A DNA stretch of 64,000 nt from Quercus robur (taxonomy: Eukaryota; Streptophyta; Magnoliopsida; Fagales; Fagaceae). A model generated the notes under the pieces. It did no database searches. It saw nothing but the letters and a program-made list of their open reading frames with translations, and was not told the origin of the DNA. The first letter of the stretch is position 1. The number at the start of each line of letters is the position of its first letter. Positions 1-64,000 of the stretch are shown in pieces. Where the stretch lies: contig NC_065536.1 in assembly GCF_932294415.1 (NCBI RefSeq), positions 7,624,474 to 7,688,473 of the forward strand, given 5' to 3'. Both the position numbers and the translations under genes were made by a program.

Positions 1-334
1 AGAATATTACAATAAGAGGGTCAAACTCAGGCGTCTGGCCATAGGGGACCTCGTCCTTCGCAAAGTCACTATAGCTACTAAAGATCCTACTCAAGGGAAG
101 CTGGGCCCTACATGGGAAGGGCCATATCGCGTCGTTCACTACTCTAGGCAAGGGAGTTACCATCTAGAAACTATGGACGGACGAAAGCTCCCTCGTCCTT
201 GGAACATTGAGCATTTAAAGAAATACCATGAGTAAATGTAATACACGAATGCACTCGTTACTGAAGTTAATAAAAATATTACTCCTTCAATGTTTTTGCG
301 CAGGCAGTACAGGTCGACCATGAGGCCTATAAAT

Positions 335-925
335 CACTAAGTAACAAGATTCCGCCTTGACGGATGTAAGTTACCGACGGCCATAATACTAGGATTAAAA
401 GACTAAGTAACAAGATTCCGCTTTGTCGGATGTAAGTTACCGACGACCATAATACTAGGATCAAAAGACTAAGTAACAAGATTCCGCTTTGTCGGATGTA
501 AGTTACCGACGACCATAATACTAGGATTAAAAGACTAAGTAACAAGATTCCGCTTTGATGGATGTAAGTTACCGACGACCATAATACTGTGGTCAAAAGA
601 CTAAGTAACAAGATTCCGCTTTGACGGATGTAAGTTACCGACGACCATAATACTACGGTTAAAAGACTAAGTAACAAGATTCCGCTTTGACGGATGTAAG
701 TTACCGACGACCATAATACTATGATTAAAAGACTAAGTAACAAGATTCCGCTTTGACGGATGTAAGTTACCGACGACCATAATACTGTGGTCAAAAGACT
801 AAGTAACAAGATTCCGCCTTGACGGATGTAAGTTACCGACGACCATAATACTACGGTTAAAAGACTAACAAGATTCCGCCTTGACGGATGTAAGTTACTG
901 TCGACAATAATAATGAGGTTAAAAG
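335..925. repeat. 66-bp tandem array, about 9 units, in element A
   Basis: Units begin with a GACTAAGTAACAAG-like core at about 335, 401, 467, 533, 599, 665, 731 and 797. A shortened unit follows near 861 and a degenerate one near 925. Neighbouring units differ at only a few positions. The period of 66 is a multiple of three, so open frames run through it, but the resulting repetitive 22-residue peptide is a by-product. The array lies between the end of pol and the antisense gene. Confidence 0.95.
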
Positions 926-1225
926 ACCAAGTGACAGGAGTCCGCCTGAACGGGCATAAGTCAAATGGCAGAAGTCAGTTGACAAAAGAGCACAGTGCAT
1001 TGAATCAACAACTAGTTAACAAAGTACAAAAAGTACGGACGGATGTAAATCAGCCAGAACATCAAGAAGAAAAGTAAGTACCCTTCATTCCAGCCCATAA
1101 ACACTGGGCCAATATCATTGTTTTCAAAATAAAGTAAATTGTTTTGGAATTAGATTTACAAAAAGAAAGGCCCAAAACCAAACGGGCACCCACAATAAAA
1201 CAAAAAATTTTTCTAAGTAAAAGAG

Positions 1226-1774
1226 TCAAGCATCAGCTGCGCCTTCACTGGCCGGCACGTCAGCAACAGGCTCGGGAGCATCATCGGGAGCATCATCACC
1301 AGGAGCAGAAGACGAAGCCGCCTCCTCCAGAGCCATCTCCTTGTCCACTTCCTCCAAATCCAGGCTCTCCAGGTTGACTCCAGAAGGATGCTTGATCATG
1401 TACCTCCGGAGAAGCTCAAAACCTTTAAAATACCAACTGAAGAGCACGGTGTTGTACTCGTCAGTAGTCTGGAAAGCCTCCACAGATCGAGCAGCGATGG
1501 TCACCAGTTTCTCCTTGGCTGCCTGAAGCTGCTCGTCCTTCTCGAGAGTCAAACCGCGCTCAACTCTGAGGTCGTCCTCCAACACCTTGACCTTCTCCTT
1601 CAACGTCGTTGCCTTGTCCATGGAAGTGATCAGGTTCGTCCTCAGGTCGGAGTTCTCCTTCTCCAAAGCCTCCATCCGGGTTGCCAAGGACGCCACCTTG
1701 GCCCCTTGAGTGAGGTACTCAGCAGTGATATGGAGACTCTCTCCCAGCACCTGGAAGGGAATCATGAGGTCGTC

Positions 1775-1810
<36 letters not shown>

Positions 1811-3482
1811 ATGATGAAGAGAGAAGAACCCCACACTTGGACAAGTTTGTGGACGTGACGAGAGGCCACATCGTTTAAGGATAGGTCAGAGAGAGCCTTC
1901 AAGTCCGATGAAGTAACGACCTCGTGAGCTCTTTCCACGGCCAGAGACTCGTCATCCCATATGGTGGATGAACGGGTACCCGTCTTCTCCTTCCCTTTAC
2001 CAGACACGCGCGGCCTTTTGGAGCCGGGAGTAGGAAGCTCTTCTATTGAAACGCTCGGGGAAGCAGTCCTCGTCGTCTCAGAAGCTATGGAAGGAACGAT
2101 GCTGAGTGGGATGGAGGCAGGACCCTTGCCGTGGACTCGCACGGTCTTCTTTCCCAGACTGGACAGGGGTTCGTCCTTCTTTGACCTCATCTTTGCATAC
2201 ATGTCCTTGTTGAATTTTGTCGTCATCTCTGCAAGAAGAAAGCATGTCAAAAATTTGCTTAAGTATACATAAGAAGAATCAGCATTGACGAAGTTGAAAC
2301 TTACTCTTTTTGCCTTCAATGCCGAGCTGACGAAGAACGAAAGGAGATGGGTCAGGACCAAGGTTGTAAAATGCAAGAGACCTGGGGTCAACCAGTTCGT
2401 CCCAGCTCTCAATCATCTCAGCGTACCCGATGGCGGTCTCTATGCATTCCTTATATCGTCTCTTCAGCCCAGACCGTCTCTTAACTATACCAAACGAAGA
2501 AACAAAGAAGTCAGCAAGACCAGAACTTCAAAATTGGCAAGATTGAAACAACGGGGAGAAATACTGACGCACCTAAGGTCGGGGTTCCCCACCGACGGAG
2601 CAACCTCGGGATATCACCCCAATCACGGCTAGATTGGGTCTCGAAGTCGTCCCCAGACACAAAGAAAAAGCGCGACTTCCAATAACTGAATGACGAGGGC
2701 AATCCCTTGACGATCCTAATCTTTCTCTCCCAAGGGACTAATTCATAATACCCCCACTCCTTAGACTCTTTCAAACGATACAGGTAGGTGAGCTCACCTA
2801 TCCTGATCATATCCCCGTTGGAGGCCAACCATATTTGCATACAGTTGATGACGATCCTCCACGAGTTTGGCATGAGCTGTCCAGGGGCTATACCAAAATG
2901 ATCTAAAAGTTCCATCAGGAACGGGTGGACGGGGAACCTAAGCCCACAGGTGAAGGCTGACTCGTAAAAGCATATTTCGCCTGGAAAGAAGTGACAAGCC
3001 CTATCTTCTTCCCTAGGACGACGGACACGAACCCTAGACGGAAATTGAAACCTATCCTTAAATCTATTCACGGTCTCGTCATCCAGACCACAAATCTCCC
3101 TAAGGGCATAAAAAGCCCTAACCTCTCGAGAACCAGAGACGGCTGTATCTCCTTCAGCCGGGCCACCACTGGACGATAGCCCAGTCTCGAGGTCACTAGA
3201 CCTAACCTCAGACATTAATCCTCTCCCTCCTAAACCCTCAAACCAATTCAGTGATTGACGGAGCAAAGGCAACAATTCACTCAAAACGACGCTCAGACTA
3301 TTGCCCTCGTACACAAAATTTTCTAAAAAAGGGTAAGTACCCAAAGACCCCCCTAGACGCGCAAAAAGGAAGGAGATCGACGGGCAAGCTATCCTAACCT
3401 CCAAGCTATCAACCATGGACAATACAGAAATCGAAAGGCAGAAAAACAAAGTACGAAACTGAAACCCCCAAAAGAAGAACAA
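1226..3482 (-). other. Antisense gene region of element A (Transposase_28-like plus coiled coil)
   Basis: Minus-strand open frames fill this stretch. The upstream part (about 3480 down to 2580) contains EICFYESAFTCGLRFPVHPF and LLDHFGIAPGQLMPNSWRIV. These match, from memory, the plant family annotated as putative gypsy-type transposon protein (Pfam PF04195). The downstream part (about 1830 down to 1230) is rich in Glu, Lys and Leu heptads and looks like a coiled coil, ending in an acidic Ala/Asp/Pro-rich tail. Intron-like gaps separate the blocks. Antisense ORFs between pol and the 3' LTR are known in Tat-lineage elements; their function is unknown. Confidence 0.7.
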
Positions 3483-3938
3483 AAACCAACACCAGAATAG
3501 AAACGAAAGGGAATAGCAAATCAGTAATTATGCTACAGTAAAAGAAGAAAAAGAAGAAAGAAAAAGGAAAGAAAAACATACCTCCAATGGCAGAACGGCA
3601 GAAGCGCAGCGCAAGGCAAATCGGAGAAGAAAGGAAGTCTCAAAGTGCTCAGAGTATCACTAAAAAACTGGTTGGTTTTTGCTCTCTGAGAAATAGACGA
3701 AAAATTGAAAAGGAGAAGTTTTAAATATGGGCCCAAAAACGATTGAAAAACCAGCGGGAAACCCAAGGGCCATGCCATTAATTCCACAGACCATCAAGCG
3801 CCACGTGGCCATGATTGCGTGTAGCGCCGCCACTAAGCATTAAAAGCGGAACAGAACCCCAAGAGTCACAAGAAAAACTTTTCACCTTCTGTGATCGTCA
3901 TGACGGGTCACCGACGACCCCAGAACCTGGGGGGCAAC

Positions 3939-4415
3939 TGACGGGAATGACGACTCTACATCCTACTGACGAAGATAACAGTATGGACGGGAGAATCATC
4001 CATGACGAGGTAATCAGAAACAGCGAAGAAAGCCATCATCACTGACGAAGGCAGGGAGTTATTCAATGCAGTCAATCAATGATCCAAGCAGTTACCAAAT
4101 CGACCAAGCAGACCGTTGAAGAGCCTCTTAAAAGTCTCATTACTGACCAGGTGCGTTACAAAAGAAGGCATTAACAGCCTCAACGGCTAGCCCTTAAAGC
4201 TTCAGGTATAAAACTTTCATACGACCAACAGAAGAAGATACATGCAAAAATACTCTGAAACTATCTTTGATTCCTTTATTGTGTTTAATTGTGATCCTAA
4301 CTTTGGCATCGGAGACTTTGTGGCAGGCGCCACACCGGTGTCCTTCGTTGAGCAAATCTTCACATTCCACGAGTGATTCCATCTGCTCACTCACTGACGG
4401 ATTTGTGTTCCATCA
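3939..4415 (+). repeat. 3' LTR of element A
   Basis: It starts with TGACGGGAATG directly after the purine-rich CCTGGGGGGCAAC, the usual polypurine-tract position. It ends with TTCCATCA just before unrelated gypsy coding sequence. A U5-like motif GGCGCCACACCGGTG near 4327 recurs in the LTR-like segment at 44060-44572. The end is inferred from the TG...CA rule, because the 5' LTR is outside the window. Confidence 0.6.
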
Positions 4416-4732
4416 CTTAATAAAACAACTTCGTATGTTGCAAGAAGCACTAGAGACCATGCCGCACTACAAGCAGCAAGCGGGAATCTTATTCTACAAA
4501 AATCGAGCAGTGATTGCACCAACATCTTCACTAAAACAAGTGCTCTTAAAGGAATTTCATGATTCAAAAATGGCGGGTCATTTTGGAGTGTTAAGAACCT
4601 ATAGAAGATGTCACAAAATTTCTATTGGGAAGCCATGAAGCAAGATGTTCGGGTTTATGTGGCAACATGTGACGTGTGCCAAAGAAACAAGAGTGATTCA
4701 CGTTCACCCGCCAACCTACTCCAACCATTCAA
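4416..4732 (+). mobile_element. Ty3/gypsy integrase fragment (fossil)
   Basis: The plus strand encodes a piece of an integrase zinc-binding region: KMAGHFGVLRTYRR, then YWEAMKQDVRVYVATCDVCQ and RNKSDSR. It is a short, broken remnant of a different gypsy lineage from element A. Its right edge abuts the pectin methylesterase remnant at about 4730. Its left edge is the end of the element A LTR, so element A probably inserted into an older gypsy copy. Confidence 0.7.
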
Positions 4733-6528
4733 GCCCTCGAAGATTGTCAGATTTTAGCTGACTTGAACGTGGATTTTTTGTCAAACTCTTCCTAAACTAT
4801 CAATTCTACAGACAGTTTAAACAACTCGCAAGCTGAGGATTTGTAGACATTGCTTAGTGCTGCCTTTAACAAACCAAGAAACATGTTCTGATGGCCTTCA
4901 AGTGGTAGCATCAGACCCTAGTGTTACAAATAGTGTATTAGACCATCTCTCTAATGGGACTGTGCTTTATAGCATATCTCTTGCACTTTGCAAGCATGGT
5001 TAGGTTCTTGAGACAGAGAGAGATTACTAGCAGAAAGGAAGCTCATATTTTCCGATGTGGAAAACGCCAAATACAATCTTTTCCCAAGAATGTCAAGCCC
5101 TGATGAAGAAACTAATGAGTCTATAACTGGGAGAAAGCTGTTTCAAACAATTCCAGGCAATGTATTAGTGAGCCAAAGGGTGGTAGTGAACCAAGATGGT
5201 AGTGGAAACTTCACCACTATCAACGATGCTGTGGCTGCTGCTCCAAACAATACTGGTACTAGCAATGGATATACTTTGTGATTTATGTGGTAGCTGGGGT
5301 TTACAGTGAGTATATTTCCATTGCTAAGAACAAGCAAAATTTGATAATGATTGGGGATGGTATCAACCGGACTGTGATCACAGGCAGTCACAGTGTGGCA
5401 GACGAATGGGCTACATTCAAATCCGCAACATTTGGTAAGCTAATTAAATTGCAACTTTAGACGTTCTGTGTTTGTATGTATATTTTAATTTCTTTCATGT
5501 TGAGACTCAAAGAAACAACTTAATTTAGTAATATACATTATTTTATAGTTGGGAAACCACATGCTCCCTTTTTCTTGAGTCAAATTAATTCAAACTTTCA
5601 ATCTTAAGTTACATTAGGAAGCAACTATAGAATTAATCATCTAAGTCATACTCTTAAGTAGTTAATTATTCACTAAAGATTTCATAGGAAACTATATGAT
5701 ACCAACCTCTTTTCTTATGAACAAATATTACAGCAATAAAAGATCTTTGATGATATATACATACATACACAGTAGTCTGACCCAAAATACTGCTTGTGAT
5801 GATCTATAATTTTATGGGCTATAATTTCTATTACAGCTGTGGTCGGGCAAGGATTTGTTGCTGTGAACATGACCTTTCGTAACACAGCAGGAGCAATCAA
5901 GGCCCAAGCAGTGGCAGTCCGAAATGGGGCAGACCTGTCCACATTTTATCGCTGTAGTTTTGAAGGCTACCAAGACACATTGTACACGCATTCTCTAAGG
6001 CAGTTTTATAGAGAATGTGATATTTATGGCATAGTTGATTTTATATTTGGCAATGCAGCGGTTGATTTCCAAGATTGCAATGTTTATCCACGACTTCCAT
6101 TGCAAGGACAATTCAATGCTATTATTGCGCAAGGCAAAACAGATCCAAATAAAAATACACGCACTTCCATACATAATTGTAGCATTAGGCCAGCTAATGA
6201 CTTAGCCTCTAGTAATGGAACTACAAAAACATACCTAGGGAGGCCATGGAAGGAGTATTCAAGAACAGTTTATATGCAATCTTTTATGAATAGCCTAATT
6301 GACCCCTTAGGTTGGCTTGAATGGAGTGGGACTTTTGCCCTTAGTACATTATATTATGCAGAATATAATAACACAGGACCAGGATCAAACACTAGTAACC
6401 GGGTTACATGGCCTGGTTACCATGTCATAAATGTGACAGATGCAATTAATTTCACTGTGTCCAAATTTATACTAGGAGATGCATGGTTGCCAGCAACTGG
6501 AATGCCTCACGCTGGTGGTTTGCTATAA
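4733..6528 (+). pseudogene. Pectin methylesterase pseudogene (PME copy 1), 5' truncated
   Basis: This is a type I PME (PMEI pro-domain plus catalytic domain). It begins abruptly at ALEDCQILADLNVDFLSNSS; the start codon and the first half of the PMEI domain are missing, replaced by the gypsy fragment. The remaining exon 1 is decayed. In-frame stops lie at 4793-4795, 4844-4846 and 5001-5003, with frame changes near 4865, 5050 and 5272. Exon 1 ends at 5434 with a GTAAGC donor; the intron is 5435-5836. Exon 2 (5837-6528) is fully open. It keeps the catalytic set: Asp of YQDTLYTH, Asp of GIVDFIFGNAA and Arg of LGRPWKEYSRT. It ends HAGGLL-stop. Decay is concentrated upstream, so the 3' exon may have stayed intact by chance or the loss is fairly recent. 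Expression of a full enzyme is not possible from this copy. Confidence 0.85.
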
Positions 6529-6730
6529 ATTGCATATTGAGATTTGTTAATGTATGAAAGAACCTCAATAATATAACATTATGTCCTGAATTTGCATGGT
6601 GATTTTTTCAAACAAGCATAATCTTGTTTTGAATGTTAAGGGTTTGAACTTTCACCATAGTCTTTCAATATTTATTTATTATTTTCTTCATTTTTGGTGG
6701 AGACTATTTTAAATCAACAAATCCTTTTAT

Positions 6731-6886
6731 GTGAGTTCCAGTTAACTCAATTGGTAAAATCTTTGATGTTGAATAAGAGATTTGAAGTTCAATTCTTACT
6801 TACATAAAAAACTAATTGGTATTTTGGTTTGATGATAAATAGTTATTATTAATAACGGACGTCATAAGTTAAAACCTCTTAAAAAG
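6731..6886 (+). mobile_element. tRNA-derived SINE, copy 1
   Basis: The head GAGTTCCAGTTAACTCAATT plus TGGTAAAAT resembles a box A region. GAAGTTCAATTCTTACTTAC resembles a box B region. A body follows with ATTGGTATTTTGGTTTGATG and ending GTCATAAGTTAAAACCTCTT. The same arrangement occurs at 9149-9271 and, inverted, at 10524-10672. From memory this resembles an abundant Fagaceae SINE; the family name is not certain. Confidence 0.6.
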
Positions 6887-7474
6887 AAGGGGGGGGGGAC
6901 AATATTCTAGGATTGTTTCATATGAACACTGATATGAATGGTCTAGTCTAGCCCAGAAAGTGGCTTAAGTGATATGGGAACTTTACCTTGAGCACATTGT
7001 GATATGGTCAGTAATAGTAGAGGAACTATGGGCCTGGGCCATTGCCTTTTAGGTGGATCAAGTGGTCGAGTTATCACATTTTTCAAGGTGCTACCTCAAC
7101 TCATTTATTCACAGATGGGCTATCAAATTATCCACAGGTACTGTGAACAAGTATCACGGTGGGTTTGATCAATTATATATCGCATATGTTAGATTATGTT
7201 ATCCTTGGGCCCAAACTCAATTGAGCCTACTCTCTCCAAAAAAAAAAATTTCTTGACTCCACCTATATATATATATAGGCATCCTATACATTGTGCATTA
7301 TTCATAACATTTAGTTTCAACATTGTATTAGAGCTTTGGCTCTAACAAAAATTTTCACTTCTTTTCCTAGGACTGTGTCTTTGTTGTCGTTCAAACGTTA
7401 TTAAAATAAGCAATATAGCATTCTTTTAGTGCGTACAATATGTACAATATATGAGAGAAAAATAAAAATAAGTT
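6887..7474. other. Intergenic, possible degraded Copia LTR end
   Basis: No gene is visible. A stretch around 7190-7345 has a TATA-like run (CCTATATATATATATAGGC), then TTTCAACATTGTATTAGAGC. That string resembles a decayed Copia junction, where an LTR ending in CA is followed by an initiator-Met tRNA primer site. Boundaries cannot be set. Confidence 0.3.
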
Positions 7475-7498
7475 AATTAAATAGGCAAGAAAATAAAT

Positions 7499-8060
7499 TA
7501 ATAATAACAGAAAATTTAATTTAGTGATGAATTCGAACTTAAGTTATGTTTAATATCCAACTCAACTCACTTAAAGCCCTATTAAAAAGCCAATAAACCA
7601 TGGCTAAAAAGTAAAAACTATTTAACATAAAGTAGTATGCGTTTAGGAATTATTGATTTTTTTTTTTTTACTTTGTCTATTTTTTTTTTTTTATTTTACA
7701 AATAAACTAGCTTTTAACTTTTTTTTTTGAAATAAACTAGTTTTTAAAATTTTTTTTAATAATAACATAAAATTTAATTTAGTGATAAATTCAAACTTAA
7801 GTTATGTTTAAGATAAAATTAAATGAACAATTCTGAATTTTTAATATCCAACTTAACTCACTTAAAGCCCTAGTAAAAAGCCAATAAACTATGGCCAAAA
7901 AGTAAAAACTTGTTAACACAGAGAAGTACTAAGCATTTAGGAATTATTGAATTTTTTTTTTTTTTTAACTTTTTACTTAGTCTATTATTTTATGTTATTT
8001 TATAATTTTGCAAATAAACTAGCTTTTAACTTTTTTGAAATAAACTAGTTTTTAATATTT
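7499..8060. repeat. Tandem duplication of about 260 bp, AT-rich
   Basis: The block starting AATAATAACAGAAAATTTAA at 7499 recurs at 7759 with the same order of landmarks: AACTTAAGTTATGTTTA, CACTTAAAGCCCTA, AAAAAGCCAATAAAC, TTTAGGAATTATTGA, then T-runs and AAATAAACTAG. The copies are diverged by point changes and one roughly 35-bp insertion. No coding content is seen. Confidence 0.8.
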
Positions 8061-8317
8061 TTTTTTCACATCTAACATAAAAATTACTAGAAATTATATC
8101 TTTTGATATATATTATGCAAATAAGTTAACAAAATAAAATAAACAATTCTCAAACGGACATACAAGGATGGGTAGAGTAGATTCGATTCTGCAACATTTG
8201 TAAGATACATTGGAAATTTGGGTGATATTCTATTTTTTTTTATAGATATTATTTTCAAAGAAAATCAATGTCTTTCACAAGTCAATTGACACTCGAACAG
8301 TACTATTTGTTACGAGA

Positions 8318-8626
8318 ATAAAATACACAACATTCACAACCTAAATGTTTGATGAAATTGATGAGAAAGAGGGAGAGATTTTTATCTGTGTGTTATTCTC
8401 TAAAACACCACATGTTAAAAAAAAAGCTTTCGTCACTTACACAAATGAGCCTTCACTCGTTTTATATAGGCAATCAAAGAGTATGAAGCCAAAGGGGTTT
8501 GCCAAGAGTATGAAGCCAAGAGATATAACTTTTTAGCAATGGACACAACTCTTTGGTAATTGACTAGACTGGGCCCACTACTGGGCATACTCTATTTGGG
8601 CTTGGTTCTGCCCAATATTTTTAACA
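8318..8626 (-). mobile_element. Probable solo LTR (Copia-like) in PME copy 2 intron
   Basis: The 309-bp block reads TGTTAAAAATATTGGG at its minus-strand start and ends in TCTCGTAACA, a TG...CA arrangement. It has a TATA-like GCCTATATAAAACG in the middle. It interrupts sequence aligned with the intron of PME copy 1, which continues at 8633 (CATGTTGAAACCCAAAG). No clean 5-bp target duplication was found, so the ends are tentative. Confidence 0.45.
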
Positions 8627-8777
8627 TTTTTCATGTTGAAACCCAAAGAAACAATTTTTTTTTTTTTTTTTTTAATGTGGAAACAACTTAATTTAGTATA
8701 ATATAAATTACATTAAGTTGGGAAACCATATGCTCCTTAATAATAATACTTTATTTAACATAATTTAAAGTTTCTTA

Positions 8778-9145
8778 GAGCACCCACACTAGATGAGGGA
8801 TATGTGCCAAATACTAAATATTTGGCACATATTCCACACCAAACCCAATTTTAGCCCATTTAGTAGATGTGGGATATTGTTTTTTTTTTTTTTTGCAACA
8901 TTGAACAGTACCGTGGCAATTTGCCACGGTACGGAAGAGATGTGGTATATTGTTTGTTGTTTGTTTATTGTGTTGATGTGTAGTAAATATTATTTTAATG
9001 TGTAGTAAATATTATTTTAATGTATAAAATTGAATTATAAAACATCTGATAAATGGTATGTTGTAAAATGATGTGGTAAAATAAAAAAGTAGGCATTTGA
9101 TGTGGTAAAATGACATAATTTTTGGAACATCTGCTACGGATGCTC
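8778..9145. mobile_element. MITE, Tourist/PIF-Harbinger-like
   Basis: The left end is GAGCACCCACACTAGATG and the right end is CATCTGCTACGGATGCTC, imperfect inverted repeats. Each side is flanked by TTA (8775-8777 and 9146-9148), the 3-bp target duplication expected for PIF/Harbinger MITEs. It interrupts the PME copy 2 intron. Related ends occur at 44642-45027 and from 63155. Confidence 0.65.
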
Positions 9146-9148
9146 TTA

Positions 9149-9271
9149 TGGTTGAATAAGAGATTTGGAGTATAATCCCCACCTACATCAAAAATTGATT
9201 AGTATCTTGGTCAGATAATAAAGAACTATTGTCAGGAGTGAACGTCATTGGTTAAAACTCTCTAAAACAAA
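9149..9271 (+). mobile_element. SINE fragment, copy 2 (5' truncated)
   Basis: It starts TGGTTGAATAAGAGATTTGG directly after the MITE target duplication. It continues through the SINE body (ATTAGTATCTTGGTCAGATA, GTCATTGGTTAAAACTCTC). It aligns with 6731-6886 but lacks the box A part. Confidence 0.6.
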
Positions 9272-10523
9272 ATTTCAACCTTAGGTAAGGTGACATTAGG
9301 AAGCAACTCTATTATATGAACCACGTTTGCCCTATGTTTCCTCTAAAAGAACTCATATTTTAGTATTAAGTCAGTTGTCTTAATTTCAACTAAAGATTTC
9401 ATGGAAACTGTTGGTGGTGATATAGCCATCTCTCTTCTTCTGAGCAATTTTGTAAGGTAATTTTTGAACAAAAATGTACAGCTTATATGATGATCTATAA
9501 TTCTATGTATTATAATTTCTTTTGCAACTGCAGATGGTGAAGGATTTGTTGCAATGGACATAACCTTTTGTAACATAGCCGGGTCAATCAAGGAGCAAGT
9601 TGTGTCAGTCTGAAATGGGGCCAATTTTGTCCACATCTTATAGCTGTAGTTTTGAAGGCTACCAAGATACATTATATGCCTATTCTCAAAGGCAATTTTA
9701 TAGAGAATGTGATATTTATGGTACAATTACTTTTATATTTTGGCAGTGCAGAGGTAGTTTTCCAAGATTGCAACATTTATCTACAACTTCCATTGCATGG
9801 CCAGTACAATGTGCTATCACTACAAAAGGTAGAACAGACCCACAACAAACTACTGGGACTTCAATACATCATTGTAACATTAGGCTAGCTGAGGACTTAG
9901 ATGGAACAGAAACATACCTAGGGAGACCATGGAAGGAATATTCAAGAACTGTAATTACATGCATTCTTTTATGGATAGCCTAATCCACCCTTTGGGTTGG
10001 CATCCATGGAATGACAGTGACTATGCCCTTAGTGACAATTGACAGAGTTACATGGCCTGGTTACCATATCATAAATTAATGAAGATGCTGCAAATGAGTT
10101 TATTGCGTCCAATTTTATACAAGGAGATGAATGGTTGTCTACGACAGGAGTGCCTTACACGGGTGGTTTACAATAAACTTCACATTGTGATCCATCTCCA
10201 TGTTTATTGCATCTCTCTCTCATAATTAATGTTTCAACATTACGGTGAAATGATTAAGTTTAAACTTTTGGGAAATTAATAATTTACCAATTGATAAGGG
10301 TTTTTTCTTTTAAAGTTACTATGAGCAGGGACAAGCTACATGCATGGGTGGGGGGCATGGCCCCACAAAATTTTGAAAATTTTGTTAGCATATATATACA
10401 TGATGTCAATTAGAAAATTTCAAATCTTAGTCTAAAAAAATAGAAAAATTAAAATAACTAAGAAAAATATTCTTAATTTTCAACTTTGTGCTTTATGGTC
10501 CTTATTATTATTATCATTATTTT

Positions 10524-10672
10524 GAAAGAATTTCAATCTATAGTGTCTGCTCTTGATGATAGTTTTTTGTTATCAGACTAAGAAACCAGTCGGTTTTTGA
10601 TGTAGGTAGGAATTGAACCCTAGATCTCATTAATTTCATTAAGCAATTTAATTATCAATTAACCACTGTCAT
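10524..10672 (-). mobile_element. tRNA-derived SINE, copy 3 (inverted)
   Basis: Read on the minus strand it gives GATCTAGGGTTCAATTCCTA (box B-like), CATCAAAAACCGACTGG, TAGTCTGATAACAAAAAAC and a tail matching the other two copies. The head is diverged. Confidence 0.6.
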
Positions 10673-11463
10673 CTTATTTAAATGTTAAGTTGCTATCATC
10701 TAATTAATTCCATATAAACCGGTTCATACCATGTTGTATACTCTTTAATTAGTCATTGATCTTACCTTGCAACATCTCTATATCAAGTAATTATAGGGAG
10801 TGAGTAATCATTTGGGAGTGGTCCCATTAGTATATCTTTGTTAGGTGCGTGATGAAAATGGACACACTGGATTTGTATGTGTCCTCTATGAGTTGAAAGG
10901 AGGCTCGGTTTGTTTTGACAATAATGTTTTCTAGAAAATGAGTCATTTTTAAAAAAAAATGCTTTCTATAAAACTATATCATTTTCTTATGTTTAGTAAT
11001 AACCTTAAATGAGTTGAAAAATAATCTTTTAACTTCTCTTATTTAGTTTACTGTGAGATATAGTTGTTTTCTAAAAAAAATTAGTGAAAAAAAATTTCTA
11101 AAAATAAGTCATTTTTTTTTATGTTGACCAAAGATAGTTTTTTTTTTTTTTTTTTTAACTTATTTTTTCTAACGTTACCAAATACTGGAAGACACAAAAA
11201 ACTATTTTTATACAATGTTTTCCATCGAAACAAATAGAGCATTTTTTACACAATGTTTTCCATATAATTTTTTTTTTTAATAAAAGAATTGTCGTGTTAT
11301 TAAGTTATGTCTGTATTCGTATCCATGCTTCTTAGGTTATTGGTGAGCTTTTCCTAATGTAGATTTATGTAGCTATATTTTAGTTATTTGAGGTGTTATA
11401 AATCTAAAATTATGAGAGAAGCTGAAGCAAAGAGAGAATGTAGGGATTACGTGGTTTAGTCTA

Positions 11464-11592
11464 GAGAAGTGCTATGTCCATAACATTTTTATAATATTTT
11501 CATAACAAATTATAGGAAGTTAGTTGTTATTAGTTCAAATTTGTAGGGGTTGTAAAAATGTTATAAAAATGTTGTGGACATATCATTTCTCT
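11464..11592. mobile_element. Small hAT-like MITE
   Basis: The ends GAGAAGTGCTATGTCC and GGACATATCATTTCTC are inverted repeats with two mismatches. TTAGTCTA occurs directly on both sides (11456-11463 and 11593-11600), a 7-8-bp target duplication typical of hAT elements. The interior is palindromic (TTTTTATAA blocks). Confidence 0.7.
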
Positions 11593-12550
11593 TTAGTCTA
11601 ATATTGGTTTACGTTTTTGGAGGAAAGTTTTTGATGACTAGATCTTCACTATATTGAATTGTGTTTAACAATATAATGAACCCAATATGAGATATTTATA
11701 TGAGATTAACCCCTACAAATAGCAACTTGAGCATGCAGAAAAACAAAATATCCTCCAACAAGCACCTAAAGCTACGCAAGTACACCAGCAACTAACCTAA
11801 ATAAGAATCAAGAATATAAATAGAAACAGGAATTCACTAAAGAAAACACAGGAAACTGTGGTGCCTTTGTAGCTTTACGGCTAGTTTTGGGTACTGATGT
11901 ATTTAGCTTAGTTTGCTTTTAGCAAAAAATAAAATTTCTCACTCCCTGAAGAGAGAAAAAAGGGAGGAGGTTTCAATTTATATCACATTATTCCGGAAAT
12001 TGAACAACTGCTATTTGGAATTGGAAGCCTTCTTGGCTGTCATATATATCTTTTACAATTTTTTATTTTTACCATCAAGTTGATATTTGTCACGAGGATC
12101 TTGTGGATGTGAAGAAAACCAGCCTTGCTCAATGGCCTAATTTGAGAGGGGTCAGGATTAGCATAGCACTTCCAACATGGCTCCTCCTAATCTCTAGTTT
12201 TCACCTTTCATTTTTTAGTAAAAACACAGTAGCAAACATATCTGGATTGCCCTTTGACTCTTCCTTTTCCATCCAAGCCTCATGTTTCTCTGACAGTTTC
12301 AACAAACTTTTAATCTGGGGTTCGTTTCTTTTCCATTATAAACCATTCCCTCAACTAACTTCCCAAAACCAAAACTCAGGGGAACAAGGCTAGCAGCTCT
12401 ACAGACCTTTTTTCCTTGTGCGTTAGTAGCTGCTCTTTCTTGCCTTCTAGGGGGACTTTGTGTACAATTAGAGGGTGGGGAGGAAATAATTAAAGTGGTA
12501 TCTATTTTGTTTTAATTTTTTTTTTCCACTTCTTTTTGGTACTCCCTTAA

Positions 12551-12560
12551 GGTATAAAGG
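12551..12560 (+). promoter_or_regulatory. Possible TATA box of the intact PME
   Basis: GGTATAAAGG lies about 22 bp before the ATG. It would imply an extremely short leader, so it may be chance. A second candidate, CCATTATAAACC, lies near 12331. Confidence 0.25.
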
Positions 12561-12580
12561 AGCTAGCTGCTAAATTCAAA

Positions 12581-14570
12581 ATGTCTAAAGAGAATCATAT
12601 AAGTAGGAAGAAGAAAATTACTGTTATCAGTTTGTCAGCCATATTCTTGGTGGCCTTGGTTGTAGCCGTGACTGTTGGCGTTAACCTTCATCATAGCTCA
12701 TCTAGTGATGATGATAAAAGTAGTAATAATTTATCTGCTACAATGAAAGCTATCCAACTCATCTGCCAGCCCACTGATTACAAAGAAGAATGTGTCAAGA
12801 GCCTTAGTTCTGAGGCTGGAAATACCACAGATTCAAAAGACCTCATTAAAGCTTCATTTAAGGCGGCAATGGATTACATCAATGAGGCTGCCAACAAATC
12901 CAATCTCTTGAAAGAGCTCGAGAAGGACTCGAGAGCCAAGAAGGCTCTTGATAGTTGCAAAGAGCTTATGGACTCCTCCACTGATGAGTTCAAGAACTCT
13001 TTCGATCAATTGGGAGATTTTGATGGCACCAAGGTAGACGAACTGCTTAATGATTTGAGGATTTGGCTCAGTGCTGCCATCACATACCAAGAAACTTGCT
13101 TAGACGCATTTCAAAACACGACCGGTGATGCTGGAGAGAAAATGAGGGCGGCATTGAAGTCTGCCATGCAAATGAGCAGCAATAGTCTTGCCATTGTCTC
13201 TGACTTGTCCAAAGTGCTCTCTAACTTTGATTTCCCTAGCCTTGGTCGTCGTCTTCTTGAACATGACGTGCCTGTTCTTGGCCATGGTGAACTATATCCT
13301 GATTGGTTCAATGATAGTCCTGGAAGTCGGAGACTCCTTGCTGCATCTCCAGCCCAGATTAAGCCTGACGTTATTGTAGCCAAGGATGGGAGTGGACGGT
13401 TCAAGACCATCAATGAGGCATTGCCTCTGATCCCTAAGAATAGCAACAAGACCTTTGTGATCTACATCAAGGAAGGAGTTTACCAAGAGTATGTAGAGTT
13501 AAACAAGTCCATGACTCATGTCATGATGATTGGTGATGGACCTCATAAGACCAGGATTACAGGAAACAGGAACTTTGTTGATGGCATACCCACCTTCAAA
13601 ACCTGTACAGTTGGTACGTAATACTTCCCAAATTGTCCCTTCTACCATTCGAAAATGATTCTCTCCATTTAAAATAGATTCATTTCATGGTTCAAATTAA
13701 ATATTAGGAATATTAGATATGTATTTGGTGTAACATTTATTTAGAATTTTAAATGATGTGAAACATTAATTATCTACTTATTTGCTAGCATGTTGTGGCA
13801 AATCAATGTATTATGAATGTTTCTATCTTTTCTTGAGACTAAAGGATTCAACTTATGCAGGTGTCTCCGGAGATTACTTCATTGCCAGGAATATTGGAAT
13901 TGAGAACACTGCTGGTGCTGAGAAACATCAGGCTGTTGCATTGAAGGTTCAATCCGACTTCTCTGCCTTCTACAACTGCTCATTTGATGGGTACCAAGAC
14001 ACGCTTTATGCGCACACCAAGCGCCAATTCTACCGCGATTGCACCATCTCCGGCACAGTTGACTTCGTCTTTGGTGATTCTGCTGCCGTCTTCCAAAAGT
14101 GTACTTTCGTGGTCCGCAAGCCAATGGACAACCAGCAATGCATCGTGACGGCACAGGGCAGGAAGGAGAGGCGCCAGCCATCAGCAATAATCCTCGTAGA
14201 CTCCAAAATTGTTGCAGACCCTGCATTCTACCCCGTTAGATTCCTACGCAAAGCATATCTAGGCCGTCCATGGAAGGAGTTCTCAAGGACCATCATCATG
14301 AAAACCCACCTTGATGATCTGATCCAGCCTGAAGGATGGTTACCTTGGTTAGGCAATTTCGGAATCAACACTTGCTTCTACACTGAGTTTCAGAACGTAG
14401 GACCTGGTTCAAATACAACACAACGAGTAAAATGGCCTGGAATTAAGACCATCACCAGTCAACATGCATTAGACTTTACACCAGGGAAGTTCTTTGGTGG
14501 TGATACTTGGATTAAGACTACCGGAGTGCCTTACCACCCTGGTTTTCTTAACGAAACAGACAAAACCTAG
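12581..14570 (+). CDS. Pectinesterase with N-terminal PMEI domain (type I), two exons
   Basis: This is a cell-wall enzyme that removes methyl esters from homogalacturonan. Exon 1 is 12581-13613 (donor GTACGT), the intron is 13614-13860 (acceptor TATGCAG), and exon 2 is 13861-14570. The joined frame is 580 residues, a normal type I length. The N-terminus is basic (SRKKK), followed by a membrane anchor at about residues 13-34. A PMEI pro-domain with its Cys residues spans about 54-205. Two RRLL processing motifs lie near residues 222 and 250, where Golgi subtilases cut in this family. The catalytic domain follows with Asp391 (YQDTLYAH), Asp412 (GTVDFVFG) and Arg480 (LGRPWKEFSRT), all present. 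FGDSAAVFQ replaces the commoner FGNAAAVFQ. From memory this and the overall sequence resemble the PME21/PME28-like group, partly pollen-expressed; that subgroup call is an inference. It is the only intact gene of the three-member cluster. Confidence 0.95.
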
Positions 14571-14944
14571 AACAAGTGCAATTTTTGATTGAGTGGAAAT
14601 CTATAAGAAGATATGTACATTGATTGAATTCTTCCAAGGTATATGAAAAACTTTTATTGCTGGTTTTTTTTTTTAATATGATGCTTCAAGGCCTTCAAGT
14701 ATTCATATATACAACAAGCTGAACTAGCCAAATTTTCCACTCATGGCACTGTTAATCATGTCAAAAAGTCTCGGAAATTAACTAGTGGATACCTTATAAT
14801 ATTTCTAACCGAAATATCTATCCAGGGTTTAAATCTCCACTTTTCTTTTGTAATTATCAAATTTTTTTTAAAAAAATATTGTTAATCATCTTCACCGTTG
14901 GTTTTCACAATAATTTTAATATTGTGTAACTTTTAAAAATAAAT
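14571..14944. other. 3' flank of PME
   Basis: AT-rich sequence with AATAAA-poor, T-rich blocks; no gene is seen. It ends in AAAAATAAAT (14935-14944), the target duplication of the long-TIR element that follows. Confidence 0.5.
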
Positions 14945-15150
14945 ATGAAAACACCATTTTTGTCCCTATATTTTGGAATTACAATCAATTTTGTTTCTAT
15001 ATTTTGGTAGTAGTCAATTTGGTCCCTGATATTTTTAACTTGCAATTAATTTAATCTCTACTGTTAACTCACTAACAGAAAAAGTCTACGTGGTAAATGG
15101 TGTGCACTATTGTCACATTTAAAGTCCATGTAGCTAGCTACTAGAATAAT

Positions 15151-15991
15151 AATAAAAAATTGAATTGGCATTTAAAAATAATACCTCAGTATCTAAAATT
15201 AATTAATTTATCAATTTCCAACAAAAAAGAAAAGAAAAAAAGACATGAACCCAGATCTAAGAGACATGTACTCAGAAGAAGATTTTGAAAGTTCTAAGAA
15301 GATTTTGAAAGACATGTACCCAGATCTAAGAGACATGCACTATTGGGGTTTACAAATTAGTTTTTTGGGTTTCATTATGTGGGTAAGTTCTAAAACTTAA
15401 GAACTTGATTTAGGGGGGGTTAGATAAAGGAAGAGAAGGTAAAGGAAACAGGAAGAACTTTGTTTAAAATCAATGTTTTTATCTGCTTGGTACAAGTTGT
15501 AAATAGTTGTGCTTGTACATTTGGATCTTCTCATTATTCTCTTTTTTCCTTTTTTCTCGTTGGGTTTCTTCTTTAAGTTATTAGTATTGTGTTTTTCTGT
15601 CTATGTGTGTGAGATTCAAATATTTTATATCTGATTGTGAGAGAGAGAGGTATGAATATTGAATAGGATTGGCAGAGAGAGAAGGTGAAGCTTGTAGGGG
15701 TGGTAGATTAACTTTTATTTTTCCATTCAAGGCATCAAAAACGTTGCGAATCTCAATCTCAATGATTTGATTCGATGGATGTAGCATATAAATTTGTTCA
15801 CGAGAATTACATAATCAAAGTCCATTACTCTACAATTTATTTCTTCACCCCCGTTTCATTGATTACTTAAATGATTTTGAATTTGATTATCTTTCAGTAT
15901 TTTCAACGATTTGTGATGTGATAGGGATCGGATCGTTGGCGATGGAGTTTGTTGGACGTTGATTTTCTCTTTTCGTTTATTTAATTGTTGG
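15151..15991. other. Interior of the long-TIR element, no gene seen
   Basis: It contains a short tandem motif (AGACATGTACCCAGATCTAAG-like, three imperfect copies at about 15242-15340) and T-rich, GA-rich stretches. Nothing looks like a captured coding exon. The last five bases GTTGG (15987-15991) are the target duplication of the solo LTR. Confidence 0.5.
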
Positions 15992-16762
15992 TGTAGGGAC
16001 TGAAATTGTATTGATCCCAAAACCGAATTGGGCTCAAACGCTAACGGCCCAAACAATAAATTTGTAGAGCGTGGATAAAAGAACTAAATTTATCCCAGAA
16101 GAAAAACGATTAAATTTAACGATTCAAAATGGTTCGACACAAATAAGATTATCAAATTTATTCTCGGAACAAACTAAGTTATTTGTTTCATATGGTTTTC
16201 TTCAAGACAAAAATTGTATAAGAGTTCCAATCCCCTTTCTCAGTGCATTCTTACGGGTTATATATTGCTATCTTGCTGTCATCCTTACCACACACGTGTA
16301 GGTTAGATTTGGAGGACTCCTTCCTATCCCATCCAGCATCTCCTAGAACCATCAACCAGTAGCTGTAAGGCTACTTGATCACTGTTCAGGCATCATTTCC
16401 TCATTAATGCGGCCAGAGAGTTGGTTGAAAGGCATTTAATGCGGATGTAGCAGCTTTTGAAGATATTTGTTTACCTTTCTTTTCTTATCCTTGGTCCAAT
16501 GTCCCATTTTTAGTTGTGGTGTAACTCTAAAGTAAGTCTGTGATGGTATGGCACTCAGATTTACCTCGGACACATGTTGGCGAGAAGACTTTTGTCCTTA
16601 GACGCTTATTGGACCCATCTCACATTGTCTCTAATCCTCTCTTAACTTTATTCTCCTCATAGTCTTATCTGGGCCTCCTCGGACGGTCTAACGTCCTCGG
16701 ATAGGGTCATAGGCCCAGTTAATAATGTTTTTAACAATACTTCCCAATTAACTGGCCTCACA
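15992..16762 (+). mobile_element. Solo LTR, 771 bp
   Basis: It starts TGTAGGGACTGAAATTG and ends CTGGCCTCACA (TG...CA). GTTGG flanks both sides (15987-15991 and 16763-16767), a perfect 5-bp target duplication. No internal region or second LTR is present, so it is a product of LTR-LTR recombination. The superfamily is not clear; orientation is arbitrary. It contains CCTCGGAC words. Confidence 0.75.
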
Positions 16763-16943
16763 GTTGGTATTCACGATTTGGTTTCTCAAAAAGTGTAAGA
16801 AACTTTCGAAATCTTTGTCTGGGTTCATTTTTTTTTGGTTTTCAATTCTTTTTCTTTTATTTTAAATTGTTTGAAATTGATAAATTACTTAATTTTAGAT
16901 GCTGACTTATCATTTTTAAATGCTAAGAAATTTTTTTTACTAT

Positions 16944-17537
16944 TGATAGAGAAGCGGAAAATAATCCATCTCCAGCTCGTCCAAATGGTTCGTCCAGAGC
17001 CTATAGCGCAGGTTGATCCAAGAGTCAATCCAGAAGAAGGAGAAACGTCCATTAAACAATAGCGTCACTCTATAAGTTAAGTCTCCCATGGATGACATGA
17101 TCGTCCATGAAGGTCGTCCATGAGCAGCCATCAGATATCCTTGGACAACCAAACAGTCCTACACCGGATGGACGAAAGCGCAACACTTGAATAAGTTAAC
17201 TCCCACTGGCGGTTATAGTTTTTATATCCGTTGAGGCAGTTAACTTCGGCGTTGTTGGATTCCACAAAACCTGGGGAGATTATTGGACAAATAACCGCCC
17301 CAGGCTCCCTATATAAGGGATCGGTCTGAACCCGACAGAGATAAGATTTTCTCTCAGACAAATTTCCAAAACACTTGGAACTTCATTCTCAACGAGTCTA
17401 ACTTCTCCATCGGAGGGGGTTCGACCGGTCATCTCCGGTCTCCTCTTTGATCGCGTTTTCTTCCTTGCAGGCCATCAACCATTTGAACAGCCCACCGAAG
17501 CCAGGCCATTCCACCTTACTGATTCGGAGCACTATCA
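16944..17537 (+). repeat. 5' LTR of element B
   Basis: It starts TGATAGAGAAG and ends GCACTATCA. A TATA-like CCCTATATAAGGG lies near 17309, the probable promoter. It is 594 bp, the same length as the 3' LTR. Confidence 0.95.
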
Positions 17538-17538
17538 G

Positions 17539-17556
17539 TTGGCGCCGTCTGTGGGA
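17539..17556 (+). promoter_or_regulatory. Primer-binding site of element B
   Basis: TTGGCGCCGTCTGTGGGA begins one base after the LTR. It starts with TGG, complementary to the CCA end of a tRNA. The tRNA identity is not certain. Confidence 0.75.
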
Positions 17557-17599
17557 AGCGAAGGTTGTTTTGCGACTTTCTTTTCCGTGACAAAAGGGT

Positions 17600-19600
17600 T
17601 AGGATGGTCAGGACCAGGTCGAGGGCTACTAGCCCTGGCCGTCAGGGAAGCAGAGGCGCTTCAAGTGATCCTCAGCGTGATCGCCAATCTGCACCAGCCA
17701 TGCAGACGTCATCCGTGCAGAATATGCAATCCATGGCGGCTGCAATGGCGGAATTGACTCGCCAAAACCAGGAGTTAAGGATGGAGATCACTCAGAGGAG
17801 ACAGACACGTGAGGAACATGCAGGGCAAACGCAAGGCCATGGTGACACACAGAATACTGAGATTGGAAGTCAGTTTAGAGGCACTACTTCACGGATAGTG
17901 CCACACTTGAAAGAGGAGATGGACCAAATGAAAAAAGTCATGGAGGAGATGAAGGAGAACATGAGGAGAACAAATCCTATAGAGGATTTGGTCCACAGGA
18001 CTGACTCTCCTTTTACGGCTGCCATCAATGGCCACCCTCTGCCATCAAAGTTCAAACTACCTTCCCTGGACTCGTATGATGGGACGCGTGACCCCTTCGA
18101 TCACATTGCAACATTCAAAACAACAATGCACCTTCAAGGGGTCCCTGATGAAATCATGTGTCGAGCCTTCCCTACTACCCTTAAGGCCCGGCACGAGTTT
18201 GGTTCAGTAAAATCCCCCCAAGTTCCGTAAGTTCTTTCGAAGAGTTAAGTAAATTGTTTGTTAACAATTTCATCGGGGGACAGAGGCACAAGCGCTCTTC
18301 GTCCAGCTTACTGACCATAGAACAAGGGGAGAACGAAAGCCTGCGGTCATTCATCACTCGCTTCAACAAAGAAGCCCTTAGTGTGGACGAGGTGGACGAC
18401 AAGCTTCTATTGGCAGCCTTCCACAATGGGATTAATTCAGATTTGTTTATCCACAAGCTATATGAGAAGGAGCCCCAAACCATGGCCGAGCTCGTCCATT
18501 CGGCTCAGAACTTCATGAATGCAGAGGATGCGATCATAGCCAAGAAGAGGAAAAGAGCTGAGAGGATGGAAGTGCACCCAGCTCGACACTCAGAACAAGC
18601 CCCTCGTCCAAAGAAGGGACGGACGGAAGATAGGAAGGAACGAGATAACAGGAAGACAGGTCCCTTGGGAAGAAGCCAGAACTATACGCCCCTAAATACT
18701 CCACTTAATCAGGTGCTCATGCAAATCAAAGACGATCCTTCTTTGAAATGGCCAGAGAAGATGAAAGGGGATCCTAACAAGCGCAATAAGAACAAATATT
18801 GTCGCTTTCACAGGGACCATGGGCATGACACGGATGAGTGTTATGACCTAAAACAGCAAATTGAGAACCTAATCAGACAAGGAAAGTTGAAGCACTTCGT
18901 TGGAAGGGATCGTACAGATGAGAAGCTGAAAGGCAAAATGGAAGAATCATCCCGGCCCCCACTAGGAGAGATAAGGATTATCGTTGGAGGGAACTCGATG
19001 AGGCAATCTTCCAAGTCGAAGAAGACGTATCTTAAAGCGGTACAAAACGTCCAGCTCTCTGGACGATCACCAAGGACGAGATCAATGGACGAGCCAACCA
19101 TTTCCTTCACCGACAAAGATGCTGAGAGGATCCATCACCCGCATGATGATGCGATCGTCATTACACTGCTCATTGCAGATTATACAACCAGGAGAGTGTT
19201 AGTTGACAATGGAAGTTCAGCAGACATATTATACTACCCCGCCTTCCAACAAATGAGGCTTGGACGAGATCAACTTCGTCCAGTATGCTCGCCACTGATA
19301 GGATTTGGAGGAATGAAGGTACAGCCCGTGGGTACCATTACATTACCAGTTGTGGTAAGGTCATACCCGCAACAGGTAACCAAGGAAGTCAATTTCCTTG
19401 TGGTAGATTGTGCATCTTCATACAACGCCATTATTGGAAGACCCACTCTTAATAGTTGGAAGGCGATAACTTCGACTTACCATCTATCAGTCAAATTCCC
19501 TATGGAGTACGGGATAGGACAAGCACAAGGAGATCAGTTGGCAGCTAGAGAATGCTACTTAGCCATGATGGCTTTGGACGAACAGGTGCAGACAATGAGC
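17600..19600 (+). other. gag and protease region of element B
   Basis: The gag part includes the DPFDHIATFKTTMHLQGVPD and SLRSFITRFNKEALSV blocks of the plant gypsy gag family. A CX2HX4GHX4C-type knuckle region follows (KYCRFHRDHGHDTDECYDLK, about 18800). The aspartic protease motif is VLVDNGSSADILY (about 19200), with an AIIGRPTLN block downstream. Gag packages element RNA and the protease matures the polyprotein in this family. Confidence 0.85.
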
Positions 19601-19899
19601 ATCGAGGAAAGAAGAGTTATTGCAGAGCCCACGGAAGTGTTGGAAGATGTTCTTTTGCAAGAAGATGATCCTGAGAAATTTACCAGAATTGGAACATGTA
19701 TGAAGGAGAAGGCAAGGGAAGACCTTATCCAGTTCCTGAGAAAAAGTATCGACGTTTTTGCATGGAGTCATGACGACATGCCAAGAATCGACCCAAGTGT
19801 GATCACTCATCGGTTGAATGTATACCCCTTTTTTAAGCCCATCCGTCAGAAGAAGAGGGTATTCGCTCCCTAGAGGGACAAGGCAATCAAGGAAGAGGT

Positions 19900-22825
19900 T
19901 CAAAAACTGACCACGGCAAAGTTCATTAAGGAAGTCTATTACCCGGATTGGTTAGCCAATGTGGTGATGGTGAAGAAAGCTAATGGAAAGTGGAGAATGT
20001 GCGTAGACTTCACTGACTTGAACAAAGCATGTCCCAAGGATAGTTATCCTCTGCCACGCATTGATCAATTGGTGGACTCTACTGCTGGCCATCAGTTGCT
20101 GAGCTTCATGGATGCCTTCTCAGGATATAATCAGATCAAGATGGATGAAGCTGATCAGGAAAAGACTTCCTTCATTACCAGCCAAGGCTTGTTTTGCTAC
20201 AAAGTGATGCCCTTCGGCTTGAAGAACGCAGGGGCAACTTATCAAAGGTTGGTGAATCACATGTTTCGTCCACAAATAGGACGGAATGTGGAGGTTTATG
20301 TCGACGACATGCTTGTGAAGAGCATAGACGAGGGAAGCCATCTAGACGACCTACAGGAAACCTTTGAAACACTTCGGCGATATAAGATGAAGTTGAACCC
20401 AAGCAAGTGTGCATTCGGAGTATCGTCAGGAAAGTTTCTGGGGTTCATGGTCTCGCAAAGAGGAATTGAGGCAAATCCGGACAAGATCCAGGCTATATTG
20501 AACATGGAGCCACCGAAGAGTATCAAGGAAGTCCAATCCCTCACAGGACGAGTTGCCGCTTTGAACAGGTTTGTTTCGAAAGCCACAGATAAGTGTTTAC
20601 CTTTCTTTAAAGTCCTCAGGAAGGCATTTGAGTGGACGGACGAATGCCAAAGGGCCTTCCAAGACCTGAAGAACTACCTCACAACTGCCCCATTATTAAG
20701 TCCATCCGTGCAAGGAGAAAAACTGTACCTATACTTAGCGGTGTCCCCACACGCCGAAAGTTCAGCTTTAATCAGAGAAGAGGGGAAAATACAAAAACCG
20801 GTGTACTACACTAGCCGGGCACTCAGAGGAGCGGAGGGAAGATATCCGCTCATGGAGAAATTGGCTTTTGCACTGATAACAGCCTTTAGGAAGTTAAGAC
20901 ATTACTTCCAAGTTCATATCATCAATGTCATGACGGACCACCCGCTTAAGAAGGCAATGAACAAGCTGGAAGCCGCAGGACGACTGATTCAGTGGGCAGT
21001 TGAACTTAGTGAATTCGACATTCGGTACCAACCGAGAAATGCAATAAAGGCTCAAGCTCTAGCAGATTTCATCGCAGAGTTCACCCCAAGTTACGAAGAC
21101 CTGGGGGAAGGAGAGTACAACAAATGGGTCATCCATGTAGATGGATCGTCTACATTATACGCTGGAGGAATAGGAGTTGTCTTGCAGTCGCCAGAAGGGG
21201 ACAAATTGAAATACAAGGTCCGTCTGCAATACCAGACTACTAACAATGAAGCGGAGTATGAAGCCCTTTTGAAAGGATTGGAACTGGCTAAATCCGTAGA
21301 AGCAGACTCAATACTTGTCCTGGGAGACTCTCAATTGGTCATAGGCCAAGTCAATGGCACATGTGAAGCCAAGGAAGACAGAATGAAGAAATATTTAAAG
21401 AAGGTAGTACGCCTTGTGAAGAAATTCAAAAAAGCAGATTTTGTTCAAATCCCAAGGGAAGAGAATGTGGAAGCAGATACTCTGGCGAAGGAAGCATCTG
21501 CGAATGAGGCGATGGATGAAATGGATGATGTACACTACATGCCAAGTATAGACCTTCCAGAATTGATGCAGATAGGGGGAGAAGGAAATTGGATGACCCC
21601 AATAGTATCATACTTAAAGGATGGAAGTCTTCCAGAAGAGAGGGACGAAGCTAGGAAGCTCAGGGTCAAGTCAGCCAGGTATGTGCTTATGGACGAAGTG
21701 TTGTATAAGAGAGGTTTTTCCCAGCCTCTCCTAAGGTGTTTGGCTCCGGACGAGGCAAATTACATGTTGAGGGAGGTTCACGAAGGAGCATGTGGGAACC
21801 ATTCGGGAGCCAGATCACTCGTTCATAAAGTCATCCGTAGCGGATTCTATTGGCCAACCATCCAAGCTGATGCTAAAGCATATGTCAAAGTATGTGATCA
21901 ATGTCAACGCTTTAGCAACATTCCCAGACAGCCAGCAGAATATCTCACGCCAATGATGGCCCCTTGGCCTTTCGCACAATGGAGACTAGATATTTTGGGG
22001 CCCTTTCCGACTGGAACTCGGCAAATGAAGTTTCTGGTGGTGGGAATAGATTACTTCACAAAATGGGTGGAAGCCGAACCCTTAGCCAAAATTACGCAGC
22101 AGAATGTCAAGAACTTCGTCTGGAAGAACATTGTATGCAGATTCGGAGTACCTAGAGTACTAGTGTCTGACAATGGACGACAGTTTGACAACACACCCTT
22201 CAGGGAATTTTGTGAACAACTTGGAATGAAGAACCATTACTCCTCGCCCTCCCACCCACAGGCCAATGGCCAGGCAGAAGTAGCGAACCAATCCTTGCTG
22301 AAGATCATCAAGACTCGGCTCGAAGGGGCAAAGGGGATATGGCCGGATGAATTACCAGGTGTTTTATGGGCTTATAGAACGACAGCGAGAACTCCAACAG
22401 GAGAAACTCCTTTTAAACTAGCCTACGGAAGCGAGGCAGTTATACCAGCAGAAGTACACATGACAAGCCACAGGGTGAGGAAGTATCAAACTGAGGAAAA
22501 CGAGGAACAGCTCCGTCTTAACCTTGACCTTATGGACGAGGTCAGGATGGATGCAGAACAAAGGACAGCAAGGTACAAAAATCTCATGGCAAGACAATAT
22601 GATGCTATGGTGAAGCCTAGGCGTTTCAACATCGGAGATCTCGTCTTGAAGAGGGTTACCCTGGCAACAAGAAACCCGGCCTATGGGAAACTTGGCCCAA
22701 ATTGGGAAGGACCTTATAGGATTATCAACTGCAAAAGGCAAGGATCCTACTATTTGGAAGCTTTGGATGGGCGGAGGCTGGAACACCCTTGGAATGTTGA
22801 GCACCTCAGGAAGTACCATCAATAA
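19900..22825 (+). other. Reverse transcriptase, two RNase H domains and integrase of element B
   Basis: The RT domain has the catalytic YVDDMLVKS near 20300. A gypsy RNase H follows (about 20710-21080, YYTSRALRGAEGRY, MTDHPLKK). A second, archaeal-type RNase H spans about 21125-21510 (WVIHVDGSS, TTNNEAEYEALLKGLELA, VLGDSQLVIGQ, EENVEADTLAKEA). Integrase has the zinc-binding HEGACGNHSG and CDQCQRF, then the core WRLDILGPFP, VSDNGRQFD and ANGQAEVANQ. The C-terminal end is WNVEHLRKYHQ. The double RNase H is diagnostic of the Tat clade. Confidence 0.95.
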
Positions 22826-23209
22826 GTGCTGACTCTTCACCAGTGTCCTTGGACGAGATGTATGGACGAGAAGAAGTGTACTACTGTCAAGTGTTTTTAA
22901 GTATTTTAATAATCCCCTAGAAAGTGCATTAGTGTTTTCACTCTTGTGCTATTCATGGATGAGTTGGTTTGTATTTTTAATTCAATAAGGCACTAGCTAA
23001 TGAGCATGTGCCATGCCTGTGGACGAATGTTTACATAAGTTTGGATTTTCAAATATATATATATATATATATATATTGTTTTCAAATATATTACTGGAAT
23101 CCTTATATGTTCATTCAGATTGATCTACAAAAAGAAAGTAAGCATGGACGAATAAAATCCTTGGACGCAAGGATATATCGTCCACAAGTCTCCAAAGGAA
23201 AAATGAAAA

Positions 23210-23425
23210 GGTACGTCCGTCCAGAATATGGGACGAGGTGAAACCCAAGCTAAAAATAAAGCTAAGGTCCATCCGTCCAGAACATAGGACGAGATGAAAC
23301 CAAAGCTAAAAATAAAGCTAAGGTCCATCCGTCCAGAACATAGGACGAGATGAAACCAAAGCTAAAGATAAAGCAAAGGTTCATCCGTCCAGAACATAGG
23401 ACGAGATGATAACTAAGTTAAGGGC
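23210..23425. repeat. 56-bp tandem array in element B
   Basis: Units start at 23210, 23266, 23322 and 23378, the last one partial. Each reads GGTCCATCCGTCCAGAACAT, then AGGACGAGATGAAACCAAAG and a TAAAAATAAAGC-type end. It occupies the same position (after pol, before the antisense gene) as the 66-bp array of element A but is unrelated in sequence. Confidence 0.9.
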
Positions 23426-24000
23426 ATACTCGTCTAGACCTCAAGACTAGATGAATTCCCAGAAGTGTTTGTTCGAGACATGGACGAGCAAAGACTTCAA
23501 AACTAGCTTAACAATCCATTACATTGGACGAGAAATCGCTAAAAAGTCTAATCGTCAAGGACGACAAAAATGATCGTCCATAATTTTGGAATGACAAAAA
23601 ATCTAACCAAAAGGAATCAATTTACTTTATCTTGGTGATGTAATAAAATTCACCCCCATGCCCAAGACGAGGTGAACTGAATTCCTAGATGGACGAACCA
23701 CACTTCTGATATGAAAATAAAAATTCATACATAAAGCTGAAAACGTATATATTCAAACACAATGGAAGTAAAAATAGAAGTATTCATTTCTTTCATGAAA
23801 TTCAAAGGGTGGACGACCAACGTCCAAAAACCCCTTTAGTTTTGAATGTATATAAAACTCGTCCATAATCCTGGACGAGATGATTGTACTTGCATGAGCT
23901 TTAAAAAAAAAAAAAAAAAAAAAAGAAGTAAAAAGCCCAAAACAACGGGCACTTCCATGAAAAGACAAATGAAAGTAAATTTTCAAAAAAATAGATTTCA

Positions 24001-26240
24001 CTTGGGCAAGCTCGCCTTGGGGTCGTCCTGAGTAACTTCAGTGTTAGCATCGTCCATGATGTTGACGTCCTCGGAACTCGTCTGCAACATGGAACTCTCT
24101 GTAGCAAGAGGAAGCTTGAAGGAGTTGAAGTCCAAATCAGGATATGCGTCTTTGGCATCAGCACGGAAGTCTTCATAACCAGCTGCATAATGACTGTCTA
24201 GACGATTCTTATACTCGTCAGACTTCTTAAAAGCAGCAATTGCTTCTTCACGTGCCTTCTCCAAGGACGAGGTAAGCTCTGCAACTTGTCCTTCTAGATG
24301 GACGATGCGGGTATCCTTCTCTAAGTTGTCAGCTTTGAGCTCCTCAACATCGTTCTTCAGCTTCGTCTCGCTTCCCAACAGACGATTAAAGTCCTCGGTC
24401 AACCTAATGACCTCCCCCTTCTTAGATAAGACCTCATGGCTTAGCTCCTTAGCCTTATCCTTGGCTGTCTTGGCCTCTGTAGCAAGCTCCTTGGCCTGGC
24501 AAGTCGCTGTATAAAACTTTGACATGGCCTGCATTTGGACGAAAAGGAGTTAGACATTTCATTCAAAATTAAATGTTTACACACAAGGACGAGGAAGAAA
24601 CTTACCTTGAAAAGGTCATGGATGCCAGAACGCTCAAACTCCTTCACTGACATGTTGTAACATTCGTTAACTTCATGTTCAGTGACGATCCCTTTGAACG
24701 TCCTCCATGCATAACCCTCGTCCAAAACCAAATTAGAGGGACGATCAGAGGACTCAGACGAGCCAGGCTTGTGAGAAGTTTTGGGAGCAGGGGGAGGATC
24801 AGACTGGACAGGATGAACTATTTGGACGGGCTCCACGTCCACAGGTTCATCCAAGTTCACTGTTGGTGGTACGAACTTAGGAACCTTGGGAAGGGAAGTC
24901 TTACTTGGCTTTTGCTTCTTGTGGCCACGACGACTGGGAAGGTCGTCCAGGTCCACATTGCTTGAGATTGGCTTGGACTTCCTCTTCCCAGCCTGGACGG
25001 AAGCCACTTTGGGAGTTGGGGCAGCAACATCCTCGTCCCCGCTAGCCATTGTTTTCTCTTTGTTTTCCCTCATCGTACTTATCCCTATGACGAGAAAAAT
25101 TACTCAGAAAAATTAAAAAATAAAAAGAAAGGAAACTGAAATAATAGAATGTAATGGACGACACTTACTTCGACGAGTGACCTCCTCGTGACTTAGGTTC
25201 TCAGCAGTAGGAACTGGACCAAGTCCCCAAGTTGCTAGACGACTGAGGGTAACTAAGTCGTGGAAAGTCCTTCCTGAAAAGGTGCGTACCGCTTCTATAC
25301 GATCCAAGGAGAACTTATCCAAGTGTGGACGAACAACAGCTGTATCACCAATAGAAAGGGTTAGACGAGTGACAGATAACATTTTTAAAAAAAAAAAAAA
25401 AAAAAGACAAACAGAATAAAATAGAAAGAAAAACATACCCTCAGGACGAAGGTGACCTAGAGGGCTGGTAAAAGGTGGGAAGATGGGATTACCCACATCA
25501 GCTGGGTCCCCAGCCCAATTTCCAGAAATAATAAAATATTCTTTTTTCCAAAACCGGTCAGACGAACTACGGCCCTTTATTAAACTGTAATATGAACCCC
25601 TGGACGAGAACTGGTAAAAGCCAGCAGATTTTTTGATCTCTGAGGGCTTATAACAGTAAAGGAACTCGTCCACTGTAATTGGACGGTCCCCTTCCAATGC
25701 CTCACGCCATAATACTTGCATGGCTACAATCGTCCTCCAACCATTGGGATTGAGCTGGTTAGGCCCAATACCCAACCTTTGGAAGAGTTCTCTGCAGAAA
25801 GAGTTTAGGGGAAACCTAAGGCCAGCTAAAAGATAAGAAGCATATACCCCTAAGCCAGAGGAAGGGGTACAACACCACTCTCCAACCTTGGGTAGACGAG
25901 GGTTAAGCTCTTTAGGGATCTGATATCTATCTACAAGAGTTTTTAACTTAGCACCGTCTAAGGTGGATGCTACCTCTGGGGCACAGCTATAGATTACATC
26001 TTCTTCGTCCTCTTCCTCGTCTTGAGGAGGACTAGATGGCTGTCTGGACGAACTAGCCTTTGATCCAGAAGCTGCCCTACGTCGTTGTTCCTGAAACTCC
26101 TCTAAAGGAATGCCAGGAACCCCAGACGAGTAATGCTCGTCTGAGGAATCACTACAGGATGAGCTACTTACACTACCCTCACTCTCAGAGCCGTCCAGGT
26201 AGTCGTCTATCTCTCTCTCTAAACTAGAAGATGAGGACAT
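24001..26240 (-). other. Antisense gene region of element B (Transposase_28-like plus coiled coil)
   Basis: Read on the minus strand from 26240. A Ser/Asp/Glu-rich N-terminus (MSSSSSLEREIDDYLDGSES) comes first. A domain follows with LLAGLRFPLNSFCRELFQRL and GIGPNQLNPNGWRTIVAMQV, aligned with GLRFPVHPF and GQLMPNSWRIV of element A. Farther downstream is a Glu/Lys-rich coiled coil (about 24530-24000). Intron-like gaps with GT donors separate the blocks. I equate the first domain with PF04195 from memory. Function is unknown. Confidence 0.7.
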
Positions 26241-26591
26241 GTTTGGAATGTAGAAGACTTAAAATGAGAGCCTAAAAAAAAAAGAGAAGAAAAAGAAAAG
26301 AAAAGAGGAAATACCTGATGAAACTAGGACGAGAGCTAGACGAGAATCTTGGACGAATTGGCAGAAGAGAGAATGAGTAAAAAAGTGAGGGGCACGAAAG
26401 AGAATGTACTATTTATAGGCCCCAGCAACAGGGTCAACGAAACGACGTTCGCCACTCAGAGATAGACACGTGGCGATTCTTTTGGGAAACGAGATCGACA
26501 CGACTGGCCAACCAACAGTTTCGCGACACGTGGCGTACGAAAAAGTGAAATTTGGCCAAAATCACAACGATGTCCTGGACGACCCTTTGAA

Positions 26592-26603
26592 CAAAGGGGC
26601 AAC
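26592..26603 (+). promoter_or_regulatory. Polypurine tract of element B
   Basis: CAAAGGGGCAAC directly precedes the 3' LTR, the usual plus-strand primer position. Element A has the equivalent GGGGGGCAAC before its LTR. Confidence 0.8.
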
Positions 26604-27197
26604 TGATAGAGAAGCGGAAAATAATCCATCTCCAGCTCGTCCAAATGGTTCGTCCAGAGCCTATAGCGCAGGTTGATCCAAGAGTCAACCCAGAAGAAGG
26701 AGAAACGTCCATTAAACAATAGCGCCACTCTATAAGTTAAGTCTCCCATGGATGACATGATCGTCCATGAAGGTCGTCCATGAGCAGCCATCAGATATCC
26801 TTGGACGACCAAACAGTCCTACACCGGATGGACGAAAGCGCAACACTTGAATAAGTTAACTCCCACTGGCGGTTATAGTTTTTATATCCGTTGAGGCAGT
26901 TAACTCCGGCGTTGTTGGATTCCACAAAACCTGGGGAGGTTATTGGACAAATAACCGCCCTAGGCTCCCTATATAAGGGACCGGTCTGAACCCGACAGAG
27001 GTAAGATTTTCTCTCAGACAAATTTCCAAAACACTTGGAACTTCATTCTCAACGAGTCTAACTTCTCCATCGGAGGGGGTTCGACCGGTCATCTCCGGTC
27101 TCCTCTTTGATCGCGTTTTCTTCCTTGCAGGCCATCAACCATTTGAACAGCCCACCGAAGCCAGGCCATTCCACCTTACTGATTCGGAGCACTATCA
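26604..27197 (+). repeat. 3' LTR of element B
   Basis: It is 594 bp with the same TG and CA ends as 16944-17537, followed by ACTAT. It differs from the 5' LTR at eight transitions. Confidence 0.95.
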
Positions 27198-28282
27198 ACT
27201 ATTATTCTAGTAGCCATGTAGGCTTCAAGTGTGCCAACAGTGCACACCGTTTGTCACAAACTTTTTCCGTTAATGAGTTAACAATAGGGACCAAATTAAT
27301 TGCAAGTTGAAAATATCATGGACCAAATTGACTACTATCAAAATGTAGGGACCAAATTGACTGTGATCCCAAAATGTAAGGACTAAAATGGTATTTTCGC
27401 CAAAAATAAATTGGTCAATTGGTCTAGTCGTTATAGAGACAAGCTAGTTTTTGTTTTCTCAAATTTTTTTTTTTTGGGTTCTTTTTTTGTAAAATTTGTA
27501 TTTATTAAAGTTTGGATCATTCATGTCTTTGAAGATTTCAATGGTTGCATCAACTTTTTTTTATTCACTTTGGTAGATAATTTTGTAATTTATATAGAAA
27601 ATGAAAATTCTAATCAATTCATCACAATGAAAATGGTGAAAAATGAATTTTATTCTATGAAAGATCATCACCAAGTATAATTTGTATAGAAGATACTAAA
27701 TTATTATTATTATTTTTTTTTTATTATATATTTTTTTACATGTCTAATATCAAATTACTAGTCTAATTTGTATACTATTGGAGTTCAAATGATTACAATA
27801 CAAATTCCTAATGTATCCAACACTTCATTAAAATAAAGGAAATGTTTATAATGGCAATTTTGTTGTCATAAAAATAATAATGATATTTTAGGAAATATAC
27901 TTGAAGGCCTATCTTGACATTTGGATAAAAGAATTCGTCACATCACGTCCCCACTTTATCATTCATTTTGGAGAGAAATTATACAGTCCTCATGGTGGAC
28001 CATGTTACTTATGCACTATTCCATTAAAAGACTTCCACATGTTTAAAATTGCTGAGTCAATAGTTAGTTTTTGGTTAAATTTCTTTTTCCTAATTCAGCA
28101 ATTTTAAACATATGAGATTCTTTTAGTGGAATAGTGGACAAATAACTTGGTCTACCATGGCTTATAATTTCAACTATGCCTTATAATTTCTCTATTCTCA
28201 GAGGAGAAAACTTGCGGAGATGGTATGGGATGAAATTGTCATCCTATCCTTGTCATGGTTATGATTAATATTATAAATTCAA

Positions 28283-28314
<32 letters not shown>

Positions 28315-29012
28315 CTCCAATGTCATATCATATAAAATGTTAAATGAAATAACACTTTGCATTAAATGAAATAACACTTTGCATAGTATTATGTAGGAAC
28401 CATAAAGTCTTAACCATTAGGTGGGCATTTTCTCATATTCTTAGCCTCATATTTCCTTATAGATCAAACCAATATTCAAGCGTCTAGGTCAAGAGCTTTG
28501 TAGCTCAAGTAATGTTTTTAACAAAGACATTCTTGGTTCATCAAATCCTCCTCCTCAATTGTTATAATTATCTAATTTTAATAATTAAAAAAAAAGTGTC
28601 TAGCTTAATGTTATGACCTTCCAAAGTTGAGATGACATAAAAATTATTAACCTAGTAGTTATCTTCCTTATCATTATTTCTAGCAACCATAACAATTACA
28701 TCTTTCTTCACAAGATAAACTCATTCGCTTTTTGAAATTAAAATATAAATATCAGCAAGAGATTTGTACTTCAATTAGCACATTTTAGTATTTTCAATAG
28801 AGATGTCTAAGATTTAAAACTTTCATTTTCCATTGTAACTATTGAACTTAAAAAAAAAAAAACAAAAAACGAGTAAAATATCAGCATTATGACCTGTTAG
28901 GGAGGAATATTTTTAAACACTTTGAAGACAATATTTTTCTCTAAAATTAAAATGAAAAATAATTATAAAAAAATCCCTATTTATACCAATAACTTTAAAC
29001 CCAATGAATTTT

Positions 29013-29330
29013 TTTTTTTTTTTTTTAAGTGTTACTTTGAAGTCTTACAAATTTCATCATCATTTAGTTAAAAATTGATATAAACATTTGCAATGATATT
29101 AAATTTAAATATAGTATCTAACAAAAATATATAGGGTTGTTAATGGGCCGGGTTTGATGATCAGTTTTTTTTTTTTTTTTTTTTTCATTAAAAAAAAAAT
29201 GTTACTTTGAAGTCTTACAAATTTCATCATCATTTATCTAAAAATTGATATAAACATGTGCAATGATATTAAATATAAGTATAGTATCTAACAAAAACAC
29301 ATAGGGGTGTTAACGAGCCGAGTTTGATTA
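29013..29330. repeat. 170-bp tandem duplication
   Basis: The block starting GTTACTTTGAAGTCTTACAA at 29031 recurs at 29201. It shares TTTCATCATCATTTA, AAAAATTGATATAAACAT, GCAATGATATTAAAT and GTTAA(T/C)G(G/A)GCCG. Each copy follows a long T or A run, suggesting slippage-assisted duplication. Confidence 0.85.
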
Positions 29331-29752
29331 AATTGAGGGTCTAACATCATCCCTTTGTGTTTGAATTTTGCACCCACCACTAACCAAATAGGATTTGGAT
29401 TTTCAATCAATCTTCCATTTTGAATTGGAAATTGAATTGAATGGATTCTAAAGTTGAGTAAGGCACAACAATGATGACAAGATGAGGATCTTGTGGATGT
29501 TAAGAGTGGCAAGAAAAATATAGTACAACAAAGAATAAGAATGGTCACAATAAGGGGCAAGGTGGGTGGGTGAGCAACAATGAGGGCTAGGTGATAGTGG
29601 ATAAGGCACATCGATTGATAACAAAGGTCCAAGTGTGAGAATTATAGGAAATTGTTAGGAACTCGGTGGTTCCTAATGGGGATGGATAGGAATTATAAGG
29701 GAATTGGTAGAAAATTGACTTAATTTGAGGTAGTCACCCTTCATAGAAAAAT

Positions 29753-29754
<2 letters not shown>

Positions 29755-29828
<74 letters not shown>
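29755..29828. repeat. (GA)n microsatellite
   Basis: About 74 bp of GAGA repeat with one interrupting AAA. The Ser/Leu open frame across it on the minus strand is an artefact. Confidence 0.95.
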
Positions 29829-31214
29829 GAAATGCACTAAGCAATGAGTTGATTTATTTGTCAATGATGGAAATGTGATTACAAGTAGGTATTTATAGCA
29901 CCATAAAACTATTTTATTGGCCCAAATGGCCTAATCCTAACGGTCATATTATTCCCTTTGTGCATTAATAATTTCAACATGTGTTAAATGCGATTAACAT
30001 GCTTGGAATTGTAACTAACTAACCAACTAACTAATTAAATGCAACATTACAACAATTATTATCTATATACCTATAAGTGTTCGTAACATAAATCAATTTG
30101 ATCGATGCATAATTAGGGATTTTTGCCTTCAAGATTTACCATCAACTAGAGGATTGTCCATACATCTTAAAAATCAACCCACCTTTTTCACCCATTTAGT
30201 ATTGTCTGATTTCAACCCTTGTGGCTATCAAGAGGGGGGGGGGGGGGGGGTTAAAAGTTTCAAAATGTGACTTTGACAAGTTGAGTGTCAAGTTTCCCAC
30301 ATAAGGAATTCAACACACACAACCCACCCAACAAAGAACTAGAAGGGACACCCATTTCCTATAAAGGAAACTAAGATCTAGACAACACCACTCAAATCTA
30401 GACGGAGATCTAGAGAGATTTTTGTTCTCCCCCAATTGCCACAACATTACTAATCTACTCCAGTCTCCATGTAGTTGTTGCACCACACCTAAAAACCAAT
30501 TGGATCCAACTGCTTATCCAAGGATATTGGCCAATTAAACACTGAAGGGTCTACTACTGCAAATGAGTTAGATCTTTTCAAACCCAAAGCCTTCGAGACA
30601 GGTGAAATGAAAACCTATCTAAATTCAAAGAAAAAATGTTATTAATATCGAGCAATTACTTAAATAATTTTTATATAATAATTTTTTTATAGTAAAATTA
30701 GTAATTACCAATTTTACTGTAAAAAGAGTATTCTTGCTGTAAATGAGTAGTAATAATAACACTTTTTGCTTTTAGTCAATGATATTAAACTCGACTTGGC
30801 TCGGGCGGTTGAACTAGTAACCCACTGACCTAGCACATAGACTAGTCCGAATCAACAATTGAATTGGATGTGCGTAAGATTCAACCAAAACCAGTAAAAT
30901 CTGTCAGGTTTTAAGTAAACCATGTGACCTGACTAGATTTTAATAACCTAGTCGGATTTGTGAATAGTAAAATTACATTACTAGGTCAACATGTGATAAT
31001 ATGTTAATTTAAATAAGAGAAAACCTAATCATACAAATTGGTTATCAACCTATTTTTTTTATTTAAAAAAAAAAAAAAAAAACAAATTGGTTTTTTATTT
31101 TTTCTTATTCTAGCAACTTTGCAAGTTGCAATAACACTAGTATATTATATATTCACCCCCCCCTCCTCTCTTTTATTCTTTCTTTCACCAATCTCTCTCT
31201 TTCTGGGTATACTA

Positions 31215-34200
31215 ATGGCGGCCTCGTCTTCTTCCGCGTCCTCATACTCTTCATCCTCCTCCGACCCCGATTCCACATCAACTTCCTCTCACCGTCGCCG
31301 TCGTCACCGAAGTCGCAAAGACAGAGAATCCCTGAAGATCCGAAAGAAAAGCCATTCCCACACCAAACGACGTCGTCGCAGACACTCTTACACTTCCTCC
31401 TCTGCCTCCGATTACTCCAGGTCTTGAAAAAGAAAACCCTTTTTTTCCTTTTTTGGGTTTTTTGAGGAACATGATATATATAGAATTACTTTTGGGTTTT
31501 CTCTGTTCATGTATTTATATTTTAAAATTTTTGTTTTTGTTTTTGTTTTTTTGGTTTGTTATGTAAATTCCTAATTCACCCAAAAAATTAAAGCCATTTT
31601 TGTTGTGCAAAATGGTTTAGAATAGAAACTAGGAGTAGAATTTGGTTTGGGTTTTCTGGGTTCTTCTTATTTTTGAGCTTTGTGTGTTTTGGTTGCTCAT
31701 GTAAGTACTAATTAACCCCATAAAAACAAAAAGAACTCATTTTTATTTTATGGGGGGACGTAGTTTAAGATAAAATTAATTATAGAAAATGAAGAGAACT
31801 AAGGAAAGCTAGGATTAGAATTATTTTTGGGTCTTCTGGATTTTTATTGTTGTGCCTTGTGTGTTTTGCTTGGTTATGTAATTACTAATAACCCAACCCC
31901 CCCCCCCCCCCCAAAAAAAAAAAAAAAAACCAATTCTTTATTGGTTAGATGTAATTCTAGAATGAAGAGAGTTAAGGAAGATAGAATCAGAATTGGTTTT
32001 TGGTTTTTGGTTTTGGATTTCTGGGTTCTTATTATTTGAGCTTTGTGTGTTTTTGCTATGATTCTATGTTTGGGTATTATGTTGTAGTTGCTTGTTCTAT
32101 TCTCTGTTTGGTTGCTGGGAAAACTGGGGGGGAGAGCTTAAAGAAATTGAATTTGTGAGTTCTTTGAGGTGAAAATCATAAGCTTTCAGAAATCCAATTG
32201 AGATTTCTAGTCTAATTTTTAGCTTTTGTTCAAATTTTGTGGTTATGGTTATGTGATTTGTCTGATTAGCTCCGGTTGTTTTGATTAATGATCTTTTTGT
32301 TGTAAAGAAAGTTCATGGAAAAATATAGTCTTTTAGTTAGAAATATAAGAGCTAAGGAAGGCAGGACTAGGTTTAGGGTTTATATTCTTTGGCTATGTAA
32401 GTATGTAACACTTACAGTAGGAAGCACGAACACTTCATTTAGAGTGCCATACCTGTGTCGAATCCATGTCATACCTATGTTGTATTGGCCGTTTTATGTT
32501 ATAATTTTTCAAAAATTGCTCGTGTTGCTGTGTCGTACCCGTACTTGTGTCTGTGTCTATGTATGTGCTTCCTACTGTAAGTGTTTTATTTTGTAGGTTT
32601 TATATTATTGTTCTTGTTGGTTTATTTCTTTGTTTGATTGCTGGGGAAGCTTGGGGATGGTGAAGAAGATTGAAATTGTGAATTTTCTAAGGACCTCTAG
32701 TTTTTGAGAAACCCAATTGAGGTTTTTGTTTTTATTTTTATTTTTTCTGGAGTTTTGATGTTTATGGTTATGTGATTTGTGCGATTAGTTTGGTTTGTTG
32801 GATTAATGATATGTCAGTTTAGTTACTGAGAAATTTTAGGAAAATAAAAAGGTATGTTAGGAGGTTTTTGTTATGGGACTATTAGATAGTTATTTATAAT
32901 TTTTTTTTAAAAAATTGCAGATTATGAAAGCTACTGTTTCAATTGTATTTAGATGTGCTTTTTTTTAATTGACTTATTATTCTTACAAATAAGTTGTGAA
33001 AAAGTGCAGTTGTACCTAGGAAAAGTGAGGCTGTTAAAAACTATACATAAGCTAGCTGTGAAAACAAGTTGGCATTTTAGGCTAATTGAAATGGATTCTT
33101 ACTGGTGCTTCTTTGATGATTATGAGGATAGACAATTAACAAGAAGACCGTAAGGTGGGGTCTTTATTTGGGAACATGTTAGAATTCAATTTGGATGTGT
33201 AAATTAAATGTAGCTACCAGAACAATTGTGGGGAGTGATAGGATGTGGGAAAGTGAGAAGCTAACAAGTATTATGAGATTTAATGACTCCTGTATTTCTG
33301 CATTTTTGGAACAAGTGGACCTCAAATTCCATCTTCTCAACCTTTAGTTGTGGGAGAGAAGGTGGTTGTGCTTACAAATCTAAGAGAGGACTTCTCATGA
33401 TTAGGATTTTCTGAGAAACATGGTTTAGATAAGTTGCCTTCTTACTCTTTTATGTGTCTTTATGTGGGGTTTTTTTAAAAACCTATTTACCTATCTGGGA
33501 GGGGTTGATAGCAAGGAAACATGGTATAGATGCAATGATTTATATTTGAAATTTTCAATAGCGTCTGGAATTATATATAGATTTTTCAGGGATTGTCCCA
33601 TTTTTTTTTCTATGGAGGATAGAAGATTGGTTTTTCTAACATACTTTGTATATTGCTGAGTTGTTGTAGGAGTGACAGTTCTTCTGACAGTGAGCATGAA
33701 ACATCTAATCATTCAAAGAGGCACAAGAAGAATGACAAGCCAAAGAAGGTGGTTATTGAACTCCTTTTTTTACTTCTCTTGTTACATCCTCTGCTTGTCT
33801 TCTTATCCTGCTTCATTTCCCTTCATTTTCTTGAACAAGGAAAAGGACCGAAGCAAGAATCATCGTCATAAACAGCACAGTCACAAACTTAAAGAGGTAG
33901 GCGGTTACAGCTATTTATAGGTTAATTGCCTCCATATGATTGTTTTTTATGGTAGTGGTCAACTAGTACTTTTTTCCTCCTATTATGTTCGAATTTGATT
34001 TTTAAGTAACTCTGAGACATTTGAATGGCGTTTATTTGTAATTCCTAATAAAGCTATTGGTATCTAAATTGCGAGTGAACTGTCATCTTTAACTGCAGAA
34101 ATAAAATAACTTTATTGTTAACTGGACATTAAATAACAATGAAATTGTAAACTGTATTTGGAATTTAAATTCCAGTCAGTGCTGTACTAGCATTGGTTTA

Positions 34201-34924
34201 TAAGAGAGCTTTCCTTTCTTTTCCAGAAAAATAAAGATAAAATAGAAGAAAAGAACAATCCTCTCTCTGAACTTCTTGATGCAATTTGTATTTTCCATGT
34301 ATAACCTGAAAGTTCAGGAAGTTATAATGCATGTCTAGCAATTATCACTGCATTCACAATGTTTGACTTCAATTTATGTGATATACATATCAATATCTGA
34401 GGTGCTTATGGTACTTTCTGCCTGTTTTATTGATTGGCTCTTCGAAATTGGAGCTGGGGTCTGACATGATGACTGGGTGCTTGATTGGTTTGCCTGGATG
34501 TTTGTTTATGGGTCTGGTTTGTCCTGGCAATGGGAGCCATATATAGAAGCAGCAGGATGAGAGAAGCAGTGGCCCTGTACAGCTTTCCAAGGTTTTCACT
34601 GAACTCTAGTTAATAAGATTTGCAGTCTCAATTTTTATTGTTTTGCTGTTGTTGCAACTTTATATGCTTCGTATAGTTTCTAGGGCGTGAGAAGGATGAT
34701 GGTGCTCGCCTCAGTGCTATATCTGGAAAAAAGGTTAGGATATCTATTACCTTGTACTGTAGCCTCAATGAACTGTGTAGGAGATTATTTAAACAGGAAA
34801 TGTGATCATCAATTATTTTTCCCTTATGTAGATTCGGTTGAAAGTTGAGAAAACAAAGGAGGATAAGTTGGCGGAGAACAAAAGAAATGAATTGTTGAAA
34901 TTTCTAAATGCTAGTTTTGATTGA
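31215..34924 (+). CDS. Arg/Ser/His-rich nuclear-type protein, six exons
   Basis: This gene is split so finely that no long frame shows it. My model: exon 1 31215-31420, exon 2 33670-33748, exon 3 33840-33896, exon 4 34556-34591, exon 5 34677-34733, exon 6 34832-34924. All introns are GT-AG and all phases fit, giving 175 residues. The N-terminal half is Ser-rich (MAASSSSASSYSSSSS) and then Arg/Lys/His-rich (HRRRRHRSRKDR, KRRRRRHSYT). Acidic Ser (SDSSSDSEHE) and HRHKQHSHK follow. The C-terminus is a compact block, GPVQLSKFLGREKDDGARLS, then AISGKKIRLKVEKTKEDK and NELLKFLNASFD. I believe that block is conserved in plants but cannot name the family. Composition suggests a nuclear, perhaps splicing-associated, protein; that is inference. 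Exon 4 is only 36 bp and is the least certain. An alternative exon starting at 34227 is possible. Confidence 0.75.
31480..32060. repeat. Degenerate tandem repeats in intron 1 of the Arg/Ser-rich gene
   Basis: Four imperfect units start near 31480, 31638, 31818 and 31992, spaced about 155-180 bp. Each has GAATT...TTTGGGTTTTCTGG, then GAGCTTTGTGTGTTTT and a TATGTAA...CTAAT segment, with C- or A-runs between. Intron 1 is 2.25 kb. Confidence 0.65.
32407..32585. mobile_element. Short element with perfect 21-bp inverted ends, in intron 1
   Basis: The first 21 bases (starting AACACTTACAGTAGGAAGC) are the exact reverse complement of the last 21 (32565-32585). The total is 179 bp. A target duplication is not obvious. 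It probably represents a MITE lying in a host intron. Confidence 0.6.
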
Positions 34925-36007
34925 TCTTGTGGAGCCTGGAGTCAAAGTCAATGGAATAGAATCTAGACAGAGTGAAGCAATTGAATTAGCAACTTCTTGC
35001 AAGCTTAAATATCTTTCTTGAAAACCGAGGTGCCTAGCTTTGGGTCATATTTTACAAGTCATGTTTTTGTTACTCATGAGATACATAAACCATTGGTAAA
35101 TTGGAGTTTGAGCTTTTATTCATTCAAGTTATGGTGAGAAGCTGGGTATATATTTGACTTTGGTGTTGTATTGTATCAAATTGGTGCTTCCTTCATGTTA
35201 TTGACTATTATTTGCTCAAGAAATTGTAACAATCCCCCTCCCTCTCCCCCTTAAAGTTTTCAACTGGAGAAAAGGCCTTATGGGCGTAATGGTTATAGAT
35301 CGTGATGAACTGATTTTGATGCAATGGTCTTTTATACATATATGATGGCATGGACTGCTTTATAAAAATATGTATAGATAGACAGATAGTAGAAATGTAA
35401 GTGGGTGGGTTTTCGTTTTGTTAATGGTGTTTTCTCGTATGGAATTCTTCTGGACCTGGACCTGTTTAGCTGGGCTTTGAATCCAAAATTCCTTTGTACC
35501 ATTCTTGATTTCTGTTAAAGGCCAGAAGACAAATGATGGAAAACCTCACATTATGTAGTCTCTAAGAATAGCTTGATCCAGTCACTCTTCTTGCCTTAAT
35601 ATGTTCTGTTGGTTGGTGCTTGAACGTATAAAGCTAGTAGGGCGTTTCATAAGGTTGAGTTTGGTTAATGGCCACCCATTTCAACTTAAGTTTGTTTATT
35701 TGTTTTTGTTTTTGTTTTGTTGTTTAGTGTAGAAACTTTGATCAAAGCTTACAAGCTACCAGAACTTGAGATGTTTACCGAAATAGACTTTCTTGATTGT
35801 TTCATTGGCATGGATGGTTGTTAATCACAGCATAATTTTCATTTTAGAATGGTGCAAGTTTTTGGGAAAGAACATATCTATTTCTAGGATCACTTATTTT
35901 GTTGAGTTGATTTAATTAGTATACACCACGTATTATACAAGTCCAAAGATCTACTTTTACGGTTAAGAGTATCGGTATTATGCTCTTAAGCATTGGGTTA
36001 TGCTTAA
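34925..36007. other. 3' flank and spacer, nothing recognised
   Basis: This contains the likely 3' UTR of the Arg/Ser-rich gene. Several AATAA-like signals are present, but none can be chosen. No further gene or repeat is evident. Confidence 0.4.
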
Positions 36008-36146
36008 GGGACTATTTGGATTGAGGGAGGACCGAGTGAGAGTGGAGGGGAGTAAAGTAGAATTGGTTAAAAATAGATTAATTTTGAGTCAATTTTACAC
36101 TACTTTATTCTACTCTCCTTTCTTCCCCCTCAATCCAAACGGGCCA
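36008..36146. mobile_element. Palindromic MITE, 139 bp
   Basis: The left end GGGACTATTTGGATTGAGGG is the imperfect reverse complement of the right end CCCCCTCAATCCAAACGGGCC. The inner arms (GGAGTAAAGTAGAATTG / TACTTTATTCTACTCTCC) also pair, so the whole unit can fold as one hairpin. Confidence 0.65.
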
Positions 36147-36579
36147 TAATAGACTTACTTTTGAATATATTTTTTTTCCACATTATAATAACTACGCCCA
36201 AAGTGAATTGCCAATGGTCTATGCTTGACCAGCGCCTTTCGCCTTAACCATACAGTAGGCTAGTGTTTGAGTCTTGAAAAAGGATATTAAGCTCATTTGT
36301 TTGCTATATAATTTCAGATGAGAAATCAATGATGTTTTGACCAAAAAAAAGAAATCAATGATGTTAAATGAAGGGTCCTAGTGTCCTAAGGGTAATCGTT
36401 AAGGTAGGTTTTTCAATGCATTTTATCATTTTTTTTTTCTTGGCAATTGAGTTATTTTCACTCAAAAAGTTCAACTTTTTATTATGCAATTTTTGCTAAT
36501 GCAAGTGAAACCCATTTTATTCTCATTAAAAGAAATAGTAGAAAATTTGACATTTTGCATTTAAAAAAGAAAAGAGTTT

Positions 36580-36612
<33 letters not shown>

Positions 36613-36943
36613 CCAAAAAGAAAGAGGTTTAAAATCAAGCATACAACATGTTTTTAAATTGTAGTTTATGAGCTCAAAAACATTCTGTAAAGCAAAGTTG
36701 TGTTTTTGCATCACAGATTTTCACAACAATAAACATTTATTGCAAAATTTACCAAGCGCCTTAATTGTGTGTGTGTTTTTTTTAAATCGTATTTTCAAAT
36801 TTTAAATTTTAAAATAATTGTTTTTTCATAAAAAGAAAGAAAGGCCAACCCAAACATGATTATTATTATTATTATTATTATTTTTTATGAATAAATCTTC
36901 AGTGAATATATATATATATATATATATATTTTGTTGTTGGAAA

Positions 36944-37353
36944 TTACACTTTACTACTTTAAACTATACCTCATGTTACATTTTGCACCTTAAACTTTTC
37001 GAATGCACGTTTTACACCTTAAACTATGATACCTATTACACTTTGCACTTTGCCGTTAAGTTTGCTGTTAACTTGAATGAAAATTCAAAGTTTAAGATGT
37101 AAAGTATAATACGAAGTATATTTTAGGGTGGTAAAATGTAATTTATCTTTTGTTTTTAAAACATTGAAAAGAGAGGCAATTCTTTATTTTCACGTAGTGT
37201 CATATTTTTTCATCTAAGTTAACAGCAAACTTAACGTCGGGGTGCAAAGTGTAATAAAGGTCATAGTTTAGGGTGCAAAAAATGTATTCAAAAAGTTTAG
37301 GGTGTAAAATGTAATATAAGGTATAATTTAAGGTGGTAAAGTGTAAAATGTAA
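36944..37353. mobile_element. Foldback/long-TIR MITE, about 410 bp
   Basis: The left arm (ACTTTACTACTTTAAACTAT, then TTACATTTTGCACCTTAAAC) is the diverged reverse complement of the right arm (GTTTAGGGTGTAAAATGTAA, TATAATTTAAGGTGGTAAAG). Arms are roughly 140-190 bp with a GTTAAGTTTGCTGTTAAC-type segment near the centre of each. A (TTA)n and a (TA)n run lie just upstream. Confidence 0.65.
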
Positions 37354-37361
37354 ATAAGTTA

Positions 37362-38215
37362 GATTGTTAATTTTGGTTTTAAAAGGAATTAAAAGTACAG
37401 TTCCGAGGACAAAATTGTCATTTAGCTAATAAGCCTCTCTTCTTCTATAAAAGGACCTTTCAAGGTTAGGGTTTTAGCACTCTGTTCTGCCTTCGCGCCT
37501 CTTTGCTTCTCTGCTTTCTGTGAGCCACCTTACCAATATTTCATGATTTAGCTTCTCTGTTCTTTATCTCATGGTTTTGCTTTCTCTATTCTTTATTTTC
37601 ATTTGGGTATTCCTTATTTTGAGTCTTTTTCTCTTTCTTGGGTTTAAATTTCTCGCACGTAGTTCTTCTTGGCAACCCCTTTTCTAAGGAAATGGTTTCC
37701 AGGATTTTATCTGTGCGTATATTGAATTTAAAGAAATCCTCTCTGCTTGAGCTTTCTCCTTCTCAATGTCCATGGAGATGTGCTCCAATGTTATTGGATT
37801 ACATTTTTCTTTCAAACCCATAAAGGAATTGGCTTTATGTTGTATAACATTTAATGGGAATGATTGTTTCTTGGTATAAGACATTCTTGGCAATTAGAAA
37901 ATCGTAAGGATTTTTGGTATAAGTGGATATGTATTTATAAGAAATTATCTTATATGGAAGAGTAAGTTATGATTCTCTAACATGTATACATATCTAAGAA
38001 CCTATATAAAAGAGGGACATTGCATATACAAGATAGACATCATGAAATATAATACCAGTTACTTGCCCAAAAAAAAAAAAACAATTCCAGTTATTTTTCA
38101 GAATGATTGATTTATTGGGGAACCAGTTTTTGGCCAATATGATGATCTTTAGATTTGAGGAATGCATAGAGCCTTGTTCAAGCATCTCTCTTTTATTCAA
38201 TTGGATCTATTAAAT
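37362..38215. repeat. Duplicated block, copy 1, with ribosomal-protein-like promoter
   Basis: About 850 bp, repeated at 41762-42546 with many small differences. It starts GATTGTTAATTTTGGTTTTA. A TATA box (CTATAAAAGG, 37445) and a telo-box (TTAGGGTTTTAG, 37466) are followed by a pyrimidine-rich start-like region (CTCTGTTCTGCC). That is the layout of plant ribosomal-protein promoters. No matching ribosomal protein exon follows directly. It may be a promoter fragment moved by a transposon or by duplication. Confidence 0.65.
37445..37490 (+). promoter_or_regulatory. TATA plus telo-box core promoter
   Basis: CTATAAAAGG is followed 12 bp later by TTAGGGTTTTAG and then TCTGTTCTGCC. In the second copy (about 41840-41885) the telo-box is kept but the TATA is reduced to CTATAGG. 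Confidence 0.5.
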
Positions 38216-38592
38216 AAGATCAAAACTTGCACTTGTCCACCATTTTATTAAAGTCTCGTACCTGTTTAGTTTTTGTTTAAAATTTTTTAACTAAAATGTA
38301 AAACTCATCTTCTAAGTTTTACAACCTTTCATTTTAGTCACCTAAGTTTAGGTTTTATTATTTTAATTCTCTAAGTCGTAAATTTTCTTAATTCAGTCCA
38401 TCCATATTTGCTCTTAACATGCCCAAAACAACATCATTTTGGCCATAATTTAATGTTTAATTTTTATTTTATTATTTATTTCTTAATTAAAAAAACCTTA
38501 ATTAAGAAAAAACCCAGAAATTAATTTCCTAGTTCTCTCTCTTGATCTCTCTGTTTTGTTTTGTTCGAAAAAGCAGTTTTGAACTCTCAGCC

Positions 38593-38675
38593 ATGGATGT
38601 GAGTATGACGAAGCTGGATTACTATGAGGACAAGTTGAAACTTCATTTTAACGCTACACTCCTCTCCTACATCAA
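38593..38675 (+). other. Possible orphan first exon
   Basis: ATG in a good context (CAGCCATGGATG) opens a frame reading MDVSMTKLDYYEDKLKLHFN, then ATLLSYIK, ending at AAG before GTCAGT. That is a plausible donor. A second protein-like stretch at about 38850-38930 (GFIQLADSNCEFIVQDVPR) could belong to it. I do not recognise the protein; it may be a gene fragment. Confidence 0.3.
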
Positions 38676-38984
38676 GGTCAGTCATCACTTTTTTTTTTCA
38701 TAGCTTCCCAAACACAGCCTTAAAAGAAAATTTAAACAATTTATAAAATAAAAAAATTGAAGGGCGAAGAAGACGGTTGACACCCTTTGATACTAGAGTC
38801 TAAGATCTTTCAATCACAACGTGGGGGTCAACCTGTCGACACTGGCTTCATCCAATTAGCCGATTCCAATTGTGAATTCATTGTTCAAGATGTACCAAGA
38901 AATCTCTCGCTCTTCTTCTCCCTCTCAGTCTCTCACTTATCTGGTTAGGCTAGGGATTAAACTTGTTCTTCTTCAGATGAACCA

Positions 38985-39820
38985 ATAGTGGTGTTTTTTA
39001 AATGCCACCATAGTTCTAAGTATTATAAGAACCTATATTGGCATTTGGAAAGCGCCATCATAGGTCTAGCCCAAAAAAAAAGGTATATATATACTTTTTT
39101 TTAATGATAACGGGTGGCTGGATCGGTGGTGGCTAAGACTCTAATGCTAATGGGTTTGTGCTATTGAATTTTATAGGTTTGTGCTTGTTTTTATGTTTGT
39201 CTTTCCTGGTTCAAAAATTTATGTGTTTGATTTATTTGGGTTTGAATTTGCTTCTACATTTTGTATTGTGTTCATTTGAGAACCAAGTTTGATTTTTCTA
39301 GGTTGCTTATCGTGATTGATTTTTCTAGGTTGTTCATTGTATTTGTGTTTGATTTGTTTGGTTCTTCAAATTTTTGTCTATTTATATCTATTGTTGTTTT
39401 ATTTTTATTCTTTTTTATTTATGGAATTTTTAAAATTTTAGAGCATTTAATGTTATGTTTCATAAATTTTAAAATCTATTTAATTTATATGAAATTATGA
39501 AAATTACATAACACTTTTGTAATTTACCATTTTTTTTTTTTGGTTGGTGGTTGTTGGCTATAGTGGTGTTTTGAAACGTTGTTATTGCCAATTTTAAAAA
39601 ATATATATTCACCTACGGTTTTAAAAACGCCATTATAGGGTATGAACCTATAGTGGTGTTTTTGTAAAATGACGCTATAGATCTATAGTCACGATACAAT
39701 AGTAATGTTTTGTGGTGCCACTATAGAAAAGTAGAAAATGCAACTATAGCCCAAATTGACCTATAGCAGTGTTTTTATGACTTACATAAAATGCCACTAT
39801 AGCTCTTGTGTTTTGTAGTG
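38985..39820 (-). mobile_element. CACTA (En/Spm-like) remnant
   Basis: On the minus strand, 39820 starts CACTACAAAACACAAGAGC, a canonical CACTA end. Subterminal words of the type CTATAGTGGTGTTTT / GCCACTATAG recur through 39560-39815 and again at 38985-39065. The other terminus was not found, so it is probably truncated or the far end is decayed. Confidence 0.6.
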
Positions 39821-40322
39821 ATTTCATTATATTACTTTAAATTCCCAACCCCAACCGTTTGGGGTTAAATAGTGAAAATGTCCAAGAATCAAGCCACACC
39901 AATTGTAGGAACAATAATACTGAAAAATTTCTTTAAACGCTTTACAAATGCTTTTCTTTTCAGATTTTTCATTCTCTTTTCCTAGCCTTACCAATGCTTT
40001 TTCTCAATGATAGTTTTTTGTTTTAATATATACATCTTATGTGAAATAGTGAGTAGATACTGAAATTTAACAGGTAAAATGAAAAGAGATAACTTTTCGG
40101 TGTTTTTAAATGTATTTGTGGCATAAATATATAGCCACATGGCGTAATAAGAAGTGGTCAACAAACAACAAAAAGTTAAACATTTTGCTTTTACACTATT
40201 ACTAATTGCTAACGCGTGTGATACACGGGAATAGTTACTGGATGAGTTTCAGGGAATTTTTTTTTTTTTTTTTTTAGTTTGAGTAGTAAGAAAAATGCAT
40301 GAAATTATAATATAAAAAAATT

Positions 40323-41221
40323 GGCAAATTACAAATTACCCACATGTGGTTTGGTCAAAATTTAAATTGCTTACATGTGGTTTAAAAGTTGGCATTTGAC
40401 CAATCTAAGATTCATTCCGTTAAGCTTTCATAACCCACCTCTGTACTTTCACTATTATAAACACAAAAAATATAATAAAAACATTAAAAAAACAATATCT
40501 AAAAGCATATTTCTAAAAATGGTAAAACTTTGGTTTAAGAACACTCTTACCAAATATGACTTTCTTGAAACCAATGTCAACACACTACTTACCACAAAGA
40601 ATCACTGCAAAACATAGAAGTACTTACAATGCAAAGAGTTTTTTTCACCAGATTGTAAGGAATACAATGGGGAACATTGCTCTTTCTTGTCATTAATCAT
40701 TTGCTAAGAATTTTGTATAAACCTGCTTGTAATACACTTCAAAATTTACATCTCCAGGTAAGATAAATTGGATAATCTTTATGGATAACACAATTTAATT
40801 AAATATATGATTTTCCATTTGTCTATTAACAACATTTTTAAAGTTGAAGCTGTACATAGCATAATCTCGTTCCTGTTGCATCAATTCCTTAAGATGCTGC
40901 TAACACTATGAATAGTCCTATTGAAATCATGACACCAAAAGACTAAAAAACGACATTTTTCTCCAACACTAAATTATCCTTCCACCCATGAGAAGAAATA
41001 TTTGAAGCCATCTTTCTATTAGCAAAAAAAGGACTAGCCACCACCATCTCACTAAAATCAAAGCCTAACACCAATGAAACCCCAAAAAAACAATTTTTAA
41101 TGGTGGCGGGTTACGGAAGTCTAATAGAATGAACCTTAAGTGGACAAAGTGCCAACTTTTAAACCACATATAGGCATCTTAAATTTTGACAAAACTACAG
41201 GTGGGTAAGTTTTAATTTGCC
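40323..41221. mobile_element. Long-TIR (Mutator-like) non-autonomous element, 0.9 kb
   Basis: The left arm GGCAAATTACAAATTACCCA, then GTTTGGTCAAAATTTAAATT and TGGTTTAAAAGTTGGCA, is inverted at the right (TGCCAACTTTTAAACCACAT ... AAATTTTGACAAAACTACAG ... AATTTGCC). Arms are about 120 bp. Similar A-rich flanks (TAAAAAAAT / TAAAAAAAG) may be a 9-bp target duplication. No transposase is seen. Confidence 0.65.
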
Positions 41222-41571
41222 CTAAAAAAAGTGATTTTGATAGAAATAGTACAAAATTTTATTAGCTAAGTAGAAGAAAGCAATATTGTTTTATTTATTA
41301 GTTTTTTTTTTTTTTTTAGAAGAATAAGAGATAGAATGTTGCGTCTCTAGTTTAGTTTTTGTCGTATGTATAGGTATGTATAAGTATATACAAGATATGT
41401 TGTAATATATATATATATATATATATATATCAAAAAGTGTCTATTGAAAGGTTATAATCCTTCAAATTAAATAAACCAAAAAGTGCTAAAGTGGAAGACA
41501 ATACAACCAGCTGGATTCGGATGGGCCAAACCCAAATTAGGGGTGGCCTTTCTTTTTACCCTCACTTCATT

Positions 41572-41602
<31 letters not shown>

Positions 41603-41761
41603 TATACTAATAACATGATTCTTTGTTTAGGTTTCATCATTTTGTGTACTAAAATATTCTCACATAAATTCTTAAACTTTCTAAAATACTCCAACCTTTT
41701 ATATATATGTTTTCTTTAGAATCCTTCTGTAAAATGTAAGTAAGTATAAAATGGTTTTTTG
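41222..41761. other. Spacer with two (TA)n runs
   Basis: Microsatellites of TA lie at about 41407-41431 and 41577-41601. No gene is visible. Confidence 0.5.
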
Positions 41762-42546
41762 GATTGTTAATTTTGGTTTTAAAAGGAATTAAGAGGACAA
41801 TTCCGAGGACACAATTGTCATTTTGATACATCTCTTCTTCTATAGGACTTTTCGAGATTAGGGTTTTAGCACTTTGTTCTGCCTCTTTGCTCTCTATTGT
41901 CTATGAGCCACCATGCCAATATTCCATGGTTTTTACCTTCTATGTTCTTTATTTTCATTTGGGTATCCTTATTTTGAGTTTTTTCTCTTTTTGGGGTTTA
42001 AATTTCTCGCACATAGTTCTTCTTGGCAACCCCTTTTCCAAGGAAATGGTTTCAAGGATTTTATTTGTGAGTATATTGAATTTAAAGAAATCCTCTCTGC
42101 TTAAGCTTTCTCCTTCTCAATGTCCATGGAGATATTAATGTTATTGGATTACATTTTCCTTTCAAACCCATTTAGGAATTGGCTTTATGTTATATAACAT
42201 TTAATGGGTGTTTGTTTCATGGTATAAGACATTCTTGCCAATTAGAAAATCATAAGGATATTTAGAATACAGATATGTATTTATAAGAAATTATGTTTTA
42301 TAGAAGTGTTAGTTATGATTCTCTAACATGTACATATATCTGAAAACCCAAATAAAACATTTTATATACAAGATACCATGAAATATAATACCAGTTAGCT
42401 ACCAAAAAAGAACAATACCCAATTGTTTTTCAAAATGATTGATTTATTGGGGAACTAGTTTTTGGCCAATATGTTCTTTAGATTGAGGAATGCCAAGTGC
42501 CTTGTACTACTGGTCAGCATCTGTTAATTCTTCTAATGGATCTATC
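41762..42546. repeat. Duplicated block, copy 2
   Basis: It aligns with 37362-38215 along its whole length: GGCAACCCCTTTTC, AATTTAAAGAAATCCTCTCT, CAATGTCCATGGAGAT, TGATTTATTGGGGAAC. It has several deletions. Copies are separated by about 3.5 kb of transposon-rich DNA. Confidence 0.75.
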
Positions 42547-44059
42547 AATGGTTGAAATCCCTTATCTCCAATTAGCAAGTTAAAAAAAAAAAAAAATAAA
42601 AATTGGTTGGCATATTTTAATATTTCTAATTTTATAATTGCAACATTAAAGGTAATCTCTTATCTTCAATTATCAAATTATTTTAAAATAAAAATAAATA
42701 ATAATTGCGGGATGTTGTATTATTCATTTTCAAGTTAGTGATTAACTCCACAGTGTATAATGTTAAGCAAATTTTAGATAATGAACACGGGTTCTTCATT
42801 TTCAAGTTAGTGATTAACTCCACAATTTATAATGTTATGCAAATGTTAGAATTTAAAAAAAAAAAAAAAAAAATTTAGTAGCAAACATTAGATATTGAAC
42901 ATGAGTTTTGTGCATAATGAAGTTTGATTTGTAAAAAACTATGAAAGTGTTTGACAAATTAGATTAAAATAATCACAAACCCATGCGATATATGAGAATA
43001 TATTTTATTTTGTAATGTGATATAAAATATAATTTATTTTCTAAAATTTATGTAAGATAATTTGTTTTCCTTAAGAATTAAACTATTTCTAAAAGTATTT
43101 TCCATCTCTTAATCTCTACAAATAGTCAAACATTTTCATTATATTATTATTTTTTTTATAAACTTGGGCGTGTTTGACTGTTATTATTCTTTTTTGAAGT
43201 GATCTATATTCTTTAAACTTTTGTTATAATTTGTTATATTTTTCTTTATGTTTTATTATAAAATTAGACTTATTAAAGTTTCAATTCTAAAAATAAATAA
43301 AATAAAAACTTTTAAAAGTTTCAAATTAATTATTCAAATTTCTCATTCTCTTAAGAATATTATTATTATGATAATCAAATCTTATCGCAAATTTATAATA
43401 ATTGCTATTACTGAAATAATTGATAGGCACATTTAAATACATAAACATGTAAATTGTATTTTGATATGAACTCAAATTCTTACTTCCAAAATATCTAAGA
43501 ATTAACTCAAAGTAAAATATTAATAGGGAGAGATAGTACCTGTGATGGAAAACTCAAAAGCACACCACCAAAATGATCAACCTAGTGTAGAGATACAAAA
43601 AACACAAAAATTCATCAATCTAAAGTAGATTTACAAGAAAGAATAAATAAGAGAGAGAGAGTAGTCACCTTTTTAAGGAGAGAATGTGAGAAATATAGCA
43701 AATTTATAAAAAAGAAGATAAAAGAAAAGGTATAGTTGTAATTTGTAAACACCAAATTATCCAAATCATGCTATGTAATAGAATAACATTATATAATGTC
43801 ATAGGATAACATCTAACAATCAAAGAAATAAAAAGAAAAAATATTACAAATTAAAACACAACCAAATTGTAATTCAAAGTAGAGTTCAACACAAAAATTC
43901 ATCAACCAAAATTAGTGATACAATAAAGAATTAAAAAAATTCCACAGAGAGAGAGAGAGAGTATTCGTCTTTTTGTGTGGGTAAAATATGGATTGAATGG
44001 AAGAGAATAATAAAAGTTTATCGTAAATAAAATGGGATGAAGAGGGTAAAAATATAGCC
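42547..44059. other. AT-rich intergenic, no gene seen
   Basis: It contains a short local duplication (TTCATTTTCAAGTTAGTGAT at about 42724 and 42794) and two GAGAGA-flanked near-repeats (about 43640 and 43945). A decayed hairpin-like CCCATGCGATATATGAG occurs at 42980. No coding signal. Confidence 0.5.
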
Positions 44060-44572
44060 TGACAGACTTCCATCAAATGGGCCTTACGTATCCATGTCTG
44101 TGGGCCAATAGAAGGCAAGCTCAACTTGTGCAAAGGCCTGTTATGGATAGATACAACAGGAACCCCAGATGGAAAATACTTGCGACACACTCCTAATCAC
44201 TATAGAATCCTAGCATGAAGAGGATTCTGAAAGATACGCGCGTAAATGAAGATCTTCTTTACAAGGAAATGTCTTGTCCATCACGTTTGGGACTATTCAA
44301 GAGGATTCCTATAGGGAAAAGACTTCTACGCCAAGGAAGAGATGCCAAACTTCTTCTATTATAAAAACCCCAATACCCTCATAAACCAAGGTACACATAA
44401 TTCACCATTCTCTAGCACTCTAGAGTTGTGAGAATAGTTCTAACTTAACTTTTGGAGGGTATTTGGCCGGCACCACACCGGTGCTCTCTGTTAGGTCTTC
44501 TCTCTTTTTTGTGCAGGTATTGTTATGAGCGTGCAAGGATCGTGTAGCTCACTAGTGATATTTATGGCATCA
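44060..44572 (+). mobile_element. LTR-like segment, probable solo LTR
   Basis: It starts TGACAGACTTCC and ends TTATGGCATCA. A TATA-like CTATTATAAAAACCCC lies near 44358. A GGCACCACACCGGTGCTC motif near 44470 is shared with the U5 of the element A LTR. No clean 5-bp target duplication was found, so the ends are tentative. Confidence 0.45.
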
Positions 44573-44641
44573 TTATGGGGAAAGAAGAGTAAAAAGAAAA
44601 GAAAGATAAATGGATGAAAGAATTGTAAATTTGTAATGTTA

Positions 44642-45027
44642 AAGCATTCTCATCAAAGGTGGGATAAATGCTAAAAGCTATTTTTAGCAACAAAACCACT
44701 AAAAAAACCCTACATCAATGGTGCTAAATTTTAAATTTTTTAGCACCTTGTTACAATAAGATGTTATTATTAACACCCTATTGAAGCAAGTTGCTACTCA
44801 TTTTTTATTCCCCTTCTCTCTCTGTCCCCTCATATCTCACTCTTTGCTCTCTCTCAAAAAGAATAAATAATGATAAATAAATAATAAATAATATTTTAAT
44901 GAAGTGGGAAAAAAAAATATAGAAGTTTTGATGTTAGGTGTATTGTAAGGTGATGTGTTAAATGCTATAAAGTTGGTTTTTTAGGTACTAAATGCTTAAA
45001 TTTTTAAAACTTTTGATGAGAATGCTC
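44642..45027. mobile_element. MITE, 386 bp, PIF-like
   Basis: The left end AAGCATTCTCATCAAAGG and right end CTTTTGATGAGAATGCTC are inverted repeats. They are bordered by TTA at 44639-44641 and TAA at 45028-45030. The interior matches the element starting at 63155 in the opposite orientation (CTTCTAT, AACACATCA, AAATTTAGTA-type blocks). Confidence 0.7.
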
Positions 45028-46227
45028 TAAGGAATAGAATAATGGGAAGATAAAAAGGTAAAAGGGAGGAGGGGGGGAATGTTGAAGGAAGTGTAATTGT
45101 AATGTGAGAATTTAATAAGGTGAAAAATAGTTAAAAAGGAGAGAGAAAATGTTGTAAATGGCTGCTAATCATATACTATATATAATAGCAGAAACTGAGA
45201 GAAAGTGGATTCCTACAATTAAGGCTGTGCTGACAAATAGGATAACTGTCTATCTAAAATCCAGACACGTTTCAATTTAAAAAGCGATACATTATATTGT
45301 TTTAAAAGCTACAACACCGTTCGACTGTTTTTTTGGTATATTAAAAAAAAAACCCCAAAATAAAATAAAAAACATGTTGCAATTAAAAAAACCCTAGCCA
45401 TCTTTTGTCATTAGACTCCATTGGATATTTTCTCTCTCTAAAAGAAAACGCCTACCGATACTGCGGCATAGAGGAAGGGAAAAACTTGCGATCCAGTGAA
45501 GATTCGTACGGTTGGCCATCGCCATCCCATGCCAGACTTAGACAATGAAGCCATATTGTGATGCAGAGAAACAGAAGAAGAAAAAAAATTAGAAACTGCA
45601 ATCCAGCAGAGAATCGTGCGATTAAAGGTTTCTCTTCTTTCTTTTTTCCGTTTCCTTTTGGATTTTCTTTCTTCGTATGTTTGTTGGTTTGAAACACGCT
45701 ATTCTGATCTGTGTGTATATGGATTTGCACCGGAGAGGTGGAACTATGGGTGAATCTGAACTTTCGATCGGGCACTTTCTCCTTCCCTCTCTGTATCGGT
45801 AGGTTTTTTTAGTTGCAAACCTTTTGTTTATTTTGCTTAAACCATTTTTAATAAAAAAATTAATATATATATATACACACACACAAAGCCCATGTGTTCT
45901 GTTTTTAATTTTAGACAGTGGGGTTTTTGTTTTTGAGAGATCCATTTGGGCATTATTTATGATTAAGGTATTTTGGTTAGATTGGTTATGATTTAGGTTT
46001 TTTGGTTAGGAGTAGTTTTGTTTAATTTATGTAAATAGACGGGTTAGAATTGGTTTAATCTCTTACTCTATTGTCTTCTTTAGGTTTGCTGTCAATTTAG
46101 GGATTTGAGATACAGAGATAGAATTCGGCGCAACTCCATGACTAACATAATCGGAACTAACAACAGACCAACTAAAGGTACGTATCAGTTTTCTGTGTTC
46201 GGATATGAACTTAAATTCGGATGTTCA

Positions 46228-46355
46228 TTCTCTTTCTTTAGATGTTTTGTTGTGAATATTAATTCTTACGGCATGATCTGCATTCAGAAAATTCTCTTTC
46301 TTTAGATGTTTTGTTGTGAATATTAATTCTTACGGCATGATTTGCATTCAGAAAT
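46228..46355. repeat. 64-bp tandem duplication
   Basis: TTCTCTTTCTTTAGATGTTT starts at 46228 and again at 46292. The two 64-bp copies are almost identical through GGCATGAT(C/T)TGCATTCAG. The high identity suggests a recent event. Confidence 0.9.
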
Positions 46356-47648
46356 GCATAATAGTGAAAGCTTTTCAAACTTGGCAGAACCAAATCACAA
46401 ATGCATCCTATATAGATCCCTATCACTTTTTTAATCTTTGTGCTTTTGAATGTTCGTTTGTTTAATTAATGACTTTTCAAGCTCTTTGAATTGCTGCCTC
46501 TCCTCTCTTTTTACTGTTTTCTCTACCAGAAAATGAAAAACCCATTTCTTTTTTACTATTTCTCTACCAAAAAATGAAAAACCCATTCCTTCTTTGATTT
46601 CTAAAATTTCAAATACAATTATAAATCATTTTGTTCATTTACTTTATTCCTGTTTCAATTGGCTTTGATTTACATGTTTTAGCCAGCTTCTATCTTTACA
46701 AATTGATTTCTTTAGCCAATTCTCTCTTCTACTTAGTTTACATCTTTATTGCTGCTTTTTGTTATTCGAATTTGAATTAAAATCCGGATGTTTATTCTGT
46801 CTCTTTCAATGTTTTGGCCTCAGATTATAATTTTAGTTTTTCCTACTTTATTAATATTATAATCTTTTCCAAATTGGAATTATTATATTCTTTGATTATT
46901 TACTACCTTCTTTGAAATTGAAAATTATAGGTAATACTAAACAAAGTTGCACAATGACATCAGAGACAATCTAAGTCATTATTTGTTCTGCATTCATAGG
47001 GATAGGTAGTTGGTAAAAGAAAAAAAGGGCCAAATAAAACCTCTCCCTCCTTCCAATTGTTAATTTGACACCCATTCTGTTTCGCTTCTTTTCTGCAGCA
47101 CCTATATCCAAGGTCAGCATTTTGTTACTTGATGTGTTATACACTTTATTTTGATGCTTTCTTTTTGATTTATTGTAATCCTTTTTTTTTTTTTGGGAGT
47201 GGCATCATGGGGTTTAGTCCTTGAATATGTGTCGGAAAAAATATGTTCTTCGTTCAATAATGGTTGATTTCTAAGCATTTAATTTTTTTCAATGTTTGTA
47301 GGTTTTGTTGTTTGGGTTGCTCTGAATAAGTATATGATTCATAAAGTATTTCATGTTCACATAATTTTTCATATGTGCGTGCATCCAGCCTTTGGTGTTA
47401 GTTTTTGAGTTTTTATTTAAAATTTTGCTTTGCAACTCAATGAAAAGATAAAAAGAAGGTAGTGGGCTGATTTTATATTGATGAGTAAATACTGTTTTGC
47501 TGCATTACTGAATCAAGATTTAAGGTTTGACTACCTTTTTCCCTAATTTCCTTCTTTTTTTTCCCAATTTCTTGAGCTTTGTTTTGTTTAGTTTCTTGAA
47601 TTGATTATGTTCTGTCGATGGCTGCATGCTAAAGGATTACTAAATCAA

Positions 47649-47696
<48 letters not shown>

Positions 47697-48892
47697 GGAG
47701 TGACATGATTTGGAGGTAACAATAGATGAAGCTTTGCCTTTGTTGTTTTTCTTCTTGATATTTAATTTAACTATTATTTTTTTATTGGTATATATCTCTG
47801 ATTTACTAGAATGCTTATTATTTTGTTTTTGTTTTATTTTTTTTGGAGCATCTTACGCTTTCCTTTTGCTTTAATAATAATTTCTCATATATTTCAAAAT
47901 TGTTCTATTAGACTTTGTTTCTTTTAATTTTCTCAGGCTGATAAACTTAATTTATTGGCAGGTTTTCTTAAATGTTGTTGTGGTTAGATTTGTTTATTTT
48001 CTTAATTTATTTGTTTTTATTGTGTATGTCTTTGTGTTTTGGATTGAGTGCTTATAGATGCTTTAATTTTATTCATTTATTGTATGAATAGAAGATTGCA
48101 TAATAATGGGTGAAAAGATTCATGAATTCCATAACTTGGATGTGTGTATAATCTAAAATTTGCTTCAAAAACGTCAAAAGGGTACTAAGCAAAATGCATC
48201 AAAGAAAAAAAATATATAAACTCTAATGTATATACTACCTTACTCTATGAGTCTTTATGTATTACATTATATTGTTAAATTTTTTTTAGTTTCTTTAGAA
48301 GAGTAAACTGAATGTGCTGTTAAGTTACTATGACTACCATATTTCCTTTACGAATTATCATATTAAATCTCCAATATACATATGATTTAGTTTTAAACTG
48401 TTTAAAATTTGAAAAATTGGCAATTTTAACAAAATTTCTTATCCTGTTATTTCGATAAAATTCAGATTTGTAACATTCACCAAGTGTTCTCAAGAAACAT
48501 TGCTAGATAAAACTAACAAGTTAGGGCAGCCTTACTATCATTCTTATCCTTTTGGCTCCTACTCTTTTCAATTCCATGTTAATATGATAAAATTTATTCA
48601 ATTCGTCATTGAAGTTGGCTCCATTTTTGCCTCCAATGGTGAAAGAAAAATCGAAATAGATACTTATCAAAGAACATTGAACCATATTTAAAAGCTGATA
48701 GGTGTTAGTGATCACAATGAAAAGATGGAGAATTTTCTTTTTCATATTAATATGTATTAGTGCTTTTTAAGTATTTTCTTTTGGTTCAAACACAAGCTTC
48801 TGATATGTAAGTGTATATTTATGTTAAAGCTCCTGCTATATATTGATCATAGATTAAGAAAGGTGAATGAAGAAAAGCACCAGCTTTATTGA

Positions 48893-49817
48893 CAGTGTTG
48901 TTAAAAGCGTGCTTTAAGCGCACTTAAGCTCAAAGCTCGAAGCCCCAAGGCTCCAGCGCTTTTTGCCTCAAAAGCTAAGCTCATTCAAAGAAGCGCGCTT
49001 TAGGCGCGCTTTTTTGCGCTTTTTCAAAAAGCTCAAAGTGCGCTTTTTAGAGCTTTTTTATATTTTTCAAAAAAGAAAAACCAAAACTAAATTAAAGCTA
49101 TAAGATCTTGACATTATTGATATAAACCATTGATTTTGTATATTTTTAGTGTAAATTACTTATCAAAAAAAAAAAATATTTTGAGTATAACTTGTCCTAA
49201 AACCCAACCCACAACCTCCCAGATCTTCTTTATTTTTATTTTTTCTCCTTGAAACGGTAACCCAACTAGATCCTTGGTACCAATTACCATGTTGCAATGT
49301 CCTCATATTCTTAGCTCATTCATGGAAAAAAAAAAAAAAAAAAACGTATGATATAATATATGTGGTAATTGTTTAATTACTTTAGTGGTTGATTTTGAAC
49401 ATAGCAAACTAATTCTTCCAGAGTTATAGTCATTAAGTGATTAAATTATTAACTAATATTACTAATTAGTCATAGGGGCATTATAAATATAGGAGATTTA
49501 AGAAAAGATATTACATGGAAGTACTGATATCTAGCTTATCCAAAAAAATAAAATGACTTGACTAGCAATTTTTGTGTTAAAATTGCAAAAGTAGGGCATA
49601 TCTAAATGTTATATGAATTATATAAAAATTTTTCTTTCAATTTATATGATCATTTGATTGTTGCATTTCTCATTAATAATAATTTTTAAATTTTTAAAAT
49701 TATTTTTTAAAAATGTGCGCTTCACTTCAATCTGGCACGCGCTTGCGCTTTGCACTTTGCACCTAGGCTCCAAGAGCCCTTTGCGCTTAAGTGCGCCCCT
49801 CGCTTTTAACAACACTG
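48893..49817. mobile_element. hAT-like non-autonomous element, 925 bp
   Basis: The ends CAGTGTTGTTAAAAGCG and CGCTTTTAACAACACTG are a perfect 17-bp inverted repeat. They are flanked by TTTATTGA (48885-48892) and TATATTGA (49818-49825), an 8-bp target duplication with one mismatch. Both subterminal regions are packed with GCGCTTTA / AAGCGC / AAGCTC words, in contrast to the AT-rich centre. No transposase. Confidence 0.8.
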
Positions 49818-50125
49818 TATATTGACCTATGCTGTAGATAGATACTTTAATAAAGAAAGGAGGAGGGTAGTGATTGTTGTTTATTGATTTCTGCTGAAAA
49901 GTTTACTAAGTATAAAAGTAATTGCATTTTCTTCAATGATCAAAATGAATCTCATGTTTTCAATTTGAAAGATAGAAGCTTTAGAGATTTACAGAATATC
50001 CATCCAGCTTGGCTTTTCTCAAATTTGCCTTAGGCATATGTAAGGTAGTACACTTCCAAAGTTTCTTATTGAGTTAAAATAAAGGAAAACATTAAGAAAG
50101 TGTATGTAAATGATGCTGACAAAAT

Positions 50126-50326
50126 GTGAATAGGTACAGTTTTGCTGCTAACAAAATGCATCCATCCGGGTTTTCAACACCAGTTGATGGTGCCCAGTTT
50201 GTTTCACCTGCGCTGATTCAATTAAAATCTACCATTTTAGAATCTCAAGGGAGTATATTACCTCCACAAGCAGCATTTACTTCAGTTGAAATTGAATGTT
50301 ACAGATTTTTTTTTTTTCCCCTTTGA
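50126..50326 (+). other. Protein-like fragment in the Helitron 3' part
   Basis: A frame reads YSFAANKMHPSGFSTPVDGA, then QFVSPALIQLKSTILESQ and GSILPPQAAFTSVEIECY. It follows an AG (TAG|GTACAG) and ends before a T-run. A partial echo of its ends lies at 50716-50756. I do not recognise it; a captured exon or a normal Helitron-internal piece are both possible. Confidence 0.3.
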
Positions 50327-50945
50327 TTTGGTTATGAACTAAGAATTTAAGTTAGTTTTGATTTAAGCTTTTGGGTTGGGTTAGTTATATAGTGAAAAGG
50401 CATGTCTGTTTTATTTCAATGTAATTTGTCAGGCTCCTATGTAAATACCACCAAGGTTCAAAATGTGAAGTTGTATTTCTATTGTACAATTTTATTATAT
50501 TTTCACTTTAACACTCGATTTGCTGTCATTTTTAACAGCATGATCAAATGATTAAAATAAATAGAGTGAGAAGTATGATGTGTTGAGATTTGAATACAAA
50601 GTAGATTTACTTGCTAAGCTGACCGTTATTTTAAGTTATGTGTGTTCGGCTATCTACATAAGCTCATTAGATTATTGTATATGTAAATAATGCTATGTAG
50701 AGTCATTTTTGGTGAGTAGGCACAGTTTTGCTGCTAGCAAAATTGAAATTGAATGTTACAATTTTTCATTTTTCATTTTTTTCATTTTTTTTCTCCTAGG
50801 TTGTGATGACTGAGAGTCTTTAGAATGTATAGTGATAATAATTTCTCTTCTACTTATGAGATTTCAAATGATCCCGCATATTGCGCGGGTTAAACACTAG
50901 TGTGGCTTAATAAAAAAGTAAAAAGGATAAATACTAACTTTTAAG

Positions 50946-50949
<4 letters not shown>

Positions 50950-50996
<47 letters not shown>

Positions 50997-51040
50997 TATG
51001 TTTCTCAAAAAAAAAGTTACATATATATATATATATGGTC
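50950..51040. repeat. (TA)n microsatellite
   Basis: Long TA runs at about 50951-50998 and 51021-51036, just outside the Helitron 3' end. Confidence 0.9.
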
Positions 51041-51371
51041 ATGAATTAAACTTGAAGCGAAATTGATCTAATTTGGATTAAATTTAGTTTATTATGTAGT
51101 TTGTCTATAGCTAGGTTGAAATCAATTTTTATATTGTTTTTTATATGCTTTTTTGAATGAAAAGCATCAAATATAGACCAAATTCTTTAAATTAAGAAAA
51201 ACTATCAAACCAAAAAAATTCACAATTCAATAGAATTTGATGACTTGTTAAATAGCTCTTTGGCCACTAGTCTCAAATCCATTTCCACAGTGAAATTTAA
51301 TTGCAGCACTTATGCATTCTCTATTTCATGTCTGATTTTTATTTCAAACCTTTTTTTTTTTTTTTTTAATT

Positions 51372-52667
51372 GGGTAAATGACATATTTGGTCCCTATCGT
51401 TAAAGTTATTTGTCAATTTGGTCACTGACATTTTAAATATGTCAATTTGGTTCTTAACCTTTTAATATTGTGTCAAAATGATTCTTACCGTTAAATGTTT
51501 GATGGAAAATTTTGACATAGTTAACGGTGGAATTAAAATATAATTTTTATGCCACTCAAGTTGCCACATGGGATTTTATAAATATATATATAAAGAAAAA
51601 ACTTTACGAAAATTAAAATCACAAACATATTTAGGATTTAAAATTTGAACAGAAGAAAAATTCTTTAGATTTAATCTTAACATCTTTGGAGCTAATGGAA
51701 CTCTTCAATTGGATTTTTTTTTTTTTTTTTTTTTTTGGCAGCTTCACTTCAAAAAAAGCGGTCTATAACTGCGTTTCAAAAACGTGGCTTAAACAAGCGT
51801 AGCAATAGGCCTATAGCCGCGTTTTTGTAATTGCGGCTAAAGGTTTGACCTATAGCCGTGTTTTTTAACCACGACTATTTAGGCCTATAGCCGCATTTTT
51901 CATAAACGCAACTCAAAGTCTAACCTGTAACTGCGTTTTTTTTGTAGTGCTTCCTTCGTAAGCTCTTTTCATTTAATTTGCCTATCATATTTTGCAGCTA
52001 ATGGAAGATCAAAATCAACTACTAAATCCCACCTAAAGGCTTCATGAGTTCTCAGAATAAATGAAAAATAAATTTGAATGCAGCGTCCATTGAAACTCAT
52101 CTAGCATATAGCTTATCTATACTTGAACTTTGTTACTGGAGTTAAGCAGTTGTATGAGCCCTGTGTTGGAACTTTCCACAAACACCTTATGTGCGACCAC
52201 AAATAATCACCATTCCTTCAAGTACAGCAGCAGCAGTTCACGTACCCATAAATAATCACTTCAAGTACCACAATAGCATTTCAATCACAATACCCACATT
52301 AGAGACGAGCTGTTATACCCACACAAGAGTTCTTCAAAGCAATAGCTTGTCCATTATTACACAGCCATGCATTTGTTTTGAAGAACTCTTGTTGTGAAGG
52401 TACCCAACGAGACAGCAATGGTTTCTTGCCACATCACCCTTTGAGAAAAATCTAGAACCTCCAGATCCGAGGAACTCCAATGATCCCCATGTCCTACATA
52501 GTTTGATCTCTCTCCCTCATGTCCTTTCTCTTCTTCTCCTCAACGTTCCTAGGGTAGGGACTTCGGTTAGGTTATGTCGTGTTTTGTTGTTGTTCAATTT
52601 GATTTTTCAGATCTACCAGTTTTGCTAATTAATATATTTGATTAGCTCAAACGAATTCAATTTGGCT

Positions 52668-52704
<37 letters not shown>

Positions 52705-52877
52705 GCTGCATGGCATCTCATGTGGTAACTTAGATTAATATTTTAATATCATTGTTAGTCATCTCAACATTTTCTATTTAATACTTAACAGCAAGGACTA
52801 TTTTAACACAATATCAAAAAGTTGAGGACCAAATTGACGTATTTAAAAGGTTAGGGACCAAATATGTCATTTATCCT
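51372..52877. mobile_element. Long-TIR (Mutator-like) element, 1.5 kb
   Basis: The left arm GGGTAAATGACATATTTGGT, then CAATTTGGTCAC and ATTGTGTCAAAATGATTC, is inverted at the right (TGTTTTAACACAATATC-like, GACCAAATTGACG, GGACCAAATATGTCATTTAT). Arms are about 150 bp. Flanks TTTTTAATT (before 51372) and TTTTAAATT (after 52877) match at 8 of 9 positions, a likely 9-bp target duplication. No transposase. A mini-CACTA is nested at 51744. Confidence 0.75.
51744..51949. mobile_element. Miniature CACTA element, 206 bp
   Basis: The left end CACTTCAAAAAAAGCGG and the right end (minus strand) CACTACAAAAAAAACGC are near-identical. CTT flanks both sides (51741-51743 and 51950-51952), the 3-bp duplication typical of CACTA elements. 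The interior is a series of CCTATAGCCGCGTTTTT-type subterminal repeats in both orientations. Confidence 0.8.
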
Positions 52878-53240
52878 TTTAAATTTTTGCCCTCCTATGA
52901 ATTTATTACCTGAGAGGTGGTAGTTAGTTAGCATTACCCATCAATGTGAAACAATGTTCTGAGTCCGTCCTTTCCAAAGCAAAGAAAAATAAACGAAAAA
53001 AAAATAGGATTCACATGATTTTGTAGCTTATACTTGGTACCACTGTCCTTACAATTAAAGTGGATCATGCATAGTGTGGGTTTAAATTAGTGCAATTGGT
53101 AAATTGCTCTTATATTAAATAAAAGATCTAAGATGGAATCTTGTCAAAACCATAAAGAAATCTATTAATATGTTGACCTAATTGTAAGAGCAATTACCTA
53201 ATCAGCATATAATACAATTTCAAATATTTTGGTATAAATG

Positions 53241-53272
<32 letters not shown>

Positions 53273-53459
53273 GAAGTAAAGGTTTTAGACCGCAAATCAG
53301 ATCCATATCATTCTGGCTTAAGCTTATTTTCATACCATTCATTCAAGGTGGTTGAAGACAATTACTATGACAACTATAACCAATTAAGGAGAGAGAAGAG
53401 AGCAGAGTCATTAATTTCAATGCATTGACTAAAGACCAAAATCGAATCTGTATGCCTAT
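52878..53459. other. Spacer, no gene seen
   Basis: AT-rich DNA with a 29-bp A-run near 53240. A short decayed SINE-like stretch (GTGCAATTGGTAAATTGCTC, 53092) is possible. Confidence 0.4.
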
Positions 53460-53940
53460 CATAATGTCAACTACAAGAATCAATTCCTTTATATAATTGT
53501 TACTGGTGGCTAGTCACTAGTGCACCAATCTTTTGGGCTCCTTTCTTTTATTGAGAGTCTGAATTAAATTCTCTTTTCTTTTTCTTTTTTTCAATTCTAT
53601 AATGTCTAAGCTAGAGGTACGTTGCATTAGACCTAAGAATTAACATGCATTCTATTGCAGCTAATATTGGTTGTGTTAGGGCCTTAAGAAGCATGCATTG
53701 CTTGTGCTATGAGCCTATGAAAAAAAACAAAACATGAAATAAGATAATAATAAGATGTATTGAATTGTATCAATTATAAACCATTAGCTAGTACAAACTA
53801 TAGTAGATGTCATTGATACTTCATAGAATATGGAATATTTATTCAATTTTTTTGGTAACTAAAAACTAGGGCAACACGGAGATAAATGAGCACCAACTTG
53901 ATTGTTGGAAATCTTATTCATGTCAACATGGAATCAAGGC

Positions 53941-54453
53941 TTAGAGCTGATTGGTAATGGCTAACACATTGCTGCTTAGCTGGGTAAATTTGGTATTCGA
54001 AGCAGACATTGGAGACTTGATGGACTGATCTTGGAAACCTTGCTCACACGAGTCTGCATCGTTCATGGCAGCTGAAACCCATGTATTAACATCATTATAT
54101 TTCTTATTTCCCAAGGCAACGGTCGAGTCCTGAATTTGATCAATTGCATCTCCATAGTTCTCAGCGCAATCGGTTAGGGCTTGCTTCAAGCCCTCGTCCT
54201 TCGCTGAACCTTGCAGTTTGGTGATTTCGGCATTTATTTCGCCAGCTTTCTTCCCTGTATGTTTTAGTGCAACTTTGGCTATAGTCAGGAGATCTTTTGC
54301 TGATTTGGCCTCAGAGTCCAATTGAAGAGTGCTTAGGCACAGTGACTTGTACGAAGTATAACCACAAGCTCGATCAATCAAGTTCTGGCAAAAAATTTGG
54401 GTTGGAAAGACAGCCAAAAGAAGCACAAAGACGAGGCTTGAAATGGGATTCAT
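53941..54453 (-). CDS. PMEI-like / invertase-inhibitor-like secreted protein, copy 1
   Basis: Single exon, 170 residues. A signal peptide (MNPISSLVFVLLLAVFPTQI, about 1-22) is followed by a PMEI-fold helical domain. The conserved Cys pattern is present: Cys30 and Cys39 (ACGYTSYKSLC), then Cys in LTDCAENY and SCEQGF. The overall layout resembles small secreted PMEI/invertase inhibitors such as the plane-tree allergen Pla a 1. Whether it inhibits a pectin methylesterase, an invertase or neither cannot be told. The paralogue at 61143-61664 has nearly the same signal peptide but a strongly different mature part. It faces away from the epoxide hydrolase (57674, plus strand). Confidence 0.9.
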   Translation of the reverse strand: MNPISSLVFVLLLAVFPTQIFCQNLIDRACGYTSYKSLCLSTLQLDSEAKSAKDLLTIAKVALKHTGKKAGEINAEITKLQGSAKDEGLKQALTDCAENYGDAIDQIQDSTVALGNKKYNDVNTWVSAAMNDADSCEQGFQDQSIKSPMSASNTKFTQLSSNVLAITNQL

Positions 54454-54581
54454 GTTTTCACTATAATGTTTTCTTTTCAGATAAATTTTATGTTTTTAAA
54501 TAGGTGTGGTCAATCTAGCTATTGGACTTTTCTTTTTCTTTTTTGGGTGTTTTTGAGAAACTTGTAGCTATTGGACTATGG

Positions 54582-54589
54582 TTATATAG
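54582..54589 (-). promoter_or_regulatory. TATA box of PMEI-like copy 1
   Basis: On the minus strand CTCTATATAACC lies about 130 bp before the ATG. The same box and its surroundings are kept at 61786-61793 in the paralogue. Confidence 0.6.
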
Positions 54590-54866
54590 AGAAGAGTTGG
54601 AATGTGATCGGTTCTAAGTTCAATTACCTATTTTGAAAGATGATCTATAAAAAGTAAATGGAATATTTTAGTGCAGGATTGAATTACATATGACCACACA
54701 ACCACACTGTTTAACCAGTCCCTTTGATCTTATAGTGGTTATTATGAGTTGGTTGAATATAGAGTTTGTATTTAGAACCATCCACTCCCAAGTTTCCAGG
54801 AAAACTTTTCCATCTTACCTTTATTTTTAATTGACATAAGTGATTATTATCTTTTTGGGGTTAAGT

Positions 54867-55350
54867 AAGGGCCGGCCCTAGACATTTTGGAGCCTAAGGC
54901 GAGAACTAAAATTGGGCATTTTTTATACTTATGTATTAATTAAATTAATATTTATTTAATATATTTATATTATGATATATTTCATTTAAAATTTATTTTT
55001 TGGTGAATTTCTTGCTAATTAGTGATATGTTCATCTAAATTTTGTGTTATATTTTGTTTATTACTAATAACAAATTTATCCATTGATCCTTTTTGAGACT
55101 CAATTAGTTTTTCTTCTTTTTCTCTTTTTTTTAAGTTTTTCATATCCAAATGCATATTTTCTAGTAAACATTTCTAATCAAACAATATATTTATAAAGAC
55201 TAAAATAAAAAATAACTTTCAAGTATAGAGCAAATGAGAAATAGCACCTGATTTATATAAAAAATATTGTTGTAGTTTCATTGAACAATAACAAGTTTTT
55301 AGCAATCTCAACCTGCATAAATAAAGATTTATTCATTATATTACCAATAA

Positions 55351-55386
<36 letters not shown>

Positions 55387-56142
55387 AGATTAAAATTAAA
55401 GAAAAAAAAAAATAAGTATAGCCATAACAAAAGTACAAACCCAACCCAGCCAAGAAGATGCCAAGATGGCCACACAAGTCTTATTAATAAGACCCACCCA
55501 CAAAAAACACAAAACAAATCCTATTACACCAACAACAACAACCAAAAAAAAGAAGCCTTGAAGGCCCAAATGTCCAACCATAACTCAATATAAACAGGCC
55601 AGTCTTAACAAATAAAAGGTAGAGAAATCCAAGCCATATACCTCAAAAGTCAAAACTCATCCATCTATAGAATCAAAACGCAGTAGTGAGAAAAAAGAAA
55701 AAAAAAAAGAAAAAAGAAAAAAAAAAGGCAGTCGACAGTCCTCACTCCTCAATCAATTTAGAGTTTTTAGATTAGATGTGATCAAATGATTTAGATTGGA
55801 CGAAGCTTGAGCCAGGCAACTAGCAATAGTGGAGAGAAAGAATGAGATAGGCAGAGAGCAAGAGCTGAGAGAAAGAAGCTGAGCAAGAATGAGAAAGAGA
55901 AATGGTAAAAATTTTAGGGATTTGAGGTTTTTTATTTGTGATTGTTTTGTGGTTAATTTCTTAGACCGGATTTGTAGTTTATCTTGTTGAATTTTAGTTT
56001 GTCTAAAGGATAATGATGTTATTTTTGGGACAATTGATTTTGTTTAGACCAAAAAAAAAAATTTGTGCTACCAATGTTTATCTGGATATAATAGAAATTT
56101 TGTTTTTTGGTCAAAAGGATGTGCTAGATAGGCCCAGCCCTG
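54867..56142. mobile_element. hAT-like element, 1.28 kb, with preserved empty site
   Basis: GGTTAAGT occurs directly before (54859-54866) and after (56143-56150), an 8-bp target duplication. The ends AAGGGCCGGCCCTAG and GGCCCAGCCCTG are imperfect inverted repeats. The duplicated block at 62041-62060 shows the uninterrupted site (GGATTAAGTCTTGTTG). No transposase is visible. It inserted upstream of PMEI-like copy 1 after the segmental duplication. Confidence 0.85.
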
Positions 56143-56150
56143 GGTTAAGT

Positions 56151-57673
56151 CTTGTTGTATAAGAATGTTCTTCTCTATTTCATTTAATTATCTATTTTCC
56201 TAATAGAAGTTTGGGTACTTGTTTGGATCCAATATTAATCTATAAAGTATTGGTTCCATAGTCATGACCATTGTTAAGAATGAAGGGGCTTGATTTTACT
56301 TTCCTTCCCAAATAGAAATATAGGTGAGGGAAAATTGATGGGTTCTACCCCTTAGAAATAGGGATAAGATAACCAGAATTGCACATAAAAATTAAGAATA
56401 GGTTTAATGACAACTTTTTTCATAATTTGCTAAAGTAACTAATTGTGAATGATGGACAATATAAGTAGTGTTAGTACATATTTGATAGACTGTAATAGAC
56501 ATTGTAATGTGATGGCTATTCATATGGTTTAGCTATTTTTTAGTTAGTTATTTTTACACTACATAGAATAATAATTCCTTATGAATAGCTATTTTTCAAA
56601 ATGAGGAATAACTATTCCCCATTAAAAAATTTGTAATAGCTTTTTTTAGTAAGTGCAATAATCTCTAAAATTAATATATATTCAAATAAACGAACTTTTC
56701 ATATACAAGTAACAATTATAAAAATAAAAAATCATTAAAAAATAACTCATTTCTCTCTCAATTTTTTTTAAAAAAATATTATTTTAAAAAAATTGTATGA
56801 GTAAAATATTTCATAAAATAAATTTTAAGTTATATTCTAATGTTACAACTCACAACCAAACTTATGAATAGGTTTAATTATTCTATTACAACACATTTTA
56901 TTCTCAATAATAAATATTACAATTTTTGTCGTAATTCTCATTCAGTGTACTAAACATGCCTTTAACAGTAGGCTCATGTAAAAATAATTGTCAACCACTA
57001 ACAACTTGCCACCAACACGTTGCAAAAATAAAAATTAAAGAGAGTGAAATTTTGTGTCAATGGCAGAGTTGATAAGAGGAACAACAAATTGTAAAAATAA
57101 AAATTAAAGAGAGTGAAATTCGTTTCAATAGCAGGGTTGTTAAGAGGAACAAATCCCATTGTTGAAATTTCTAATTTTATGAATAGCACCAAAGTTTAAA
57201 ACTGAAATGGGAAAAGACCCACATTGAGTCATCATTGTATTCTGGTCCCTCCCATTAGCTATAAGCTATAGATGGTTTTAATAATATCTTCACAAAATTG
57301 GCATAGACTTACGCTTTCAAAGTTTTATTTATAAAATACTATCATGTATTTTTTGGTAAACAAATGCTATCATGTATGATTACATGTAATCCTGACATGA
57401 GCTCCAGCATTAATGTTCTGTTACTGTGTTCTTCCCCGACAGTCCTTTGCCTTGAAAAGCCACGCTAGACCTTCCCAAAAGCAGAAGCAAGTTATTTAAT
57501 TAGAGACTCAACTTTTCTGTGCCCTGCATTAACTCCTGTACTGTTCATAACACCTCTCTTTAAATCCACTAGCTAGCTACTTTCACCACCCTATGAAGCT
57601 TAAGCTCATGAGAAAGAGCAAGAGAAAAAAAAAAAAAAAAAAGAGTTTTTACTTCTTAGACAGAGAGACAGGC
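56151..57673. other. Upstream region of the hydrolase
   Basis: Shared with 62057-63150. It includes a 69-bp tandem duplication (starts 57022 and 57091) that is also present in copy 2 (62507 and 62576). A TATA-like CTTTAAATCC at 57558 lies near a TAGCTAGCTA stretch, about 115 bp before the ATG. No other gene. Confidence 0.6.
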
Positions 57674-59340
57674 ATGGAGGGGATAGATGATAGGATTGTG
57701 AGTGTCAATGGCATCAAAATGCACATAGCAGAAAAAGGACAAGGCCTAGCAGTACTATTCGTCCATGGCTTCCCTGAGCTTTGGTACTCCTGGCGCCACC
57801 AGATTCATGCTTTGAGCTCAATTGGATACCATGCTGTAGCACCAGATCTCTGGGGCTTCGGTGACACTGAAGCACCAACTTCCATCACCAACTACACCTG
57901 CGATCACATTGTCAATGACCTTGTTGCTCTCATTGACTCTCTGGGTGTGGACCAAGTGTTTCTTGTGGCACATGATTGGGGAGCCATCATGGGTTGGTAC
58001 TTGTGCTTGTTTAAGCCTGAAAGAGTGAAGGCATTTGTGTGCCTTAGTGTTCCATTCACGCCAAGGAGCCCACAGATGACTACTATATATGCAGATTTCA
58101 GGTTCTTGTTTAGCTAACATAACCAGATTTGGTTTCTTGTATGCTTAAATGATCATGTTTTAGTATAAAATCTTATTTGTTTAATCCCATTTACCTCTTT
58201 GGTGCCTAGTTTCTATGAAACAGCTGAAACAGTTAGGTAAGCAAGATTGTTTGATTTGAGCAAAGGCTCTCTAAGTCACATTATTTGCTTTGTTATGATT
58301 CTTGCTCAAGATTTTTAGGCTTAGACTTTAGTACACGTTACATTCCAAGTTATAAGAGGCTAATCTTGGACTCTGAAAATTGAAAACCAAAACATGGTAA
58401 CTAATATCTTATATCGCCACCCAATTTTACTTTGATATTTCCATATGTGTTGCAGGCACCAGGAGAAATTGAAGCTGAGATTGCTGAAATAGGTACAGCA
58501 AATGTACTCAAGACCATTTTATCAATTCGAAAACCAGGTCCACCCTGCTTCCCTAAAGGAAATGCATTTTTTGGAATCCGTACCAATGCTTCAATTTCCT
58601 TGCCCTCTTTGCTTTCAGAAGAAGAGCTTACTTATTATGTCACAAAATTTGACCAGAAAGGCTTCACTGGAGGATTGAACTACTACCGAGCAATTGACCA
58701 GTATGTTACAAACTTCAATGAAAATATTTCAAAATCTAAATGTCAAAACATTTCTTATGCTTAAGACTTGATATGTAACAAATTCTAGGTGCCCCTTTCA
58801 TGTTTAAGGTTTTAATTCTTAAATCTTACTATGTATAGAGTCATGTTTTTTAAAATGACTATAACTTAGATTTGTAATATTTAATATGAAACATGAGATT
58901 GATTCATTTCAGATGGAGATGATCCTCTTCCAAAACGCTCACCCGGCACGTTTTTAATCAACAAAAGAACCAAAATCTTGGGTTCACATAAAATATAAGC
59001 ATGAAACTTAAATCTTGGCCTTCCTTAACATTAAATATCCCAGTACTTTGGTATTCATAAAACAAACGTTTGAGAATTAGTTTCTGATTATTGCAGAAAC
59101 TGGGAGGTCACAAAAAAATGGACCGGAGTGCAAGTGAAGGTACCTGTGAAGTTCATAGTGGGGGATTTGGACATGGTGTACACCACCCTGGGGACAAAGG
59201 AATACATACACAATGGTGATTTCAAGAAAGATGTGCCATTTTTGGAGGAAGCTATTGTGATGGAAGGGGTAGGTCACTTCATCAACCAAGAAAGAGCAGA
59301 GGAAATCAGTTCTCACATCTATGACTTCATTAAGAAGTAG
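57674..59340 (+). pseudogene. Soluble epoxide hydrolase (alpha/beta hydrolase), frameshifted
   Basis: A plant sEH-type gene: exon 1 57674-58101, exon 2 58456-58700, exon 3 59097-59340, all GT-AG. The family hydrolyses epoxides of fatty acids. All catalytic parts are present: oxyanion HGFPELWYSWR, nucleophile Asp in HDWGAIMGW, Tyr in ELTYY and NYYRAID, Asp in GDLDMVY, His in GVGHFINQ. However, exon 1 is 428 bp. After PFTPRSP it jumps into DDYYICRFQ in another frame, losing roughly the 12-13 residues (usually ending ALFG) that separate these blocks. This is a frame-changing deletion near 58070. Translation as spliced would stop early in exon 2, giving about 155 residues. The rest is undamaged, so the loss looks recent. 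The upstream in-frame ATG at 57593 gives a Lys-run leader and is unlikely to be the start. Confidence 0.8.
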
Positions 59341-60709
59341 TTCAAATAAATTCTGTTAGTAAATACTGTAAATTGTGCACTGTTTCTATGGCTTCATTAG
59401 GAATTCAATCTGTCACCTCTTGTGGCACTAAGCTTGGTGGTTGAATAGACCTTGTCATATGATCTACAAGGCTGCTTTATTAAGTATGAATTTCTGTTTG
59501 AATATCTATTTCTTTACAGTTATTTCATTATTATTGAGAAGCACATATTGGTACATGGATTCCCCAAATCCCAGTTATTCATGGCTGGTTAAAATTTGAA
59601 TTTAAATTGTTGTGTTAAGACTCACTGAGTGTGTGTGTGTGTAAATTACTAGTAAAAAGAATTATATAGTTATTTTTGTAGAAGTGGAAGTTTAATGGAA
59701 GTAGATAGGAGCTTCTAAAAGAAGCCAAAAAGACTTTCATAAATTAAAAAATAAAATAACATAACCAAAAGGCTATGCAAGAATCAAAGAATGGCAAAAT
59801 AGAGATTTCTTGCTCGTCATGTCCCAATTATTGTTGGATTTAAGTGCAAAAGCCCACGTAAATATGATGGGCGTCTAAATGTATTAAACACCAATTAAGC
59901 CGTATTAATATTTTAGACTCCATAAAATAGGTTTGACTTATCTCCAGTACTTTAAAAAAAAAAAATTTATTTTTGTTTTAATAAAAAACTGTCATATCAC
60001 TCATTAACTAAATAAAATGTGAAGATTTAAATTCACTATCATTTGTTATTGTATATTTAAAATAAAAGAACATGTTCAATTAAAAAAAATACTTAAGCTA
60101 ACCCAAACCCCCCATGGAATTAGAAATTTGTGAAAATTCTGTGCTCACAAGGTGCATTGCACTCGTTTTGTATGTGACACAATCATTTGGGACAAGATTA
60201 AATAACCTAAATGAATTAGAATGCCACACTCATTAATCTTCCAAAATACTTCAAGTTCTTCATCTTATACCACACTACACCGTTCTCACATTGCAATATT
60301 TTTCGGAATGAATTTTAAGAAGAGGCAAAAATGGAGAGAAAGATCAATAGCTCAAGAAGGAGTTGTGTTTCAAGGATTTGGATCCAATAAGTATTGCACT
60401 GGGTGCAATACTACTAATTCATCTCACATTAATTTTTACCATCTTATTTTTAAACTTTAACTTTAATACTTTTTAATTTTTTTTTTAATTCATTCAATCT
60501 CAATTTGTGTTTCAACAATATGCACATCCACGCGCACCCAAAAAAAAAAAAAAAAAAAAAATTCAAATGTCACTCTCAAGATTGAAGTTGTCAACGCTGC
60601 AATGCCCAATAAAGAAGATGTTATGGATGTGAAAGGAATCATTTCTACTGGGTGTGTGTGGTAAAGTCTGACCTGTTGAAATCAATGTTGGATGTGATTG
60701 ATTCAAGTA
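59341..60709. other. Spacer between hydrolase and second module
   Basis: This holds the hydrolase 3' flank, a (GT)n run near 59631 and A-runs. A frame at 60566-60650 reads NVTLKIEVVNAAMPNKEDVM, which looks protein-like but is too short to identify. Confidence 0.45.
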
Positions 60710-61142
60710 TCATAATGTCAAATACAAGAATCAATTCCTTCATATAATTGTTACTAGTGGCTAGTCACAAGTGCAACAACCTTTCGGGCTCTTTTTTTTT
60801 TTTTAATTGAGACTGCATTAAATTCTCCTTTTTGTGTTTTTTCATTTCTATAATGTCTAAGCTAGAGATACGTTGCATTAGACCTAAGAAATAACAGGCA
60901 TTCTATTGCAGCTAATATTGGTTGTGTTAGGGCCTTAATTATGAAGCATGCGTTGCTTGTGCTATGAGCCTATGAAAAAAAAAAAACATGAAATAAGATA
61001 ATAATAAGATTTATTGAATTGTATTAATTATAAACCATTAGAATATGGGATACTTTTAGATGAGCACCAACTTGATTGGGCAACACGGATATAAATGAGC
61101 ACCAACTTGATTGTTGGAAATCTTATTCATGTCAACGTGGAA

Positions 61143-61664
61143 TCAAGGCTGAATGTGATAGATAATGGATTCCGCATTGTTTTGCATCTGGCTAAGTTTG
61201 GTAGTCCAGTCAGATATTGGAGACTTGGAGCGTTTACCCTCGAAACCTTTGTCACACAATTGTCTATTGACCGTGGCCTCTGTCAGCCGGGCTTTAGCAG
61301 CAGTAACGTTGCCCTGTGAGAAGGAAGTTTCCGCGGCCTGAATTTTCTCAATTACAACGATAAATTTGTTAGAGCAATTGACTAGGGCATGCCTCACGGG
61401 CCCTCGCCCTGATGATTCTTTCAGTCCTTCGATATTGGAATCTACAATGTTAGCTTCATACTCTGTATGTTTTAATGAAACTTGGGCTAAAGTCTTGAGC
61501 TCTTTAGCTGAATGGGCCTCAGAGTCCGGTACAAGAGTTTCTAGGCACAGAACCTTATAAATGGTGTAACCACAAGCTTCTTCAATCAAGGCGGTCTGGC
61601 AGAGAATTTGGGTTGGAAAGACAGTCAAAAGAAGCACAAAGACGAGGCTTGAAATGGGATTCAT
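61143..61664 (-). CDS. PMEI-like / invertase-inhibitor-like secreted protein, copy 2
   Basis: Single exon, 173 residues, starting at the ATG of MNPISSLVFVLLLTVFPTQI. An upstream in-frame ATG at 61724 falls in what is promoter/leader in copy 1 and is not preferred. Signal peptide about 1-22; PMEI fold with Cys in EEACGYTIYKVLC, LVNCSNKF and QLCDKGF. The signal peptide matches copy 1 at 21 of 23 residues. The mature part matches at only about 52 of 147. Residues that are conserved use almost the same codons. The gene looks intact, and target specificity may differ from copy 1. Confidence 0.9.
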   Translation of the reverse strand: MNPISSLVFVLLLTVFPTQILCQTALIEEACGYTIYKVLCLETLVPDSEAHSAKELKTLAQVSLKHTEYEANIVDSNIEGLKESSGRGPVRHALVNCSNKFIVVIEKIQAAETSFSQGNVTAAKARLTEATVNRQLCDKGFEGKRSKSPISDWTTKLSQMQNNAESIIYHIQP

Positions 61665-61785
61665 GTTTACACCATAACGTTTTCTTTTCAGATAAATGTT
61701 ATGTTTTTGAATAGGTGTGGTCAATCTAGCTATTGGGCTTCTTCTTTTTTGTGTTTTTGAGAAACTTGTAGGTATTGGACTATGG

Positions 61786-61793
61786 TTATATAG
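61786..61793 (-). promoter_or_regulatory. TATA box of PMEI-like copy 2
   Basis: CTCTATATAACC on the minus strand, at the same distance from the ATG and in the same context as in copy 1. Confidence 0.6.
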
Positions 61794-63154
61794 AGAAGAG
61801 TTGGGATGTGATCGGTTCTAAGTTCAACTACCTATTTTGAAAGTTGATCTATAAAAAGTAAATGAAATATTTTAGTGCAAGATTGAATTACATATGACCA
61901 CACAACCACGCTGTTCAACCAGTCCCTTTGACCTTACAGTGGTTATTACGAGGAGTTTATACTTGGAGTCATCCACTCCCAAGTTTCTAGCAAAACTTTT
62001 CCATCTTTCCTTTATTTTTAGTGGACATAAGTAATTATTATTTGATCGGGATTAAGTCTTGTTGTATAAGAATGTTCTTCTCTATTTCATTTAATCATCT
62101 AATAGAAGATTCGGTACTTGTTTGGATTCAATATTAACCTATAAATTATTGGTTCCATGGTCATGACCATTATTAATAATGAAGGGGCTTGATTTTACTT
62201 TCCTTCCTAAATAGAAATATGGGTGGGGGGGAAATTGATGGGTTCTACCCCTTAGAAATAGAGATAAGATAACCAGAATTGCACATATAAATTAAGAATA
62301 GGTTTAATAACAACTTTTTTTTTTTTTCATAATTTGTTAAAGTGATAAATAGTGAATGGTGGTAAATATTTAGTAAACTGTAACAGATATTGTAATATAA
62401 TAGCTATTAAAGGCATATTTAGTATATTAGTATACTAAATATGCCTTTAATGGTAGGCTTATGTAAAAATAATTGTCAACCAATTACAACTTCCCAAAAA
62501 CAAATTGCAAAAGTAAAAATTAAAGAGAGTAAAATTTTGTGTCAATAGTAGAGTTGACTAGAGGAACAACAAATTGCAAAAATAAAAATTAAAGAGTGTG
62601 AAATTTGTGTCAATAGCAGAGTTATTAAGAGGAACAAATCCCATGGTTGAAATTTCTAATTTTATGAATATCACCATAGTTTAAAACTGAAATGGGAAAA
62701 GTCACACATTGAGTCATCATTGTATTCTGGCCCATCCCATTAGCTATAAGCTATAGAAGGTTTTAATAATGTCTTCACAGAATTGGCATAGACTTAATTA
62801 TGCCTTCAAAGTTTTTTTTGGTGAATGAATGTACGCGAGTTTAAAGTTTAAAAAATGCTATCATGTATGATTACATGTAATCCTGATATGGACATACTTT
62901 CTTGGAGAAGTTCCTTGTTAAACCAGTCTCACATGTGCTCCAGCATTTATGTTATGTTATTGTGTTCTTCCCCGACAGTCCTTTGCCTTGAAAAGCGAAG
63001 CTAGCCCTTCCCAAAAGCAATAGCAAAGTTATTTAATTGGAGACTCAACTTATTTGTGCTTTGCATTGACTCTTGTACTTGTCATAACACCTCTCTTTAA
63101 ATCCACTAGCTACTAGCTAGCTACTTCCACCACCCCAAGAAGCTTAAGCAGTTA

Positions 63155-64000
63155 GAGCATTCTTATCGGGACTTGTAAAAAATTTAGTATTTATCCTTTT
63201 AAAACCTATTTTTATAAGATATAACACATCATTTTACAATACAACCTATATTAAAACTTCTATTTTTTTTTTTTTACCATTTCATTCAAATAATGTTTCT
63301 TTATTATTTTTAAATAATTTTTTATTTTCTTCTCTCTCCTTTGTCTCTTTCTTTCTCACAACACCGCCGGCACCACATTACCAACCACCCACCAAAAACC
63401 CACCACCCATACCACAACCACCACTAACAAAAAAAGAAAAAAAAAATTAGAGTAGAAAGAAACCTCCACATCCACGTCCACCCACAACCACCACATCCAC
63501 TCAAAACCACCAGCAAAAAAAAAAAAAAAACCCTTCACCATCGCCGCCACCAGCAAACCCACCACCACCTACCCACCACAAATCATACCCATCCAAAACC
63601 AAATCACAAACCCACCACCCAAAACCAAATCACAAACCTACCAAAATATTCCCAAATCGAAACCCCTGTACAAACCCACAACCTACAAATCGAAACCCCT
63701 GTACAAACCCACAACCTACAAATCGGAACCCAAGGTGTGAGAGAGAGATAATCATAGATCTGAACCAATGAGGGTGAGTGGGAAAACAAATCGGAGGCAG
63801 CGATCAAAGAGTAGAGAGATCGGCGATAAGCTACTGATGTTGCAGACCGAGTAGAGAGATCGAGTGACTAATAGTAGAGAGATTGGTGATGAGTAGAGAT
63901 CGGTGACGAGCACAACAGACCATGAACCACGGAGAGAGAAGAGAGAATAGAGATGAGAAGTGAGAGAGGAAAGAAAATGAGAAATGAGAGAGCCATTGGT
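63155..64000. mobile_element. MITE-related element, runs off the window end
   Basis: It starts GAGCATTCTTATCGGGAC after TTA (63152-63154), like the MITE at 44642-45027. Its first 200 bp (AACACATCATTTTACAATAC, AACTTCTATTTT, CATTTCATTCAAATAATG) match that MITE's opposite end. Beyond 63360 the interior is different: ACC/CCA-rich with a 40-bp direct duplication (CCTGTACAAACCCACAACCT) and GA-rich sequence. The far end is outside the window. Confidence 0.55.

Follow-up and report, generated by a model that had tools for sequence, protein, structure and literature searches.

Positive selection on the mature domain of a duplicated PMEI-like gene family in Quercus robur

Introduction

How can two neighbouring genes keep almost the same promoter and signal peptide while their mature products share little more than a third of their residues? 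The question is raised by two genes resembling those of pectin methylesterase (PME) inhibitors (PMEIs), here called A and B, in a stretch of 64,000 nucleotides of the oak Quercus robur (C3:7624474-7688473; hereafter the window). An earlier note on this DNA had proposed diversifying selection as the answer. Plant genes seldom reach an omega (dN/dS) well above 1 when it is taken as the mean of an entire domain. For PMEI domains, passages of PMC3741192 report Ka/Ks above 1 in the eudicots tomato, Arabidopsis and poplar, and excerpts of PMC5983585 place 51 of 52 pairs of Brassica campestris PMEI paralogues under purifying selection. A literature search of titles and abstract openings in open-licence text found no account of the present PMEI-like family, and the terms 'pectin' and 'invertase inhibitor' are absent from the main text of the oak genome paper PMC6086335.

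Results

Genes A and B

Gene A (53941..54453) and gene B (61143..61664) are intact single-exon PMEI-like open reading frames on the minus strand, of 170 and 173 amino acids respectively; a plus-strand reading was rejected for both on account of its many stops. They match PF04043, the profile of the plant invertase/PME inhibitor superfamily, at 117.4 bits (A) and 57.5 bits (B), with a cut-off of 29. A is of the canonical type and has kept the SAA motif, B is of the fast-evolving type and has lost it. The N-terminus is hydrophobic and near-invariant in all 12 copies of the family described below and, by its sequence, is a predicted signal peptide, covering residues 1-23 in A (54385..54453, minus strand) with putative cleavage after residue 23, and 61596..61664 (minus strand) in B, where the cleavage site is likewise putative. 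From this part of the sequence we infer that the proteins of the family are exported.

Between the two signal peptides, 2 of 23 residues and 3 of 69 bases are different, leaving the same 21 identities that had been counted before. The mature domains (53944..54384 in A and 61146..61595 in B, minus strand) share 53 of 147 ungapped residues, against about 52 (35%) in the earlier note, and differ at 61, 51 and 40 of the 147 codons at the first, second and third codon position. Where a residue is shared, the codon is mostly the same: the earlier count of 34 of 39 becomes 48 of 53 over the whole mature part.

Each gene lies in one copy of a duplicated unit (53457-57605 for A, 60708-63149 for B) which is broken up by insertions and whose ungapped repeat blocks are 85-97% identical. 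The 5' flank of A, comprising the 5'UTR and proximal promoter (54454..54866, minus strand), is homologous to that of B (61665..62057, minus strand), as are the 3' flanks of the two genes (53457..53940 and 60708..61142, minus strand). Within the 300 bases upstream of the ATG, 21 of 293 positions differ; the earlier note had put the noncoding flanks at about 90% identity or more. The description of flanks and signal peptide as frozen needs qualification: they have indeed changed little, but at approximately the rate of silent sites, and it is the mature part which is the anomaly.

Twelve copies in the genome

The pair is real, but the two-gene picture was incomplete. When the 786 Mb genome was searched at the DNA level with 475 bases from the upstream flank and signal peptide of A, 12 places matched, and a protein search with B put the same 12 on top, followed by a drop from E 2e-33 to 6e-10. 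We named the copies A, A2-A4 (contig C3) and A5 (contig C37), which form the A group, and B, B2, B3 (contig C3) and C1-C4 (contig C5), the seven copies of the B/C group. All 12 open reading frames are intact, the proximal promoter and signal peptide are common to all of them, and length changes are few and short, leaving an almost gap-free alignment. A 700-base flank alignment of the 12 copies was noise past about 300 bases upstream and was left out of the analysis. No relatives of A were confirmed when contigs from bacterial and archaeal genomes were scanned. Elsewhere in the plant genome, two PR-10 exons have beech Fag s 1 as their best match (155.9 and 171.9 bits, with 141.5 and 142.4 for the runner-up), which points to a probable place in the Fagaceae; two further exons turned out to be MLP-like and carried no information on this.

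Between A and B, on the plus strand, lies a three-exon gene (57674..59337) which we take to be soluble-epoxide-hydrolase-like and which was co-duplicated with the PMEI unit. Its next copy (L071), just outside the window, has an ATG and an in-frame stop in exon 2. This pair gave dS 0.069, dN 0.056 and omega 0.82 (302 codons, 2dl 0.4), with introns 3.4% and 4.6% and the 3' flank 5.2% different. Exons of this gene also occur close to B3 (L046) and to three of the four contig C5 copies (L051, L053, L054); they were not found within the few kb around A2-A5 (L047-L050), B2 (L045) and C2 (L052). Partial exons at L046 (omega 3.3 and 0.93, 80 codons) and L053 (2.0 and 0.70, 131 codons) did not differ from 1. 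Given the in-frame stop of L071, this neighbour appears to evolve about neutrally and is no control for purifying selection. At about 0.6, dN between the two PMEI-like genes exceeds the noncoding divergence of the duplicated unit roughly tenfold.

Pairwise comparisons and control loci

For the mature parts of A and B, NG86 gave dS 0.22, dN 0.55 and omega 2.5 (bootstrap 1.6-4.1), and GY94 maximum likelihood gave dS 0.16, dN 0.59-0.65 and omega 3.6-4.2, with omega=1 rejected (2dl 19.5-22.2). A dS as high as dN, which had been named as evidence against selection, was not seen: dS is far lower and of the order of the flank divergence. The likelihood estimate is about twice the flank value, which is reached by the profile interval of about 0.08-0.28.

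The likelihood comparison was run on the mature parts of all 66 pairs of the 12 copies. Omega was 2.5-4.9 in the 35 pairs of an A-group with a B/C copy (2dl 11-25) and 2.2-7.4 in the 18 B/C pairs other than those among C2-C4 (2dl 4.3-25.6, dS 0.05-0.15), in which the 300 upstream bases diverge by 0.03-0.06. Between B, B2 and B3, dS is about 0.05 and 32-40% of the mature residues are different. Values were 0.7-1.5 in the three pairs among C2-C4, 0.16-0.57 in the six among A2-A5 and 0.86-1.4 in the four of A with A2-A5.

Other PMEI loci of the same genome served as controls. For the first set, 150 matches were scored of 216 candidates and loci were taken for the best 30, five of which were family members; 24 of the remaining 25 were usable (L027 was dropped). 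Among the 115 pairs that were at least 35% identical, one had omega above 1 (dS 0, 2dl 1.6). The 101 pairs in the 35-55% range had dS of at least 0.94 and omega of at most 0.41, with a mean of 44% identical codons at shared residues, compared with the 48 of 53 of A and B. In a second set of 20 small PMEI-like loci, hand-picked from lower-scoring matches, omega exceeded 1 in five of 33 pairs, and in three of these (omega 2.7, 2.1 and 1.9) 2dl was above 3.84. Milder signs are thus present in two further small clusters of PMEI-like loci, with omega about 2-2.7 in some pairs. Some small PMEI-like clusters in this genome are therefore also fast-evolving, and of all those tested the A/B/C family is the most extreme.

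Codon models across the family

Codon models were fitted with our own code, whose one-ratio likelihood for the 12 copies (-2520.10) agrees with that of IQ-TREE (-2520.13). Under the one-ratio model omega was 2.6 for the 12 copies (2dl 44.7) and 3.5 for the whole domain in the B/C group (2dl 43.4); the A group had no excess (0.71, 2dl 1.4). Site models in the B/C group gave 71.2 for M1a/M2a, 79.8 for M7/M8 and 71.2 for M8a/M8; they placed 62% of sites in a class with omega 6.1, and 47 of 150 sites had a posterior above 0.95 by naive empirical Bayes, not BEB. Null simulations stayed far below these statistics: the largest 2dl was 6.86 in 60 simulations under omega=1, against 43.4 in B/C, and 5.08 in 40 simulations under M1a, against 71.2. 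The proposal of diversifying selection has thus come through a codon alignment, dN/dS estimates and site tests with other family members.

Where in the tree did the change occur? In a five-ratio branch model omega was 4.7 on the stem (2dl 16.0), with about 115 nonsynonymous and 9 synonymous changes, and 7.0 on the deep B/C branches, namely B, B2, B3, C1 and the C-stem (2dl 65.9). The A2-A5 tips had omega 0.26 (2dl 8.9), and neither the C2-C4 tips (0.79) nor the A branches (1.4) differed from 1. Since the youngest branches (C2-C4, A2-A5) have no excess, the selection may have been a burst which is now over. Of 91 columns, the outgroup majority agreed with A at 27 and with B/C at 10, and had neither state at 54.

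Conversion, recombination and artefacts

Trees of the flank with signal peptide and of the mature part have the same main clades (A2-A5; B/C), so the mixed-lineage phylogeny that had been considered as a refutation was not seen. Either half of the mature part also gives these clades. Within B/C, support for the flank tree is weak, and B3 takes another position in it. Our own PHI-type test found no recombination signal in B/C (p 0.40) or in the 12 copies (p 0.91).

Two-change-point fits were made for 10 pairs, with the signal peptide end at 69 and the stop at 513 as reference points. The divergent stretch ran from 52-91 to 503-514 in A and B3, from 80-98 to 503-523 in A and B2, and from 69-98 to 491-508 in A and C1; in A and B the 3' limit was loose (508-623). 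The mature part was loosely bracketed in B2 and B3 (42-121, 475-542) and in B3 and C4 (86-121, 508-608). B and B2 diverge from 140-180, and in both this pair and B and B3 the end lay about 100 bases beyond the stop. Only an inner stretch was delimited in B2 and C1 (start 122-145, end 379-386), and in B and C1 the start was 107-147 and the end anywhere from 368 to 641. Excess change is therefore largely confined to the mature region, with a less tidy fit within B/C.

When codons with a single difference were taken alone, silent changes were too few (p below 0.01) in seven of eight pairs with B/C members; no such deficit was found in C1-C2 (p 0.12) or in three A-group pairs. This persistence led us to reject multinucleotide mutation as the source of the excess. 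Alignment error was rejected because the alignment is near gap-free and both mature halves give the same main clades, and hypermutation because it would raise dS too.

Fold and motifs

AlphaFold2 models, built on 12 related sequences, predict an N-terminal hairpin and a four-helix bundle for both A (mature domain pLDDT 90) and B (pLDDT 86); the B model has the PMEI fold and matches 1xg2_B, 1rj4 and 2cj8. Four cysteine columns of the mature part, which may form the two disulphides typical of the superfamily, are invariant in all 12 copies, and A2-A5 carry a fifth cysteine. Passages of PMC8990755 give an SAA motif in alpha6 as the mark of PME inhibitors and a PKF motif in alpha6 as a mark, though not a universal one, of invertase inhibitors. 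SAA is present in A and A2-A4, with STA in A5, and is lost in all seven B/C copies (TEA, TEA, KDA, SEA, TKA, KKA, TKA). On inspection of the alignment, PKF was absent from all 12 copies. Selected sites are biased to the helix side opposite the hydrophobic moment (p 0.0002, on ideal helix geometry rather than coordinates), although the hydrophobic side is not free of selection (mean posterior 0.35-0.65).

Discussion

In this work we have found that omega clearly exceeds 1 both on the stem and among the B/C copies; these are the parts of the tree on which selection acted, and none is seen in the A lineage. Our preferred reading, to which we give a probability of roughly 0.65, is that a PMEI scaffold was retargeted in B/C, with repeated positive selection exerted by a coevolving extracellular partner. 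A two-gene unit of a PMEI-like inhibitor and an epoxide-hydrolase-like gene would have been duplicated in tandem and onto another chromosome. The B/C lineage would then have come under strong and repeated positive selection across most of the mature domain of a secreted PMEI-fold protein, while the proximal promoter, signal peptide, four cysteines and predicted fold were kept. The B/C protein would still be exported, having departed from an earlier PME-binding mode, and the exposed faces of its helical bundle may bind a changing extracellular partner, perhaps a pollen or pistil molecule or an enzyme from some pathogen or herbivore, and selection would then favour differences between the copies. 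A changing partner is the simplest cause of a rewritten surface on a kept fold. From paralogues of one genome, we infer an arms-race role.

Could the same pattern have arisen in other ways? If gene conversion had homogenised the flanks around mature domains of separate older lineages, dS should be high, as in the control PMEI pairs, and not 0.05-0.28 as in the high-omega pairs here; the shared main clades of flank and mature trees and the PHI-type tests also speak against it. C2 and C3 differ at only one of 300 upstream bases yet have a mature dS of 0.075, and some flank homogenisation may occur, but we consider conversion very improbable as the general cause. We give still less credence to relaxed constraint or pseudogenisation after duplication. 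The neighbouring epoxide-hydrolase-like gene, with omega 0.82 and the in-frame stop of its L071 copy, might suggest such a history; however, relaxation would bring omega near 1 rather than to 3.5-7, and the open reading frames and four cysteines are intact in every copy, with few and short length changes. Low silent divergence, shared clades and the lack of a recombination signal thus leave neither conversion nor relaxed constraint as an explanation. A harder question is whether the B/C proteins were refitted in one adaptive burst to a new stable task (as inhibitor of another enzyme target, or as a storage, antimicrobial or allergen-like protein) without an ongoing arms race. Much of the change indeed lies on the stem alone and the latest branches, C2-C4, are back at omega 0.79, but selection went on along the B, B2, B3, C1 and C-stem branches, and B, B2 and B3 have become very different at a dS of about 0.05. 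We therefore regard a single burst as unlikely.

If the partner does keep changing, what might it be? A reproductive one, in pollen-pistil or pollen-tube wall recognition, is a tentative suggestion by analogy: excerpts of PMC8990755 and PMC12239637 describe PMEIs and PMEs acting in pollen tubes and styles, and a maize cross-incompatibility gene is, according to passages of PMC6534598 (see also PMC9010485 on Ga2), a pistil-expressed PME. Alternatively, the partner could be a pathogen or herbivore enzyme, with B/C proteins acting as defence inhibitors in the manner of PGIPs against fungal polygalacturonase, which we hold to be somewhat unlikely. Positive selection is familiar in wall-defence inhibitors. 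Parts of PMC8990755 link proteins of the PMEI family to plant-pathogen interaction, and the same source states that none of the PMEIs characterised to date inhibits microbial PMEs, which weighs against this role. It is improbable that these proteins are small, endosperm-secreted factors in a maternal-offspring conflict in the seed; excerpts of PMC13197225 report that micropylar and chalazal endosperm of Arabidopsis is enriched in small secreted proteins with PMEI motifs, but the selection analysis described there covers single-copy orthologues only. These papers on pollen, defence and seeds are precedents, not evidence, for the genes studied here.

Returning to the coevolving partner, we propose, as a possibility we would put below even odds, that B/C is a recognition system: a set of secreted bundles in many copies, taken off housekeeping PMEs, which would read or block a fast-changing partner. 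Examples would be a pollen-pistil barrier, specific to species or genotype, in a tree of the Fagaceae, and an inhibitor repertoire against pathogen or herbivore enzymes. The conserved (A) and hypervariable (B/C) copies share promoter and signal peptide and so offer a natural experiment in scaffold retargeting. Should the partner be reproductive, the family would be a candidate for the molecular basis of crossing barriers; with an enemy enzyme as partner, it would be a PMEI counterpart of PGIPs, contrary to the statement on microbial PMEs in the part of PMC8990755 cited above.

How does the family compare with known systems? Positive selection on eudicot PMEI domains is already in print (PMC3741192), which counts against uniqueness. 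The portion of that study considered here concerns the same domain and uses pairwise yn00 on members of the family, at Ks values of as much as 2.5, whereas the present comparison has low dS, site and branch models with null simulations, and sites placed on a predicted structure. In contrast to the PMEIs of kiwi (AcPMEI, 1xg2_B) and Arabidopsis (AtPMEI1, 1x8z), the B/C group has lost SAA and evolves at omega 3.5-7; AcPMEI has a Thr before the bundle cysteine, and the aligned site is variable in B/C. The cell-wall invertase inhibitor NtCIF of tobacco (1rj1, 1rj4, 2cj4-2cj8, 2xqr) has the same fold as B and is both its best PDB sequence match and the top Foldseek match of its model, but PKF is absent from the oak copies and identity is 21-24%. 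Abalone lysin, LURE peptides and PGIPs are recognition or defence proteins with omega above 1. Their folds are unrelated to that of the B/C proteins, which may nevertheless resemble them in being secreted and in having kept fold and signal peptide while the surface was replaced, and a comparable role in recognition or defence is suggested by this analogy.

Among the 12 genome copies of the PMEI family, the mature proteins carry one to three N-glycosylation sequons in the B/C group and none or one in the A group, and the positions of these sequons differ, i.e. they turn over from copy to copy. The calculated pI of the mature proteins is 5.0–5.2 in the A group versus 5.5–8.6 in the B/C group.

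Upstream of the PMEI open reading frame, the gene copies C2 and C3 (loci L052 and L053) differ at 1 of 300 bases, whereas their mature dS is 0.075, and because of this disparity local homogenisation of the flank is possible. The epoxide-hydrolase-like copy just beyond the window (L071:243-1937) has an in-frame stop in exon 2 and is therefore likely to be a duplicate in decay.

Three stretches on the plus strand of the window look, by eye, like PME-like genes or fragments, at 5803-6528, 9579-9983 and 12551-14570, the last with its own PMEI pro-domain (L018). They lie at most about 55 kb from the PMEI genes. Could they be targets, or are they neighbours by chance? Either is possible. Long plus-strand ORFs at 17317-22825 resemble, by eye, the polyprotein of a gypsy-type LTR retrotransposon.

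Two further small PMEI-like clusters were observed, L076-L078 (contig C4, 82.30-82.32 Mb) and L084/L085 (contig C5, 4.61 and 4.66 Mb). Three pairs from these clusters gave omega values of 1.9–2.7 (2dl 4.0–7.5), and their evolution is possibly of the same kind as that of the 12-copy family.
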